DNA of 64,000 nt from Verrucomicrobiaceae bacterium. Its GTDB lineage: Bacteria > Verrucomicrobiota > Verrucomicrobiia > Opitutales > Intestinicryptomonadaceae. Both the position numbers and the translations under genes were made by a program. A model generated the notes under the pieces. The model was not told where the DNA came from and searched no databases. It saw only the letters and a program-made list of their open reading frames with translations. Shown here piece after piece: positions 1-64,000 of this stretch. Within the stretch, counting starts at the first letter, position 1, and the number at the start of each line of letters is the position of its first letter. The stretch covers positions 62,001 to 126,000 of the forward strand of contig SUVO01000003.1 of assembly GCA_015061955.1 (NCBI GenBank), given 5' to 3'.

Positions 1-693
1 TTTTACGTTGCTGAAATTAGTTGCAGTTGTTTTGCTCATCAACGCACCCGATATAGCAAATAAACCAATCAGTACGGGTATAAACGGAACACCTTCCATT
101 AAGCTTGTACAACCAAATATAAAACGTGGATATCCAGATATTGGATCCATTCCAATGCACGATATTAACAAGCCTGCTAAGGCAGATAGTAAACCTTTTA
201 TCAACGATGTGTCTGAAACCGAAACTATCACAATTATTCCGAATGAAGCCATTGCAAATAATTCTGCAGGTCCAAATTTTAGGGCTATTAACGATATATA
301 GGGAGCTGCAAAAATCAAAAGAGTAGCTCCTATCAAAGCACCAATTAACATCGACACTGCCGCAATCGACAAAGCTTTACCAGCTTTGCCAGATTGTGTC
401 ATAGAGTAGCCATCGAAAATTAACGCACTTGATGCTGGTGTTCCTGGTGTTTTAAAAAGTATTGCTGGTATAGATCCACCATAGATTGTTGCAAAATATA
501 TGCCAATTAAAAGCGTTATTGATTGCACAATATCCATACCAAATGTGAATGGCACTAATAGTGCAATCGACATTGTTGCAGATATTCCTGGGGTAGCACC
601 CAAAATTAAACCACAAAAAACTCCAACAAATAGCGTTAGCCAATATTGATATTGCGAAATTGCTGAAAATATTTCTGAAAAAATTGCGTTCAT
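1..693 (-). CDS. tctA: TctA-type large permease subunit of a tripartite tricarboxylate transporter (3' end outside window)
   Basis: This is the large membrane subunit of a TTT (tripartite tricarboxylate transporter) system, which moves carboxylates across the inner membrane using a periplasmic binding protein. The minus strand reads open for 231 codons from an ATG at 693 to the window edge, so roughly half of a normal ~500-residue TctA is visible. The two family signature loops are present: ATPGISATM at residues 33-41 and YGGSIPAILF followed by KTPGTPAS at residues 71-88. The visible part is a series of hydrophobic segments. It starts 3 bp after the tctB stop and belongs to a GH39-like/tctC/tctB/tctA transcription unit. 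The substrate cannot be read from sequence. Confidence 0.9.
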   Translation of the reverse strand, partial: MNAIFSEIFSAISQYQYWLTLFVGVFCGLILGATPGISATMSIALLVPFTFGMDIVQSITLLIGIYFATIYGGSIPAILFKTPGTPASSALIFDGYSMTQSGKAGKALSIAAVSMLIGALIGATLLIFAAPYISLIALKFGPAELFAMASFGIIVIVSVSDTSLIKGLLSALAGLLISCIGMDPISGYPRFIFGCTSLMEGVPFIPVLIGLFAISGALMSKTTATNFSNVK

Positions 694-696
694 AAT

Positions 697-1113
697 TTAA
701 TTTAAAATACCTATTGGCAATGCTACTTTCATTAAAATTGCAAAGACAAAGTATATAACAACAGATAAGGAAAGTCCGTACGTTATAGCTCTCAATGATG
801 ATGTTGCCTTATTTATTTTTAAAATAATTGCACATAAAATTCCCGATGAAACTACAAATCCTAAATATGGCATAACTATTAGATATACAATACATGCAAC
901 TGCTGAAATTAAAGATCTGTTATCAAAAACTTCAGTTTCGTCGGTTGTAGATTTATGTTTGCTGAAAATCGATTTTATTATATCTATAATACTCAACAAC
1001 AATATTGAAATCGCTAACCAAATAGGGAAGTTTGCAGAATCGCCCTCTGGAAAATATCGTGCGTAGATTATCGCACCTACCGACATTAAAATTAGTATAA
1101 AATTTAAAATCAT
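697..1113 (-). CDS. tctB: TctB-type small membrane subunit of tripartite tricarboxylate transporter
   Basis: A 138-residue, very hydrophobic protein with about four predicted membrane segments (roughly residues 3-17, 29-47, 70-95 and 108-132). This length and topology match the poorly conserved TctB family, whose role is to support TctA in the inner membrane. Sequence conservation in TctB is low, so the call relies strongly on position: it sits between tctC (5 bp upstream) and tctA (3 bp downstream). A short charged loop (KHKSTTDETEVFDNRS) separates segments two and three. Confidence 0.82.
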   Translation of the reverse strand: MILNFILILMSVGAIIYARYFPEGDSANFPIWLAISILLLSIIDIIKSIFSKHKSTTDETEVFDNRSLISAVACIVYLIVMPYLGFVVSSGILCAIILKINKATSSLRAITYGLSLSVVIYFVFAILMKVALPIGILN

Positions 1114-1118
1114 AATTA

Positions 1119-2093
1119 TTATTTTACTAACCCCAATTCAATCATCAATGGCTTTATTTGATTATATTGAGTTTGTATTTTTTCTTTGAATGTTTTACCA
1201 TCTAAGTATTCAACGTCAATGCCTGTTTCTTTTGAAAAGTCGCGCATTGGTTGCGATGCTAAAATTTTTTTAATTGCGTTTTGCAATATAATTTTATTTT
1301 GCAATGGCACGTTTTTAGGCAATGTAATTCCACGCCATGTACTGAACGATATATCTATACCACATTCCTTGCACGTTGGTACATTAGGCAGATATGTTAT
1401 GCGTTTGTCTGCCATTATTGCCAAGATTTTTACTTTGCCACTTTCTACGTGAGTTTTTAATTCGGCTGCACTTACATTTACTAAATCAATGTGTTTACCA
1501 AGCATTGCTGTAATAGCATTCGATGCTCCGTCAAATGCTATTGACGACATTTTTATGCCACTTTTCTTACAGAATAATTCCGATGCCAAGTGCCATACAC
1601 TTCCAACGCCTGAATTACCAACTTTAAGTTTTTTGGTCTTGGCAAGCGTAAGAAATTCTTCGAGAGTATCGGCAGGGAAGTCCTTATTTACTGCAATACA
1701 AGAGGCATCTGCATTTATACGTGCAACGTAGTCGAAGTCATCTATTTTTATCGGAGCAAATCCACGTTGTGTGAGTGTTATTAGCTCGAAGGTTATCATT
1801 GTTAGCGTGTAGCCATCTGCTGAAACATCCATTCCTCTTGTATGGCCCAACGCACCACCTCCACCAGTTATATTTTGAACATTTACAGGTACCGAAAATT
1901 CTTTCGACATCAAATCTGCTACTGTTCTGCAAAGCAAATCAGTTCCACCACCAGCAGAAAATGGGCATATAATATCTATATGCTTATTTGGAAAAATGCC
2001 AACATCGTTTTTACGCGTTATTACAGAATATGAAATCCAACTAATAATACACACTAAAATGCAGATACAAATTACATTTTTTTTGTTCTTCAT
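1119..2093 (-). CDS. tctC: TctC/Bug-family periplasmic carboxylate-binding protein
   Basis: A 324-residue extracytoplasmic solute-binding protein of the Bug/TctC family. An N-terminal hydrophobic segment (about residues 5-24) acts as signal peptide or anchor. The mature part opens with the typical IICPFSAGGGTDLLCR stretch, followed by the GGGGALGH loop; both are Bug-family ligand-binding landmarks around bound carboxylates. Length is as expected. It is encoded 3 bp after the GH39-like gene and 5 bp before tctB, so the binding protein and both permease subunits are very likely co-transcribed. Ligands of Bug proteins range from citrate and tartrate to uronates, aromatic acids and amides. The neighbour suggests a glycan-derived acid, but this is inference. 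Confidence 0.9.
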   Translation of the reverse strand: MKNKKNVICICILVCIISWISYSVITRKNDVGIFPNKHIDIICPFSAGGGTDLLCRTVADLMSKEFSVPVNVQNITGGGGALGHTRGMDVSADGYTLTMITFELITLTQRGFAPIKIDDFDYVARINADASCIAVNKDFPADTLEEFLTLAKTKKLKVGNSGVGSVWHLASELFCKKSGIKMSSIAFDGASNAITAMLGKHIDLVNVSAAELKTHVESGKVKILAIMADKRITYLPNVPTCKECGIDISFSTWRGITLPKNVPLQNKIILQNAIKKILASQPMRDFSKETGIDVEYLDGKTFKEKIQTQYNQIKPLMIELGLVK

Positions 2094-2096
2094 AGT

Positions 2097-3527
2097 TTAT
2101 TTAACCTTTATCAAAAGGACTGTGTATGGGGGCAATGTTGCAACTTTATTTTTAAGTAAGAAGTAGTTCAATTCGGTGAATGTATAATCTTCATTAATTA
2201 CAACAACCGATGTTGGTTGACCTTCAAAATTGAATTTTACACGTTGTTGGTTCGGAGAATAATTTACTGCTAAGATTGCCTTGTTGCCAGTTTTTTTATC
2301 TATCGAAGCAATAGCGTAAACTTCTTTATCTTTTCTATCTGTTGTTTTTACTGCAGTACCAAGTTTGTATAACTCATTAAAGGCTTTAAAAACAAAGTAA
2401 GTTTTTGTGAGTGTCATTTCTGGGAAATTGTAGATACCACAATAACCACGAGTTGGTGTGGCATCGTAATACATTGCTTTATCGAGCGAACCTTGTTGCA
2501 TAATACACATCGTTGCAGCACACATAGATGCTCCTATATGATTTTTACGAATTATTCCAAATCTTGCACCGAGAGAGTAGTTCCATTCGTTATTGATGTT
2601 TTCAACATGTGTTAGTCCTAATTTATCGAGACTTTTTCTTACATATTCAGCATGAATACCAAGTTCTTTTGGGTTGTCGGTATACAAGTGCCACGAGAAG
2701 AAATCTAAGGGTAGTGGGTCATTTTTATCGGCTACCATTTCAATGAATTCGTGAAACCAATCTAACACGTCAAGCCCTTTTGTTGGACATTCATTTAGTG
2801 GACGCGTTATTTCAAAGAAACCACAGTGTCCAAAACCTCCAATCTTGATATTGGGAAATTCTTTTTTCAGATATTTTGAAGCAACTTTGTACATCTCAAA
2901 AAACTCTTTGCGAGAGCCTTTCCACATCATTGGATTTTCTGGTTCATTCCAAATTTCCCAATACTGAATATCGTATTTAAAGCCATTTGCCCAACCTTGA
3001 GTGTAATGGCGAATAATTCCAGCACAGATTTTTGCCCACTTGAGATTATCCTTAGGTGGATAAATATTATACGCTTTTATTTTGTGGTAGTTTTCAATGG
3101 TAACGCCTAAACGATAGAAAATTTTTGATCCACTTTTTACAACGCTTTTCAGATATTCATCTGTAAAGGCAAAATCGTAGCTTGTTGGGTCATCAGGGTT
3201 TGCATCAAAGTTACGGAAGATATTTGGAATGTCTATATAAACATTGCCACCAAAACGTCCATAAGTATCGTGTGTTCTTACATAAGGAATACCAGCTTCA
3301 TGAAATTCTGGCATTAACTTATTATGCACAACTGGCGAATTATTTACACCATGCAATTCTTTTATTTTGCCAATAGTGTTATTCCAATCAACATTTATCG
3401 ACATACTTTTCGATAGGTGTTGATTTTGCAAGCCCATAGCTATTGCGTAATTATCTGTTTTTTTATTTTCTTGTGCAAAAACTACACATGCAACCCCAAT
3501 TGTGAATATAGATAATAAATTTTTCAT
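2097..3527 (-). CDS. secreted GH39-like glycoside hydrolase (clan A)
   Basis: A 476-residue secreted enzyme with signal peptide MKNLLSIFTIGVACVVFA. The TIM-barrel has the clan-A catalytic pattern: EIWNEP with acid/base candidate Glu195, SWHLY at 279-283, and a second Glu in INNEWN (Glu314) as nucleophile candidate. The closest family by feel is GH39 (beta-xylosidase, alpha-L-iduronidase); activity is not determined by sequence. An upstream in-frame GTG at 3567-3569 lies inside the terminator hairpin of the preceding phosphofructokinase gene and lacks a signal peptide, so the ATG at 3527 is preferred. The gene is 3 bp from tctC, linking glycan cleavage to carboxylate uptake. Confidence 0.8.
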   Translation of the reverse strand: MKNLLSIFTIGVACVVFAQENKKTDNYAIAMGLQNQHLSKSMSINVDWNNTIGKIKELHGVNNSPVVHNKLMPEFHEAGIPYVRTHDTYGRFGGNVYIDIPNIFRNFDANPDDPTSYDFAFTDEYLKSVVKSGSKIFYRLGVTIENYHKIKAYNIYPPKDNLKWAKICAGIIRHYTQGWANGFKYDIQYWEIWNEPENPMMWKGSRKEFFEMYKVASKYLKKEFPNIKIGGFGHCGFFEITRPLNECPTKGLDVLDWFHEFIEMVADKNDPLPLDFFSWHLYTDNPKELGIHAEYVRKSLDKLGLTHVENINNEWNYSLGARFGIIRKNHIGASMCAATMCIMQQGSLDKAMYYDATPTRGYCGIYNFPEMTLTKTYFVFKAFNELYKLGTAVKTTDRKDKEVYAIASIDKKTGNKAILAVNYSPNQQRVKFNFEGQPTSVVVINEDYTFTELNYFLLKNKVATLPPYTVLLIKVK

Positions 3528-3545
3528 AATAGCATAGAAAATAAA

Positions 3546-3574
3546 AAACGGTGTTGTTTGTGTCAACACCGTTT
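3546..3574 (-). terminator. intrinsic terminator of the phosphofructokinase gene
   Basis: A perfect 11-bp stem (AAACGGTGTTG at 3546-3556 with CAACACCGTTT at 3564-3574, 7-nt loop) is followed on the minus strand by a short T run, 21 bp after the PFK stop codon. Confidence 0.85.
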
Positions 3575-3594
3575 AGGTTTATAACTTAATTAAA

Positions 3595-4839
3595 TTACGA
3601 AAGTTTCTTTTCTACTTCGTTCTTTGCCAAGCGTACGTATGCTGGCAAACCATTTTCAAATGGAACTTTTACTTCGCCCTGCATGAGTGGGAGAATGTAC
3701 TTATTGAACTGTTGCGAGATTGAAACTTTATCTTCGTTAATCCAATTTTCAGGGAAGTGTTTTACACCATTTGCAACATCGTTGAGATCAACCAATGTAG
3801 TTTCAGCCTTGTATTTGTCGCCATCGCCACGAACAATAGCAACCATTTTGCCAGTCTGACCTTCAACAGCTGCTTTGACAGCTTCTTGACCACATTTAAA
3901 TGCTTCGTCTGAATCTGTTGCCGAAGAACAGTGCGATGCCGCGCGTTGTGCATGACCAATCTTGCACGAGCGAGCTTTTACACCACTCAAACGTGATGCA
4001 ACTAAGTTCTGCAATGCTTCGCCAACACCACCGAGTTGCGAGTGCCCGAACGAATCGGTTGCACCACCAGCTGCAACATAGTTGCCATTTTCATCAGCCA
4101 AACCTTCACTTGCAACTACCAAGCAATACTTGTTTTTCTTCAAGCATTCTTCTACTTGCGAAATAAAGTAATCGGCATTGAATGCAACTTCAGGCAAGAG
4201 GATGATGTGTGGTGGATCATCAAGCATATTTTTACGCTTTGCAATAGTTGTACCTGCTGCAATCCAACCAGCATTTCTGCCCATAACTTCAACAATCGAA
4301 ACTAAGTCGTGATTACCCATCGCTTCGTGATCGAGAGCAAGCTCGCGGATAGTAGTTGCCAAATATTTTACAACGCTACCATAACCAGGGCAGTGGTCTG
4401 TCATTACGAGGTCGTTGTCGATTGTCTTTGGAATACCTATAACACGCATTTGCCAATCTATGCTCTTAGCATACTGAGCAATTTTGTTTGCAGTGTCTTG
4501 CGAATCGTTGCCACCGATGTAGAAGAAATATCTTATGTTGTGGGCTTTGCATACATCTAAGAAGCGTGCATAATCTGCATCACTCTTGATTTTATAGCGA
4601 CATGTACCGAGTGCCGAAGCTGGTGTGTAGCTCAAGCCACGAACAGCTTGTTGCGATTCTGCAGCGAGGTCTATAAGTCTTTCATTCAAAATGCCTTCGA
4701 TGCCATTCAAACCACCGTAGATTTCTTCTATACACTCGTGATTGAGTGCTTCAGTTATAACGCCAGCAAGACTTGCGTTGATTACAGTAGTCGGACCACC
4801 CGACTGTGCTACTAAAACGTTTCCAATTAGTTCTTCCAT
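3595..4839 (-). CDS. pfp: pyrophosphate-dependent 6-phosphofructokinase
   Basis: A 414-residue PfkA-superfamily enzyme that interconverts fructose-6-phosphate and fructose-1,6-bisphosphate. Phosphoryl-donor specificity is readable: PKTIDND at residues 137-143 has Lys in the position where ATP enzymes carry Gly, and GGNDS at 109-113 has Asp where ATP enzymes have Gly. Both are hallmarks of PPi-dependent enzymes. Length fits the ~400-residue PPi-PFK clade rather than the ~320-residue ATP form. It begins the glycolytic block that continues with tpiA, pgk and gap on the same strand, but has its own terminator. Starts at ATG 4839. Confidence 0.92.
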   Translation of the reverse strand: MEELIGNVLVAQSGGPTTVINASLAGVITEALNHECIEEIYGGLNGIEGILNERLIDLAAESQQAVRGLSYTPASALGTCRYKIKSDADYARFLDVCKAHNIRYFFYIGGNDSQDTANKIAQYAKSIDWQMRVIGIPKTIDNDLVMTDHCPGYGSVVKYLATTIRELALDHEAMGNHDLVSIVEVMGRNAGWIAAGTTIAKRKNMLDDPPHIILLPEVAFNADYFISQVEECLKKNKYCLVVASEGLADENGNYVAAGGATDSFGHSQLGGVGEALQNLVASRLSGVKARSCKIGHAQRAASHCSSATDSDEAFKCGQEAVKAAVEGQTGKMVAIVRGDGDKYKAETTLVDLNDVANGVKHFPENWINEDKVSISQQFNKYILPLMQGEVKVPFENGLPAYVRLAKNEVEKKLS

Positions 4840-4995
4840 TGTATTATATTGTTAAAAAATCAAGTTGTTAAAATTGATGAGAATATCATTTCAAAAAAAC
4901 GTTAAATTAGCAAACATTTTATTAAAAAATTTCATAGTAGCATAAAAAAGGATTGTCTTTTTTAGTGTAGTAAACGATAATGCGACTTTATTTTT

Positions 4996-5793
4996 ATGGA
5001 AAATTCAATTAAGTGTATGTTTCCACGACGAGTCGATACAAATCTTGTACCGACATTGCCTTTGGTGAAGTGTCCACATGAGATAACACTTGTTGAAACT
5101 CCAGAGCAGTTAGCCGAAGCCGTAAAAGAAATTCAGCAAGAAACCCTTTTGGGATTTGATACAGAAACCCGACCAAGTTTTTCAAAAAATCAACATAATA
5201 AAGTGGCAATTTTGCAGTTGTCGGGCGAAAATAAAACTTGGATTATTAGATTGGTGCCTTTGGCTAATTGTTTAGAAGATATCTATAAGATTTTAGAAAA
5301 CCCCGATATTAAAAAAGTTGGTCTTGCTGTGCAAGGCGATATTAACGCTCTTTCGCAACGTCTGAAATTTGAGGCTGGTGGCTTTATTGACGTATCGAAA
5401 TATTCCAGTAGCATAGGCATTATAAATACTGGTATGAAAAATTTGGCAGCGTTGTTCTTGGGCGTAAGGGTGTCGAAGTCGTCGCAGATGTCGAATTGGG
5501 AAGCCGAAGAACTCACGCAAAAACAGATTGATTATGCTGCTACAGATTCATGGATGTCGCGTTGGTTGTATTTAGAAGTTAAAAAGGTAATTGATGAAAA
5601 TAGGTACGATGTAGAACCTGAACCAGAGCCTGTGCCAGAGTCGTTGACCTTTAGTAAAATTTTTGATTTGTTTTGTAAAGAAGTTAAAAATGCCTGTGTT
5701 GGTTTGAAAAAAAAAGTTAAGAAACTTTTTCATAAAAAACCACCTAAGAAAAAGAAACGTCGGAAGAAACGTGGTAAAAAGAAAAATATATAA
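4996..5793 (+). CDS. DEDDy 3'-5' exonuclease (RNase D/WRN exonuclease-like) with lysine-rich tail
   Basis: A 265-residue protein whose residues about 30-195 form an RNase D/WRN-type 3'-5' exonuclease domain. All catalytic positions are visible: Asp55 and Glu57 in FDTET, Asp115 in VQGDINAL, and Tyr180/Asp184 in DYAATD (the DEDDy signature). There is no HRDC domain, so this is not a full-length RNase D. Instead, a proline/glutamate linker leads to a strongly basic tail (about residues 238-265, mostly Lys and Arg), presumably for nucleic-acid binding. It is divergently transcribed from the PFK gene with 156 bp between them; I see nothing specific in that gap. Confidence 0.8.
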   Translation: MENSIKCMFPRRVDTNLVPTLPLVKCPHEITLVETPEQLAEAVKEIQQETLLGFDTETRPSFSKNQHNKVAILQLSGENKTWIIRLVPLANCLEDIYKILENPDIKKVGLAVQGDINALSQRLKFEAGGFIDVSKYSSSIGIINTGMKNLAALFLGVRVSKSSQMSNWEAEELTQKQIDYAATDSWMSRWLYLEVKKVIDENRYDVEPEPEPVPESLTFSKIFDLFCKEVKNACVGLKKKVKKLFHKKPPKKKKRRKKRGKKKNI

Positions 5794-5800
5794 TTTACAA

Positions 5801-5826
5801 AAGAGCATTCCAAACGGAATGCTCTT
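5801..5826. terminator. hairpin terminator downstream of the exonuclease gene
   Basis: An 11-bp perfect stem (5801-5811 with 5816-5826, loop AAAC) lies 7 bp after the exonuclease stop. The T-rich tail is on the minus-strand side, so it may act mainly as the last of several terminators for minus-strand transcription coming from tpiA, and secondarily for the plus-strand gene. Confidence 0.65.
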
Positions 5827-5880
5827 ATCACTATATAAATAATTTTCGCAATCAGATTAGAACCAACTTGGGAACGGAAA

Positions 5881-6077
5881 AAACGTGCGAGGCACGTGCT
5901 TAGGGAGATGTTTGTGAGTGGTGGGATAGTACTATGTACAGACCACCCGAACAAACGCTCCATAAGCTGTGAGGTGCCTCGATTGCGATCTATATACAAA
6001 AAAGGCAATTCCGAAGAATTGCCTTTTATCATTATTATATAAATTATTCGCAATCGAGACACCGTCCTCGCACGTTT
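5881..6077. repeat. structured intergenic repeat, unit A1 (TIR-bounded)
   Basis: A 197-bp unit bounded by an inverted repeat AAACGTGCGAG (5881-5891) and CTCGCACGTTT (6067-6077). Inside are two structured modules. Module one is a stem-loop: GTTTGT/ACAAAC, then GGTGG/CCACC, then GTAC-TAT-GTAC at 5929-5939, held in an outer CGAGGCAC/GTGCCTCG stem (5888-5895 with 5974-5981). Module two is a nested inverted repeat: outer arms CTCGATTGCGA (5978-5988) and TCGCAATCGAG (6048-6058) around the hairpin at 6001-6026. The flank at 5858 (TAGAACCAAC) resembles the flank of unit A3. No coding potential is evident. Confidence 0.8.
6001..6026 (-). terminator. intrinsic terminator with UUCG loop inside repeat unit A1
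   Basis: Stem AAAGGCAATTC (6001-6011) with GAATTGCCTTT (6016-6026). Read on the minus strand the loop is TTCG closed by C-G, the very stable UUCG tetraloop, and is followed by a T tract. This would be a third terminator for minus-strand transcription leaving tpiA. Confidence 0.75.
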
Positions 6078-6078
6078 A

Positions 6079-6260
6079 AAACGTGCGAGATTGTCCCGAT
6101 GCTTTTGCGTTTTAGCGAGCGTTGCTGTGCTATGCACTGTAGTCGAAGCTAAAATCAAAATGGAGGGCAAAGCGTTTTCTTTGATGAGTTTATTTAATAA
6201 AAAAAGGCACTTCAACGAAGTGCCTTATAGTATAAATTAAAACTCATCATCAAAGAAAAC
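6079..6260. repeat. structured intergenic repeat, unit A2 (right terminal repeat missing)
   Basis: The left terminal repeat AAACGTGCGAG (6079-6089) abuts the right end of A1 with one base between. Module one is a stem-loop GTTTTAGC/GCTAAAAT with apex GTGC-TAT-GCAC at 6127-6137. Module two (6171-6260) is the nested inverted repeat GTTTTCTTTGATGAGTTT (6174-6191) against a matching arm at 6240-6260 that has a 3-base ATC duplication. It encloses the hairpin at 6204-6226. The 90-bp module two is nearly identical to 6397-6486 in A3. The expected CTCGCACG end is absent after 6260. Confidence 0.8.
6204..6226 (-). terminator. intrinsic terminator inside repeat unit A2
   Basis: Stem AAGGCACTTC (6204-6213) with GAAGTGCCTT (6217-6226) and, on the minus strand, a run of seven T. 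Identical in sequence to the hairpins in units A3 and B. Confidence 0.75.
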
Positions 6261-6306
6261 GTGGTTAAATAAAATTAGTTTAGAACCGACATGTGTTGGA
6301 AGAATT

Positions 6307-6503
6307 AAAACGTGCGAGATTCGAGCTGGAATTTGTGTTTTGTGAGCCGTAGCGTACTATGTACGTGAGGCGATACGAAACCAAATAACAGCCGAAAGCG
6401 TTTTCTTTGATGAGTTTATTTAATAAAAAAAGGCACTTCAACGAAGTGCCTTATAGTGTAAATTAAAACTCATCATCAAAGAAAACGCGCTCTCGCACGT
6501 TTT
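6307..6503. repeat. structured intergenic repeat, unit A3 (TIR-bounded)
   Basis: A 197-bp unit with 13-bp terminal inverted repeats AAAACGTGCGAGA (6307-6319) and TCTCGCACGTTTT (6491-6503). The right end stops 2 bp short of the tpiA stop codon (6506-6508). Module one is a long stem-loop: GTTTTGT/ACGAAAC, GCC/GGC, then GCGTAC-TAT-GTACGT with the apex at 6354-6364. Module two (6397-6486) is the nested inverted repeat around the hairpin at 6430-6452. Apart from an extra block there, unit B at 14152-14432 is nearly the same sequence. Confidence 0.82.
6430..6452 (-). terminator. first intrinsic terminator downstream of tpiA, inside repeat unit A3
   Basis: Stem AAGGCACTTC (6430-6439) with GAAGTGCCTT (6443-6452), followed on the minus strand by a T tract, about 55 bp after the tpiA stop. 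It is the proximal terminator of the pgk-tpiA transcript. Confidence 0.78.
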
Positions 6504-6505
6504 TT

Positions 6506-7270
6506 TTATGCGTTGGTTGCAGCTGTGATGAGAGCCAAGAATGAGTCGGCTTTCAATGCAGCACCACCAATGAGACCACCGTCGATGTCCTTCTGAGCTA
6601 AGAGTTCAGGAGCATTTTCAGGTTTCATCGAACCACCATAGAGGATTTGCATTTCTTCAGCAACGTCAGCACCGAAGAGGTCAGTTAAAATCTTGCGAAT
6701 TTCAGCGTGAACTTCTTGAGCCATTTCTGGAGTTGCAGTTTTGCCAGTGCCGATAGCCCAAACAGGTTCGTAAGCAATAACAACGTTCTTAGCGTCTTCT
6801 TTCGAGATTTCAGCTAAGCCCTTGATTGTTTGTTCAGAAACAACTTCGATAGTTTTGCCAGCTTCGCGTTCTTCGAGTTTTTCGCCAACGCAGAGTATTG
6901 GTTTCATACCATTAGCGAGAACTGCCTTAACTTTTTCGTTGATGAAGCAGTTGCATTCTTTGAAGTATTCGCGACGTTCACTATGACCGAGGATAACGTA
7001 AGCGCAGTTGAATTCTTTGAGCATATCTGCAGCAATTTCGCCAGTGTAAGCACCACTTGCCTTAGTGTACATATTTTGAGCACCGAGGCAGATTGTCGAG
7101 CCAGCGAGAGCCTTGCTTGCAGCGTCGAGGGCAGTGAAAGTAGGGCATACAGCTACGTCAACCTTAGTTTGCGAGCCAGCACCAGCCTTGATGCCTTCGA
7201 TAAGTGCAACTGCTTCAGCTGCAGTTTTGTTCATTTTCCAGTTTCCAGCAATAAAATATTTGCGTGCCAT
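6506..7270 (-). CDS. tpiA: triose-phosphate isomerase
   Basis: A 254-residue cytoplasmic TIM-barrel enzyme interconverting glyceraldehyde-3-phosphate and dihydroxyacetone phosphate. The catalytic residues are in place: Asn10/Lys12 in AGNWKMN, His96 in ILGHSERR, and Glu168 in AYEPVWAIGTGKT with its phosphate-gripping loop. Length is typical. It starts 26 bp after the pgk stop, so pgk-tpiA is a likely operon. Its 3' end runs straight into the repeat cluster at 5827-6503, which supplies several minus-strand terminators. Confidence 0.97.
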   Translation of the reverse strand: MARKYFIAGNWKMNKTAAEAVALIEGIKAGAGSQTKVDVAVCPTFTALDAASKALAGSTICLGAQNMYTKASGAYTGEIAADMLKEFNCAYVILGHSERREYFKECNCFINEKVKAVLANGMKPILCVGEKLEEREAGKTIEVVSEQTIKGLAEISKEDAKNVVIAYEPVWAIGTGKTATPEMAQEVHAEIRKILTDLFGADVAEEMQILYGGSMKPENAPELLAQKDIDGGLIGGAALKADSFLALITAATNA

Positions 7271-7296
7271 TTTTATTTATTCTTTCTAAGTTAAAA

Positions 7297-8550
7297 TTAT
7301 TTTGAGTTCAACGAAACAACGCCTGGGAGTTCTTTACCTTCGAGGAATTCGAGCGAAGCACCACCACCAGTTGAAACGTGCGACATTTTTGGTGCTTGAC
7401 CACTTTTGTTTACAGCTGCAACTGAGTCGCCACCACCGATAATCGAGATACCACCATTAGCTTTAACTTCGGCAACAGCTTCGCAAACGCCGAAAGTACC
7501 CTTGTTGAATTTTTCCATTTCAAAGCAACCCATTGGACCATTCCAAACAACAGTTTTTGCATTTTTGATGGCGTTGCTGAATAATTCGATAGATTTTGGA
7601 CCAATATCTAAGCCCATCCAACCTTCAGGAATATTGCCTTCGACAACTTGAGTATTTGCGTTTGGATCAAATTTATCTGCTGCAATGTTATCAATAGGCA
7701 AGAGGAAGTTTACGCCACGTTCTTTTGCCAATGCCATCATCTCGTTAGCGTATTCAATTTGGTCGTTTTCACAGAGTGAATTACCAATTTGTTTGCCTTG
7801 AGCTTTGAGGAAAGTGTAAGCCATACCACCACCGATGATGAGTGTATCAACTTTTGAGAGCAAGTTCTTAACTACTGCGAGCTTGTCAGAAACCTTTGCA
7901 CCACCGAGGATAGCTACGAATGGGCGAACAGGATTTTCAACTGCCGAGCCGAGATATTCAATTTCTTTTTCCATGAGGAAACCAGCAACTGAAGTATCGA
8001 TATACTTTGTGATAACTGCTGTTGATGCGTGAGCACGGTGAGCAGTACCGAAAGCATCGTTTACATAGATGTCGCCATAAGAAGCGAGTTTCTTAGCAAG
8101 TTCTTTTTGTTGTTCTTTAAGAGCCGACTTGCGTGCTTTGAAGTCTTCGTCTGATTCGCCTTCTTTTTGTTTGCACTTAGCTTGTTCTTCTTTATGATAG
8201 CGAGTGTTTTCGAGCATAACGATGTCGCCAGGTTTCATAGCTGCAACTTCTGCGTCAGCATTAGCACAGTCTGGAACGAAAACAACAGGTTTTTCGAGCA
8301 TTTTCGAGAGATAGTCTGCAACAATTTTCATTGTAGTGTCGCCAGTGATACCTTTTTCGTCTGGGCGACCCATATGCGACATCAAAATGAGGCTACCACC
8401 TTGTTCGAGCACATATTTAATTGATGGCAAAGCACCTTTAATACGAGTATCGTCTTTAATAACGCCTTCCTTTACAGGTACGTTAAAGTCGACACGCATG
8501 ATGACTTTTTTGCCTTTTAAATCTACATCGCGGAGTGTTTTTTTGTTCAT
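7297..8550 (-). CDS. pgk: phosphoglycerate kinase
   Basis: A 417-residue phosphoglycerate kinase transferring phosphate from 1,3-bisphosphoglycerate to ADP. The N-terminal substrate-binding strand [13 protein letters not shown], the LMSHMGRPD segment, the HRAHAST loop and the C-terminal nucleotide-binding GGGDSVAAV are all present. Around residues 125-150 a charged insertion ([17 protein letters not shown]) lengthens the N-domain, giving 417 rather than ~395 residues. It precedes tpiA in the same orientation by 26 bp. A purine-rich AAGGAAAAC lies just before the ATG at 8550. Confidence 0.97.
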
Positions 8551-8688
8551 TGTTTTCCTTTTTTTATTTTGTGAAAATTATTTAAAGTATTTTGTGTAAA
8601 TTTGCCGATATGACAAGCAAAATATTATTGTTTTTTTATATAGCAAGCGCCTTGTGTTTTTCTTTTTAGAGCATGAGGGGAAAGGAAA

Positions 8689-8715
8689 GGGTGTGTCAAA
8701 AATTTTGACACACCC
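8689..8715. terminator. terminator-like hairpin downstream of the first PEP-CTERM gene
   Basis: A 13-bp perfect stem (GGGTGTGTCAAAA at 8689-8701 with TTTTGACACACCC at 8703-8715). It is followed on the minus strand by a pyrimidine tract rather than a pure T run. It lies 31 bp after the stop of the 505-residue PEP-CTERM gene. Confidence 0.65.
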
Positions 8716-8745
8716 TCAGAGGAGGTTTCTAACAACAAATTTTTA

Positions 8746-10263
8746 TTAACTGCGTCTGCGATAAGCTACAAAGCCCAATGCAATAGCACCAAAAATCATA
8801 GCCCATTCTGCTGGTTCTGGAATTGCAGCCAACGATGCCGAATACAAGTAGCTTCTGCCGTTTTCTGTTATCCATTCAAGGTCATCGATATACATGTAGT
8901 TATCGATATCGTCTGTCTTGTAAGAAGCTTGAACGTCTTGTAAGCTAAATGTTTTATCTTCATCAACGCTGAGTGACTTGTTAATAAAATCATCGAGAAT
9001 TAAGTAGAATATTTCACCATTTTGAACAGTGATACCACCTAATGCGAGTGCGTTTTCATTGAGGTCGATTGTCAAAGTTGCACCGTCTCTGAGAGCGAAA
9101 CCACCCAACTTTTGATCGGCTTCAAGTATAACTCTTACATTGGCTAATGTTCCTGTTGTTGTTACACCGTTTTTTTCAACGCCGTCTGTATAATGGTAAT
9201 CGCCATGTTGCAAGTAGATAACAGAATCTTTCTGCGATGCTACGCCATTTGTTCTGATATCGCTACCTTCACGCAATGTGAGTGTAGAGTTGTCCGACAT
9301 ATATAAGTTATTGCCAGTTGCAATGCTAATTGTACCAGCATTGTCGAGCGATCTTTTTATGAACATATCTGCATAGGCATTTGTATCGGTAATATTTATA
9401 ATACCACTTTTACCAACAGTAACATTGTTACCCCAGAAAGCGAATGATTTACGCCATGAACATGAGTTGAAACCAACATTCATAGTTCCATTAACTGTTA
9501 AATCTATACCACCATCTTCGGTGCTTGTATATTCTTCTTTAATTCCATGGAAAACGCCCATCGATGCTGTGCTATCTTTATTGATGGTAAGTACATTGCC
9601 ATTTCCTTGTGCAACAAGCCATGACATGTTGTTATCTTTATATGCTTGACTTGTGTATACTGCAAGATTACCTGTCGAAACAACATTACCTTGTTCGTCA
9701 ACTTCACCAATTGTTAATTTTGCATTACCTTTTAGTCTCAAATAAGATTTTTCTGTCGACAATGTTTTACCACCACCAACAGTTACTTTTGAACCAGTAT
9801 TTAAGAATGCAGAATTTTTGAAAATTGTGTTTGCATGCAAGAACAAAGGTGTGCTTGTTCCACTTTCATTGTTGGTCATATCTACAATGTATGTACCATC
9901 ACCATAAATATTTGCTACATTACCACCAGCACCAACAATACGCGTAGAAACTGTAAATGTTTTGCCTTCTTTGATTTCAACATTCATAGTTTCGCCACCA
10001 GCATTAGGATTTAAATATCCTGTTGAAAAGCTTTCGTCGACAATAAATGTACCATTTGTTGGAATACCCGTTTTGCCAAACGATAGGTTTGCTGTGGTTT
10101 TATTATACAAAGCAATGAAGTCCGACGCTTTATACGTTTCATTGCCAAGGATACGAATGCTTGTTTCTGTTACTTCAGTGAGTTGTTCGCTTTCTTGTGC
10201 AATAACATAACCCCCCCCTATAAGAGAGGTTGCCAAAGCACACAATAGTGTTAATTTTTTCAT
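8746..10263 (-). CDS. secreted PEP-CTERM protein, beta-helix-like surface protein
   Basis: A 505-residue exported protein of unknown function. Signal peptide MKKLTLLCALATSLIGGGYVIA is followed by a long low-complexity, Gly/Thr/Asn-rich beta-structured region (repeats of the NNxTxTVGxxxxLxI type, as in right-handed beta-helix adhesins). The C-terminus is a canonical PEP-CTERM signal: IPEPAEWAMIFG, hydrophobic ALGFVA, then YRRRS. PEP-CTERM proteins are processed by exosortase and tied to exopolysaccharide and the cell surface; no exosortase gene is in this window. Both termini match the next gene (10477-12492) almost exactly. The codons for GGGY contain a G8 homopolymer (10211-10218 on the plus strand) that could slip. 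Confidence 0.85.
   Translation of the reverse strand: MKKLTLLCALATSLIGGGYVIAQESEQLTEVTETSIRILGNETYKASDFIALYNKTTANLSFGKTGIPTNGTFIVDESFSTGYLNPNAGGETMNVEIKEGKTFTVSTRIVGAGGNVANIYGDGTYIVDMTNNESGTSTPLFLHANTIFKNSAFLNTGSKVTVGGGKTLSTEKSYLRLKGNAKLTIGEVDEQGNVVSTGNLAVYTSQAYKDNNMSWLVAQGNGNVLTINKDSTASMGVFHGIKEEYTSTEDGGIDLTVNGTMNVGFNSCSWRKSFAFWGNNVTVGKSGIINITDTNAYADMFIKRSLDNAGTISIATGNNLYMSDNSTLTLREGSDIRTNGVASQKDSVIYLQHGDYHYTDGVEKNGVTTTGTLANVRVILEADQKLGGFALRDGATLTIDLNENALALGGITVQNGEIFYLILDDFINKSLSVDEDKTFSLQDVQASYKTDDIDNYMYIDDLEWITENGRSYLYSASLAAIPEPAEWAMIFGAIALGFVAYRRRS
10211..10218. repeat. G8/C8 homopolymer in the signal-peptide codons of PEP-CTERM gene 1
   Basis: Eight consecutive C on the plus strand (G on the coding strand) encode the GGG of LIGGGY. 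Such a tract stands out in this AT-rich sequence. Length change by one base would frameshift the protein near residue 17. Confidence 0.75.
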
Positions 10264-10328
10264 TTTTATTCCTTATGTATTGTTATTGTTTTAGTTATAA
10301 ATTTCAAAATAAATCCAATTTCGGATAA

Positions 10329-10357
10329 ATTTTAGCATGTTTTTTTATTCTTGTATA
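10329..10357 (-). promoter_or_regulatory. predicted promoter of PEP-CTERM gene 1
   Basis: On the minus strand, TATACA (10352-10357) and TAAAAT (10329-10334) are separated by exactly 17 bp. The same two hexamers with the same spacing occur upstream of the paralogous gene at 12562-12590, as does an AT-rich block containing TTTGTC further upstream. Conservation between paralogs is the main support. Confidence 0.55.
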
Positions 10358-10386
10358 CTTTTAAAAATGACAAATTTTTTTAAAAT

Positions 10387-10394
10387 TTGACATT
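10387..10394. repeat. G8/C8 homopolymer upstream of PEP-CTERM gene 1
   Basis: Eight consecutive C on the plus strand lie about 120 bp upstream of the gene 1 start and about 30 bp upstream of its predicted -35. It is the third C8 tract of this locus; I saw no other in the window. Confidence 0.65.
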
Positions 10395-10421
10395 TACCCC
10401 CCCCTTTTTTTGGAATAAAAC

Positions 10422-10454
10422 AAAAAAGGAGTGTTTTTCAACACTCCATTTTTT
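10422..10454 (-). terminator. intrinsic terminator of PEP-CTERM gene 2
   Basis: Stem GGAGTGTT (10428-10435) with AACACTCC (10440-10447), followed by a T run on the minus strand, about 30 bp after the gene 2 stop codon. Confidence 0.8.
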
Positions 10455-10476
10455 AGGAACTAAAATGTTTTGTTTA

Positions 10477-12492
10477 TTAACTACGTCTGCGATAAGCTAC
10501 AAAACCTAATGCGATAGCACCGAAAATCATAGCCCATTCTGCAGGTTCTGGAACAACCGTGTTAACGAAGAACGAACCATCGCCATTATCTACAAAGTAG
10601 ATATCATAACCATTTTCAGCAATGAACTTGTTTTTGAATGCGTCGGTATTTTCAATGTCGAATACTCTGAATTGATTTAAAACTTCGCCCTTAACCAACA
10701 CTGAAGCATCGTTGAAGAATTCGCCAGTAAACGAGTCAATAGTAGAATCTTCACCAAGAACCAAGCTACCATTTTCACCAAACGAGATTGCCAACAACAT
10801 ATTGTTTTGCGAGAATGCAAACGAGCCTAATTCATTAGCAGCATTGAAAACAAATTCAGTTGTTGTTAACGAAGCTGGTGAAGTTTTATCAGGTGTTTCA
10901 AGGTTGATAGTAGATTGTGCTTGCGAATTGAATTCGGCACCATTCATACCAATGTTCAATGAATTTGCACCATTGAGAATAATCTTTGTATTTGATACAT
11001 TTATGCGATCTTCAAGTTGAAGTTTTGCACCATTTTCAATTAGTATAGTCCCATTAGCAATCCAATTCTTTGCTTGCGATGTAGCACCAGTTACAGAGGT
11101 ATCGAACTTTTGTATTATATGTGCTGTTGATTTCAATGTAATAGTAGTTGATGCACCATTACTGAATGCAAGTTTGAAATCGTCGCCACCTCCATTTACA
11201 TTGCGACCCGTACCACTTACTATAATTTTTCCACCAATTTCTGAATTAGCAGAAATTCTTAAGCCACCATAGGTTTCAAATTCTGACTTAGAGTCCATTT
11301 TTAACACCATAGCGTTGTTGCCTGTTGTATCACCTGCAGACCAACCATTCTTAATTAAAAGCTTCGAGTTTTGCATATCAAAACCACTTTCAACATTGAT
11401 TCTTGATGAAACCGTAAGTGTTCTGCGAGTATCGTCTGCACTCTTTAGTGTAATCAGTGCTCCTTTTATTGTTTCGGTGTTTTTTGTCAAAGTTGAATCA
11501 GCTGTCATTTCGATAATCTTCTCGCCTTTGGTTTTTGTGTAGAAATTACCACCAGTGATTTTACCTTTGATATGAATTGCGCTGTTTTCATCGGCTTCTA
11601 ATTTTCCGAGGTAGATATTATCAGATTCAACATAAACTGTAGATTTATTTGATTTATCAGAATTATTTACATTCAAAACAAGTGTTGTTGATTTTGCGTA
11701 TATGTTTACATTCTGACCCGATAAATCGAAATTATTTCTATAACCTACATCTCTGTTTACTTCTGTTAAGAAATTAACTGTTGAACCAGCTACAAACGAT
11801 TCATCAAATTTTACAGTTACATCGCTATTTATAGCTGTGTTGATAATTGCCGCACCTTTACTTGTATCTTGTGTTAGCGATTCTTGTGTGAATACAACAG
11901 TACCACCAACTTTGTCGGTTGTTGTTGCGCTAGCGCCATGGAATACGAACAACTGACCAGCAATATTACCTCTTGTATTTTGATAAACGGTAGAACCATC
12001 AGCAAGATAAATAGATGAATCGGAGTACATATACGAAATTTTCTCGCCATAATTCAAGTATAGGGTAGTGCCACCCTCAACTCTAATACCATTAGTTGAA
12101 ATCCAAACAGGCGATGCACTGTCTTGTACAGTAAGAGTCATAGAACTATTTTCGCCACCAACAATATGTGCACCATTCCAGCCGAATGTTTGTGAACCTG
12201 CAGAACTGCCTGATTGTTGGAATTTTGATGTATAGTGCTTTGAATCTATTGTTGCACTGTAGTCGCCGTCTATATAAAAATAAATAGAACCAGTTATATG
12301 GCGAGCTCCACCATCTGTTCTATTGTGGATGAATGTTTGAGCATCGGCTGTGAAGTAGTAGTTGCGATTGGCATCAAGAATAAGATCTTCGTACGAAGAT
12401 TTATCCGATGGAAAATACCAATCGTCTGCTATCACATAGCCCCCCCCTACAAGAGAGGTTGCCAACGCACAAATTGTTGTTAGTTTTTTCAT
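10477..12492 (-). CDS. secreted PEP-CTERM protein, larger paralog
   Basis: A 671-residue exported protein with signal peptide MKKLTTICALATSLVGGGYVIA, a long Ser/Thr/Asn/Gly-rich beta-structured passenger (recurrent short strands such as STINLETPD and TITLKST), and the PEP-CTERM tail VPEPAEWAMIFG with YRRRS at the very end. The ends are near-identical to the 505-residue neighbour while the middle is diverged, the pattern of a duplicated surface-protein gene with a variable passenger. Residues around 610-640 (FRVFDIENTDAFKN) resemble the end module of autotransporter-like PEP-CTERM proteins. A G8 tract interrupts the signal-peptide codons. Function unknown; surface or exopolysaccharide attachment is inferred from the sorting signal. 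Confidence 0.85.
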   Translation of the reverse strand: MKKLTTICALATSLVGGGYVIADDWYFPSDKSSYEDLILDANRNYYFTADAQTFIHNRTDGGARHITGSIYFYIDGDYSATIDSKHYTSKFQQSGSSAGSQTFGWNGAHIVGGENSSMTLTVQDSASPVWISTNGIRVEGGTTLYLNYGEKISYMYSDSSIYLADGSTVYQNTRGNIAGQLFVFHGASATTTDKVGGTVVFTQESLTQDTSKGAAIINTAINSDVTVKFDESFVAGSTVNFLTEVNRDVGYRNNFDLSGQNVNIYAKSTTLVLNVNNSDKSNKSTVYVESDNIYLGKLEADENSAIHIKGKITGGNFYTKTKGEKIIEMTADSTLTKNTETIKGALITLKSADDTRRTLTVSSRINVESGFDMQNSKLLIKNGWSAGDTTGNNAMVLKMDSKSEFETYGGLRISANSEIGGKIIVSGTGRNVNGGGDDFKLAFSNGASTTITLKSTAHIIQKFDTSVTGATSQAKNWIANGTILIENGAKLQLEDRINVSNTKIILNGANSLNIGMNGAEFNSQAQSTINLETPDKTSPASLTTTEFVFNAANELGSFAFSQNNMLLAISFGENGSLVLGEDSTIDSFTGEFFNDASVLVKGEVLNQFRVFDIENTDAFKNKFIAENGYDIYFVDNGDGSFFVNTVVPEPAEWAMIFGAIALGFVAYRRRS
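12440..12447. repeat. G8/C8 homopolymer in the signal-peptide codons of PEP-CTERM gene 2
   Basis: Eight C on the plus strand encode part of LVGGGY, at the same codons as the tract in PEP-CTERM gene 1. Confidence 0.75.
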
Positions 12493-12561
12493 TTTAGTTT
12501 TTTCTCTTTGTGATTGTTGTAATTTTGAAAGTTTCTTAGATACTACACACCTAAGAAATTC

Positions 12562-12590
12562 ATTTTACATTATTTCTTACTTTTTGTATA
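12562..12590 (-). promoter_or_regulatory. predicted promoter of PEP-CTERM gene 2
   Basis: On the minus strand TATACA (12585-12590), a 17-bp spacer and TAAAAT (12562-12567) match the arrangement upstream of PEP-CTERM gene 1. The upstream AAAAAAATTTGTC block is also shared. Confidence 0.55.
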
Positions 12591-12627
12591 CTTTTAAAAA
12601 AGACAAATTTTTTTAAAAAATGACAAT

Positions 12628-12659
12628 AAAACGACCCCCTTTAAAAGTGAGGTCGTTTT
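12628..12659 (-). terminator. intrinsic terminator of the PHP-domain gene
   Basis: Stem AAAACGACC (12628-12636) with GGTCGTTTT (12651-12659), with a T-rich tail on the minus strand, about 40 bp after the stop of the PHP-domain gene. Confidence 0.75.
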
Positions 12660-12696
12660 GAAATTGCGTTATTTTTTATATGTAATTATGTTGATA

Positions 12697-14043
12697 TTAT
12701 GCGTTTGGCAGAGGTTGTGTCCAAGCACATTGAGTTTTTGGGAAACAAGGTTTTTCGGGAATTCTTGTTGGGATATTTGATGTTATTTTTGCACGAACAT
12801 ATAAATCGTTAAACGCTAATTTATAAGAAGCTTTTGTACCTTTAACTGTTTTTACAACTTTGCCAATGTCGTCAGAATAGATTGGCAAGGTACGAGCAAA
12901 TCGCTTATTTTTTGGACTAAAAGCTTTGCCTTTAACAGTATGGTCGAAACCACGTTTTGTTGTTATAAACTCAATAGTGTATTCCACACCATCAACAGCA
13001 TCGACTTCTACCGACAACGTTTTTGCTGATTTGTCTAAAACAACGTCTTTAAGCAACACTCCCGAAGTTGCGTAAAAATCACCTTCGGCAATAGCTTTTA
13101 TTGTGTTATCGACTGTAAATTCATCATTTACACGAGCCATTACCCAAGCATTATTTACACCAGCAGCTTTGTCTATGCGTTCAGGGTCATAGTAGTGGGT
13201 ATCATCTGACGCTGTTGCGTAAATTACGCCTTGTTTCTTTTCTAAGCGATGAGCCAAAAGAACGTCCCAAAATTTATCGGTGGTAAATTCTGAAACATCG
13301 GCACTTGCTCCGTTGTTACAGATTTCAAAGTGCGTAAGTTCAGGGAATTTTAGGATATCTTCGGGTAGGACATCCCATGCACACCAGAATGGATGATTGA
13401 GCATCATAAACATTGGGCGTTTCGATTTTGCTTTTAATTCTTTGAAAGTATCTAAACTTTCTTGAATTATGCTTGGAACGCTTTTAGCTTTCATGTTTAT
13501 TTCAAATGTCTTTTCTACATTGAAGACGTTTAAATGACACTGACGCTCTACTCCATTAGGATAATCTGCTCTGCGAGTAATTTCTTCGCCACCTGCAAGT
13601 AGAAATTTGTTTGGAACTTCAAATTCTTCTTTGAGCTTATCGAAGGTTTTTAAACGCAAAAATTCTTTACACGCAAAATTCTTTTTTATGTAAGAATCTT
13701 TATATTGTTCCTTGGTTCTTTCAAATTCTTTTCGTGTAAGTGATGGTGGCCATTGCATCGACTTTGGTAAAATGCGAATCCACGCTTCTTTGTCATCGGG
13801 GAAGGCGTTGTGTTCAGTCATTACAAGCATATCAAAGCCACGCTTTTTGAATTCAGTTATGGCTACTTCAGGCATACTTTGACCATCTGACCACAATGTA
13901 TGAGCATGTAAGGCACATTTCTTCCAGATTGGCTTTTTCTTGAGTTTATCTGAGGCATTTGCTATTGGCGAAAACGCAGTTGCACCCAAGGTTAAAGCTG
14001 TTGTTTTCAAAAAGTTTCTTCGTTGTAATTTGTTGTTTTGCAT
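12697..14043 (-). CDS. Tat-exported PHP-domain metal-dependent phosphoesterase-like protein
   Basis: A 448-residue protein with a twin-arginine signal (RRNFLK at residues 8-13, then a hydrophobic segment and ANASD). From about residue 40 there is a PHP (polymerase and histidinol phosphatase) domain: HAHTLWSDG (His46, His48, Asp53) and MTEHN (Glu77-His78) form the usual metal cluster. A downstream His in MLNHPFW and the ASDDTHY segment fit later metal ligands. Export by Tat implies the metallated, folded enzyme works in the periplasm. PHP proteins hydrolyse phosphoesters, but the substrate here is unknown. A C-terminal beta domain (residues ~330-440) is unassigned. Confidence 0.82.
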   Translation of the reverse strand: MQNNKLQRRNFLKTTALTLGATAFSPIANASDKLKKKPIWKKCALHAHTLWSDGQSMPEVAITEFKKRGFDMLVMTEHNAFPDDKEAWIRILPKSMQWPPSLTRKEFERTKEQYKDSYIKKNFACKEFLRLKTFDKLKEEFEVPNKFLLAGGEEITRRADYPNGVERQCHLNVFNVEKTFEINMKAKSVPSIIQESLDTFKELKAKSKRPMFMMLNHPFWCAWDVLPEDILKFPELTHFEICNNGASADVSEFTTDKFWDVLLAHRLEKKQGVIYATASDDTHYYDPERIDKAAGVNNAWVMARVNDEFTVDNTIKAIAEGDFYATSGVLLKDVVLDKSAKTLSVEVDAVDGVEYTIEFITTKRGFDHTVKGKAFSPKNKRFARTLPIYSDDIGKVVKTVKGTKASYKLAFNDLYVRAKITSNIPTRIPEKPCFPKTQCAWTQPLPNA

Positions 14044-14105
14044 ATTAGTTATTAGGTTAGTTAGATACAGGGTAGAATCCTATAAATGAAAGTCAACCTT
14101 TATGT

Positions 14106-14151
14106 TTATTATATAAAAATTTCGCAATCGAGGTACCGACCTCGCACGTTT
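14106..14151. repeat. truncated repeat unit, matching the right end of A1
   Basis: TTATTATATAAA at 14108-14117 followed by TTCGCAATCGAGG, ACCG and CTCGCACGTTT (14141-14151) closely matches the last ~45 bp of unit A1 (6033-6077). It abuts unit B with the same head-to-end CTCGCACGTTT/AAAACGTG junction seen between A1 and A2. Confidence 0.75.
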
Positions 14152-14430
14152 AAAACGTGTGAGATTCGAGCTGGAAACCAAAACCCGAAGGGTACGGTTG
14201 AATGCGAACGCAGTGAGCAACCCGTAAGGGCGAGACGGTGCGTAGCACGCGAGTCAATTTGCGTTTTGTGAGCCGTAGCGTACTATGTACGTGAGGCGAT
14301 ACGAAACCAAATAACAGCCGAAAGCGTTTTCTTTGATGAGTTTATTTAATAAAAAAAAAGGCACTTCAACGAAGTGCCTTATAGTATAAATTAAAAACTC
14401 ATCATCAAAGAAAACGAGCTCTCGCACGTT

Positions 14431-14432
<2 letters not shown>
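14152..14432. repeat. structured intergenic repeat, unit B (with internal extra block)
   Basis: A 281-bp unit with terminal inverted repeats AAAACGTGTGAGA (14152-14164) and TCTCGCACGTTTT (14420-14432); one pair is G-T. The right end overlaps the gap stop codon (14431-14433). Outside an extra block of about 80 bp (roughly 14177-14256) the sequence is almost identical to A3, including the GTAC-TAT-GTAC apex (14280-14290) and the nested inverted repeat module (14323-14415) with its hairpin. The extra block is GC-richer and has its own GTGC-GTA-GCAC stem. Confidence 0.82.
14361..14385 (-). terminator. intrinsic terminator of gap, inside repeat unit B
   Basis: The AAGGCACTTC/GAAGTGCCTT hairpin is followed on the minus strand by nine or more T residues, about 45-70 bp after the gap stop codon. 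Same hairpin as in units A2 and A3. Confidence 0.75.
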
Positions 14433-15435
<1,003 letters not shown>

Positions 15436-15478
15436 TTATCCTTTTTATTGGGTTTAGTTTTAAAAAAATCAAATTTGC

Positions 15479-15506
15479 ATTATCTAACTATAAAAAAATC
15501 TTGCAA
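15479..15506 (-). promoter_or_regulatory. predicted promoter of gap
   Basis: On the minus strand TTGCAA (15501-15506), a 16-bp AT-rich spacer and GATAAT (15479-15484) form a near-consensus housekeeping promoter about 50 bp before the start codon. AAAAAGGAT near the ATG at 15429 is the likely ribosome-binding site. Confidence 0.6.
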
Positions 15507-15633
15507 CACTTTTTTTGAATTTTTTTGAATAAAGTAAAAAATAGCTACAAAAATGTACATTTAGTGCTTTTTTATATCTTGATTTTTAGCAAAAAAATGG
15601 ATAGGTGTATTTAGTAAAGAAGTGTATATATTT

Positions 15634-17493
15634 ATGAAAAAACATATAGTGTCTATGATAGTTGTTGGGGCCTTATGTGCGTCAACATTGTTTGGTAAGG
15701 TTGAAGGTCAATTTGGCGTGTGTTCGCATCCGTTCGCACCTCGAGAAAGAAATATAATAGAACCTTTGTTCGATAAAATGCAACAAGCAAAAAGTAGTTG
15801 GTTAAGAACTGATTTTGTTTGGAGCATAATTGAACGTAAAAAGGGGGAATATAATTTTTCAGTCTACGATAACATTGTAGATAAACTTGCACAACGCAAT
15901 ATTTCGGTTTTGGGTATAATAACTGCTGGTGGAATTAAAGGAATGGGAGCAGAGAAAAATTCGGAAGAATGGAGTGCCTATATTCGTGCAACAGTTAATC
16001 ATTTTAAGGGACGTGTTGATCATTGGGAAATAATTAACGAACACGATCATCCGGTTCATATTGTAACTACTGATGAAAATAAAGGTCGTGGTTATGGTAA
16101 ACTTTTGAAGATTGCTTATAAGGCAGTAAAAGAAGCTAATCCTGATGCAAAAGTTTTGTATGGTGGCTTAGCTATGACTAAACAAGATTACATAGAAGAG
16201 TCGTTAAAAGTTGCAGGAGATAGCTACGATATTATGAATTTTCATACATATCCAGCCCCCAATATGCCAGAGGCTCGCTTGGAAAAGCTCATGGATATTC
16301 TAAATAAATCTATGCAAAAATATGGTGGTAAAAAACCAGTTTGGTTGACAGAAATTGGCTCTACTACCCCAGAATATACAGCAGATAACGCAAAAATTGT
16401 AAGGGCGTGTTTAAAACGCTTAGGTTTAAAACAAGCACACACAAAGTTTTATGGTCTACAAGAAGATACTAACGAAAATATGAAAAAGAAAACGCAAGCG
16501 TACTTTCCTAAGGCAAAATTTGTAAACACAGCAAAGTATACCGATATAAAAAAATTGCCAGTACCATCGGTGTTAGTGTTGCCAACGGGGCAAAGTTTTA
16601 ATCATAAATATGGTGCCGATGTTGTAGATTACGTTCGCCGAGGCGGTACATTGTTGTACTCTGGTGGAGGCTTCCCATTCTATTTCAATAAAGACAAGGG
16701 CAAACATTATCCAATCTTGCGAAAAATGGGTGTAGATTTGAACTATCATTGGCGTATCGATAAAAAAATGCCAGCGACGTTTACATCAAAAAACTTTTAT
16801 CCAATGCCCGAGTTTAAAAAATTAACAAAATCTAATTTACCTCGCTTAAGAGGTTGCAACTATACAGAAAATCTTTTGCGTGCTGGCGATGAGTTTATTC
16901 CAGTATGCAAAATAAAGTGGAACAATGCCGAATATACATCGGTTGCAATCTACAAATTTAATAGCGAGTTTAAGGGTAATGCTATATTTATTTCATCGGC
17001 AGACAATGGCAATTATATGACGGAAGAGTTTCAAGCGATATTTTTGACACACTACATGATGTATGGTGTAGCAAATGGAATTGATAAAATGTTCAATTAC
17101 AATTTCCGTTCGCATGGCGAGGTGTCGGCTTACGAAGGGCATTTTGGAATTGTTCGCAAAGATATGTCGGAAAAACCTGCGTTTTCATCGTTCATATTTA
17201 TGACAGATATTCTCGACGGTGCAAAAGATGTTTTCTATAATTTTGATACTACTGCAACTTTGACTTCTATGAAATGGACTGCAAAAAATGATGCAAAAGT
17301 AAGTGCTTACTTTACACGTAAAGGTGAAGTAGATACGCTTGTGAAAATTCCAGCAGAGTGCAGAATTTTTAATCATCTTGGTGTAGAAATTTCAAAAGAT
17401 AAATTTAAGATTGAAAAAACAGCTAATGGTGATGTTGAAATGACTTTTACTGCAAACATAAAACCAATATTTGTAATATCTAAAGCTAAATAA
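15634..17493 (+). CDS. secreted clan-A glycosidase-like protein with GATase-like domain, paralog 1
   Basis: A 619-residue exported protein (signal peptide MKKHIVSMIVVGALCASTLFG). Residues ~25-250 look like a clan-A TIM barrel: WEIINEH with acid/base candidate Glu136, NFHTY at ~202-206, and WLTEIG with nucleophile candidate Glu240. Residues ~300-350 (PSVLVLPTGQSF, then VDYVRRGGTLLYSGGG) resemble the GATase-like fold seen as a second domain in some beta-galactosidases. The C-terminus has the SHGEVSAYEGHFGIV and EKPAFSSF motifs. An upstream GTG at 15622 is possible, but the ATG at 15634 starts the signal peptide. Exact GH family not recognised. A paralog follows 9 bp downstream. Confidence 0.72.
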   Translation: MKKHIVSMIVVGALCASTLFGKVEGQFGVCSHPFAPRERNIIEPLFDKMQQAKSSWLRTDFVWSIIERKKGEYNFSVYDNIVDKLAQRNISVLGIITAGGIKGMGAEKNSEEWSAYIRATVNHFKGRVDHWEIINEHDHPVHIVTTDENKGRGYGKLLKIAYKAVKEANPDAKVLYGGLAMTKQDYIEESLKVAGDSYDIMNFHTYPAPNMPEARLEKLMDILNKSMQKYGGKKPVWLTEIGSTTPEYTADNAKIVRACLKRLGLKQAHTKFYGLQEDTNENMKKKTQAYFPKAKFVNTAKYTDIKKLPVPSVLVLPTGQSFNHKYGADVVDYVRRGGTLLYSGGGFPFYFNKDKGKHYPILRKMGVDLNYHWRIDKKMPATFTSKNFYPMPEFKKLTKSNLPRLRGCNYTENLLRAGDEFIPVCKIKWNNAEYTSVAIYKFNSEFKGNAIFISSADNGNYMTEEFQAIFLTHYMMYGVANGIDKMFNYNFRSHGEVSAYEGHFGIVRKDMSEKPAFSSFIFMTDILDGAKDVFYNFDTTATLTSMKWTAKNDAKVSAYFTRKGEVDTLVKIPAECRIFNHLGVEISKDKFKIEKTANGDVEMTFTANIKPIFVISKAK

Positions 17494-17502
17494 AATAATA
17501 TC

Positions 17503-19353
17503 ATGAGAAAAGTAATATCAATAATTTGTTCAAGCTTGTTAATTGCCAATCTTGGCTTTGCCGATTTAGAAAGTAAATTCGGCATTTGTGCTCATACCAA
17601 CCGTCAGTATGAAAATGTCATTCAAGATAAAATGTATGATGCTATGCATGATGCAGGTATAGGTTTTATGCGTCTGAGTGGCTTCGGATGGGGACATCTA
17701 TTACAAAAAGATGGCTCTTTGAATTTTGCTACTTTAGACGACATTTTAGAGCGTACAAAACAACGCAATATTTCTGTATTAGCAGTTTTGAGTTATGGAG
17801 TAGGGCATAAAAATGCACTTACACATTCGCCAGAATGGGCTGAATATATAACTAAAACTGTTTCGCATTTTAAAGGTCGTGTGAAATATTGGGAAGTTAT
17901 CAACGAACACGATATGTTTTTGATAAAAAAATATGGTGCCGAAGGTGGTGGTAACAGATATGGCGAGTTGCTGAAGATTGCTTACCATGCTATCAAAAAA
18001 GCAAATCCCGACGCTGTAGTGGTTTACGGTGGTTTGGCTGGTGTGCCTGAAAAATATGTAGAAGCATCGTTGAAAGTTGGGGGTACTTCGTACTTTGATG
18101 TAATGAACTATCACACATATTGTGCGCCAGCTTCGTGCGAGCCAGTGTTGAGTAAGCGTACAAAATTTCTCAAAGATGTTATGAAAAAATACGGAGGCGA
18201 AAAACCTATTTGGATAACCGAAATAGGTTCGAGTACTCCCGATAATACTTTAGATACCGAACCTATTGTAAAAGCTTGTATCAATTATTTGAAGTTAAAG
18301 CCCCAAACAGTATACGCATTGGGAGAAGGTTTTAAACGAGCATCTGAGCAAGTAAAACATGCTTTTCCTAAGGCAAAAAATTATAAACTTATAAATTATG
18401 CCGACATCAAAAATTTGCCCGATGATGCAGTGTTGTTTATGCCTATATCGCAGTCGTTCAATTACGACTACAACGCCGATTTAGTTGATTTTGTGCGTCG
18501 AGGTGGAACATTTATCTATGCAGGTGGAGGTTTCCCAATGGGTAATGATACTTCTGGAAAAAATATTCCACGCACAAAAAACGCCTTGCGAGATATGCGT
18601 GTTCATTTAACTCCACCATGGGTAGTTGATAGTAAAATGCCAAGGGGTATATCTCTAAAAGAAACAATGCTTCATCCTGATTTTAAAGGTTTGGCAAAAA
18701 AGAAAGAGATGTCGAAGATTAGACCATTTTCATTTACCGATAAATATTTGAAAGATGGCGACGAGTTTATTGCAGTAGCAACTTACAATTATAACAACAA
18801 AAAAGTTGTTCCAGTTGCTATCTATAAATTCAATAGCGATTTCAAAGGTAATGCTGTTTTTATAACAAATAGAACAAAGAATTATGTTTCGCGAGAAGAA
18901 CAAGCATTGCACCAGTCGAGATACTTCTTGTATGGCTTGTCTATTGGTATTGATAAAATTTTTATCTATCATATTCGCTCGCATGGTAGAGTAAGCACAT
19001 ACGAGGGCAGTTTGGGTATTTTAGAACAAGATTTAACTCGCAAGCCAGCTTTCTATGCTTACAAAACAACTACAAAACTAATGGGCAAAGTAACGCCTAA
19101 AATAGAAGAAAATGCCGAAAATGGTTTGTGTAAGGCTTCGTGGAAATCACCAGAAGGTAAAAATGTATTAGCAGTGTGGTCGTATAAAAAACCTGTAAGT
19201 GTCAAGGTATCGGTAGTTGGTAAATATCAAGTTTTAGATATTTATGGTAAAGTTATTGAAGGTGATGTTCTCAATAGAATTTGCAAAACAAACCCAGACG
19301 GAACTCTTGAGTTAAACGCAGGTGCATCTGTTGTTTATATAGTTAGCAAGTAA
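17503..19353 (+). CDS. secreted clan-A glycosidase-like protein with GATase-like domain, paralog 2
   Basis: A 616-residue exported paralog of the preceding protein (signal peptide ending LIANLGFA). The same landmarks recur: WEVINEH with Glu135, NYHTY at ~202-206, WITEIGSSTPD with Glu240, the FVRRGGTFIYAGGGFP strand and SHGRVSTYEGSLGIL near the C-terminus. The two copies are diverged over their whole length, so this is an old duplication and probably two specificities. It sits 9 bp after paralog 1 and 5 bp before the GH172-like gene, forming a three-gene operon. Family assignment beyond clan A is inference. Confidence 0.72.
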   Translation: MRKVISIICSSLLIANLGFADLESKFGICAHTNRQYENVIQDKMYDAMHDAGIGFMRLSGFGWGHLLQKDGSLNFATLDDILERTKQRNISVLAVLSYGVGHKNALTHSPEWAEYITKTVSHFKGRVKYWEVINEHDMFLIKKYGAEGGGNRYGELLKIAYHAIKKANPDAVVVYGGLAGVPEKYVEASLKVGGTSYFDVMNYHTYCAPASCEPVLSKRTKFLKDVMKKYGGEKPIWITEIGSSTPDNTLDTEPIVKACINYLKLKPQTVYALGEGFKRASEQVKHAFPKAKNYKLINYADIKNLPDDAVLFMPISQSFNYDYNADLVDFVRRGGTFIYAGGGFPMGNDTSGKNIPRTKNALRDMRVHLTPPWVVDSKMPRGISLKETMLHPDFKGLAKKKEMSKIRPFSFTDKYLKDGDEFIAVATYNYNNKKVVPVAIYKFNSDFKGNAVFITNRTKNYVSREEQALHQSRYFLYGLSIGIDKIFIYHIRSHGRVSTYEGSLGILEQDLTRKPAFYAYKTTTKLMGKVTPKIEENAENGLCKASWKSPEGKNVLAVWSYKKPVSVKVSVVGKYQVLDIYGKVIEGDVLNRICKTNPDGTLELNAGASVVYIVSK

Positions 19354-19358
19354 AATAC

Positions 19359-20405
19359 ATGAAAAAATTTTTAGGAATATTTTTAGCTTTATTTGGCTTA
19401 TTTGTAAGTAGCTTTGCAAACGAACAATTTTCTTTTGTTGGAGGATTTAAAACTGAAGCATTCAAGGCAAGTGCTGTTTTTGGTAAAACTAATAAAGCAA
19501 TTATTTTTACAGATAATGGCGAAGGTATGATAGACCAAATCCAGCTAATTGGTGCATACGATACCACCGGAAAAGTAAAGCGTGAGTTTTGGCAAGGTTA
19601 TTATAGAACTCGTTTACGAGTAATTGTCGATGGAGAAGTTTCTGTCGATGGTACTATATATAATCTTTGTGGTTTAGGTTCCGATTTTAATAAAGATTCA
19701 GATTTTGAAAACGTTATTTTTACAACGCCACTTTTTTCAAAAACAGGCTTATATAGTGGAATTACTTTTAACTTTAAAATTCCTTACTATAAATCTATTG
19801 TTGTAGAATTAGTAAGAGATGCTCGCGATGTTGGCAAGGTTGGTTTGTTGTGGGGCATGGTAAAAAGTGCAAAATTAATCAACATAAAAATTGGAGATAT
19901 AACATTGCCAAAAGGTGCAAAATTTCACGCAATTACTCGCAAACAAAATTGTAAAAAGGGCGATCAACTCGAAATATTCAGCACTCAAAAAGCTGGAGTT
20001 TTAGCTGGTATAAACATGAGTGGACAAGGTTCGAAATTCGATTGGGTAGAAGGTTGCTTACGTGCATTTGTTGGTAATGATAATGCAAATTGCATAATGC
20101 TTTCGTCTGGATTAGAAGATTATCTTGGTGGTGCGTTCGGTTATAATGTGGGCGTACGTCAATTCAATTCTTGGGGTTGTACATACAAGCAGATGAAAAA
20201 AGCTCCGTTTACTTTGTGTGGATATAGAAATCATTTTAACGATTCTGTTTCTTGGAATAGGGGAGGTTTTAAAGTTTCGTTACGTTGGGGTGATCAAAAT
20301 AAACCTCACTGGAATTTAAATTCAATAGATGATTTTGCAGGGCAAAAGAAAGACCCAGGAGAAGGTACTCTTGTTGCAACTGCATTCTATTACGATTGGG
20401 AATAA
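19359..20405 (+). CDS. secreted DUF2961/GH172-family protein
   Basis: A 348-residue exported protein (signal peptide ending VSSFA). It has the DUF2961 core now classed as GH172 (difructose-dianhydride synthase/hydrolase and alpha-D-fructofuranosidase or arabinofuranosidase types). The two glutamates expected to be catalytic can be placed: Glu231 in DWVEGC and Glu253 in SSGLEDYLGG, the counterpart of the family GTGxEDYF motif. FWQGYYRTRLRVIVDGE fits the family's N-terminal jelly-roll strand. Substrate is uncertain. As the last gene of the operon with two glycosidase-like paralogs it probably acts on the same glycan. Confidence 0.8.
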   Translation: MKKFLGIFLALFGLFVSSFANEQFSFVGGFKTEAFKASAVFGKTNKAIIFTDNGEGMIDQIQLIGAYDTTGKVKREFWQGYYRTRLRVIVDGEVSVDGTIYNLCGLGSDFNKDSDFENVIFTTPLFSKTGLYSGITFNFKIPYYKSIVVELVRDARDVGKVGLLWGMVKSAKLINIKIGDITLPKGAKFHAITRKQNCKKGDQLEIFSTQKAGVLAGINMSGQGSKFDWVEGCLRAFVGNDNANCIMLSSGLEDYLGGAFGYNVGVRQFNSWGCTYKQMKKAPFTLCGYRNHFNDSVSWNRGGFKVSLRWGDQNKPHWNLNSIDDFAGQKKDPGEGTLVATAFYYDWE

Positions 20406-20422
20406 AAATTAATTTGCATAAA

Positions 20423-20448
20423 AAAGGCGTTCTATTTAGAACGCCTTT
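20423..20448. terminator. bidirectional terminator between the GH172 gene and the feo operon
   Basis: An 11-bp perfect stem (AAAGGCGTTCT with AGAACGCCTTT, loop ATTT), A-rich on the left so that T follows on the minus strand. Both flanking genes end here. Confidence 0.8.
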
Positions 20449-20478
20449 GGTTTATAATCATGAGTTGAAAAATTGTAG

Positions 20479-20658
20479 CTATTTTTTGTTACATTTGCAT
20501 TCTTGCCCATGTTCTTCGCACTCGCATTTGTGTCCGTTGCCTTTACAACAGCAACTACCACCACACGAGCAACCTCCATTTTTTACAGCTTTAAAACTTC
20601 GGTATATCATAAAAATTGCCAAGAAAGCAACAACAGCAATAAATATAATTTCGCCCAT
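20479..20658 (-). CDS. FeoB-associated Cys-rich membrane protein
   Basis: A 59-residue protein with one N-terminal membrane helix (IIFIAVVAFLAIFMIYR) followed by a Cys-rich tail (GGCSCGGSCCCKGNG and CECEEHGQECKC). This is the architecture of the FeoB-associated Cys-rich family, found at the end of feo operons and thought to assist or sense ferrous iron. The start at ATG 20658 is chosen because GGAGG (20664-20668) is 5 bp upstream; the TTG at 20670 would run through that site. It overlaps nothing but sits 1 bp from the feoB stop. Confidence 0.85.
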   Translation of the reverse strand: MGEIIFIAVVAFLAIFMIYRSFKAVKNGGCSCGGSCCCKGNGHKCECEEHGQECKCNKK

Positions 20659-20659
20659 A

Positions 20660-22810
20660 TTAACCTCCAATTTTAGTTCCTATATCAAGTATCGTTCCAA
20701 TTTGATAAACTATAAATGTTGTTATGTATGCAAGTAGGAATAATCCACCAGCTTCGGCAAACATAGCCTTCCATGAGTTCATTTCACGCTTTATAATTGC
20801 GAGCGTTGCCAAACATGGAATAGAAAGCAACGAGAACAACATTATGCAAAAACCTTGTAATGGAGTATAATTTTTAGCTAATTTTTCTCGTAGAGTTTCG
20901 CTTTCTTCGTCGGTTTCACCTTCTGAGTACAAAATACCCATTTGTGCAACGAATACTTCTTTGGCAGCTAATGCACCAATGCTTGCGGTAGTCATCTTCC
21001 AGTCGAAGCCGATAGGTTCAAATACTGGTTCTAAGAATTTGCCAATTCTGCCAGAAATAGTGTATTCCATAGTCTCAGCCATTTTTTCATTTTCGATAGT
21101 TGTAATTTGTTCTTCTTTTTTATCGGCAGAGAGATTGCTTTTTTCGATTTGTGAAATGAGTGTATCGTAGTCTTTCGAGAAGTTTTCTTTTTCAGGATAA
21201 GTATTAGCTATGTACAACAAAATTGATGTTGCTAATATTATTGTACCAGCTTTTTGAACATACATTTTTGCTCTATCCCACATATGTAAAAGCATACTTT
21301 TTAGGGTTGGCATTCTGTATGGAGGCAATTCCATAAGATAAACTTCGCCTTCGCCTTTAAATAGAGTTTTACGCAAAATTTTTGCACCGATAAGAGCTAT
21401 TATTATGCCTATTACATAGATTGTCCAAAGCATAAAGCCCTGATATTTTGGTGCAAAGAATGCCGGAATAATCAATGCGTAAATAGGCAGACGTGCGCCA
21501 CAGCTGAACAATGGTAAAACCATAATTGTTGTGTTTCTATCTTTTTCCGACTCAATTGTTCGAGTTGCCATAATAGCAGGAACACTACAACCAAAACCTA
21601 AAATAAGTGGTACAAAGGAACGCCCTTGCAAACCGAATTTACGCATAATTCCGTCCATGACAAACGCAGCTCTCGACATATAACCACTATCTTCAAGCAA
21701 CGCTATTGCAAAGAATAAGAATAATATGTTTGGTAAGAATACCAAAACCCCACCAACGCCACTAATTATACCATCGGTAAGCATAGAACGTAAGTATGGC
21801 ATGGTTGTTTCACTCCAATTTGCTTTAATTATATCGATCAACCAACCAAAGCCAGCTTCAATCCAGTCCATCATCGGTTGAGAGCAGGTAAAGGTAAATT
21901 CAAAAGTCAGATACATTATTGCTAAGAACAATGGCAAACCAACTATTTTATTTGTCATTACAGCATCAATTTTGTCTGAAATTTCTCTGCGTTTTTCATC
22001 CGAAAACGATATAGCATCCCGACATGCTCCTGAAATCATGGCGTATCGTTTATCAGCCATGAATGTATCGGCTTCAATTGCATGAATTTCGGAAAGGTGG
22101 TTTATCTGATTTTTCACTTCAGTCCATACTGGTTGAAGTTCAGCTAATTTCATTGTACACGAGTCGTTTTCAAGGAGTTTTATAGCAAAGAATCGAGCTG
22201 GAATAGATTTACATTTTTCTATATTAAGCTTACCTATTTCAAGTGCGATATCCGATATTGAATCGTCGATATCGGCTCCGTATGAGAGCATCGGTGAACC
22301 GTGGTTTTCTAATTCAGACAAAGCTTTCGAGAGCTTTTTTGTAAGTTCTTCTATGCCATCTTTACTTCTGCCAACAGTTCGTGCAATTGGTGAGCCAAAG
22401 AATTTTTCAAGCTTTGGAATGTTAAATTTAATGCCTTTTTTCTGAGCATCGTCGCTCATATTGAAAACGAGCAACATTGGTATGTGTAGTTCGGCTAATT
22501 GAGTGGTTAAATATAGGCTACGTTGTGGAATAGATGAGTCTATTACATTTAATATAAGGTCTATTTTCCCACTTGTAAGCTCTTCAAATGCAACAGTTTC
22601 TTCTGGTGAGCTTGACGAAAGCGAGTATATGCCAGGAAGGTCGATTAACCTTATTGATGCTCCATCTAATTCAAATTCGCCACTTTTACTTTCTACGGTA
22701 ACACCAGGGTAATTGCCAACATGTTGGCGTGAACCTGTCAATGCGTTGAATATTGAAGTTTTCCCACAATTGGGATTCCCAGCAAGTGCTATTGTAAATG
22801 ATTTTTTCAC
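20660..22810 (-). CDS. feoB: ferrous iron transport protein B
   Basis: A 716-residue inner-membrane Fe2+ transporter with N-terminal GTPase. The G1 loop GNPNCGKT is at residues 11-18, DLPG follows at ~58-61, and NMSD near residue 120 serves as G4. The membrane half has the two Gate repeats, including GFGCSVPAIMATRT and FSCGARLPIYAL with the Cys residues implicated in iron passage. Length is standard. It overlaps feoA by 4 bp and is followed immediately by the Cys-rich accessory gene. The likely operon is porin-feoA-feoB-accessory, expressed under the operators upstream of the porin. Confidence 0.96.
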   Translation of the reverse strand: MKKSFTIALAGNPNCGKTSIFNALTGSRQHVGNYPGVTVESKSGEFELDGASIRLIDLPGIYSLSSSSPEETVAFEELTSGKIDLILNVIDSSIPQRSLYLTTQLAELHIPMLLVFNMSDDAQKKGIKFNIPKLEKFFGSPIARTVGRSKDGIEELTKKLSKALSELENHGSPMLSYGADIDDSISDIALEIGKLNIEKCKSIPARFFAIKLLENDSCTMKLAELQPVWTEVKNQINHLSEIHAIEADTFMADKRYAMISGACRDAISFSDEKRREISDKIDAVMTNKIVGLPLFLAIMYLTFEFTFTCSQPMMDWIEAGFGWLIDIIKANWSETTMPYLRSMLTDGIISGVGGVLVFLPNILFLFFAIALLEDSGYMSRAAFVMDGIMRKFGLQGRSFVPLILGFGCSVPAIMATRTIESEKDRNTTIMVLPLFSCGARLPIYALIIPAFFAPKYQGFMLWTIYVIGIIIALIGAKILRKTLFKGEGEVYLMELPPYRMPTLKSMLLHMWDRAKMYVQKAGTIILATSILLYIANTYPEKENFSKDYDTLISQIEKSNLSADKKEEQITTIENEKMAETMEYTISGRIGKFLEPVFEPIGFDWKMTTASIGALAAKEVFVAQMGILYSEGETDEESETLREKLAKNYTPLQGFCIMLFSLLSIPCLATLAIIKREMNSWKAMFAEAGGLFLLAYITTFIVYQIGTILDIGTKIGG

Positions 22811-23070
22811 TTGGTTTTATCTCCCTTCATTACAATATTTTTTGCGTCATTTGAGTGTAATGCCATGCTTGTTTCCATTACTCGCACTCTAATAAGACCA
22901 CCAAATGGAGCTTTAGCTTCCATCAAAAGCTCTGTTCCTGGAACTAACCCTACATCTGCAAATTTTTTTTCGCCACGCGAGTGTGGGATTACTTTTACAA
23001 TGGTTGCAGTTGCACCAACTGGTAAATCAGCAAGTGTTATCTCTTTTTTATTTTCCGATTTTTTATTCAT
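22807..23070 (-). CDS. feoA: ferrous iron transport protein A
   Basis: An 87-residue cytoplasmic SH3-like protein with the FeoA pattern: TLADLPVGATATIVKV, then KKFADVGLVPGTELLM and MALHSNDAKNIVM. FeoA is thought to regulate the FeoB GTPase or complex assembly. Its stop overlaps the feoB start by 4 bp, indicating translational coupling. It begins about 40 bp after the porin stop. Confidence 0.93.
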   Translation of the reverse strand: MNKKSENKKEITLADLPVGATATIVKVIPHSRGEKKFADVGLVPGTELLMEAKAPFGGLIRVRVMETSMALHSNDAKNIVMKGDKTK

Positions 23071-23110
23071 GTTTTATATAATATTTATCGGTTTATATTC
23101 TTCAAAATTT

Positions 23111-24367
23111 TTAGAAATTTATTTCTGCACGCACTCCAAATACATAGGCAACTTTAGTTTTGCAAGTATCTTCGTCTTTTGCATTTAGATATGTTTGAAA
23201 TGTTGGTTGAATCGCTATTGCTTTTGTTATTTGAGCTCTGTATGTAAGTTCTACAAGGTTGTCGTAATGATAATTATCTTCGCCAAGACGCATTCCAGAG
23301 AATGCCAAACCGAGAACATCATCATCACGCGATGGCAATGGTCCGAACCAGTTTATCCCACAATCGATGTATTTATCGCAACCAGAAATTTTTTCTTCTG
23401 GTGTATATGCCATTCGTACAAAGCCACCCAAAATTACATTGTCTTCTTTGTCGGCGATAAAGTCTTGTTGTAAGCCGAAGTAGAACGAGTAAAAACCACG
23501 CTCTGCTTCACCAGTATATTTGTTTTCAAACTCACCACTATGATAATTCCCACCAAATTGAGCTCTGCCACCTAAACCAAATAGTTGGTAATTATAACCG
23601 AGCTGATACCACACAGCAACGTTTTTGATGTCGTAATCGAAACCATGATTAGACGAAACATCTCTACCAGCGTCGCCATTGTATATACCTACAATAGCAT
23701 CAAAATTATCGTTATTCCAGTATAGTGTTGCACCAAGTGTTGCCAATGCGTATTGCGAAAATGCCCACGAACCATTGCTACCATAAAGCTCCATTCCAGC
23801 ATTTGTAGGTATAGCGCCAAGATTTGCATTTAGAAATAGATCGGAGTAGTCCATACCCATAAAATCTTCGTCGGCTGCAAGTTGACCAACTCTAAAACCA
23901 AACGTGCCATTTTTTGTTTCAAATTCATTCTTATAATAAATTTCAAAAACTCTTACCATTTCACCAGAAAATATATTACTCGCAGCGTGTCCAGCACTGC
24001 CTATACGAGCCATAATATCAGCCGACTGTGTATACCAAAAAGCAGTCATACCAATTGATCCTAAACCATCGTTTTTTGCGAGTTTTGAAATATCTTGTTC
24101 AAAGCCCAATGTTATCAGACTATCCCATTCCGAGCCAGTTTTATTTCCTCCACTTAAGTTCGACCAGAATTCTCCTGTCCACGATGCAACTGGACTAAAA
24201 CCACTGTCTGGTGTATATTTTTCTATAACTGGGGAAATCAATAAACTTTCGTTGTCTTGCCAGTTTTTACTATCGGCTTTGTTTTCGGTTTCTTGTGCAA
24301 ACACGCTTGAAACAATTGATGTTATACCACAGATTGTGCTGATTATTATTTTATTTGCGTTATTCAT
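23111..24367 (-). CDS. OprB-like outer-membrane porin
   Basis: A 418-residue exported beta-barrel protein. After a signal peptide ending SSVFA comes a plug-like segment and then alternating aromatic beta strands. The IGMTAFWYTQ, GFRVGQLAADEDF and IQPTFQTYLNAKDE segments are characteristic of carbohydrate-selective porin OprB, and the chain ends in an aromatic-containing strand (VRAEINF) as outer-membrane barrels do. OprB porins normally pass sugars. Here it heads the feoA-feoB operon behind two iron-type operators, so it may instead pass iron complexes; that is inference. Confidence 0.78.
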   Translation of the reverse strand: MNNANKIIISTICGITSIVSSVFAQETENKADSKNWQDNESLLISPVIEKYTPDSGFSPVASWTGEFWSNLSGGNKTGSEWDSLITLGFEQDISKLAKNDGLGSIGMTAFWYTQSADIMARIGSAGHAASNIFSGEMVRVFEIYYKNEFETKNGTFGFRVGQLAADEDFMGMDYSDLFLNANLGAIPTNAGMELYGSNGSWAFSQYALATLGATLYWNNDNFDAIVGIYNGDAGRDVSSNHGFDYDIKNVAVWYQLGYNYQLFGLGGRAQFGGNYHSGEFENKYTGEAERGFYSFYFGLQQDFIADKEDNVILGGFVRMAYTPEEKISGCDKYIDCGINWFGPLPSRDDDVLGLAFSGMRLGEDNYHYDNLVELTYRAQITKAIAIQPTFQTYLNAKDEDTCKTKVAYVFGVRAEINF

Positions 24368-24396
24368 TTTTTATTATTTAAATTTATCTCCTATAA

Positions 24397-24416
24397 AAGT
24401 TAGGCATGACTAACTT
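24397..24416. promoter_or_regulatory. palindromic operator 1 upstream of porin-feoAB
   Basis: AAGTTAG (24397-24403), 6-bp spacer GCATGA, CTAACTT (24410-24416). This resembles the half-sites bound by DtxR/MntR/IdeR-type metal repressors. It lies 30 bp before the porin start. Confidence 0.65.
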
Positions 24417-24424
24417 GTCAAGAG

Positions 24425-24448
24425 AAAAGTTAGAAAAAACTAACTTTT
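24425..24448. promoter_or_regulatory. palindromic operator 2 upstream of porin-feoAB
   Basis: AAAAGTTAG (24425-24433), spacer AAAAAA, CTAACTTTT (24440-24448). The core has the same half-sites and the same 6-bp spacing as operator 1, with centres 30 bp apart, about three helical turns. Confidence 0.65.
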
Positions 24449-24529
24449 TTATTTTTTTTCTTAAAAACTAAGAATATCAAATATACGTTTTGCTTGATAA
24501 ATATAAAAAAATTCCAATAATACAACGCT

Positions 24530-24652
24530 ATGGAAAATAAAAACCGAAGAATTGCATTTAAAACCGACAAGTTTTTTATATTTGTTTATACGCTTGCCGT
24601 TTTAATGTTTATTGTACAGTGTGCAATTATGATTTGGGGCTTTACATTGTAA
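24530..24652 (+). CDS. small single-pass membrane protein (hypothetical)
   Basis: A 40-residue open frame starting at ATG 24530 and ending TAA 24652, four bases before the CPBP protease gene. It has a basic N-terminus (MENKNRRIAFKTDKFF) and one hydrophobic helix (IFVYTLAVLMFIVQCAIMIWGF). Position and topology suggest a genuine small gene in this operon, perhaps a partner of the protease. No family is recognised and no strong ribosome-binding site is visible, so support is moderate. Confidence 0.5.
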   Translation: MENKNRRIAFKTDKFFIFVYTLAVLMFIVQCAIMIWGFTL

Positions 24653-24656
24653 TTAT

Positions 24657-25292
24657 ATGCTTCAAGATATACCAACAGTTGCTCTTGTAAATTTAGGAAT
24701 TGCCTCATACTTGTTTTTTTTGTGGTTTTCCGATTTTAAATATTTTATAAAAAATAACGCAATAAAGAAAAATGCAATAGAGGGGGCAACAACAACTCCA
24801 GTAGTATTAGTTGTAATAGCTTTTTTTGCTTCAATAGCGTTGCTTTGCGTTCATACTTGCACTGAAATATCGTTGGGAGTTGCAAACGAACAGAGTAAAG
24901 TTCAATTTTGGGCATTGTTTTCATGGATAGGGGCTGCGTTTATCGAAGAGTTGATATTTAGAGGCTATTTGGTTGTAAAAAATAAGGGTAAGCTTGTATT
25001 GTGGGGCTCGATTTTTTTCTTCTCGTTGATTTTTGCAATAGGTCATCCATTTATGTGGGATTACACAATTCCAGAAAATGCGCAGTTTGGGGCAGGCGAG
25101 TGGAAGTTTAATTTTTCGGCACAGACAATAAATGCAACTATTTCGGTTTTTGAGTGTTCGTTGTTATTTTATGTTTTACGCTTTTTACCTTTGAATGAAA
25201 ATCGTTCTATAATCCCTTGTATTGTTGGACATTGTACATACAACTTGGGCGTATTTATTACAAAGATGTGTCAAGGTTTTGTAGCTTGGTAA
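24657..25292 (+). CDS. CPBP-family (CAAX-like) intramembrane metalloprotease
   Basis: A 211-residue membrane protein with several helices and the CPBP/Abi signature. Motif 1 is EELIFRG (EExxxR), motif 2 is FAIGHPF (FxxxH), and motif 3 is HCTYNLGVF (HxxxN). These supply the Glu and His residues of the active site in the membrane. Substrates of bacterial CPBP proteases are mostly unknown, with roles in bacteriocin immunity and regulation in some cases. It is four bases after the small membrane protein and one base before dus. Confidence 0.85.
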   Translation: MLQDIPTVALVNLGIASYLFFLWFSDFKYFIKNNAIKKNAIEGATTTPVVLVVIAFFASIALLCVHTCTEISLGVANEQSKVQFWALFSWIGAAFIEELIFRGYLVVKNKGKLVLWGSIFFFSLIFAIGHPFMWDYTIPENAQFGAGEWKFNFSAQTINATISVFECSLLFYVLRFLPLNENRSIIPCIVGHCTYNLGVFITKMCQGFVAW

Positions 25293-25293
25293 A

Positions 25294-26250
25294 ATGAATT
25301 TTATTACCGACAGAAAAATTTTTGCACTGGCTCCTATGGCTGGTTTTACAAACTCAGCATGTAGAGGTATTTTCAAAGAATTTGGCGCCGATGTTTCGGT
25401 AAGTGAGTTTGTGTATTCGAGGGCTGTTCTCAGTGGAGCAGTGCGAGTTCTTGAAAAGATATCATTTGAAGATGATTGTAGGCCTGTTGGAATTCAAATT
25501 TTTGGCGACGATGAATTTGAAATGGCAGATGCTGCCAAGCTTATTGAAGAAAAATTAAATCCAGATTTTATAGATATAAACTTTGGTTGTCCGGCTCCTA
25601 ATGCAGTAAATGCCGGTGCTGGTAGTGCTTTGCTGAAAAATCCAAAGCAGATGATTAAGGTTGTTAAAAAAGTTTCAGAAACTTTAAAAATTCCAACAAC
25701 GGCAAAGTTGCGAACTGGTTGGAATAGCGAAAGCATCGTAGTGCCAAATGTTGCATTAGATTTAGAACAAGCAGGTGCAAAGATGATAGCCTTGCATGGT
25801 AGAACTAAGGCACAAGGATACGAAGGCGAGGCTAATTGGGATTTGATTGAGCAAACTGCTCAGGCTTTAACTGTACCATTGTTGGGGAATGGATCAGCAG
25901 AAAAACTTTCGGGCGAATATATGCGTTCTTCAGCATGTGCTGGTTTTATGGTCGGGCGTGCAGCTTTGGGAAATCCATGGCTTTTTCGACAGTTGAAAGC
26001 TCGTTTGTTAGGCGAAAACGAAGCCGAATTTGAACCATCGCCAAGTGAACGAGCAAAGTTAGCGTTGCGATATGCAAAAACTATGACATCGGGAAAGTAC
26101 GATAGTGTTTCACCTGAAAATATAAAATTTATAAAAACACAAGTTATGCGTTTTTTGAAAAATGCCGAAGGTTTTAAGCGTTTACGCGTACAACTACGTT
26201 CAATAAATACAATTCAAGAATTGGAGAAATTATTATGCGATTTTATTTAA
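25294..26250 (+). CDS. dus: tRNA-dihydrouridine synthase
   Basis: A 318-residue FMN-dependent Dus enzyme reducing uridines in tRNA D-loops. The N-terminal LAPMAGFTNSACR, the catalytic Cys99 in NFGCPAPN, the GAGSALL loop, LRTGWN, LHGRTKAQGY and the C-terminal GNGSAEKL followed by MVGRAALGNPW are all typical of FMN binding and catalysis. Length matches DusB. The chain overlaps the start of the TPR gene by 16 bp and follows the protease by one base. Subtype A/B/C is not assigned with certainty. Confidence 0.93.
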   Translation: MNFITDRKIFALAPMAGFTNSACRGIFKEFGADVSVSEFVYSRAVLSGAVRVLEKISFEDDCRPVGIQIFGDDEFEMADAAKLIEEKLNPDFIDINFGCPAPNAVNAGAGSALLKNPKQMIKVVKKVSETLKIPTTAKLRTGWNSESIVVPNVALDLEQAGAKMIALHGRTKAQGYEGEANWDLIEQTAQALTVPLLGNGSAEKLSGEYMRSSACAGFMVGRAALGNPWLFRQLKARLLGENEAEFEPSPSERAKLALRYAKTMTSGKYDSVSPENIKFIKTQVMRFLKNAEGFKRLRVQLRSINTIQELEKLLCDFI

Positions 26251-27518
26251 TATTATTGTTTTTCTTTGCGTGTGCTTTGAATACTTTTGCTGAAGATTAT
26301 GCAAAAATTTTTACAAAAGGGTATCAGTTTTATCTGCGTGGCGATTATCCATCTGCTATTGAAATGTTTAAACAAATTCCGAAATCACAACATCAATTAT
26401 ATGAACAGAGTTTGTTTTATTTGGGTAGTATTTATGCGTATCAAGGTGATAAAAAAGCTTTTGAAATTCTAAAAGAAGCAGTTGTAAGCACCTTAGATAT
26501 ATCTATGCGAAGAACTGCATTTAACGCTTTTGCACGTTATTGTATTGCAAATAAAAAATACAAAGAAATTGTAGATGTTTCGGCTATATATCCAACGCAT
26601 ATAAAACAGCAAGAAGATAATATAAATGCTTGGATAGGTTGGCAAGATTCTGAAAATTCGTTTTATATTGCTCAAGCTTCGTTTTGTTTGGGCGACAAAA
26701 AATATTCAAAGCTTATAATCGATGCTATACTTCAAAAAGATTTCAACGATGTTAATTCAATAGGCGTAGATATGTTTATAGATTCGTGGTTGTCGGGAGA
26801 TGATTTTACTAAAGATTTAGACCTATCTGTTTTAGAAAAAAATATAAAAACACAAACTCCAGCTGGCTTGGCAAGACTATCAATATTGCAGAAAAAGCCA
26901 ATACTTCAGTCGCAAAAAGATATTTCGTTTTTTGCACAGATTATACTAGCCGAGCAAGACGCAAAACTTATAGATAAAAAACTTCTTGAAGAACAAATAT
27001 ACAAAAATAGAAACGTCCCTTTTGCTTGGCAAGGTGCATTAGTATTGGGCAAAATTTATTTTAATCAGAAAAACTATGATAAAGCTATTTTGTGTGCTAA
27101 GGATTGTATTAAACTTTCTTCGCCCGAAATTATGAGTTCGTGGCAAGGCATAATGTTGCTTGCGGATTGTTATAGAATGCAGAAAAAATATCAGTTAGCC
27201 TTAGAAGAGTACAAAAAGATTTATATGAATAAGCGTTCGCGAGGCGAGCCAGTTGCAGAGTCTATGTATAAGTCGGGCTTATGTTACTTTGAGCAAGGCC
27301 AGTGGGCTGATGCACATGCTTATTTTCAGCGAGTTTTTGTTGTATTCTTTAGATATGAATATTGGGGGAGTCGTGCTTATTATTACGATGCACAATGCTT
27401 GTATTCTTTAAAACAACGTAGAGACGCAAATGCAACTTTGCTTGAGTATTTTCGCAGAGCAAAAGATAGAAACAGTAAAATTTATAAAGAAGCAAAGAAG
27501 TATTACGACCAAATCTAA
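26235..27518 (+). CDS. exported TPR-repeat protein
   Basis: A 427-residue protein with signal peptide MRFYLILLFFFACALNTFA and TPR-like helical pairs: YQFYLRGDYPSAIEMF at the start, a degenerate middle, then GKIYFNQKNYDKAILCAKDC, KYQLALEEYKKIY and YFEQGQWADAHAYFQRV toward the C-terminus. It most resembles periplasmic tetratricopeptide scaffolds that aid envelope assembly, but no specific family is recognised. It overlaps dus by 16 bp, so the two are translationally linked. Confidence 0.75.
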   Translation: MRFYLILLFFFACALNTFAEDYAKIFTKGYQFYLRGDYPSAIEMFKQIPKSQHQLYEQSLFYLGSIYAYQGDKKAFEILKEAVVSTLDISMRRTAFNAFARYCIANKKYKEIVDVSAIYPTHIKQQEDNINAWIGWQDSENSFYIAQASFCLGDKKYSKLIIDAILQKDFNDVNSIGVDMFIDSWLSGDDFTKDLDLSVLEKNIKTQTPAGLARLSILQKKPILQSQKDISFFAQIILAEQDAKLIDKKLLEEQIYKNRNVPFAWQGALVLGKIYFNQKNYDKAILCAKDCIKLSSPEIMSSWQGIMLLADCYRMQKKYQLALEEYKKIYMNKRSRGEPVAESMYKSGLCYFEQGQWADAHAYFQRVFVVFFRYEYWGSRAYYYDAQCLYSLKQRRDANATLLEYFRRAKDRNSKIYKEAKKYYDQI

Positions 27519-27536
27519 CTCTTATAAATTCTACAA

Positions 27537-27564
27537 AAAAAGAGCGAAATTACTCGCTCTTTTT
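27537..27564. terminator. bidirectional terminator between TPR and alpha-galactosidase genes
   Basis: Stem AAAAAGAGCGA (27537-27547) with TCGCTCTTTTT (27554-27564), loop AATTAC. A runs on the left and T runs on the right serve both converging genes. Confidence 0.85.
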
Positions 27565-27578
27565 TTGTGTTTATACTT

Positions 27579-29546
27579 TTAAAGCTCTTTATAAAAATAA
27601 ACTTTGAAATCGCGTGGTTTAGAAATTTCAACTTCAAGTTTTCTTAGCTCTTTGCCAGATATTACTTTTTTGTTTCCGAGCCAGTCTTCAATTTCATAAT
27701 TAGCGTTTGTGTTTATCTTTTTTAGATAGAAAGTTTGTTCAGGCTCACTGCTATATTTTCTACGCAATGCAACAATTACACCACACTTTTGTTCTGGATT
27801 ATTCAATTGATACGCAAACCAATTTCTGAAGTTTTCGGGGGCTTCTGAAAGTTGATAAATATCGTGATAGAATAGTTCTGATATTCTACGGAGTTTGCGT
27901 AAAAGCTCGCCATGCTTTTTTAATACATTACCACTTAGATGATTATTGTTGAAGTCGAAAACTATTCCAGTTGCTAATCCGCTGAGATGCGAGTATACAT
28001 CGTTGTGCAGACTCATAACGCCAGTGCTATGAAGGGGAAACCACTGCGAAAGATAAATTGTCGCAAGCTGATTTGCATCGTCCCAATCTTGTCCATAATG
28101 ACACGGAATATCTGAACGCCACATAGCTATTGATCGGTTGGCTGTTTCAAAATCTAATCTACGTCCACCCGAAGCACAATTATCTACAATAGCATTTGGA
28201 TTGTTCGAGCGAAGTTTGTCCCAAAATTTATAAATTCCAGTAATATACTTTATCTCAGGAATACCGACACGGTCAGGCTTTTCCATTCTTTCCCATACTT
28301 TTGAAGGATTTAGATTGAAATCGTTTCGCATATAGTCGATATTTTCTTCGTTCATTACAGCAATTATAGAATCTTCTAATTGCTTTCGTAATTTGTCATC
28401 GCCCATATTTATTAGATGCACTCTGCCTTCGCTTATGTAGTTTTCTGGATTTGATTTGTAGAGCTTTGTTTTTGGACCAACACGTTCCGATTCAAACCAA
28501 ACCATTGCATTCATTCCTAAAGAGTGTGCTTTATTTGTGATTTTCTTTAGACCTTCAGGGAATAATTTTCTATTTACACGCCAGTCGCCAGCTATTGACC
28601 ACCAATCGAATTCCAATAAAGATTCTGGGTGTTGAACATCATCGCCATACCAACCAGCGTCAATCCAACACAAATCAACTGGAACATTGTTTGCTTTTGC
28701 TAAATCTAATGCTTTTAAAATTTTCCATTGAGGAAGACATCCGTGGAATGCGTATGAATACGGGGTTTTTATAAGCTCGCCTTTTGAGTTATGGGGCGAA
28801 TGATGTTTGAGCATAAACTTGCGATGCAAGTTTTGTGCATCTTCTATGTTTGTGTTTATTCGATTAGCAATGAATATTGCAGGTGTTCTGATTTTTTCCT
28901 TTGGATAAAGTTTGAAATTTGTCTTTAGCAGACCTGCTTGAAGATGAAATTTATTTGTAGTTGGAGCATTAACTTTCACTTCCCAATTACCAGTCCAGCC
29001 GATACCTGCTAAAAACCCATTAAAAGCATCGTAGTCAACAGAAAAGAAGGGCAAGTATTTGCAACTTGATCTACCTCTGTCGTTTATCAATTCGAACGTT
29101 TTTTTGTGATGATTACCTATTTCGGCAAATACAGGTTTGAATTCTTGTGTTTTTATATCTCCACCTGTAAGGCCTCTTACAAATGCAATTTTTGTATTGT
29201 TTGCTAACCTCCATTGCCAATCTACATTCTTTAAATCCGATACAATTTTAGTGTCGGTATTTCCTACGTTTTCAAACTCGCACAACCACTCAACAACGTT
29301 GAATTTGTGGTATTCTTTTATTGTTAGGATAACATTTAAAAGCTTGTCGGGCGAAGAGTATGTACGTAGTGTTATTTTTTCATCGGCTGAGTTTTTCAAA
29401 ACGCTTTCCGATTTTGCCCAAGTAGATTTGTCGAAGGCTTTCCCATCGTATTTGAATGACGGCTCAACATCGTCTGTTGTAAATTTATTAGCAAATGCAA
29501 AATTACAAATGCACAATAATATAAACGTGAGTTTTATTAGTTTCAT
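27579..29546 (-). CDS. secreted GH36-type alpha-galactosidase
   Basis: A 655-residue exported enzyme (signal peptide ending FAFA). An N-terminal beta-sandwich leads to a TIM barrel starting near residue 260 and a C-terminal beta domain. GH36/clan-D landmarks are visible: VDLCWIDAGWYGD, MVWFESERVGP, the nucleophile Asp409 in YMRNDFN, CASGGRRLDFETANRS, and acid/base Asp479 in MWRSD. Likely hydrolyses terminal alpha-galactosyl residues in the periplasm or outside. It is transcribed 21 bp after the exported ADP-ribosylglycohydrolase-fold gene; the two form an operon. Confidence 0.85.
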   Translation of the reverse strand: MKLIKLTFILLCICNFAFANKFTTDDVEPSFKYDGKAFDKSTWAKSESVLKNSADEKITLRTYSSPDKLLNVILTIKEYHKFNVVEWLCEFENVGNTDTKIVSDLKNVDWQWRLANNTKIAFVRGLTGGDIKTQEFKPVFAEIGNHHKKTFELINDRGRSSCKYLPFFSVDYDAFNGFLAGIGWTGNWEVKVNAPTTNKFHLQAGLLKTNFKLYPKEKIRTPAIFIANRINTNIEDAQNLHRKFMLKHHSPHNSKGELIKTPYSYAFHGCLPQWKILKALDLAKANNVPVDLCWIDAGWYGDDVQHPESLLEFDWWSIAGDWRVNRKLFPEGLKKITNKAHSLGMNAMVWFESERVGPKTKLYKSNPENYISEGRVHLINMGDDKLRKQLEDSIIAVMNEENIDYMRNDFNLNPSKVWERMEKPDRVGIPEIKYITGIYKFWDKLRSNNPNAIVDNCASGGRRLDFETANRSIAMWRSDIPCHYGQDWDDANQLATIYLSQWFPLHSTGVMSLHNDVYSHLSGLATGIVFDFNNNHLSGNVLKKHGELLRKLRRISELFYHDIYQLSEAPENFRNWFAYQLNNPEQKCGVIVALRRKYSSEPEQTFYLKKINTNANYEIEDWLGNKKVISGKELRKLEVEISKPRDFKVYFYKEL

Positions 29547-29567
29547 AGACTTTATTATATTTAAATT

Positions 29568-31073
29568 CTATTTGTAATAACGTATTTCGCAGAAAAAATC
29601 GGCTGCCAATTTGTTTGATTTTTTAAATGTCAAATTTATGGTATTTTCGCCATCGGGTAGGGTGAAATCTGCAAAGGCGTATTTGCGATAAACTCTGTGT
29701 AAGTCGCCAAAGAACTTTGCGTTTCTAACAGGTTTTCCGTTGAGCGATACTTCTACATTGGCAATTTCGCTATTGATTTTTTTTGCTTTGGCATTCGGAG
29801 CATTTTTTGTTGAGTAATGATAAACAAAAACTTCAATACCTTTTGCTTTGAACGTTATTTCTTTGCTCTGATTATCTTTTAATGAAATTTGTTCACGCTT
29901 CGTTATTTTATAATCGGGCATAGGCGTTTCAAATTCTACACATTTAATTTTTTGTGATGGGATTGCAATTTTTTCACCATTTATTTTGCCTCCATTTTTT
30001 GCTATGACTTCAATAGCTTGTTTTGTCCCTATTTCGTAGAGCATAGCAGGAGTGTAGTTTGTGCCAAACATAAGTTTATTTTCTGCAAGTTCGAGAGGTT
30101 TTCTGAACTTTTCTGGAATTTTATTATAGCCGAAAGCCGTTGCCCAGATTCCACCAGCAGTAGCAGGATTACAGTCGGAATCTAAGCCACATCGGGTTGA
30201 AATATCGATAGTTTTTTCAAAATCGCCATTGCCATATAGCAGACCAATAACTACATAACCTAAATTATATGGTGCATAGAGAGTTTGTTTTGCATATGTT
30301 TTGCATGGCTTTTCAAAATACTTTTTTACAACATTCCAAGCATTTAGCCAATTTGATTTATCTTTTTTGTATTCTGATAATATATCAGAAACAATGTTGT
30401 ACGATATACTTTGTTGTGAAATAGCTTTCAAGGCATCTTCTACTAACTTTTGCATATCGGTTGTTTTAAACGCTAATGAATATAACGTTGCAACATATAC
30501 GCCACAATAATAATCTTCGCCCGAATTAAATATTCTGCCGATAGTATTGCAAACATCTATTGCATTTGTGGGCATAGCAGGTGACATCAAACCAGCGAAG
30601 TCGGCTTCGATTTGAAAGTCTATATCGTTTGAATATGGATTGGTTTTCCAAGATGTTGGTTTACCCACATTGTAGCCGTCTAAGTATTCAAAGCGTGCAG
30701 CTTTATTGGCACACCAAAGTTCGTAATTAGCTTCAGCAACAGCTTTTGCAAACTCTCTACGAGGTGCGTTTAAGCCATGTTTTTCAAAGACTGCAACAAA
30801 AGTTGCATCCATGTAAACATCGTCGTAAAGACCACCAAAAATATCCTTTACAAGTGGCTTATCAGCAGGAAAACCTAATTTTACTTCTGGTGGAATTATC
30901 TTATTTACATATTTAAATTCTGTTGGTCCACCATACGCACAGCCTAAAAATTGACCAGCCCAACCACCCTTGATTTTATCTGCAAGCTCTGTTCTTGAAA
31001 TTTGGGTTTTATCAGAACAACAACATAGAGCACACAAGCTCAATACTCCCATCATATACAAAATTCTTTTCAT
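29568..31073 (-). CDS. exported ADP-ribosylglycohydrolase-fold (DraG/PF03747) protein, probable lipoprotein
   Basis: A 501-residue protein with a hydrophobic signal ending in a Cys cluster (LCALCCCS), most likely a lipoprotein. The catalytic domain is of the ADP-ribosylglycohydrolase fold: DDVYMDAT supplies Asp84, Asp85 and Asp89, and CGLDSDCNPATAGGI supplies Asp298 and Asp300 for the two-metal site. A C-terminal beta domain (~residues 375-500, carbohydrate-binding-like) follows. Intracellular DraG proteins remove ADP-ribose; a secreted copy next to an alpha-galactosidase more likely acts on a glycoside. The substrate is inferred, not shown. Confidence 0.75.
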   Translation of the reverse strand: MKRILYMMGVLSLCALCCCSDKTQISRTELADKIKGGWAGQFLGCAYGGPTEFKYVNKIIPPEVKLGFPADKPLVKDIFGGLYDDVYMDATFVAVFEKHGLNAPRREFAKAVAEANYELWCANKAARFEYLDGYNVGKPTSWKTNPYSNDIDFQIEADFAGLMSPAMPTNAIDVCNTIGRIFNSGEDYYCGVYVATLYSLAFKTTDMQKLVEDALKAISQQSISYNIVSDILSEYKKDKSNWLNAWNVVKKYFEKPCKTYAKQTLYAPYNLGYVVIGLLYGNGDFEKTIDISTRCGLDSDCNPATAGGIWATAFGYNKIPEKFRKPLELAENKLMFGTNYTPAMLYEIGTKQAIEVIAKNGGKINGEKIAIPSQKIKCVEFETPMPDYKITKREQISLKDNQSKEITFKAKGIEVFVYHYSTKNAPNAKAKKINSEIANVEVSLNGKPVRNAKFFGDLHRVYRKYAFADFTLPDGENTINLTFKKSNKLAADFFCEIRYYK

Positions 31074-31121
31074 GTTTTCATATTGATGGTATATGCAATT
31101 CTTTGCAATTCTTTTATAAAA

Positions 31122-31150
31122 AAAGAGAGCTTTCTATTAAAGCTCTCTTT
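31122..31150 (-). terminator. intrinsic terminator of leuC
   Basis: A 12-bp stem (AAAGAGAGCTTT with AAAGCTCTCTTT, loop CTATT) is followed on the minus strand by a T7 tract, 16 bp after the leuC stop. Confidence 0.85.
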
Positions 31151-31165
31151 GTATTTTATAAAATC

Positions 31166-32557
31166 TTACGGCATTGTAATTTCGCCTTTTACAGCTGCTG
31201 CTGCAACCATAAGAGGACTCATCAACACTGTTCTACCAGTTGGAGAACCTTGTCTGCCTTTGAAATTTCTATTCGATGTTGAAGCACATAGCTGACGCCC
31301 AACTAATTTATCAGGATTCATTGCCAAGCACATCGAGCAACCAGCTTCACGCCATTGGAAACCAGCTTCTTCAAACACTTTATTCAAGCCCATTTCACGA
31401 GCAAGCTTATCAACAATTTGCGAGCCCGGAACAGCTAATGCTTTTACTCCTTCTGCAACTTTTTTACCTTTTAGATATTTTGCAGCTTCAACGAAGTCCG
31501 ACAAGCGACCATTTGTACATGAACCAATGAATGCTACATCGATTTTTGTGCCAGCTATTGGAGTTTCTGGTGCTAAGCCCATATAAGCGAGGGCATCTTC
31601 AGCATCCTTGCGAGCTGTTGCATCTTCTATTGTTGCAGGGTTTGGTATTTTTTCGCTAACGAATATTGCTTGCGATGGATTTACACCCCATGTAACAGTA
31701 GGTTCAATATCTTCACCATTGAAGTCTACAACATCATCGTATTGGCAACCTTCGTCAGATGCTATTGTTTTCCAGTATTCAATAGCCTTTTCAAATTCTT
31801 CACCCTTTGGTGCGTATGGGCGATTACGCAAATACTCAAATGTTTTTTCATCTGGATTTACATAACCAATTCTTGCGCCACCTTCGATAGCCATATTGCA
31901 GACTGTCATTCTGCCTTCCATCGACATATCATCGAACACTTGACCACCAAACTCGTATGCGTAGCCAATACCACCATTTACACCAAGCTTACGGATTATA
32001 TGCAAAGCTACGTCTTTAGGATAAACGCCATCACGAAGTTTACCGTTAACGTTTACACGACGAACTTTTAACTTTTTAAATGCCAATGTTTGAGTCGCCA
32101 AAACATTGCGAACCTGACTAGTACCAATACCAAAAGCTATTGCACCAAAAGCACCATGTGTGGCAGTGTGCGAGTCGCCACATGCAACAGTCATTCCAGG
32201 ATGTATAAGCCCTTGTTCTGGTGCTACAATATGTATAACGCCTTGTGCACCTGTATGAACATCGAAGAATGTAATACCATTATCTTTACAATTCTTACGC
32301 AATTCGGTAAGCATTTCGTATGCAGTTGCATCTTTATAAGGTTCTGCACGATTATCTGTTGGGATAATGTGGTCGACTGTTGCGAACGTACGCTGTGGAT
32401 ATTTTACACCAAGTTTTAATGTTCGAAGCATTCCAAAAGCTTGTGGGCTTGTTACTTCGTGCAAGAGGTGTGTACCTACAAGCAACTGTGTTGAACCGTC
32501 GGGTAATTCACGAACAGCATGTTTTTGCCATACTTTTTCAAAGAGTGTTTTTTTCAT
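31166..32557 (-). CDS. leuC: 3-isopropylmalate dehydratase large subunit
   Basis: A 463-residue aconitase-superfamily subunit of the leucine pathway that isomerises 2- and 3-isopropylmalate with LeuD. The [4Fe-4S] ligands are visible in GSCTNGR and in [10 protein letters not shown]. Early motifs [17 protein letters not shown] and GDSHTATHG with GTSQV are standard. Length is typical of bacterial LeuC. The small subunit leuD is not within this window, an unusual separation. It is flanked on its 3' side by its own terminator and on its 5' side by a 105-bp gap to yebC in the same orientation. Confidence 0.95.
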
Positions 32558-32608
32558 AATTTAAAAAGAAAGCCATTATCGGCAATGTGTGATTTTTTAT
32601 TTACTATT

Positions 32609-32638
32609 GAAGCGAACTGCAAAATGCAAATTCGCTTC
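32609..32638. terminator. hairpin downstream of yebC
   Basis: Outer stem GAAGCGAA (32609-32616) with TTCGCTTC (32631-32638) encloses a smaller TGCA/TGCA stem. T residues follow on the plus side but not on the minus side, so terminator strength for yebC is doubtful. Confidence 0.5.
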
Positions 32639-32662
32639 TGTTTTTAAGAATTTTAAAGAAAA

Positions 32663-33403
32663 TTAGTCGAGCAACGAGTCATCGATATTTTCGTTTGAAT
32701 ATACATTCTGAACGTCATCGAGAGCTTCGAGTGCATCGGTGAGCTTTATAATTTTCTTTGCAATTTCTGGATCAGTAATATCTGTTTCCGAATTTGGAAT
32801 CCAAGCCAATTCTGCTTCATCAGGCTCGATACCAGCTTTTTCCAAAGCTTCACTAACTGCTGTGAACGATGAAATAGGGCAGAGGATTTCAAAGTGGTCG
32901 CCATTATTGAGGATATCTTCAGCACCTGCATCAAGAACTACATCCATAAGAGCGTCTTCTGAAGTTTTATCGGCACTAATTACAAACTGACCTTGTTTTG
33001 TAAAGTTGAACTGCAATGCACCTGGAGTTGCAAGGTTACCACCATTCTTTGTGAAAGTACTGCGAACATCACTTGCTGCACGGTTTTTATTGTCGGTTGT
33101 AACTTCAACAATAATACCAATACCACCTGGACCATAACCTTCGTAAAGAAGTTGTTCGTAGATTACGCCTGGGATTTCACCAGTACCTTTTTTGATAGCT
33201 CTGTCGACATTATCGGCAGGCATATTTGCAGCTTTTGCCTTCTGGATAAGCATACGAAGGCGTGCGTTTGTTGTTGGGTCTCCGCCACCATCTTTAGCAG
33301 CGAGAGTCAAGTCTTTACTGATTGCGCTGAAGATTTTACCTCTTTTTGCGTCAACAGCAGCCTTGTGACGTTTTGTTGTGGCCCATTTACTGTGTCCTGA
33401 CAT
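32663..33403 (-). CDS. yebC: YebC/PmpR-family DNA-binding / translation-associated protein
   Basis: A 246-residue member of the YebC/PmpR family. The diagnostic start MSGHSKWATTKRHKAA, the SAISKDLTLAAKDGGGDPTTN segment, MPADNVDRAIKKGTGE, YEGYGPGGIGIIVE and TDNKNRAASDVR are all present. The family was long called a transcription regulator, and has also been linked to relief of ribosome stalling at proline stretches. Transcribed alone between leuC and yidC. Confidence 0.95.
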   Translation of the reverse strand: MSGHSKWATTKRHKAAVDAKRGKIFSAISKDLTLAAKDGGGDPTTNARLRMLIQKAKAANMPADNVDRAIKKGTGEIPGVIYEQLLYEGYGPGGIGIIVEVTTDNKNRAASDVRSTFTKNGGNLATPGALQFNFTKQGQFVISADKTSEDALMDVVLDAGAEDILNNGDHFEILCPISSFTAVSEALEKAGIEPDEAELAWIPNSETDITDPEIAKKIIKLTDALEALDDVQNVYSNENIDDSLLD

Positions 33404-33460
33404 TGTATATATCTCCTATTTGTTTTAAGAATAATAGTTTAAAAATGACTGTTTTTTTTG

Positions 33461-33513
33461 AAAAAGTCAACCAGACTTTTTTACGAGCTTGTTTTTTTTA
33501 CAAACACAAGCTC
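33461..33513 (-). terminator. two small hairpins downstream of yidC
   Basis: GAGCTTGT (33485-33492) pairs with ACAAGCTC (33506-33513), and AAAAAGTC (33461-33468) pairs with GACTTTTT (33474-33481). Together they probably end the rpmH-rnpA-yidD-yidC transcript; neither alone is a textbook terminator on the minus strand. Confidence 0.5.
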
Positions 33514-33519
33514 TGAAAA

Positions 33520-35478
33520 TTATCTACGTTTTGGTTTTGTAGAGCGTCCACCTGGGTTCTTTTTGCGTTCTTGATTTCCCATATTCTGCATACGCTGACG
33601 CTTTGCTTTTATTGCATCTTCTTTAGCTATACGCAAACGTTCACGCAATGGCAGTTTATCAAACTCCGGACCTCTTGCTTGTTGTTGTGCTTGGGCTTCT
33701 TCCATAGCTTGTTGTAAGCGTTGGAAGAACCCTGGTTTTGTACGTTTCTTAAGCTCAACTTTATCAGCACCACGGCGAATAATTATAGCTTGTACAATAC
33801 CGAGCAGGCTTTGAACTAACCAATACAACACCAAACCAGATGGGAATGTATAGAAGAACACAAGCATAATTACTGGCATAAGTTTAAACATAAATGCCTG
33901 TGTTTTATCGGTCGATGGTGTTGGTGTTAAGTGCATTTGAATAAATGTAATCAAAGCATTCAACAATGGTAAAATATGAAGAGGAATACCAAATACACTT
34001 GGCAATGCTTCTATGGTATCTGGCAACGACAAGTCTTTAATCCACAAGAAGTGTGCAAAGCGAATTTCGCACGAAGTTTGCAACATATAATACAAACCAA
34101 TAAATATTGGAATTTGAATAAATACTGGGAAACAACCTGCCAACGGATTTATACCATATTCCGAATACAATTTCATTGTTTCTTGTTGTACACGTTTTGG
34201 ATCATCTTTAAATTTTTCACGAATTTCCTTCAACGGAACTTGCATTTTAGCCATTCGTTGCGACGACTTAATTTGTATAGAAGTCAAAGGCCACATTACC
34301 AAACGCACCAACAACGTTAATATAATGATAGACCAACCCCAACCCCAATTTGGCGACACTGTATCAATCAGCGAATGAATCCAATTCAACAAGCGTGAAA
34401 GAGGACGACTTACAAACCCGAACCAGCCATAGTCCATAATAGCTTCTTGATTGCTACCCAACGAATACAAACGGTCAAGTTCTTTTGGCCCTACAAAATA
34501 TGCGCCTTCAACCGACCACTCTTTTTGTGGTGCAATTGCAGGTATTGCAAAATTTACAAACCCACCAATTGCGTTTTTCATATATTTATTATCACCAGTT
34601 GCATTTAGTTTTACTGGTACAGCAATACCACCAATTGCTTCTGTTTTATATGGTGTAAATACGGATGCAAAGAACTGATTTTTTATTGAAACCCATTTTG
34701 TAGGTTCGTTGAATTTTTGATAATCCGAAGCCTCGCTTGCTCCGAAACCTAAGAAACCAGAACTATCTAAGAATGCTGACGAACGTGCAAATTCTGTTTC
34801 GTTATCTTCATTATACAAAACGAATGCTAAGTTTGAACCATAAACATCGCTTTCTGTTGGAGGTACTGCTCCTAAGTAAAACGATATTTCTTTCAACGAC
34901 AACTCTGTTTTTGTGAGATTTTTTATAGTTGTTTTTGTCAGGATTGTGTATGGTTGGAAGTTATCTTTATCTTCTTTAACTATTGCGTATTCACGCACAA
35001 TCTTAAATTTTTCATTAGCGAATTCGTACACAACTTGAGTGTCGGTCTTATTTGTCATTTTAAACGTATTGAGCATCGGTTTTGGCAAGAAGCTCGATTC
35101 ATCGTAAAATGCAGTCGACATAGCGGGGTACGACTTTTTTATTTCGTTGAAAGCGTATGGTGTTTTAGAATCTTGACTTTTGTAATATTTCAAAAGTTCA
35201 ACATCTTTTATAGCGCCACCTTTATTTGTAAAAACTACTTTTATATCTTTGTTTTCAAGTATTTCTGTAGCTTCAGGAACATTGTCTTTATACTCTGTTG
35301 CATCGATTGTAATTGCAGGTTTTGTTGGCTTACTTGCCGATGTATTTGCCTGCGCACTTGCTACTGCTTGAGTTTGCTTGTATTTTGCCAACTCAGCTTC
35401 TTTGCTTGAATAATCGTGCATAAAATAGAACGATGCAAGCAATAATAAAACGCCTATAATTGTATTTTTTTTGTCCAT
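33520..35478 (-). CDS. yidC: membrane protein insertase YidC
   Basis: A 652-residue Oxa1-superfamily insertase. It has the Gram-negative layout: an N-terminal membrane helix (IIGVLLLLASFYFM), a large periplasmic beta-sandwich (about residues 55-350), then the insertase core with helices around residues 370-580. The core contains GWGWSIIILTLLVR and PLAGCFPVFIQIPIF, which bear the conserved hydrophilic groove, and the Arg in LLVRLVMWP. A long basic C-terminal tail (ending RSTKPKRR) may bind ribosomes. It ends the conserved rpmH-rnpA-yidD-yidC cluster. Confidence 0.96.
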   Translation of the reverse strand: MDKKNTIIGVLLLLASFYFMHDYSSKEAELAKYKQTQAVASAQANTSASKPTKPAITIDATEYKDNVPEATEILENKDIKVVFTNKGGAIKDVELLKYYKSQDSKTPYAFNEIKKSYPAMSTAFYDESSFLPKPMLNTFKMTNKTDTQVVYEFANEKFKIVREYAIVKEDKDNFQPYTILTKTTIKNLTKTELSLKEISFYLGAVPPTESDVYGSNLAFVLYNEDNETEFARSSAFLDSSGFLGFGASEASDYQKFNEPTKWVSIKNQFFASVFTPYKTEAIGGIAVPVKLNATGDNKYMKNAIGGFVNFAIPAIAPQKEWSVEGAYFVGPKELDRLYSLGSNQEAIMDYGWFGFVSRPLSRLLNWIHSLIDTVSPNWGWGWSIIILTLLVRLVMWPLTSIQIKSSQRMAKMQVPLKEIREKFKDDPKRVQQETMKLYSEYGINPLAGCFPVFIQIPIFIGLYYMLQTSCEIRFAHFLWIKDLSLPDTIEALPSVFGIPLHILPLLNALITFIQMHLTPTPSTDKTQAFMFKLMPVIMLVFFYTFPSGLVLYWLVQSLLGIVQAIIIRRGADKVELKKRTKPGFFQRLQQAMEEAQAQQQARGPEFDKLPLRERLRIAKEDAIKAKRQRMQNMGNQERKKNPGGRSTKPKRR

Positions 35479-35501
35479 GGTTTATTTCTTAAAATATTAA
35501 A

Positions 35502-35837
35502 TTAAGGTTTATTATCAAAATCATTAAATTCGTCAACACTGTTTTGCGAAAACAACTTTTTAAAATCAAATTTTTTTGGAGGAAAATCTAAACCTCCCTT
35601 AGACAGTGGATTACATCTAATTATTCTACATGCTCCCATAATTATGCCTTTAATTGCTCCGTGATGTTTTATACACAACAAGGTATATTGCGAGCATGTT
35701 GGAAAAAATCGGCATCCACCACCAAATATATGAATAACTGGTGATATTACAATTTGATAAAACCTAATCAAAGCGCAACAAATGTATGTTGGTATATTTA
35801 ATACAAAATTCAAAATGCCACTAAAGATTTTTTTCAT
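35502..35837 (-). CDS. yidD: membrane protein insertion efficiency factor YidD
   Basis: A small protein of 111 residues with the YidD signature: an amphipathic N-terminus (IRFYQIVISP), then CRFFPTCSQYTLLCIKHHGA, GACRIIRCNPLSKGGLDFPP. The Cys-rich block is diagnostic. It assists YidC-dependent insertion. The ATG at 35837 is chosen over a TTG at 35846; both overlap the end of rnpA, with 17 bp for the ATG. Together with rnpA upstream and yidC downstream it keeps the canonical order. Confidence 0.92.
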   Translation of the reverse strand: MKKIFSGILNFVLNIPTYICCALIRFYQIVISPVIHIFGGGCRFFPTCSQYTLLCIKHHGAIKGIIMGACRIIRCNPLSKGGLDFPPKKFDFKKLFSQNSVDEFNDFDNKP

Positions 35838-36174
35838 ATCGAGCAATTAATTGTTTTGCAGCATTTTCAAACTTATATTCTAAGGTTTGATAATCAAATT
35901 TTACATAACCTTTACGCACAAATACTAAAATATCTACATTTTTAGATAGTGTAGGGCTAATCTTTCTGAAAATGGCTCTAAATCTACGTCGGGCTAAGTT
36001 GCGTTCAACAGCGCACCCCACGCGTTTACTTGTTATGACTGCAAGTCTTGAGCATTTTTGAGCATTCGGATATAAATAAAATACGAAGGCAGAACAATCG
36101 GCCTTCGTAGAATTCTTTTTTAAAAACTCAAAATCCCTCGCAAGACGCACTCTACTTTCTTTACCAAAGTGCAT
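35821..36174 (-). CDS. rnpA: ribonuclease P protein component
   Basis: A 117-residue basic protein, the cofactor of the RNase P ribozyme for tRNA 5' maturation. SRVRLARDFEFLKKN at the N-terminus and the RNA-binding RNR-type motif AVERNLARRRFRAIFR are present, along with VITSKRVGCAV before it. Gene order rpmH-rnpA-yidD-yidC is universal. Ends with TAG inside yidD. Confidence 0.95.
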   Translation of the reverse strand: MHFGKESRVRLARDFEFLKKNSTKADCSAFVFYLYPNAQKCSRLAVITSKRVGCAVERNLARRRFRAIFRKISPTLSKNVDILVFVRKGYVKFDYQTLEYKFENAAKQLIARYEKNL

Positions 36175-36189
36175 TCGCGCAGAGAAGCA

Positions 36190-36327
36190 TTATTTAGTTA
36201 CCAAACGCTTACGGCCTTTTTGGCGACGTGCGTTGATGACCGAGCGACCGCCCGGAGTTTTCATTCTAGCACGCCATCCGCAACGACGTGCACGTTTCAA
36301 TTTTGAGGGACTATATGTTGGATTCAT
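36190..36327 (-). CDS. rpmH: 50S ribosomal protein L34
   Basis: A 45-residue, Arg/Lys-rich protein at the start of the rnpA cluster. It reads [18 protein letters not shown], then [20 protein letters not shown], then RKRLVTK. This is clear L34: the family core RxxGFRxRMxTxxGRxVxxxRRxKGR is present with Cys-Gly-Trp in place of GF. It lies 15 bp upstream of rnpA and is too short for most open-frame cutoffs. No dnaA or DnaA-box cluster is seen upstream. Confidence 0.95.
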
Positions 36328-36512
36328 TTGTGCTTCCTGTCTATCTTGTGAAAAAATTGTTAATAAAGTTTTATCATTGAACTGAAAACTTAGAATATGT
36401 CAACAGTATTTTTTATTTTTTTTACTAATCTATTTTTATTCAATATAACTTTTTTTAAAAAATATATAAAAAAGCTTTAAAAATTACGACTTTTTTGGAA
36501 TATATTATATAT

Positions 36513-37190
36513 ATGAAAATTGCTTGTATTTTTGATTGGGACGGAACTATTGTAGATTCTGGCAGAACTCACGAACACACTTGGATTGAATTAGCAAAAT
36601 CGCACAATCTAAAGTTGATACCGAATTTTTTTGAAATAACTTTCGGTGTACGAAACATAGAAATCATAACCGAAATACTAAATTGGACAAAAGATTTAAC
36701 TATTGCACAACAACTTTCTGACGAAAAAGAAAGCCTTTACAGAAAAATAATATCTCAACAAGGTGTTCCTACCATTTCAGGTGCTGAAAACTTGCTGAAA
36801 AGTTTAAACAACGCTGGTATTCTTTGTGCGATAGGTTCGTCTACGCCAAGAAAGAATTTAGATGTAACTGTTGCTAAATTAGGTTTTGGCAAATATTTTC
36901 AGGCTTATGCGGCATCGGAAGATGTTGTAAAAAGTAAACCTGCACCTGATGTATTTTTAAAAGCTTCGGAACGTTTAGGTGTACCTCCAGAAAATTGCAT
37001 AGTTTTTGAAGATTCTTTTATGGGATTGCGTGCTGGCGTTGCTGCTGGTATGAAAACTATTGCAGTTGCCACAACAAACTCAATGGAAGCTTTAGCAGAA
37101 GCATCGCAAAATCCAGATTGCCGAATAGACATTATTGCTCGTGATTTAGATATGCTTTCAATTACTGATATAGTAAACTTGATTAAATAA
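36513..37190 (+). CDS. HAD-superfamily phosphatase (beta-phosphoglucomutase/phosphoglycolate phosphatase-like)
   Basis: A 225-residue HAD subfamily IA hydrolase. Motif I is DWDGTIVDSG (nucleophile Asp near residue 8), motif II is IGSSTPRKNL, motif III is the Lys in VVKSKPAPDVF, and motif IV is FEDSFMGLRAG. An alpha-helical cap lies between motifs I and II. ATG at 36513 is preferred over an upstream in-frame TTG at 36495. It abuts uvrB with TAA-ATG and no gap, so the two are co-transcribed. Substrate is not determined. Confidence 0.85.
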   Translation: MKIACIFDWDGTIVDSGRTHEHTWIELAKSHNLKLIPNFFEITFGVRNIEIITEILNWTKDLTIAQQLSDEKESLYRKIISQQGVPTISGAENLLKSLNNAGILCAIGSSTPRKNLDVTVAKLGFGKYFQAYAASEDVVKSKPAPDVFLKASERLGVPPENCIVFEDSFMGLRAGVAAGMKTIAVATTNSMEALAEASQNPDCRIDIIARDLDMLSITDIVNLIK

Positions 37191-39143
37191 ATGACTGGAA
37201 AATTATTTAAGTTATCATCAAAATATAAACCATCAGGCGATCAACCTCAAGCTATCGAAGCTATAACTAATAGTTTGAAAGATGGCAATAAGTATTCAAC
37301 CTTAGTTGGCGTTACTGGTTCGGGTAAAACTTTTACCATGGCTAATGTAATTAGTAATTTGGATCGTCCAGCGTTGATTATATCGCACAACAAAACGTTA
37401 GCAGCTCAGTTGTATGCAGAGTTTAAAGAATTTTTCCCCGACAACGCAGTAGAATATTTTGTGAGCTATTACGATTATTATCAGCCCGAAGCTTACATTC
37501 CTCAATCTGATACTTATATTGAGAAAGATTCATCTATTAATGATGAAATTGAAAAATTGCGTATATCGGCTGCGTCATCGTTAGTTTCAAGACGTGATGT
37601 TATTGTTATAGCAACGGTTTCTTGTATTTATGGCTTAGGTTCGCCCGAAGATTTTAGAAAGCTAATGATACCTCTGCGCAACGGGTTAGAAATGTCGCGT
37701 TCCGAGTTAGTTGAAAGACTTGTCGATATTCATTACACGCGAAACAATACTGCGTTTGAGCGTGGTATGTTTAGAGTTAGAGGCGATGTATTAGACGTTT
37801 TTCCGGCATATTTAGATACTGCGTTGCGTGTCGAGTTTTTCGGCGACGAAATCGATTCTCTCAAAAAAATTGATCCATTAACTGGTGAGGTTGTTGCAAA
37901 AATTGATAGATTTGATTTGTATCCGGCTACTGGTTTTATTACACCTAAACAGCGTATAAACGAAGCTATACCAGCAATAAAAGCAGAACTTGTTGAACGA
38001 GTAGCTGAACTTGAAAGCCAAAATAAACTTTTAGAAGCCCAACGTATAAAAATGCGTACCGACCAAGATATAGACTTGTTGTCTGAAACTGGTTTTTGTA
38101 CTGGTATAGAAAACTATTCTCGACATTTAGCAGGCAGAGAACCTGGTTCAAGACCTTGGTGTTTGCTCGACTTTTTTCCTAAAGATACGGTGATTTTCTT
38201 AGACGAAAGTCATGTTACATATCCTCAGATTAGAGCTATGTATCATGGCGACCGTTCTCGTAAAGAGCGTTTAATTGAATATGGTTTTCGTTTGCCAAGT
38301 GCTTTAGATAATCGCCCACTTCGTCCTGAAGAGTTCGATTCAATTACAGGGCAAACCGTATTTGTTTCGGCTACACCAGCTCAATTTGAATTGTCGGTTA
38401 GTGATGTTGTTGCTCAACAGATTATTCGTCCAACAGGTTTGTTAGATCCTGAAATGATAATTCGTCCGATAAAAGGGCAGGTTGAAGATTGCGCATCAGA
38501 AATTGTAGAAACTGCAAAACGTAAACAACGAGTTTTTGTAACTACTCTTACTAAACGTATGAGTGAAGATATTTCAGAATATCTTACCGAATTAGGTATA
38601 AAAGTTGAGTATTTACACTCAGATATCGACGCCATTGAGCGTGTTGAGATTTTACGCAGATTGCGTTTGGGCGAGTTTGACGCTCTTGTTGGGGTAAACT
38701 TGTTGCGTGAAGGTCTCGATGCGCCAGAAGTTTCGTTGGTATGTATTTTAGATGCCGATAAAGAAGGCTTTTTGCGTAGTGCTACAAGTTTAATTCAGAC
38801 AGCTGGTCGTGCTGCTCGACATGAAAATGGCAGAGTTATTTTGTATGCCGATAATATTACAGATTCGCTAAAAACAGCAATCGACACATGTAAAAATCGT
38901 CGTGAAATACAAATTCAATATAATCAGGAAAATAATATTGTACCTCGTACAGTTTCGCGTCCAATTCAGCCATCGTTAGTTAAAAAAGACGATAAACTTA
39001 AGGATATAATTACTAAGCCTGAAAACGAATTGAAAACAATTATTGCAGAATTTGAAGCTAAAATGCTTGAGGCTGCCGATAAGAAAAATTTCGAGTTGGC
39101 GATATATTATCGCGATACAATAAAAAGATTGCGTAAAAAATAG
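37191..39143 (+). CDS. uvrB: excinuclease ABC subunit B
   Basis: A 650-residue DNA-repair helicase-like protein that loads onto damage with UvrA and positions UvrC. Walker A GVTGSGKT is near residue 42, the beta-hairpin region is YYDYYQPEAYIPQ, Walker B is VIFLDESHVTYPQ, and late helicase motifs NLLREGLDAPEVSLV and QTAGRAARH are intact. The C-terminal UVR motif (IAEFEAKMLEAADKKNFELA, then YYRDTIKRL) is present. Length is typical. Confidence 0.97.
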   Translation: MTGKLFKLSSKYKPSGDQPQAIEAITNSLKDGNKYSTLVGVTGSGKTFTMANVISNLDRPALIISHNKTLAAQLYAEFKEFFPDNAVEYFVSYYDYYQPEAYIPQSDTYIEKDSSINDEIEKLRISAASSLVSRRDVIVIATVSCIYGLGSPEDFRKLMIPLRNGLEMSRSELVERLVDIHYTRNNTAFERGMFRVRGDVLDVFPAYLDTALRVEFFGDEIDSLKKIDPLTGEVVAKIDRFDLYPATGFITPKQRINEAIPAIKAELVERVAELESQNKLLEAQRIKMRTDQDIDLLSETGFCTGIENYSRHLAGREPGSRPWCLLDFFPKDTVIFLDESHVTYPQIRAMYHGDRSRKERLIEYGFRLPSALDNRPLRPEEFDSITGQTVFVSATPAQFELSVSDVVAQQIIRPTGLLDPEMIIRPIKGQVEDCASEIVETAKRKQRVFVTTLTKRMSEDISEYLTELGIKVEYLHSDIDAIERVEILRRLRLGEFDALVGVNLLREGLDAPEVSLVCILDADKEGFLRSATSLIQTAGRAARHENGRVILYADNITDSLKTAIDTCKNRREIQIQYNQENNIVPRTVSRPIQPSLVKKDDKLKDIITKPENELKTIIAEFEAKMLEAADKKNFELAIYYRDTIKRLRKK

Positions 39144-39181
39144 TATTGAAAAGCTTTCTTATTCCTTTAAATTACTTATCT

Positions 39182-40030
39182 ATGAAAAAATGTTTATTAC
39201 TTTGGTTAGCTTTTGCTACAAGCATTTCATTTGCCGAATTCAATCTGCAAGAGAAACTTGAAAAGGCTCGTGCTGGCGATGCCGATGCGTTAAATTCTAT
39301 CGGTGAATTTTATGCTGATGGCGATAGTGGAAAAAACGTGCCTAACTTTGAGTTGGCTGTTCAGTTTTGGGATAAGGCTACAAAGGCTGGTTCGGCAAGA
39401 GCTTATACTAATTTAGGTATGTCGTTTTACTCTGGTAAAGGTGTGCCACGTAACATTCCAACTGCAGTTCAGTTTTGGACAGAAGGTGCAAAGCGTGGCG
39501 ATGCTATTTCGCAATATATGTTGGGTAATGCTTATTGTAATGGTATTGCTGTTTTACCAGATATGCCAACAGCTGCTTTTTGGTGGTCAAAGGCTGCAGA
39601 ACAAGGTCATGCAAGGGCTCAAAATAATTTGGCATTCGCTTATGCTAAAGGTATTGGTGTGGCAAAGAAAGATTCTAAAAAAGCATTTGAACTTTGGAAG
39701 AAATCAGGCGAACAAGGTCATGGAACGGCTCAAGTATATATGGCTTTGTGTTACTATACAGGCGATGGAGTACAACGTGATACTAATCGTGCAGTGGCTA
39801 TTTGGTTCAACGCTGCCGAAATAGAAAATAATACAGAAGCTATTTATTATTTGGGTGTAGCTCATGCATCTGGCGTGGGGGTTGCAAAAGACATAAAAAA
39901 AGCGTACCGATATTTTTCGGTAGCTAGTGCGCGTGGTCATAAGCAAGCATCGGAAGAAGTCGAAAAAATGCGTATAAATTTTGGACAAGAAGCTCTTGTT
40001 GACAAACCAAAGTCTACAAAAAATAAATAA
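39182..40030 (+). CDS. exported Sel1-repeat protein
   Basis: A 282-residue exported protein (signal peptide MKKCLLLWLAFATSISFA) made of six or seven Sel1-like repeats. Recurrent patterns include GSARAYTNLGMSFYSGKGVP, ARAQNNLAFAYAKGIGV and GTAQVYMALCYYTGDGV, each ~36 residues. Such scaffolds mediate protein interactions in the envelope; no specific partner is implied. The in-frame start at 39146 lacks a signal peptide, so ATG 39182 is used. Confidence 0.85.
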   Translation: MKKCLLLWLAFATSISFAEFNLQEKLEKARAGDADALNSIGEFYADGDSGKNVPNFELAVQFWDKATKAGSARAYTNLGMSFYSGKGVPRNIPTAVQFWTEGAKRGDAISQYMLGNAYCNGIAVLPDMPTAAFWWSKAAEQGHARAQNNLAFAYAKGIGVAKKDSKKAFELWKKSGEQGHGTAQVYMALCYYTGDGVQRDTNRAVAIWFNAAEIENNTEAIYYLGVAHASGVGVAKDIKKAYRYFSVASARGHKQASEEVEKMRINFGQEALVDKPKSTKNK

Positions 40031-40045
40031 AATAATTATAGGTAT

Positions 40046-41584
40046 ATGATGAAAAAAATAACAATAGGTTTATTATCAATATTGGCTACTACTGCTTTTG
40101 CAGAAATTTGGATGCCTCGAATTTTTAACGATAATATGGTATTACAAGCTGGTATGCCAAATAAAATTTGGGGTACAGCCGAAGCTAACGCTAAAGTTGT
40201 AGTAGATATTGCTGGTAAGAAAATTACAGTAAAAGCTAACGATAAAGGTCAGTGGACTGTAAGAACTGCTAAGTTGAAAAAATCGGCAAAGCCCGTTTCT
40301 TTTGTAGTGTCGGAAAATGGCAAAGAACAAAAGAATTTCAAAAATGTTCTCGTTGGTGAAGTTTGGATTTTAGGTGGTCAAAGCAATATGCAATGGACTA
40401 TGAAAAAAACTACCGATTTTGAAGCTGCAAAAGGTAGAATAAATCCTAATATCAGAATTTTTTCGCAACCAGCATCTACTATGGCAACTGAGCCTAAAAT
40501 AGAATTTCACGAAAAAGCTAAGTGGAATGTTGCAGATGAAAATTCAATGCCAGTTGCTTCGGCTGTCGGATATTATTTTGCTGAAATGATTGCAAAAGAA
40601 TTGAAAACTCCTGTAGGGTTGGTTGAAACTCCACTCGGTGGTAGTTCTATGATTGCATGGATTTCAAAGGAAAAGCTTACGACAAAAGCATTGAGCGAAA
40701 ATTTGGCAAAATTTGAAAAAGCTCAATCTACTTATAATTACGAAAAGGCAAAGGCTGCTCATAAAGCTAAGTTAGATAAATTAAGCAAAGATGCAAAAGC
40801 TAAAAAGTGGTCGAAAGCCGAAGTTGCAAAGAAGCGTTCTGCTATAATTCGTTCTACTCCAAATCCAGTTTCGGTGTGGAGACCACAAGAAACACCAAGT
40901 TATTTGTGGAATGCAAAAGTTGCGCCATTGGCAGGTTTTACAGCAAAGGGATTTGTATGGTATCAAGGTGAAAGTGATGCCGGAAAAGGTAAGGTTAAGA
41001 GTTTTGCACCAACATTTAAAATACTTATTAATCATTGGCGTGAAGCTTGGGGCGTAAAAAATATGCCATTTTATTTCTTCCAATTGCCATCTTTTGGTAC
41101 TCAATCTTTCTGGAGTGATGTTCGTGTAAGTCAGCAAAAAGTCGCAAACGAAATGAAGAATGTATATATGGTTCCAATTGTTGATTCTGGCGATGAAAAA
41201 GATATTCATCCTCAAGATAAAACTTTTGTTTGTAAGCGTTTGTTTGCGTTGGCAATGAACAAAACTTATAAGAAATCGGCTTACAAATGCGATAATGCCC
41301 AGTTTGTTAGTGCAAAATATAATGGTCAGAAAGTTATAGTTAAGTTTAGTAAGAAAATAAAAGCTAATGGAGATTTACGTGGCTTTGAAGTTCTTATAGA
41401 TAAAAAATGGGTTGCACCAACATCTTTGAAGTTGGGTGGCGATTCCGTTGAAGTTAGTGCCGATTCTAACATAGAAGGCGTAAGATACCTCTGGAAAAGC
41501 TGGGCAAAACCAGATGTTTGTTTGTTTACAGTTTCAAGTAATTTCCCAGTTTCTACATTTACAAGTGTAAATAAAACTAAATAG
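40046..41584 (+). CDS. secreted sialate O-acetylesterase-like SGNH esterase
   Basis: A 512-residue exported enzyme (MMKKITIGLLSILATTAFA signal). After an N-terminal beta domain (PRIFNDNMVLQ, ANAKVVVDIAGK) the SASA-type SGNH hydrolase has the nucleophile Ser in LGGQSNMQW, Gly/Asn positions in VWYQGESDAG, and catalytic Asp-x-x-His in DIHPQDK. This resembles sialate O-acetylesterases that remove acetyl groups from sialic acid or other acetylated sugars. It follows the Sel1 gene by 15 bp. Confidence 0.85.
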   Translation: MMKKITIGLLSILATTAFAEIWMPRIFNDNMVLQAGMPNKIWGTAEANAKVVVDIAGKKITVKANDKGQWTVRTAKLKKSAKPVSFVVSENGKEQKNFKNVLVGEVWILGGQSNMQWTMKKTTDFEAAKGRINPNIRIFSQPASTMATEPKIEFHEKAKWNVADENSMPVASAVGYYFAEMIAKELKTPVGLVETPLGGSSMIAWISKEKLTTKALSENLAKFEKAQSTYNYEKAKAAHKAKLDKLSKDAKAKKWSKAEVAKKRSAIIRSTPNPVSVWRPQETPSYLWNAKVAPLAGFTAKGFVWYQGESDAGKGKVKSFAPTFKILINHWREAWGVKNMPFYFFQLPSFGTQSFWSDVRVSQQKVANEMKNVYMVPIVDSGDEKDIHPQDKTFVCKRLFALAMNKTYKKSAYKCDNAQFVSAKYNGQKVIVKFSKKIKANGDLRGFEVLIDKKWVAPTSLKLGGDSVEVSADSNIEGVRYLWKSWAKPDVCLFTVSSNFPVSTFTSVNKTK

Positions 41585-41597
41585 TTTTTATGAATGT

Positions 41598-41627
41598 AAA
41601 AAAGGCTCTCAACGAGAGCCTTTTTTT
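41598..41627 (+). terminator. intrinsic terminator of the esterase gene
   Basis: GGCTCTC (41604-41610) pairs with GAGAGCC (41614-41620) with A-rich and T-rich flanks, 14 bp after the esterase stop. Confidence 0.85.
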
Positions 41628-41674
41628 GTTTTTTAAGTCTTGCATTTTGCGTTGTGTTGTTTTGTAATAAAAAT

Positions 41675-42568
41675 ATGAACTTTAATTTACCTAAAGAAGC
41701 GTTGATGTCGGTTGAAGGTCTTCCTTTTAAGAAGGTCTCAACTGGAAAAGTAAGAGAAAATTTTGACTTGGGCGACGAGCTTTTGATTGTTGCTACCGAC
41801 CGTATTTCTGCGTTCGATGTCATAATGCCTAATGGCGTTCCAGGTAAAGGCATATTGCTTACTCAAATTAGTCTTTGGTGGTTTAAATTTGCCGCCGAAA
41901 TTATGCCTACACACTTGGTTGATAATCATGATGAGCGTTTGGCTGAGTTGTTGAAAGATAGACCTGATTTACAACAGCGTTCTATGCTCGTAAAGAAGCT
42001 AAAGCCTATGCCAATCGAAGCAATTGCACGTGGCTACTTGGCAGGCAGTGGATGGAAAGAATATAAGCAAACAGGTAAGTTGTTCGAGTTTGAATTGCCA
42101 GTTGGTATGAAAGAATCGCAACAATTGCCAGAACCTTTGTTTACGCCAACAACTAAGGCTGCTGAAGGGCATGATATGCCAATAACAAACGATGAATGCG
42201 AGAAAATCTTGGGTGCTGATTTGTTTAATCAAATAAAGTCGGCAAGTTTGCGTTTGTATAATATGGGCGCTAAAAAGGCATCGGAGTGTGGCATTATTTT
42301 GGCTGATACAAAGTTTGAGTTCGGTACAGATGAAAATGGAAAAGTTTACCTTATCGATGAAGTGTTGACTCCAGATTCATCTCGCTATTGGCCAGCCGAT
42401 AAATACGAAATTGGTCGTTCGCAACCTTCATACGATAAACAATACGTTCGTGATTGGCTCGAAACTTTAGATTGGAATAAACAAGCTCCTGGTCCGGTTC
42501 TTCCTGATGAAGTTGTAGCTAATACTATTGCTTGTTATTCTGAAGCATTATCGCGCTTAATGCGTTAA
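41675..42568 (+). CDS. purC: phosphoribosylaminoimidazole-succinocarboxamide synthase
   Basis: A ~297-residue SAICAR synthetase of the longer (yeast-like) type. It has KVSTGKVRENFDLGDELLIVATDRISAFDVIMP for ATP and substrate binding, RSMLVKKLKPMPIEAIARGY, EPLFTPTTKA and LIDEVLTPDSSRYW. It condenses CAIR with aspartate in purine synthesis. The start at ATG 41675 (MNFNLPKEAL) is favoured over an in-frame upstream TTG at 41654 on codon grounds; neither has a clear Shine-Dalgarno site. Purine genes purL and purH are ~15-20 kb away. Confidence 0.95.
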   Translation: MNFNLPKEALMSVEGLPFKKVSTGKVRENFDLGDELLIVATDRISAFDVIMPNGVPGKGILLTQISLWWFKFAAEIMPTHLVDNHDERLAELLKDRPDLQQRSMLVKKLKPMPIEAIARGYLAGSGWKEYKQTGKLFEFELPVGMKESQQLPEPLFTPTTKAAEGHDMPITNDECEKILGADLFNQIKSASLRLYNMGAKKASECGIILADTKFEFGTDENGKVYLIDEVLTPDSSRYWPADKYEIGRSQPSYDKQYVRDWLETLDWNKQAPGPVLPDEVVANTIACYSEALSRLMR

Positions 42569-42588
42569 TTTTATTTAACATTTTCTAT

Positions 42589-42620
42589 AAAAAAAGGCAT
42601 TCTTTTGAATGCCTTTTTTT
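42589..42620. terminator. bidirectional terminator after purC
   Basis: GGCATTC (42596-42602) with GAATGCC (42607-42613), A tract before and T tract after, between converging purC and the hypothetical at 42637. Confidence 0.85.
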
Positions 42621-42636
42621 TATTAGAATTAATTTT

Positions 42637-43617
42637 TTAACGCAGTATGTGGCGATGTAGCATAATATCTAATGGTGTGCGATCACCGAATTTTTCAAGA
42701 TATCCAGTTGATCCATCTTTTGATGTTAGTGTTATATAAGCTAAGTCGAACTGGTCTTTTTGACCTTGTTTTTGGCGCTTAAAAAGAACAATAAATTCGT
42801 TGTCGGAAAGTTGTAGAACTTTGATATATTTTTTCTTCCAAGCAAAGTAATCTGATAATGTTGATTTCTTTTGTTGTTCCGACATTCCCGAGTATTGTTC
42901 GTTAAATTTACTTTTACTTTTAGGCGACATAAATTGGGCATATTTTTCGATTTGCCAACTAAAGAATACGTCTTGAATTTTCTTGTAAAATTTGGAAGCT
43001 GGATGCTTGTATACGTTTGAGTCTGAAGTTGTGGATATTAAAGCACCATTTAGGAAAACCAAAAAAGGTTGTTTGTTTTTTGTTAAATCGTTTAGTATGG
43101 CTTTGTCGGACGCAGATGATGTTTTTACTTTTGATATATCAATTTGAGTAGGGGCTTGAAAATTACATTGTGAAATCAATGATAAAAACATATTGTTTAC
43201 TGATACATCCCACAAGAGTTTGTTGCCTATCTGTTCAAATACAAAGTAATTCAACCCTTTACGCATTCGACTATTTTGTGGAATTTGAAATATTGCAACT
43301 TTCCACTTGCCAAAATTAATTGGAAAAATCTTGACAGACTTATCTAATCGCGAAAATTTTAAAAACTTAGAAGCTCTTGTAGCATTTTGTGGATTTATTA
43401 AAAGTTTAGATAACTCACTACTTGGTGTTGAAAGCAATGTTTCAACAGCTTGTTGCAGTGTGTTATCATCAATCTTATTGACTGCAATAGATGCATCGTA
43501 AAATTTGCGATTATCGTTTAGTTCGCTTTCTTTGGGAAGTGCAATTGCTACATATTCTGCAAATGCAGATATACAAGCTATAGTTGTAATTATTAAAGTT
43601 GTAATTACTTTTTTCAT
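42637..43617 (-). CDS. exported hypothetical protein
   Basis: A 326-residue protein with a clear signal peptide (MKKVITTLIITTIACISAFA) and no family I recognise. The mature part is basic-to-neutral with motifs such as DDNTLQQAVETLL, KWKVAIFQIPQNSRMRKGLN, and a C-terminal beta-rich end (DQFDLAYITLTSKDGSTGYL). No repeats, membrane helices or catalytic motifs are evident. It is 5 bp after rlmH in the same orientation. Confidence 0.7.
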   Translation of the reverse strand: MKKVITTLIITTIACISAFAEYVAIALPKESELNDNRKFYDASIAVNKIDDNTLQQAVETLLSTPSSELSKLLINPQNATRASKFLKFSRLDKSVKIFPINFGKWKVAIFQIPQNSRMRKGLNYFVFEQIGNKLLWDVSVNNMFLSLISQCNFQAPTQIDISKVKTSSASDKAILNDLTKNKQPFLVFLNGALISTTSDSNVYKHPASKFYKKIQDVFFSWQIEKYAQFMSPKSKSKFNEQYSGMSEQQKKSTLSDYFAWKKKYIKVLQLSDNEFIVLFKRQKQGQKDQFDLAYITLTSKDGSTGYLEKFGDRTPLDIMLHRHILR

Positions 43618-43622
43618 AATTT

Positions 43623-44060
43623 TTAAACGTGATGATATCCTGTTTTTGCTGTTATTGTTTTAGCTCGGTAAAGTTGTTCGGCAAGAATAGCTCTTGCAAA
43701 TTCGTGGGTGAAAGTCATAGGCGAAAGCGATATTGTGGCGTTTGCACGTTGTCTGATTTTATCGCTAAGCCCATATGCACTTCCAATAATGAAAGCACTA
43801 CCACCAGATAGTAAGTCGTTTTCAAGCATTTTAGACAAAGCTACCGATGTTTGCATTTTACCTTCTTCACTCATTGCATAGACTTTACCTTTGAAATTTT
43901 TAAGAGCATCTAACATTTTATCGGCTTCTGTTTCAATTGTAGAATCTTTTATTTCTACAAATTCAAAATTGTCGAAGTGTTTTATGCGCGAAAAGTAATC
44001 ATTACAAAGTTCGGCTAAAGCTTTGTTTTTCATTTTCCCCACTGCAATAAGCTTTATCAT
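43623..44060 (-). CDS. rlmH: 23S rRNA (pseudouridine-1915-N3) methyltransferase
   Basis: A 145-residue SPOUT methyltransferase. MIKLIAVGKMKNKALAELC, FIIGSAYGLSD (knot), ISLSPMTFTHEFARAILAEQLYRA and the C-terminal GYHHV are diagnostic of RlmH. It methylates pseudouridine 1915 of 23S rRNA. Slightly shorter than E. coli's 155 residues. Follows the SulP gene in the same direction by 5 bp. Confidence 0.94.
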   Translation of the reverse strand: MIKLIAVGKMKNKALAELCNDYFSRIKHFDNFEFVEIKDSTIETEADKMLDALKNFKGKVYAMSEEGKMQTSVALSKMLENDLLSGGSAFIIGSAYGLSDKIRQRANATISLSPMTFTHEFARAILAEQLYRAKTITAKTGYHHV

Positions 44061-44065
44061 ATAAA

Positions 44066-45856
44066 TTAGTTTTCTGAAATCTGTTTAGTTGTGTATATAG
44101 TCAACTTTGGATTTTCGTCTTTTAGGAATTTTTGAGCGTATCTTATAGCTTTGGCTGCCGATAGGGTTGCGTTGTTTTCGTCATTTTCAAAAAGTCTATC
44201 GATACCGATTTTTTCAACAGTTCCCGATTTTTTCAAAATGTTCATTATATCTTCTCTAATTTCGCAAACTAATAGAATACGATTAGAGGCTTTCATACGT
44301 CGGTCTAGTTCTTCAAGGTCTAGCACACTTGTTGCGTCAATATTTATAGCATTGCGAAGTTTTAATATCAGTACCTTTAGATTTGGATCGGCTGCAATAC
44401 GACGAATTTGATTTTGCAGAACATCGCTTGCCCCAAAGAACATATTTCCTTCTACGTGAACAATCGATATTTCAGGATCTGCACGAGCTGTTTTATCTTT
44501 TACTTTTTCAAGTTCTCCACTATCTGAAATTTCGTATTCTACAATTTCTGGACGGCTAGCTTTACGCAAGAACAATAGTATCGAGATTATTACACCAACA
44601 ATAATTGCATTGTCGAGCGTTGAAAATACACCAGTTAAGAATGTAACTAAAAATACAATAGCATCGCTGGGGGTACTTTTTAAAGCTACTTTTATAACAG
44701 CAGGTTTTATGAGAGTTACACTTGTGTAAACTACAATCAATGCTAGGGTAGCCTTAGGAATATACGATACAGCTTCGCCAAACAATAACATAGCAACTAT
44801 TGTAAATAATGCAGTGAAAAGGTTAAACATTGTTGTTTTTGCACCACTATTTACTGCAAGTGTAGAACGCGTGAGCGACCCCGATGCTATTGTAGCCGAA
44901 GCAAACGCACTTGTTGCATTTGCCATACCTAACGAAAATACTTCTTGATTGGTATCGAGCCTATCAGCTTTTTGCGATGCCAAGCTTTTGCCTATCGAAA
45001 ATGCTTCTATTATAGCAAGCAATGTTATAGCTATTGATAGCGATGCAGTTTCTTTTATGGGTAGTAGCGTGAAGTCGGGTACTGTAAGTTTCCATTCCGA
45101 CACTGTTATAGCTCGTAGACGCTCAACATCAAAATTTGTATATTCACACATCAAAAAGCATACAACACCAACTGCAATCAAAGTTAAACCTTCTGCTGGA
45201 AGTTTTTTTGCAAAACGTTTTAGTGGAAAGAATATTGCCAGTGTTATGCTTGCCATTATTACCGACGATATTTGTGTTCCATCTATAGATTTTATAGTTG
45301 TTATAATGTTGTCGATAAGTGATATGGGGGCAGCGTTATCTTGATATGTAAATCCAAGCAAATTACGCATTTGGTTCACAACAATCAGTAGTGCCGAACT
45401 TGTTACGTGCGCAATTATGACTGTTCTCGATATATAAGATATTAAAAACGTAAGTTTAAAAATACTTATAAAAGCCATAAAAACACCAACGCACAGCAAA
45501 ATATTTGGCAATACAGCCATACGTTGCGCTTCATTTATCATACCAGCAGCGGCAAAGGTGCTTAAAAGCATTACAGCAGTAGCATTGCTTGGACCGAAGG
45601 TTATGTATATGCTTCGACAAAATATTAAACCGATAATCGATACTAAAATTCCACTGAAAATACCATAAGAAATAGGAAGACCTGCTACTAAAGCATACGC
45701 CATATTTACAGGGAACGACAATACCGCTACATTGAAACCAGTTCTAATATCATCGGCTAACTTCGAGGTATTGTATCCCTTAATGTTGCTAAGTATCGGA
45801 AATAGCTCAATTGGTGGCTTTATTTTATTTTTTACGCTTTGTGGTATCGACTTCAA
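44066..45856 (-). CDS. SulP-family anion transporter with STAS domain
   Basis: A 596-residue membrane protein of the SulP/SLC26 family. The N-terminal signature DDIRTGFNVAVLSFPVNMAYALVAGLP and the downstream PSNATAVML stretch are typical, followed by ten or more helices. The cytoplasmic STAS domain lies about residues 455-570 (DPEISIVHVEGNMFFGA, NIDATSVLDLEELDRR). Transported anion (sulfate, bicarbonate, other) is not readable. Transcribed divergently from pyrD; the 196-bp intergenic gap contains no clear feature beyond AT-rich promoters. Confidence 0.88.
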   Translation of the reverse strand: MKSIPQSVKNKIKPPIELFPILSNIKGYNTSKLADDIRTGFNVAVLSFPVNMAYALVAGLPISYGIFSGILVSIIGLIFCRSIYITFGPSNATAVMLLSTFAAAGMINEAQRMAVLPNILLCVGVFMAFISIFKLTFLISYISRTVIIAHVTSSALLIVVNQMRNLLGFTYQDNAAPISLIDNIITTIKSIDGTQISSVIMASITLAIFFPLKRFAKKLPAEGLTLIAVGVVCFLMCEYTNFDVERLRAITVSEWKLTVPDFTLLPIKETASLSIAITLLAIIEAFSIGKSLASQKADRLDTNQEVFSLGMANATSAFASATIASGSLTRSTLAVNSGAKTTMFNLFTALFTIVAMLLFGEAVSYIPKATLALIVVYTSVTLIKPAVIKVALKSTPSDAIVFLVTFLTGVFSTLDNAIIVGVIISILLFLRKASRPEIVEYEISDSGELEKVKDKTARADPEISIVHVEGNMFFGASDVLQNQIRRIAADPNLKVLILKLRNAINIDATSVLDLEELDRRMKASNRILLVCEIREDIMNILKKSGTVEKIGIDRLFENDENNATLSAAKAIRYAQKFLKDENPKLTIYTTKQISEN

Positions 45857-46052
45857 TTGACTTCAATTTAGTTATTTTGGGGTGTAAAACTATATATAAA
45901 AAGTGTAAAACAAGAAAATACCAAAAGTCAAACCTTAAAGATTGTATTTAACTTGTATTTTGATGAAAAAAAATGCTTGTCTTATTTGCTTTTGATAACA
46001 GAATTTTAGGCGATTTTTAATATTTTTTTTAACTTATAACTTACAGAAGGTA

Positions 46053-47114
46053 ATGGACGCTTTTTACGAGAAGATTATGAGACCGATTTTGTTTACGCAA
46101 AATCCAGAGGTCGCACACGAAATGGCTTTACGTGCTATGAAGGTAGTTGGTGCAGTTCCACCACTCAGAATGGTTATGGAATATTTGAATTTGATAAAAA
46201 CCAAAAAGCCTGTAAATGTTTTTGGTGTAGATTTTCCTAATCGTGTTGGTTTAGCTGCTGGTTTCGATAAAGATGCTCATGCTTTTCGTGCCGCTGCTGC
46301 TTTTGGTTTTGGACATATAGAAATTGGTACAATATCAATGCTTAAACAAGCAGGTAATCCAAAGCCTAGAATGTTTCGTTATCCAGATTTAGAGGCTGTT
46401 GTAAATAGTTGTGGATTTCCGAATGATGGTGCTGAGGAAATTTCTGCACGTTTAGCCCAAACTGTAACGGCTAAGGGTAGAAAAACTTGTCCACTTGGCA
46501 TAAACATTGGTAAGTCGAAAATTACTCCATTGGAAAACGCTGCCGAAGACTATTTGTTTTCGTTCAATGCGTTGGCAAATTATGCAGATTTCTTTGTAAT
46601 AAATGTAAGTAGCCCCAACACACCTGAATTGCGCAAATTGCAAGGTAAAGAGTTTTTGCCAAATTTGTTGAGTGCAGTTTCTAAGGCTAATGAAGATAGA
46701 GCTAAAAAATTGGGCGTTAAACGTATTCCTATAATTTTAAAAATAGCACCCGATTTAACATATCCAGAAATAGATTCAATACTCGAAGTACTTACATCGT
46801 TAAACCTCGATGGTATTTGTGCAACTAATACTACTATTGAAAGAGTTCGCGATGGTATGGAAACTAAAGGTGGTATGAGTGGTGCACCTCTTTTTGAAAA
46901 AAGTGTACAAGTTGTTCGTTATATTTCTAAGGCTACTGAAGGTAAATTACCAATCATAGCAGTAGGTGGTATAACAAATACAGAACGTGCAGGCGAAATG
47001 ATAAATGCAGGTGCAAGTTTGGTTCAGATATACACAGGTATGATTTATCGTGGTCCATTCTTTGCACGTTCAATTGCAAAATCGTTGTTGTGGAAAGATA
47101 GCGATTGGCTCTAA
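46053..47114 (+). CDS. pyrD: dihydroorotate dehydrogenase, class 2
   Basis: A 353-residue class 2 (quinone-dependent, membrane-associated) DHODH of pyrimidine synthesis. Features: N-terminal helix MDAFYEKIMRPILFTQNPE for membrane contact, GVDFPNRVGLAAGFDKDA, the FMN-loop GHIEIGTISM, NSCGFPNDGAEEI, VINVSSPNTPELR with the catalytic Ser, and IIAVGGITNTERAGEMINAGASLVQIYTG. AGAAGG before the ATG at 46053 is a good ribosome-binding site. Followed by efp after 52 bp. Confidence 0.95.
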   Translation: MDAFYEKIMRPILFTQNPEVAHEMALRAMKVVGAVPPLRMVMEYLNLIKTKKPVNVFGVDFPNRVGLAAGFDKDAHAFRAAAAFGFGHIEIGTISMLKQAGNPKPRMFRYPDLEAVVNSCGFPNDGAEEISARLAQTVTAKGRKTCPLGINIGKSKITPLENAAEDYLFSFNALANYADFFVINVSSPNTPELRKLQGKEFLPNLLSAVSKANEDRAKKLGVKRIPIILKIAPDLTYPEIDSILEVLTSLNLDGICATNTTIERVRDGMETKGGMSGAPLFEKSVQVVRYISKATEGKLPIIAVGGITNTERAGEMINAGASLVQIYTGMIYRGPFFARSIAKSLLWKDSDWL

Positions 47115-47166
47115 TTTAAAACATCAAAAAAACAATAAAATATAAATAATAGAAAAATAGAATAAT

Positions 47167-47724
47167 ATGGCAAATCCAACAGACATCAGAAAAGGCAGAG
47201 TTATAATGTACAACGGTGCTCCACATGCAGTAATGAGTATGCTTCACCGAACACAAGGTCGTCAGGCTGGTTTCGTGCAAACAGTTTTGAGAAACCTCGA
47301 AACAAACAGCTCTACATCAGTAAAATTCCGTTCGACTGATTCGGTAGAATTTTGCCACACAACAAATAAACCTTTAGAATTTTCGTATGTAGATGGCGAT
47401 CAATATCACTTTTTAGATACAGATTCATTTGAAGATATTGTTTTAATGGAAACAACAATTGGCGAAGACGTAAAGTGGCTTCAGGAAGGTGTTTCGTATA
47501 ATATCTTGTTCGTAGATGGAAATCCTGTTTCGGTTGAATTGCCAAATAGTATTGAAATTGAAGTTGCAGAAGCTGCAGAAGGTTTGCGAGGTGATACATC
47601 GTCGGCACCAACAAAGGCTGTTACATTGGCAAATGGCATTGTGTTGCAAGTTCCTCTTTTCATTAAACAAGGCGATAAAATCAAGGTTCGTACCGAAGAT
47701 AATTCGTATATTGGCAGAGCATAA
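47167..47724 (+). CDS. efp: elongation factor P with Arg32 at the tip
   Basis: A 185-residue EF-P that rescues ribosomes stalled on polyproline. Domains I-III are complete (MANPTDIRKGRVIMYN, FSYVDGDQYHFLDTD, PLFIKQGDKIKVRTEDNSYIGRA). The loop normally reading PGKG is TQGRQA, placing Arg at position 32 rather than the lysine used for beta-lysylation. Arg32 is the residue rhamnosylated by EarP in Pseudomonas and Neisseria. No earP is in the window, so the modification is open. Gene order pyrD-efp-argA. Confidence 0.94.
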   Translation: MANPTDIRKGRVIMYNGAPHAVMSMLHRTQGRQAGFVQTVLRNLETNSSTSVKFRSTDSVEFCHTTNKPLEFSYVDGDQYHFLDTDSFEDIVLMETTIGEDVKWLQEGVSYNILFVDGNPVSVELPNSIEIEVAEAAEGLRGDTSSAPTKAVTLANGIVLQVPLFIKQGDKIKVRTEDNSYIGRA

Positions 47725-47741
47725 GTGCTGATTGTTGCGTC

Positions 47742-49055
47742 ATGGAAAATCTGATACCAGAACCTAAAAAAATTTCAATAAAAGCCTCCGATTTGCGTGG
47801 TATATTGGAGTATGTTCCATTGTATCAGAACCAGACTTTTATAATATCGTTAGATGGTAGCGTTATTGCTTGCGAAAATTTTTCAGATATTATTACCGAT
47901 ATTGCAGTTCTTCGTAGTTTGGGGATAAGCGTGGTAGTTGTTCATGGCATTGGTAGTCAGATAAAAGCTGTTGGTGCTGAACGTGGTATAGAAATATCTG
48001 ATGCTTACGGAACTAATGTTGTTGACGATCAAACGTTGAATTTGGCTAAAGAAGTTTCGGCAAGCCTTTCGCAAACAATAATAGATGCTTTTGCAACACG
48101 CAATATGAATTGTGTAAGTACAAACGCAATTCGTGCAACCGAAGTTGGTATAGTATCGGGTGTAGATTACCAAAATGCAGGAAGAATTGATAAAGTAGAT
48201 TTTTCTGTACTTCAAAATCTGTTGAAGCTTGGTATGATACCTATTATATCGCCAATGGCAGTAAATGCGCAGGGTAGGCTTTTCAGAATGAATTCCGATT
48301 CACTTGCAGCCGAGATTGCAACTGGGCTTTCGGCTTCAAAACTCATTTATATGACCGTTACTCGTGGTTTGATGTTGGGTGATGAACGTGCTGTAGCCTT
48401 CCCATTGGCTGAAGTTAAGGAAATTCTTGCTGAACGCGAAAATTTGGTTGATCCTCGAGTATTATCGAAAGTTAAGTGTGCAATAAAGGCGTTAGAAGCT
48501 GGGCGCACACCACGTGCTCATATCCTCGATGGTCGCGATTTTGCATGCTTGTTGACTGAGCTTTTTGATAAGGTTGGTTGCGCAACTATGATTTATGCCG
48601 ACGAATATCAGAAAATTCGTTCGGCAACTGTTGATGATGTTGCACAAATATTCAACATTACTTCTATCTCTGCGAAAACGCAAAATTTGGTGTATCGTTC
48701 TCGCGAAGAAATTGAAGATAAAATTTCTACATATTTTGTGTATGAAATGGACGCAAGTATTATAGCAGTTGTAAGTCTTCAAGACTTGGGTAATGGTTGT
48801 GCCGAGCTTGCAAGTTTGCATGTTCAACCATTTTATCAAGGTAATGGTGTAGGGCGTAGAATGGTGGAATTTGTAAAGATGAAAGCCGAACAAAGTGGGT
48901 ATAAAAAGTTGTATTCATTAAGTACAAAAAGTGCGCCATTCTTTACATCGGCTTGTGGTTTTACAGAAGTTTCTCCCGATGTTTTGCCGTTGGAACGTCT
49001 TGAAAAGTATAAAAATTCAGGTAGAAATTCAAAAGTTTTTCTTATCGAGTTTTAA
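47742..49055 (+). CDS. argA: amino-acid N-acetyltransferase (N-acetylglutamate synthase)
   Basis: A 437-residue bifunctional-looking protein: an N-terminal amino-acid-kinase domain (VVVVHGIGSQIKA, IPIISPMAVNAQGRLFRMNSDSLAAEIA) and a C-terminal GNAT domain from about residue 290 (LASLHVQPFYQGNGVGRRMVEFV binds acetyl-CoA). This is the ArgA layout, which makes N-acetylglutamate for arginine synthesis and is feedback-inhibited through the kinase-like domain. Length is standard. Follows efp by 17 bp. Confidence 0.9.
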   Translation: MENLIPEPKKISIKASDLRGILEYVPLYQNQTFIISLDGSVIACENFSDIITDIAVLRSLGISVVVVHGIGSQIKAVGAERGIEISDAYGTNVVDDQTLNLAKEVSASLSQTIIDAFATRNMNCVSTNAIRATEVGIVSGVDYQNAGRIDKVDFSVLQNLLKLGMIPIISPMAVNAQGRLFRMNSDSLAAEIATGLSASKLIYMTVTRGLMLGDERAVAFPLAEVKEILAERENLVDPRVLSKVKCAIKALEAGRTPRAHILDGRDFACLLTELFDKVGCATMIYADEYQKIRSATVDDVAQIFNITSISAKTQNLVYRSREEIEDKISTYFVYEMDASIIAVVSLQDLGNGCAELASLHVQPFYQGNGVGRRMVEFVKMKAEQSGYKKLYSLSTKSAPFFTSACGFTEVSPDVLPLERLEKYKNSGRNSKVFLIEF

Positions 49056-49078
49056 AAGTTAAATAGAATTGACCAATA

Positions 49079-49106
49079 AAAAATGCTCTAAACTTAGAGC
49101 ATTTTT
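49079..49106. terminator. bidirectional terminator after argA
   Basis: A 12-bp stem (AAAAATGCTCTA with TAGAGCATTTTT, loop AACT) between converging argA and pilT. Confidence 0.85.
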
Positions 49107-49118
49107 TGTTTTTAATTT

Positions 49119-50228
49119 TTAAATAAAGGATTCGAGTTCGAATTGATTTACTGTTGGTGAAGCCTTTAGTAATGTTCGTAAGATTTCAGGTTTTGATGTG
49201 CTGTTCATTGCGTCAGAAACCGATATTAAGTCGCGTTCAACAAGGCGTGTTAAACTGTCTTCCATCGACATCATTCCTTCTTTCATTCCCGTTTGAAGCT
49301 CGTTGTAGATTAGAGGTAGTTTGTCTTCTCTAATTAAATTGCGTACAGCAGGTGTTACTTTTAGGAATTCAAAACTTGCAATTAGTCCACCAATTTTTCT
49401 GCGTAATAATGTTTGCGATATCACGCCAATTAGTTGTGTAGAAATCATTGCACGCATATGTTGTTGCTCGTCGGTAGTTGCCATACTCAGAATTCTGTCT
49501 ATAGTAGAAATAGAGTTGCGAGTGTGGAGTGTCGACAATACTAAGTGTCCTGTTTCGGCAAGTTCAATAGCTGCTTTTACAGTTGAGTAATCTCGCATTT
49601 CACCAATCAATATTATGTCGGCATTTTCGCGAACAGCCGAACGCAGAGCTATTTGGTAATTTTGAACGTGAGTTACAATTTCACGTTGCGAGAATACACA
49701 TTTTTTGTTTTCAAAAACATATTCAATGGGATCTTCTATTGTTAGAATATGTTTGTGTGTAGTAGCATTTATAACGTCTAACAACGATGCTAAAGTAGTA
49801 GTTTTGCCAGAACCACTTATACCTGTAACTAAGAATAATCCACTCTGACGTTTTACACAATCTATAACCGATGTTGGCAAACCAATTTGCTCGATGGTCA
49901 TTCTATTTTTTGGAATTAAACGAAACGCAAATTCTAAACCATTTATTGATGGAAAAATATTTGCACGAATTCTCGTATTACTTTGCGAGTTAAATGCGCA
50001 GTCAATATCGCAACCTTCTTGTATGTTATTCTTATAACGCGATTGAACAGATAGTGGAAATTTTTCTAAAACTTGTTCAAGTAGTGCTTGTGTAGATGGA
50101 ATTAAAATTTCAGTGCAAGCCATAATTTTGCGATTTATTCGCAAGTGTGCTTGGGATTGATCTGAAATAATAATATCGGTTGCACCTCTTGTTTCAGCAA
50201 AGTTTATGAGTTGTTCTAATTCATTCAT
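49119..50228 (-). CDS. pilT: PilT/GspE-family twitching-motility ATPase
   Basis: A 369-residue secretion ATPase of the PilT type. Walker A GISGSGKTTTLASLL, Asp box ILTIEDPIEYVF, Walker B ADIILIGEMRDYSTVKAA and His box TGHLVLSTLHTR are intact. PilT normally retracts type IV pili. Only this one pilus gene is seen here; the rest of the machinery must lie elsewhere. It overlaps rsmD by 8 bp at its start. C-terminus is short, lacking the AIRNLIREGK-like end but with RNLIREDKLPLIYNELQTG. Confidence 0.88.
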   Translation of the reverse strand: MNELEQLINFAETRGATDIIISDQSQAHLRINRKIMACTEILIPSTQALLEQVLEKFPLSVQSRYKNNIQEGCDIDCAFNSQSNTRIRANIFPSINGLEFAFRLIPKNRMTIEQIGLPTSVIDCVKRQSGLFLVTGISGSGKTTTLASLLDVINATTHKHILTIEDPIEYVFENKKCVFSQREIVTHVQNYQIALRSAVRENADIILIGEMRDYSTVKAAIELAETGHLVLSTLHTRNSISTIDRILSMATTDEQQHMRAMISTQLIGVISQTLLRRKIGGLIASFEFLKVTPAVRNLIREDKLPLIYNELQTGMKEGMMSMEDSLTRLVERDLISVSDAMNSTSKPEILRTLLKASPTVNQFELESFI

Positions 50229-50817
50229 TTTCGTTTTGTGATATTGGGGTTAATTTTTTTAAGAAAATTTGTGATGGTTTGCCTTTAGATTTTTTTCCTA
50301 ACCTTTTGAAAATTTCAAATGTTTTAAAAATATCGGCATTAGGTTCATAATCGGCTGGCGCTTCTAAAATTATTATGGAACTTTCCGATGAAACTAAATC
50401 GAAAAGCAATGCAAGTTTTTGTTCAAAATCTGTATTTTTCAAAAGAGCATATGGGGGGTCTGCAAAAATGAGGTCGAATGTTTCACCATTGAGATTTTTT
50501 GTACACTTAAAACAATCAGCAAAAAGTGGCGATATTTTTGCTTTTGTAAATTTTGCAATTGTTGAAATGTTGCTTTTTAAAACCTTGAAAGCTTGCGAAG
50601 AATTTTCAACTAAAACAATTTTATTAGCGCCTCTACTTGCAGCTTCAAGACCATACGCGCCTGTTCCAGCGAATATATCTAATACTTTTGAGCCCTCTAC
50701 AAATTCGCCTAACGATGAAAACACAGCTAATCGGGCTGCGTCGGTGGCAGGTCGAGTAGCATCACCTTTCGGCGAATTTAGTAAAATTCCTCTTGCATAT
50801 CCAGCAGTTATTCTCAT
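50221..50817 (-). CDS. rsmD: 16S rRNA (guanine(966)-N(2))-methyltransferase
   Basis: A 198-residue Rossmann methyltransferase. RITAGYARGILLNSPKGDATRPATD, LDIFAGTGAYGLEAASRGA (SAM binding) and the catalytic DPPY in LIFADPPYALL identify RsmD. It methylates G966 of 16S rRNA. It is transcribed ahead of pilT with an 8-bp overlap, and its start lies 13 bp from the divergent LpxR-like gene. Confidence 0.93.
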   Translation of the reverse strand: MRITAGYARGILLNSPKGDATRPATDAARLAVFSSLGEFVEGSKVLDIFAGTGAYGLEAASRGANKIVLVENSSQAFKVLKSNISTIAKFTKAKISPLFADCFKCTKNLNGETFDLIFADPPYALLKNTDFEQKLALLFDLVSSESSIIILEAPADYEPNADIFKTFEIFKRLGKKSKGKPSQIFLKKLTPISQNENE

Positions 50818-50830
50818 ATTTTCTTATGAT

Positions 50831-53576
<2,746 letters not shown>

Positions 53577-53577
<1 letters not shown>

Positions 53578-54023
53578 TGGACGAATTTACTAAAGCTCAA
53601 AAATTGTTTTTAGAAGGCTATAACTGTGCGCAATCGGTTTTTGCTGCAAATGCTGACCGATTTGGTATCGATAAAGATATAGCTCTTAAAGTTTCCATGG
53701 GACTTGGTGGTGGTGTTGGCAGACTTCGTGAAGTTTGTGGAGCCTTTAGTGCCTGTGCAATGCTTGTTGGTCTTATGGAGACATCTACTAAAGCCGATAA
53801 AGAACGCAAAGAAGCTGTTTATGTTTTTGTACAAAAATTAGCCGAAGATTTTAAAGCTCAAAATGGCTCTATTATTTGTAGAGATCTTTTAAAACTTCAA
53901 GAAGACGACAAACTACTACCCAAGCCCGATGAACGCAATAGTAGCTATTATGCAACACGTCCATGCTTGCGAGTAGTAGGTATCGCCGATAAAATTATAA
54001 ACGAGGCTTTTTCTAAAAGATAA
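53577..54023 (+). CDS. C_GCAxxG_C_C family protein
   Basis: A 148-residue protein of the C_GCAxxG_C_C (PF09719) redox-type family. Conserved cysteines: YNCAQSVFA, EVCGAFSACAMLVG, SIICRDLL and PCLRVVG, the spacing of the family name. The role is unknown; the Cys pattern suggests metal or iron-sulfur handling. Its ATG uses the last A of the thiC stop codon (TAATG), so translation is coupled to thiC. That linkage may hint at a role with Fe-S enzymes. Confidence 0.85.
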
Positions 54024-54031
54024 CTTCTTTA

Positions 54032-54523
54032 TTAAAACCAACTCGATGGAGCATTGTACGCAACGTTGTACTTTGTTCCAATGTTTTTCAACATTACAAA
54101 TGCACTCGATAATTTTGCATACGCTGTGTCTATTTCCGAAGCTAAGCTTTTCCACTGTTGCTTTAGTTTTACTACCGATGCAGTCGGATTTTGTTGATAA
54201 TTTTTTATGAATTCAGCTAAATCGGTGTCGGCTTTTTTTAGATTTTCGGCATACATATTTTTTTCTATTTGTGCAAATCCACGCCAAGCATCAATGTATT
54301 GATGATAAGCTTCGATAAAATCTGGTGGACATCCAATTAAATTTGCCGAGTTTAACTTTGCAACAATTCCAGATGGCGAATTTGAATTATCTAAGGTTGT
54401 CATATTGTACAAGTAAACGCCTTTGATAGAAGTTGCTTCGGGCGATGGAAGTTGGGTTTGGCATGCACTCAATAGAGATGTAATTATTGTTATAAGTATA
54501 ATGATTTTATGTTTTGTTTTCAT
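54032..54523 (-). CDS. small exported lipoprotein (hypothetical)
   Basis: A 163-residue protein with lipoprotein signal MKTKHKIIILITIITSLLSAC (lipobox LSAC). The mature part has helical character: YIDAWRGFAQIEKNMYAENL, VKLKQQWKSLASEI. Not a recognised family. The longer in-frame reading from 54757 would overlap the divergent secreted gene and is rejected; the ATG at 54523 starts the signal peptide. It is convergent with the C_GCAxxG_C_C gene. Confidence 0.72.
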   Translation of the reverse strand: MKTKHKIIILITIITSLLSACQTQLPSPEATSIKGVYLYNMTTLDNSNSPSGIVAKLNSANLIGCPPDFIEAYHQYIDAWRGFAQIEKNMYAENLKKADTDLAEFIKNYQQNPTASVVKLKQQWKSLASEIDTAYAKLSSAFVMLKNIGTKYNVAYNAPSSWF

Positions 54524-54629
54524 AAGTATAAAAGAAATGTTTTTTCTGTATCGTAAAAAACGTGAAAGCTTAAATAGATAAAAGTATTTAGTCTTGACCA
54601 CGATTTTCTTTGAACGTATAAATTCTATT

Positions 54630-56402
54630 ATGAAAAAGTTTTTTTGTTTATTATTTTTTGTGTTTGCAATGAACTTTACATTTGCATCGGCATTGTTCGA
54701 TAATGTAACAGTTATAACGAAGTCGATAGATGGTGCTGAAAAAAAATCTGTACGCATTCTAAAAAAACAGCCCGATGGTGCGTATCGTTTTAGAATACCA
54801 ATAAAAGATTTAACTCGAGATATATTGCATATCGATATTATTGGCGACTTCGCAAAAGCTAAAGTTGGCGAAGATGGGTATTTTGTAATGCCTCCAAACA
54901 GTATTGGTTCTTTTGTTCATGAAAGTGGCATATATCATCAACGCAGAATGGGGTTGCCAATTTTTGGTATGAAAAATCCAAGAGCAACATGGGTTGCAAT
55001 CGTGAAAGGTTTGCGTTTTGAATTTGAAGGTCGTGTAGAAGTAGAAAATGGCAATTACGTTCAGTTCCCACGCTTTTTAATTAAAGATATAGAGTTTGCC
55101 CCATACGAAGATTTGATTGTCGACTTCTACGAGCTAAAAGGCGATAATGCCAACTACTGTGGTATGGGCAAGGCTTATCGTAAATATCAGCTTGACCGAG
55201 GCGAAGTAAAGCCAATCAAAGAGCGTATAAAAACAAGTCCAAGTTTGAAATTTACAACCGAATCAATTTTTATGCGTATAAAGCATGGTACAAAACGTCC
55301 AGATAAAAATTATCCAACACAGACTTTAGAAAACGAACCATTTATCCCTACTGCAATGGACTTTGATGGTTTTATGAAGAAAATGCAGGAAATTTACGAT
55401 AGGGGAATGCGTAAAGTAGAAATGTGTTTTGTTGGTTGGAATATTGGTGGTTTTGATGGTCGCTTTCCTGATTTGTTCCCACCTGAACCAAAATACGGTG
55501 GCGAAGCTAAGATGAAAGAAGCTATTGCAATGGGTAAGCGTTTGGGATTTCAGATGACAAATCACGTTTGCAATACCGACTTCTATCGCGTGGCAAAGCG
55601 TTTTGATGAATATGCTATCTCAAAAATGATAAATGGCAATATGCGTCCGTATGCGTTTATGTCGGGTGGACGTGCGTATAATCCATGTTTTCAGGTTGTT
55701 TGCGATAGATATGTCGATGAAGACTACGAAGGCTTGAATAAGCTCGGCTTTACTTGTGGTACACAACATATCGACGTAACCAGTGCCATTATGCCTTATA
55801 CTTGTCATGACCCACGCCATCCATGTAATCGCAAACAGACAGCAGATTATCAAAATAAAATTGGCGAAAAATGTAGAAAATATTTTGGTGGATTTTCGTC
55901 TGAAGCTGGCTACGACCACGTTGCAAAAACTCTCGACTATGTTCTCTATACAAATACATTCTTTCGCAGAAAAGACAAAGGTTGGAGGGTGAATCATTTA
56001 TTAGATGATCGCACAATTCCACTTTGGCAGATAATCTATCATGGTATAATCTTGAGTAATTCCGATTGGGATACAGTCGATTTTTATCGTCCTCTTAAAA
56101 ATATTCCAGAATGTACAGTATGGCGTCGTTTACAGTTTTGGGAATATGGTGGTAGACCATCGTTCTACTGGTACAATGGTAAGTATATGGACGAAGTTCA
56201 AAAGATTTACGAACGTTACCAACCTATGATTTACTTGCAGTACGAGTTTATGGATTTCCATGGCGAAATTGCTCCACAAGTGTTTGTAACTCGTTATTCA
56301 GATGGCAGTGAAGTTATAACAAACTATACAAAACAACAATTCTCTTATAAGGGCGAAGTTGTTCCTGCTGAAGACTTTAAGTTGTTTAAAAATAAAAAAT
56401 AA
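54630..56402 (+). CDS. secreted DUF5696-like / GH101-type glycosidase-like protein
   Basis: A 590-residue exported protein (signal MKKFFCLLFFVFAMNFTFA). A beta domain precedes an (alpha/beta) barrel region. The segment HIDVTSAIMPYTCHDPRHPC, followed by QNKIGEKCRKYFGGFSSEAG, resembles DUF5696 proteins, which look like GH101/GH129-type alpha-N-acetylgalactosaminidases. Asp in DVTSA and Glu in SSEAG are catalytic candidates by that comparison. Assignment is by remembered pattern and is tentative. Divergent from the lipoprotein. Confidence 0.55.
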   Translation: MKKFFCLLFFVFAMNFTFASALFDNVTVITKSIDGAEKKSVRILKKQPDGAYRFRIPIKDLTRDILHIDIIGDFAKAKVGEDGYFVMPPNSIGSFVHESGIYHQRRMGLPIFGMKNPRATWVAIVKGLRFEFEGRVEVENGNYVQFPRFLIKDIEFAPYEDLIVDFYELKGDNANYCGMGKAYRKYQLDRGEVKPIKERIKTSPSLKFTTESIFMRIKHGTKRPDKNYPTQTLENEPFIPTAMDFDGFMKKMQEIYDRGMRKVEMCFVGWNIGGFDGRFPDLFPPEPKYGGEAKMKEAIAMGKRLGFQMTNHVCNTDFYRVAKRFDEYAISKMINGNMRPYAFMSGGRAYNPCFQVVCDRYVDEDYEGLNKLGFTCGTQHIDVTSAIMPYTCHDPRHPCNRKQTADYQNKIGEKCRKYFGGFSSEAGYDHVAKTLDYVLYTNTFFRRKDKGWRVNHLLDDRTIPLWQIIYHGIILSNSDWDTVDFYRPLKNIPECTVWRRLQFWEYGGRPSFYWYNGKYMDEVQKIYERYQPMIYLQYEFMDFHGEIAPQVFVTRYSDGSEVITNYTKQQFSYKGEVVPAEDFKLFKNKK

Positions 56403-56420
56403 TTAGTGATTTATTCTTTC

Positions 56421-56449
56421 AAAAAGCATTCTAATTTGGAATGCTTTTT
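56421..56449. terminator. intrinsic terminator after the DUF5696-like gene
   Basis: AAAAAGCATTC (56421-56431) with GAATGCTTTTT (56439-56449) and a T tail on the plus strand, 18 bp after the stop. Confidence 0.85.
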
Positions 56450-56543
56450 TTGTTGTTTGTGAAGAAGTATAAATTATTGAAAAATTGTAATATTTTCTAA
56501 AAAAAGTGTTGCGTAAATAAGAGCATTTTGAGATAGTGAAAGT

Positions 56544-59500
56544 ATGATTCGCAGAGTATTTGTAGAAGATAAAATTTCAGGTTCATCAATGTCGCTTTTG
56601 AATGATATCAAAAGCAACTTAAACCTCTCTAATTTAGAGGGATTGCGTGTGCTTCAACGCTATGATGTTGAAGGCTTAGACGATGTCTCTTTTGAGAACG
56701 TAAAAAATCTAATTTTTTGCGAAGCTCCAGTTGAAAATTTGTATCAAGAAACATTCCCAATAAGCGATACAGAACAAGCATTTGCAATAGAATATTTGCC
56801 AGGTCAATTCGACCAACGTGCTGACTCGGCTGAACAATGTGTTCAGATCGTTGCTAAAAGTCGTCCTAAAGTTGCATGTGCGCGCGTTTATGTTTTAAAA
56901 GGTGATTTGAACAATGCCGACGTTGAACAGATTAAAAAATATTTGATAAATTCGGTAGATAGTCGCGAGGCTTCTATGGAAAAACCTCAGACATTGTCTC
57001 GCGAGGCAAAGGTTCCAGCCGATGTAGCAATTATTGATGGCTTTATCAATATGGATAAAGAAGCTGTTGTAGAGCTCCATAAAAAAATGTCGCTTGCGAT
57101 GTCGGTAGAAGACCTCGAGTTTTGTCGTAAATATTTTGCCGAAGAACAACAGCGCAATCCAACTATTACAGAAATTCGTCTTTTAGATACTTATTGGAGC
57201 GATCACTGTCGCCATACTACTTTCTTGACAAAACTTGAAAATGTAAAAATTCAAGATGGCGAATTCAACGAAAGTGTAAAAGCTTCTTGGAAAAACTATC
57301 TGCAAACTCGCGAAGTTTTGGGCTTAGATAAAAAAGGTAAGAATATTTGCCTTATGGACGTAGCCCTTATTGGTATGCGTGCTCTTCGTGCTGAAGGTAA
57401 ATTACAAGATTTGGAAGAAAGCGAAGAAATCAACGCTGCAAGTATTGTGGTAAATGTTGATATCGATGGCAAAGACGAAGAGTATTTGGTAATGTTTAAA
57501 AACGAAACTCATAACCATCCAACCGAAATTGAACCATTCGGTGGTGCAGCAACTTGCTTAGGTGGTGCAATTCGCGACCCACTTTCAGGTAGAAGTTATG
57601 TGTATCAGGCTATGCGTGTAACTGGTGCTGGTGATCCTCGTACACCATTCGAGGATACTATTGCAGGTAAACTTCCACAAAAGAAAATTGTGTTAGGTGC
57701 AGCTAATGGTTATAGTAGCTATGGTAACCAAATTGGCTTGGCAACTGGTCAGGTCTGTGAAATTTATCATGAAGGATATGTTGCAAAACGTATGGAAATT
57801 GGCGCAGTTGTTGCAGCAGCACCTCGCAATACAGTGCGTCGTGGTGTTCCAGAAAAGGGCGATTTTATATTGTTAGTTGGTGGTAGAACTGGGCGAGATG
57901 GTATTGGTGGTGCAACTGGTTCATCGAAAGACCATACAGAAAAAGCTTTGGAAAATTCAGCAGAAGTTCAAAAGGGCGATGCCCCAATGGAACGCAAGTT
58001 GCAACGTTTGTTCCGTAATCCACAAGCAAGCTTGTTGATTAAGCGTTGTAATGACTTTGGTGCTGGAGGGGTGTCGGTTGCTATTGGCGAATTGGCTCCA
58101 AGCTTGGAAATAAATCTTGATGCAGTAACAAAGAAATACGATGGTCTTGATGGTACCGAGCTTGCTATATCTGAATCGCAAGAACGTATGGCTGTAGTTG
58201 TATCGCCAAATGATGCCGATAAATTTGCTAAATTTGCAGCAGAAGAAAATTTGGAATGTACACATGTTGCAACAGTTACTAATACAGGTAGATTGGTAAT
58301 GAAATGGCGTGGTAAAGATATAGTTAATTTGTCGCGTGCATTCTTAGATACTAACGGTACTGTAGCGTTGGCATCGGCTGAAATTGAAGCACCATCTCGT
58401 GATGCATCGCCATTGATTAAAACTTTTGGTTCAGAAAAAAATCAAGATAAATCGCAATGGCTTGAAAATTTGCGTTCGTTGAATTGTGCAAGTCAGCGTG
58501 GTTTGATTGAACGTTTCGACTCATCTATTGGTGCAAGTGCAGTTCTTCATCCATTCGGAGGTAAGAATTTAGCAACTCAACCTGAAGCAATGTGCTCGAA
58601 AATTCCATTGTTGAAGGGTAATACAAACGCAGGAACATTGTTCTCGTTTGGCTTTAATCCTGATATTTCTTCGTGGAGTCCGTATTGTGGATCTATGTAT
58701 GCTGTTGTTGAATCGGTTGCAAAGATTGCTGCAAGTGGTGGCGATATTTCAAAAATCCGTTTCACATTCCAAGAGTATTTTGAAAAATTGCGTTCAAATC
58801 CAGTTCGTTGGGGTAAGCCTTTGGCAGCGTTGTTAGGTGCTTTTGAAGCTCAGATGAAGTTGGGTTGTGCTGCTATTGGTGGTAAAGACTCTATGTCGGG
58901 TTCGTTTAACGATATTGATGTTCCACCAACATTGGTAAGTTTTGCAATGTGTCCTTGCGATGTTCGCAACGTAATTTCGCCAGAATTTAAAAAGGTTGGC
59001 TCAAGTGTTGCACTCATCGAAATTAAAAAGAATGCCGACTTTACTCCAGATTGGAATGATCTTATCAAAAAGTATAAGGCATTGTTCGAAGCTATCAAGG
59101 CAGGTAAAGTGTTGTCGGCACATTCTTTGCGTTTTGGTGGCTTGGCAGAAGCTATTGCAAAAATGTCGTTCGGTAATAATGTAGGTTTTGAATTTGCTGA
59201 CGATTTTGCAAAAGATGTATTCGATATCAATTATGGTGCAATAGTTGTTGAATTGACAGATGCCTCGGTTGCATCGGAATTGAGTGCAAATGTAATTGGT
59301 AGTACTATACAAGATGCTTCAATAAAGCTTGGTGATATGACTGTTGATATTTCAGAGCTTTATGGCGCATGGGAAAAACCTCTTGAAAATATATATCCAA
59401 CACAGGCAAAAGCATCGCAAGAAGGTGAGCTTATAAATGCTAGTTTTGAAAACAAAAACATTGCAGTAGCATCTAATAAAATTGCAAAACCACGCGTGTT

Positions 59501-60282
59501 TATTCCAGTGTTCCCAGGGTCAAATTGCGAATACGATACTGCTCGTGCATTTGAAGCAGCAGGTGCCGAAGCATCAACTTTTGTGTTCAAGAATTTGACA
59601 GATAAAGATGTTGCAGAGTCAATTGCTGAAATGAAGCGTCAGATAGATATGGCTCAAATATTGATGATTCCAGGTGGCTTTAGTGCTGGCGATGAACCAG
59701 CAGGTTCGGGTAAATTTATTGCTGCAGTTTTCCGCAATAGTGCTTTGACCGATGCTGTAATGTCGCTTATTAAAGATAGAAAAGGTTTGGTATTGGGTAT
59801 TTGTAATGGTTTCCAAGCTTTGATAAAACTTGGGCTTGTTCCATTTGGTGAAGTTCGCGAACTTAAAGCCGATAGTCCAACACTAACGTATAATAATATT
59901 GCACGTCACGTAAGTTGCTATGTAAATACTAAGGTATCAAGTAAGCTTTCGCCTTGGTTTGCTGATTGAACTTGGCGATATACATTCAATTCCAGTGTCG
60001 CATGGCGAAGGTAAATTCATTGCTCCAGAAAATGTAATTCGCGAGCTTGAAAAGAATGGTCAGATAGCAACTCAGTATGTTGATGCTAATGGTATGCCAT
60101 CTGCAAATATTCCATTTAATCCAAATGGTTCAATGCACGCTATCGAAGGTATTACAAGCCCAGATGGCTTGGTATTGGGCAAAATGGGACACTCAGAACG
60201 CTTCGGTATAAATGTTGGTAAGAATATATCAGGTAATAAAATTCAGCCAATATTTACTTCGGGTGTAAAGTATTTTAAATAA
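56544..60282 (+). pseudogene. purL: phosphoribosylformylglycinamidine synthase, broken by a frameshift
   Basis: The long-form PurL (synthetase plus glutaminase) is read in two frames. The first frame (56544-59969, 1141 residues) holds the linker, two ATP-grasp-like AIRS halves (TYWSDHCRHTTF, FKNETHNHPTEIEPFGGAATCLGG, and later GGKDSMSGSF) and the start of the class I glutaminase with nucleophile Cys1087 in GICNGFQ. It stops at TGA 59967-59969 just after SKLSPWFA. A second frame (59959-60282, +1) continues the glutaminase (LGDIHSIPVSHGEGKF, MGHSER with the His/Glu of the triad). The indel lies in about 59955-59968. Could be sequencing error, a real mutation or recoding; if an error, it is a single intact purL. 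Confidence 0.85.
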
Positions 60283-60301
60283 TTTTAAACGTTTATAAAG
60301 T

Positions 60302-61027
60302 ATGGAAAAGTTAAAGAGTGTAGTGTGGTTGTGTCAGGCTGGGTTCTTGTTTGAACTCGAAAATACTCGTGTGGTAGTCGATCCATATTTGACAAATTCA
60401 TGTGGTAAACCACGTGGTCGCTTTGATAGAATGGTTCCACCACCAATGACATTCGATGAATTGAAGCCAGATTATGTGTTGTTTTCGCACGACCATCGCG
60501 ACCATTATGACGATGAAACTGTTCCAGAGCTTTATAAACGATATCAAAATTGTTTCTTTGCAGGTCCAGTAAGTACTTGTGAGCATTTTAAAAATCAAGG
60601 ATTTTCTTCGTTAAAGTTCCAGACTTTGACAAAAGGTAATTCTTACGATTTCAATAAGTTCAAGGTATTACCAACAACAGCATATCATTCTGATCCACAA
60701 GCATTGGGATATGTGTTCGATTTTGGTGGTAAAAAAGTTTACTTTAGTGGAGATTCTGAGTATTCAGATACTCTTGCAGAAGATATAAAAAAGGTATCTG
60801 GTGGTAATATAGATATAGTTTTTGTAGTTATAAATGGAAAGCTTGGTAATATGAATTGGCAACAGGCTGTAAAGTTGGTTTCGCAGTTGAAACCACGCGT
60901 TGCAGTGCCAATGCACTACGGCTTGTTTGCCCAGAATACAGAAGACCCCAATCCGTTCAAAAACGAATTAGAACGTTTGGGCGTTAAGTGCGTGTTGTTT
61001 GAAGCTGGTAAACCACAAAATATTTAA
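60302..61027 (+). CDS. MBL-fold (UlaG-like) metal-dependent hydrolase
   Basis: A 241-residue metallo-beta-lactamase-fold protein of the UlaG/L-ascorbate-6-phosphate lactonase-like type. The metal-binding SHDHRDHYD (HxHxDH-like), a further His in TAYHSDPQALGYVF, FSGDSEYS and the C-terminal PMHYG are present. It hydrolyses an unknown substrate; UlaG orthology cannot be claimed because no ula genes are near. It starts 19 bp after purL. Confidence 0.82.
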   Translation: MEKLKSVVWLCQAGFLFELENTRVVVDPYLTNSCGKPRGRFDRMVPPPMTFDELKPDYVLFSHDHRDHYDDETVPELYKRYQNCFFAGPVSTCEHFKNQGFSSLKFQTLTKGNSYDFNKFKVLPTTAYHSDPQALGYVFDFGGKKVYFSGDSEYSDTLAEDIKKVSGGNIDIVFVVINGKLGNMNWQQAVKLVSQLKPRVAVPMHYGLFAQNTEDPNPFKNELERLGVKCVLFEAGKPQNI

Positions 61028-61140
61028 TTTTGAAATTTTTGTTGTTTTTTTGTGATAAATTTATGTGCTCCACGAAAAAATGGCGAAATTTTTATTAAAA
61101 ATAACTTGTCAAAAAGTAGCACATTGATTGAATAAAAAAA

Positions 61141-62667
61141 ATGGAACGTTTAGCATTAATATCTGTCAGCGATAAAACTGGCGTAGTAGAATTTGCGAAA
61201 GAATTGGTTGAAAAATTCAATTATACAATTCTTTCCACTGGTGGAACAGCAAAGTTGTTAGCTAATAATGGTGTTGCTTGTACCGAAGTTAGCGATTACA
61301 CAGGTTTCCCTGAAATGATGGACGGTCGAGTTAAGACTTTGCATCCAAAAATTCATGGTGGATTGCTTTGCTTGCGTGCAAATGCCGACCATATGAAACA
61401 AGCTTCAGATAACAATATCAAGATGATTGACTTGGTTGTTGTAAATCTTTATCCGTTTGAAGCAACTGTTGCAAAACCAAATTGTACACTTGAAGATGCT
61501 ATCGAAAACATCGATATTGGTGGTCCATCAATGTTGCGTTCTGCTGCAAAAAATCATTTAGATGTAACTGTTGTTTGCGATAGTGGCGATTACGCAGATG
61601 TTCTTAAAGCAACAGAACAGGGTGGTGAAGAATTGTTGAAGTTGCGTAGAAAACTTGCCTTGAAAGTTTATCAACGCACAAGTGCATACGATGCCGCAAT
61701 TGCAACTTACTTAAATAAAAATTATAATAATGGTGAGCTTCCAGAAACCTTGAATATTGGTTTGCCTTTGATACAAACAATGCGTTATGGCGAAAATCCT
61801 CATCAAAAAGCAGGTTTGTATGGCGATTTCAATAAGTATTTCCGTCAGTTGCATGGTAAAGAGTTGTCGTATAATAATATTATCGATATTACAGCAGCCG
61901 CCGATTTAATTTCTGAATTTGAAAAACCAACATTGGCTATTTTAAAACATACAAATCCGTGTGGTGTTGCAAGTTGCGATAGCCTTGTTGAAGCTTGGAA
62001 TCAGGCTTTTGCAACCGATACACAAGCTCCATTTGGTGGTATAATTGTTGTAAATCGCAAGTTAGAAGCAGATTTGGCAAATATTATTTCTCAGATTTTC
62101 TCAGAAGTAATTATTGCTCCAGAGTTCAGCGAAGAAGCTTTGGAAATCTTGATGAAGAAAAAGAATTTGCGTTTGATGGTTTCAACGTATAAAGCAAGCG
62201 AAAAGCTTCAAGTAAAGAGCGTTGTAGGTGGCTTGTTGGCTCAGACATCAGATTCTATCGAAGAATTGAAATCAAATATGGTTGTGGTTTCAAAGCGTCA
62301 GCCAACTGAAGAAGAATGGAATGCAATGCTTTTTGGTTGGAAGGTTGTAAAGCATGTAAAGAGCAATGCTATTGTTTACGCTGGTTGCGAAAGAACTTTA
62401 GGTGTTGGTGCTGGACAGATGTCGCGTGTTGATAGTTCGCAAATTGCAGTTTGGAAAGCTCAACAAGCTGGATTGTCGTTGCAGGGTAGCATTGTTGCAA
62501 GCGATGCATTCTTCCCATTTGCCGATGGTTTGGTTGCTGCCGCTAAAGCAGGTGCAACAGCTGCTATTCAGCCTGGTGGTTCAGTTCGTGATGAAGAAGT
62601 TATAAAGGCAGCCGACGAAAATAATATGGTAATGGTCTTTACAAAAGTTCGTCATTTCCGTCATTAA
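61141..62667 (+). CDS. purH: bifunctional AICAR transformylase / IMP cyclohydrolase
   Basis: A 508-residue enzyme for the last two purine steps. N-terminal IMP cyclohydrolase: [48 protein letters not shown]-terminal transformylase: [10 protein letters not shown] with the His of the Lys-His pair, [20 protein letters not shown] and [11 protein letters not shown]. Length standard. A 113-bp AT-rich leader precedes it, with a weak ATGTGCT/AGCACAT inverted repeat (61063-61069 and 61118-61124) of unknown meaning. Confidence 0.97.
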
Positions 62668-62693
62668 TAAAAATTTCAGATATATATATAGAA

Positions 62694-63530
62694 ATGTCGT
62701 TTAGCAGAAATAGTATGATTGAAAAACGCAAATCAATAGCCTCAATTGTTGTTGCTGTTGCAGTTGTGTTGTATATATTGTCGGCAGGAGGTTGCGATTT
62801 TGCAAGCGATGAAAATATTGTATCTGAAGTAAATGAACCTCATTACCAGCGTGGTTGCGATGAATTGCGCAGAGGTAATCCACAAGAAGCACTCACAGCC
62901 TTTATGAAGGTTGTTGAAAAGCGTAAAGACGCACCTGAATCGCATTTTGAATTGGGGCGTCTCTATTTGAGAGAGATGAAAGATCCAATTTTTGCAATCT
63001 ATCATTTTCGAAAATTTTTAGAGGCGCGTCCAAATTCATCAATGTCGGGTCAGGCACGTCAGCTTATTGAGTCGGCAAGAAAACTATATGCAGCAACACT
63101 TCCAGAAAGTCCTTTTGAAAATAATGTACGACGTGTAGAGCTTGAAGAAATGCTTGAAAAAATCCAAAAGGAAAATCTCGAGTTAAAGCAAAAGTTGGCA
63201 AATGCAGTAGATAAAGTACAAAAGATGGAGTCGCAACAACGTGTTGTTGCAAGTAATGTTAGTAGAAATGTTGCTAGTACGCCATCTACACAACAAAATA
63301 AATCACAAACTACAACAAAAATGAATAATAATAGTGTATCGACAGGTGTTGTAGTTGCTCGTGATATACCACCAACGTACGTTGTTCAACCTGGAGATAC
63401 GCTCAGTAGTATAAGTAAGCGTTTCTATGGTTCGTCGCGTCGTTGGAAAGATATTTTTAAGGCAAATCGCGATAGACTTGTGTCGCCAGAATCAGTGCGT
63501 CAAGGTCAAACGTTGCGTTTGCCTCGTTAA
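62694..63530 (+). CDS. LysM-domain lipoprotein with TPR-like segment
   Basis: A 278-residue protein. A basic N-terminus and hydrophobic helix (IASIVVAVAVVLYILSAGGC) end in a lipobox-like AGGC, so it is probably a lipoprotein. TPR-like helices follow (RGCDELRRGNPQEALTAFMK, SHFELGRLYLREMKDPIFAIYH), then a coiled-coil (ELEEMLEKIQKENLELKQKLA), a Ser/Thr/Gln linker, and a C-terminal LysM domain (TYVVQPGDTLSSISKRFYGS to the end). LysM binds peptidoglycan, so it likely links outer membrane and cell wall. It converges with the gene at 63527. Confidence 0.82.
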   Translation: MSFSRNSMIEKRKSIASIVVAVAVVLYILSAGGCDFASDENIVSEVNEPHYQRGCDELRRGNPQEALTAFMKVVEKRKDAPESHFELGRLYLREMKDPIFAIYHFRKFLEARPNSSMSGQARQLIESARKLYAATLPESPFENNVRRVELEEMLEKIQKENLELKQKLANAVDKVQKMESQQRVVASNVSRNVASTPSTQQNKSQTTTKMNNNSVSTGVVVARDIPPTYVVQPGDTLSSISKRFYGSSRRWKDIFKANRDRLVSPESVRQGQTLRLPR

Positions 63531-64000
63531 GAGGTTAAGTATTGTATAGATACTTCTAAGTGTGGGATTTCTCCTTGACTGTAAATGTGGCCTTCGTATT
63601 GAGGGCAGTAGGCGTTTATCTCTCCACCAAACGATATTCCATAAAAGCCAATTAAATTTTGTTCAGGTTTTGGAATTTCAGTTGAAAGTCGCATCGCGTA
63701 CCAGTTAAATTCAAAATCGAATTTAAATCCTAATTCTACATCAAGTAATGATGTTTGTTTTGGATATGGATATTTGAAAAATGGTCCTTCAACTTTGAGT
63801 TTAGCGAAATCGCATTTGGCTTCTAAAAAAACTTTAGAATTTCGTTTAGCACGTTTGTGTTTTGGCATAGCGCAAACGCAGTCAGATGTTATTGTATTGC
63901 AATGAAAGGTCTCGTAAAAATCAAGAGGAAGTCCGATGTGCGAGCTTGATAATGCTGCCTGAGCAAAAATATCTATTTGTATACCAGTAATGTTCCAGTA
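63527..64000 (-). CDS. hypothetical protein, 5' end outside window
   Basis: The minus strand is open for 158 codons from the window edge to TAA at 63527-63529. The C-terminal 113 residues run from an internal Met (MPKHKRAKRNSK) to IPHLEVSIQYLTS. Upstream in-frame sequence reads YWNITGIQIDIFAQAALSSS and then HIGLPLDFYETFHCNTITSD, so the true start lies beyond 64000. Aromatic, beta-rich composition (FKYPYPKQTSLLDVELGFKF) and Cys residues are visible. I recognise no family. It overlaps the LysM gene end by 4 bp. Confidence 0.6.
   Translation of the reverse strand, partial: YWNITGIQIDIFAQAALSSSHIGLPLDFYETFHCNTITSDCVCAMPKHKRAKRNSKVFLEAKCDFAKLKVEGPFFKYPYPKQTSLLDVELGFKFDFEFNWYAMRLSTEIPKPEQNLIGFYGISFGGEINAYCPQYEGHIYSQGEIPHLEVSIQYLTS

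What the first reader, a model, noticed from the sequence alone, without database searches (positions are those of the whole stretch)
5881..6503. TIR-bounded intergenic repeats with a conserved apex stem showing a compensatory change
Three units here (5881-6077, 6079-6260, 6307-6503) and one at 14152-14432 share one architecture. At the ends is AAACGTGCGAG with its inverse CTCGCACGTTT (missing on the right of 6260). Then comes a long stem-loop with apex GTAC-TAT-GTAC in three units but GTGC-TAT-GCAC in the second, so one A-T pair became G-C while pairing was kept. Then comes a nested inverted repeat around a GGCA(A/C)TTC hairpin. The lower stems differ in sequence yet still pair (GTTTGT/ACAAAC, GTTTTAGC/GCTAAAAT, GTTTTGT/ACGAAAC). 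Selection for structure, as a mobile non-autonomous element (MITE/REPIN-like) or a folded RNA, would explain this. No known family comes to mind.
Basis: partly seen in the sequence, partly recalled or inferred. Interest (0 to 1): 0.8.

Follow-up and report, generated by a model that had tools for sequence, protein, structure and literature searches.

The report
Stop-codon-anchored palindromic mobile repeats
A Verrucomicrobiota species carries over a hundred copies of a foldable, terminator-bearing DNA repeat, nearly always placed exactly on the stop codon of a gene and always in the same direction, which suggests a small mobile element with an unusually precise landing site.

Summary
The repeats are real: units at 5881-6077, 6079-6262, 6308-6502 and 14153-14431. 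They belong to a family of at least 108 units in this 2.4-Mb genome. No full copy was found in 53 other genomes. Each unit of about 195 nt folds into a Y: a 12-bp outer stem, arm 1 holding an intrinsic terminator, and arm 2 with a 3-nt apex. Four subfamilies differ in sequence but keep the pairing (96% of cells paired, 234 two-sided changes). No upstream motif explains this. At tpiA, 11 sister species have an ordinary terminator and no repeat. One sister species has an unrelated palindrome family that also sits at stop codons. Best explanation: a non-autonomous MITE-like element that carries its own terminator and inserts at gene 3' ends. No mobilising enzyme was identified (RAYT, reverse transcriptase and IS630-type families gave no match). 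How the stop codon is found is unresolved.

The parts
6506..7270 (-). tpiA, host gene; its TAA stop codon (6508-6506) is followed by the array
   Evidence: ORF; orthologues in 11 sister species 71-86% identical with the same C-terminus
6308..6502 (-). unit 1 (subfamily a1), TIR-bounded Y-shaped unit, gene-side end at 6502
   Evidence: RNA fold z -10.6
6430..6452 (-). intrinsic terminator hairpin AAGGCACTTCGTTGAAGTGCCTT + T-run inside arm 1 of unit 1
6280..6307 (-). linker K1 (TAATTCTTCCAACACATGTCGGTTCTAA)
6079..6262 (-). unit 2 (subfamily a2); gene-side terminal repeat replaced by the linker; far TIR at 6079-6089
6204..6226 (-). intrinsic terminator hairpin of unit 2
5881..6077 (-). unit 3 (subfamily b), both terminal repeats intact
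   Evidence: DNA fold z -13.1
6000..6027 (.). bidirectional terminator hairpin of unit 3
   Evidence: found on both strands
5854..5880 (-). linker K2-like (TTTCCGTTCCCAAGTTGGTTCTAATCT)
5794..5853 (-). trailing partial arm 1 with terminator AGAGCATTCCGTTTGGAATGCTCT, next to the stop of the convergent gene 4996-5793
14431..15429 (-). gapA-like gene (GAPDH by its sequence, my reading); its TAA stop overlaps the unit's terminal repeat
   Evidence: orthologues in three sister species 85-91% identical
14153..14431 (-). unit (subfamily a1) with an extra palindromic insert of about 84 nt in arm 2
   Evidence: same insert in L075:2805-3081
14177..14258 (-). approximate extent of the insert in arm 2
   Evidence: comparison with uninserted a1 units
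14358..14380 (-). intrinsic terminator hairpin of this unit
14121..14151 (-). gene-side end of a truncated subfamily-b unit directly after the a1 unit

Best explanation
This is a species-specific family of non-autonomous, MITE-like mobile DNA elements. Each unit is an approximately 195-nt palindromic Y bearing its own transcription terminator. New copies insert with their gene-side end at the last sense codon or stop codon of a gene, always in one polarity, and push earlier copies downstream, giving one-way arrays joined directly or by a 28-nt linker. Because the unit supplies a stop (TA + A) and a terminator, it leaves the protein intact and replaces or precedes the native terminator, so it is tolerated. 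Shown: copy number, dispersal, polarity, stop-codon position, conserved fold, terminator-like hairpins, lack of the repeat at an orthologous site (tpiA) in sister species. Inferred: mobility itself, the order of insertion, termination in the cell. Unknown: the mobilising enzyme and how gene ends are recognised.
For: At least 108 units in about 70 same-strand arrays; near-identical copies (95-99%) at unrelated loci. 47 of 56 first units lie 1-6 nt around the TAA of an ORF of at least 200 codons; P about 5e-37 against random TA sites in the intergenic stretch. No upstream motif (at most 0.42 bit). Fold kept across four subfamilies. Terminator-like hairpins. The tpiA locus in 11 sister species has an ordinary terminator and no unit. 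C-termini of host genes agree with orthologues, so the sites are natural gene ends. One ORF (L130) reads about a dozen codons into a unit at the same position, and four sister-species ORFs do likewise, so position, rather than the supply of a stop codon, is what is constant.
Against: No transposase sharing the ends was found; Y1, IS630-type DDE_3 and reverse transcriptase gave no match, and other transposase families were not searched. No clean target-site duplication: tandem joints hold 0-2 variable nt. No pair of strains with occupied and empty versions of one intergenic sequence was available, so movement was not observed directly. Copies could in principle spread by recombination.
Confidence: 0.65

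Rival explanations
1. Random insertion at TA sites followed by purifying selection: only copies that fall on a stop codon survive because elsewhere they harm genes.
For: TA is next to most unit ends; insertions in genes would be harmful; SPRITE and RUP in pneumococcus are thought to be concentrated between convergent genes for this reason (PMC3049150).
Against: Intergenic stretches hold about 20 TA each, of which the stop codon is one. Selection does not explain 47 of 56 at the stop itself, nor the single polarity where the terminator is bidirectional, nor the read-through cases.
Confidence: 0.13
2. Mobile 3' ends spread by recombination or gene conversion: an existing 3' region replaces the 3' region of another gene from the stop codon on.
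For: Arms and linkers are exchanged between subfamilies; native terminators were not recognised beside the units; PEP-CTERM genes with near-identical ends make up 10 of 47 hosts.
Against: 37 of 47 host genes share no sequence at their ends beyond the stop codon, so homology for recombination is missing.
Confidence: 0.1
3. A folded regulatory RNA in the 3' UTR, selected for RNA structure.
For: Strong fold (z -10.6), covariation, position in the transcribed 3' end.
Against: A-T to T-A swaps and few G-U intermediates point to pairing kept at DNA level or by copying one arm from the other; arm 2 lies beyond the terminator; no Rfam match; hosts of many kinds; absent in sister species.
Confidence: 0.08
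4. Integron-like attachment sites (attC) recombined by a tyrosine recombinase.
For: One-way arrays next to stop codons; two tyrosine recombinases besides the two strongest Xer-like ones.
Against: No gene cassettes between units; no GTTRRRY/RYYYAAC core pair seen; the recombinases score far below the integron-integrase cut-off (30 and 28 against 265 bits) and relatives of them occur in species where no repeats were seen in the sampled DNA.
Confidence: 0.03

Closest known systems
YPAL / RU-2 (Yersinia palindromic sequences)
   Same: About 168-bp palindromic repeats, many intergenic copies, predicted recently mobile from empty and filled sites; targets span or adjoin dyad symmetry (PMC2229807). 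From memory, not tested: they sit closely downstream of stop codons and overlap terminators (De Gregorio 2006, not held).
   Different: YPAL has internal rather than terminal inverted repeats, no terminal TA, and makes 3-26 bp duplications; here terminal repeats are conserved, the terminator is inside the unit, and the end is on the stop codon itself.
SPRITE (S. [quoted passage not shown]
   Same: Repeated element resembling a terminator, enriched close to 3' ends of genes, AAAA/TTTT ends (PMC3049150).
   Different: 30 copies, one hairpin; not Y-shaped, not reported as fixed on the stop codon.
GTAG-tagged REPs / REPINs
   Same: Palindromic repeats; GTAG REP ends often provide the TAG stop codon to flanking ORFs; present in Verrucomicrobia (O. 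terrae) (PMC3733652).
   Different: 20-40 bp, tagged GTAG/CGTC, linked to RAYT transposase; none of these here.
RUP and BOX of pneumococcus
   Same: RUP: 107-bp TIR-bounded MITE with TA ends, clustered and nested with other repeats; BOX: modular, as here.
   Different: Different size and fold; RUP is thought to be mobilised by an IS630-type partner, which was not found here.

Membership tests
MITE | short, non-coding, with terminal inverted repeats | tested here: met
   191-202 nt units (two subfamily-a units with inserts are longer), 12-bp outer stem with at least 10 pairs in 43 of 44
MITE | many dispersed copies | tested here: met
   at least 108 units, 82 exact end motifs
MITE | target-site duplication of fixed length | tested here: inconclusive
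   TA common at ends, but tandem joints vary 0-2 nt; no same-species empty site
MITE | autonomous partner with the same ends | tested here: inconclusive
   no long unit with cargo in fetched loci; IS630-type absent; other families not searched; contigs break at units
REP/REPIN with RAYT | Y1 (RAYT) transposase in the genome | tested here: not met
   PF01797 no match, controls positive; genome 93% complete
REP/REPIN with RAYT | GTAG or CGTC tag at the foot of a 20-40 bp palindrome | tested here: not met
   unit ends are AAACGTGYGWGG, unit about 195 nt
YPAL | about 168 bp, internal inverted repeats, no TA at ends | tested here: not met
   terminal repeats and TA present
Intrinsic (Rho-independent) terminator, as a part | GC hairpin followed by T-run | tested here: met
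   in all four window units; function in the cell not testable here
Integron attC / cassette array | integron integrase | tested here: not met
   30 and 28 bits against cut-off 265 for TIGR02249
Known Rfam RNA family | covariance-model match at gathering score | tested here: not met
Retro-element | reverse transcriptase in the genome | tested here: not met
   PF00078 no match in 14 genomes of the genus

The most novel reading that the evidence does not exclude
A mobile element whose integration is directed to the end of the reading frame by a process that senses the stop codon or the mRNA 3' end (coupled to translation termination or transcription), not by a DNA sequence, and that arose at least twice in one genus with unrelated element sequences.
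Probability: 0.2. Interest if true: 0.9.

Novelty: new variant of a known kind. Interest (0 to 1): 0.62.

Why it matters
Stop codons are signals of translation, not DNA sites, and nothing in an ordinary transposase recognises them. A family that lands on them in 47 of 56 cases, with one polarity, and an unrelated family that does much the same in a sister species, is either a very clean record of selection or points to integration coupled to gene expression. It also shows a genome in which the 3' ends of housekeeping genes (tpiA, gapA and others) have been rewritten with repeated terminators, and offers many natural replicates in which to study how palindromes change both arms together.

Tried and rejected
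REPIN/RAYT (no PF01797). IS630-type partner suggested by TA ends (no PF13358). Retro-mobility (no PF00078 in the genus). Integron attC. Known RNA family. Assembly artefact: contig ends do coincide with units, but most arrays lie inside contigs with distinct flanks. Phage or plasmid origin: no match in phages, plasmids or viral contigs. An exact-pattern scan of named genomes found nothing. Linker K as a general genomic signal: in the window it occurs only beside the units. Flush hairpins as the normal form of terminators in the genus: not so, native hairpins start mostly 10-30 nt after the stop in the window and later in sisters. Link to the multi-copy tyrosine recombinase: its distribution does not follow that of the repeats. 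A fuzzy-regex module scan timed out and was replaced.

Full report
Observation. The three units near 5881-6503 and the one near 14152-14432 are as described. Read from the gene side they lie on the minus strand. The tpiA stop codon (6508-6506) is followed by unit a1 (6502-6308), linker K1 (6307-6280), unit a2 (6262-6079, gene-side terminal repeat missing), unit b (6077-5881), linker K2 (5880-5854) and a trailing partial terminator arm, up to the stop of the convergent gene at 5793. At the second locus the TAA of a GAPDH-like gene overlaps the terminal repeat at 14431; the unit carries an extra insert of about 84 nt in arm 2 and is followed by a truncated b unit.

Copy number. The motif AAAACGTGCGAG occurs 82 times in the genome, against once for the reversed control. 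Blast with a b, an a or a c unit gives 73, 73 and 62 matches. In 76 fetched stretches a module scan finds about 70 clusters with 108 units (counted by the T modules), every cluster in one direction. Copies at unrelated loci reach 95-99% identity. None of 27 relatives has a match to the a unit. With a joined b and c query, 53 relatives have none except one 31-nt stretch in one species, which falls on the terminator part of the query.

Structure. Complete units without inserts are 186-202 nt and fold into a Y: outer stem AAACGTGYGWGG/CCWCRCACGTTT; arm 1 with a closing stem of about 15 bp and a terminator hairpin; arm 2 with a 3-nt apex. 43 of 44 complete units form at least 10 of the 12 outer pairs in their own minimum-energy fold, and 38 have exactly two inner branches. 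On the alignment of 44 units, 96% of cells pair against 75% in shuffles and 35-62% when slid; 15 of 25 pairs have two-sided changes. Cells are not independent events: most changes separate four subfamilies. Changes are often A-T to T-A or C-G to T-A, with few G-U intermediates. That fits palindromes kept as DNA, or renewed by copying one arm from the other, better than an RNA constraint; this is inference.

Terminators. Each window unit holds a hairpin plus T-run, one of them on both strands. The hairpin sequence varies between units (GGCACTTC, GGCAATTC, GAGCATTCC, GTAGGCAAT, GGCTATTC, GGCGTTTC) and stays paired.

Stop-codon anchoring. Of 56 arrays whose first module is a gene-side end, 47 have the TAA of an ORF of at least 200 codons 1-6 nt from the end of the unit, so the stop is mostly made of the gene's TA and an A of the unit. 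If TA sites of the intergenic stretch were used at random, the chance of hitting the stop codon would be about 0.105 per array and P about 5e-37 for 46 of 54 (47 of 56 is the final count; arrays are treated as independent). The 37 hosts that are not PEP-CTERM genes show no motif in the 24 nt before the stop. Among the nine exceptions, one (L130) is an ORF of 426 codons that reads about a dozen codons into a unit; several lie just after T-runs, one of them after what looks like a native terminator (L058); two follow a repeat remnant (L053, L071). Next genes are tandem in 19 and convergent in 16 flush cases.

Empty sites. tpiA of 11 sister species is followed by an ordinary terminator and no unit. 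The C-termini of tpiA, gapA and other hosts end at or within a few residues of their orthologues' ends, so the units lie at natural gene ends and did not create new ones.

A second, unrelated family. Sister species G001 has its own palindromes (GATTTGGCGAATGC... and GGGCGCGTGAAAAGGGGG...), 41 blast matches. Most copies read in context sit on or within a few nt of the stop codon of a long ORF, again with one polarity: six at TGA|TTTGGCG, others at TAA or TAG, some 11-12 nt after the stop; four ORFs (L170, L175, L180, L181) read into the element. That element folds as one long hairpin, not a Y. Two orthologous genes carry unrelated elements at the same C-terminus in the two species: an NrdJ-like gene (L073/L189, 74% identical, both ending DGGCGA; gene name is my reading) and the gene of L092/L170 (82%). 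With about 48 and 18 hosts in some 2000 genes each, 0.4 such coincidences are expected, so this pair alone is not significant. Samples of 60-200 kb from G004, G007, G008, G009 and G010 showed no such repeat family; G003 has a tandem repeat of another kind.

Mobilising enzyme. No Y1/RAYT, no DDE_3, no reverse transcriptase in the genus. Four tyrosine recombinases match, two strongly and Xer-like in score, two more weakly; the latter belong to a family that is multi-copy in the genus, including species without detected repeats. Other transposase families were not searched because of the caps, and the genome is 93% complete with contigs that break at units, so an autonomous partner may be missing.

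Organism. Host genes with PEP-CTERM-like tails (VPEPAEWALIFGAIALGFIAYRRRK; my reading) and tpiA similarity to Opitutales and other Verrucomicrobiota records (61-65%) place the genome in Verrucomicrobiota, probably Opitutales; the exact name is not given by the tools.

How it most likely works. Shown: repeated, foldable, terminator-bearing units at gene ends in one polarity. Inferred: transposition of a MITE-like element; newest unit at the stop, older ones displaced (suggested by the intact terminal repeat at the stop and truncated gene-side ends after linkers); tolerance because protein and termination are preserved. Unknown: why gene ends. Selection alone explains neither the exact position nor the polarity well. 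A process that exposes DNA or RNA at the end of translation is possible but has no direct support.

Known relatives. The nearest precedents are YPAL, SPRITE, RUP and GTAG REPs. GTAG REP ends often provide a stop codon (PMC3733652), so contact between palindromic repeats and stop codons is not new; the strictness, the polarity, the Y unit with built-in terminator and the arrays are what differ. Hence new variant of a known kind.

Noticed in passing
L047:1133, L050 rc 2856, L060:2853, L071:443, L078:3572 and 5099, L083:302 and 8010, L129:210 and others: About 15 promoter-like sites with TTGACA, about 10 nt, a run of 8-10 G and TAGCAT, several upstream of PEP-CTERM or surface-protein-like genes; a G run in the spacer suggests phase variation. 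Own stretches hold 21 runs of G8 or more in 438 kb, sister samples 4 in 794 kb.
   Followed up: partly
window 10180-10480 and 12400-12720: Two related genes with similar upstream regions and a run of 7-8 G inside the 5' coding part (MKKLTLLCALATSLIGGGYVIA...), possible translational phase variation.
   Followed up: no
L161:6650-6921, L161:10497-10725, L162:5306-5580, L175-L193: Unrelated palindromic repeat family of sister species G001, also at stop codons.
   Followed up: partly
L059, L061, L072, L081 (module E); L055, L079, L087 (module F); L050, L053, L085, L086 (module D): Further small repeat families inserted into or chained with the units: E (TGAACTCGCTCGCACGGTGG...), F (GCAAAGCAATTACCTTCGGTGCCCAACA), D (CACATGCGAAGCATTGGCGACGGTGCCCA).
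   Followed up: no
L135:2355-3386, L136:3403-4392: Tyrosine recombinase family with 7-9 matches per genome in G001, G003, G004, G007, G012 and fragments at contig ends of this genome (C23, C35).
   Followed up: partly
L147:16329-16592 and L148:8337-8828: Sister species G003 carries a 200-nt tandem intergenic repeat with a CCCGCGCATCGCGGG terminator hairpin.
   Followed up: no
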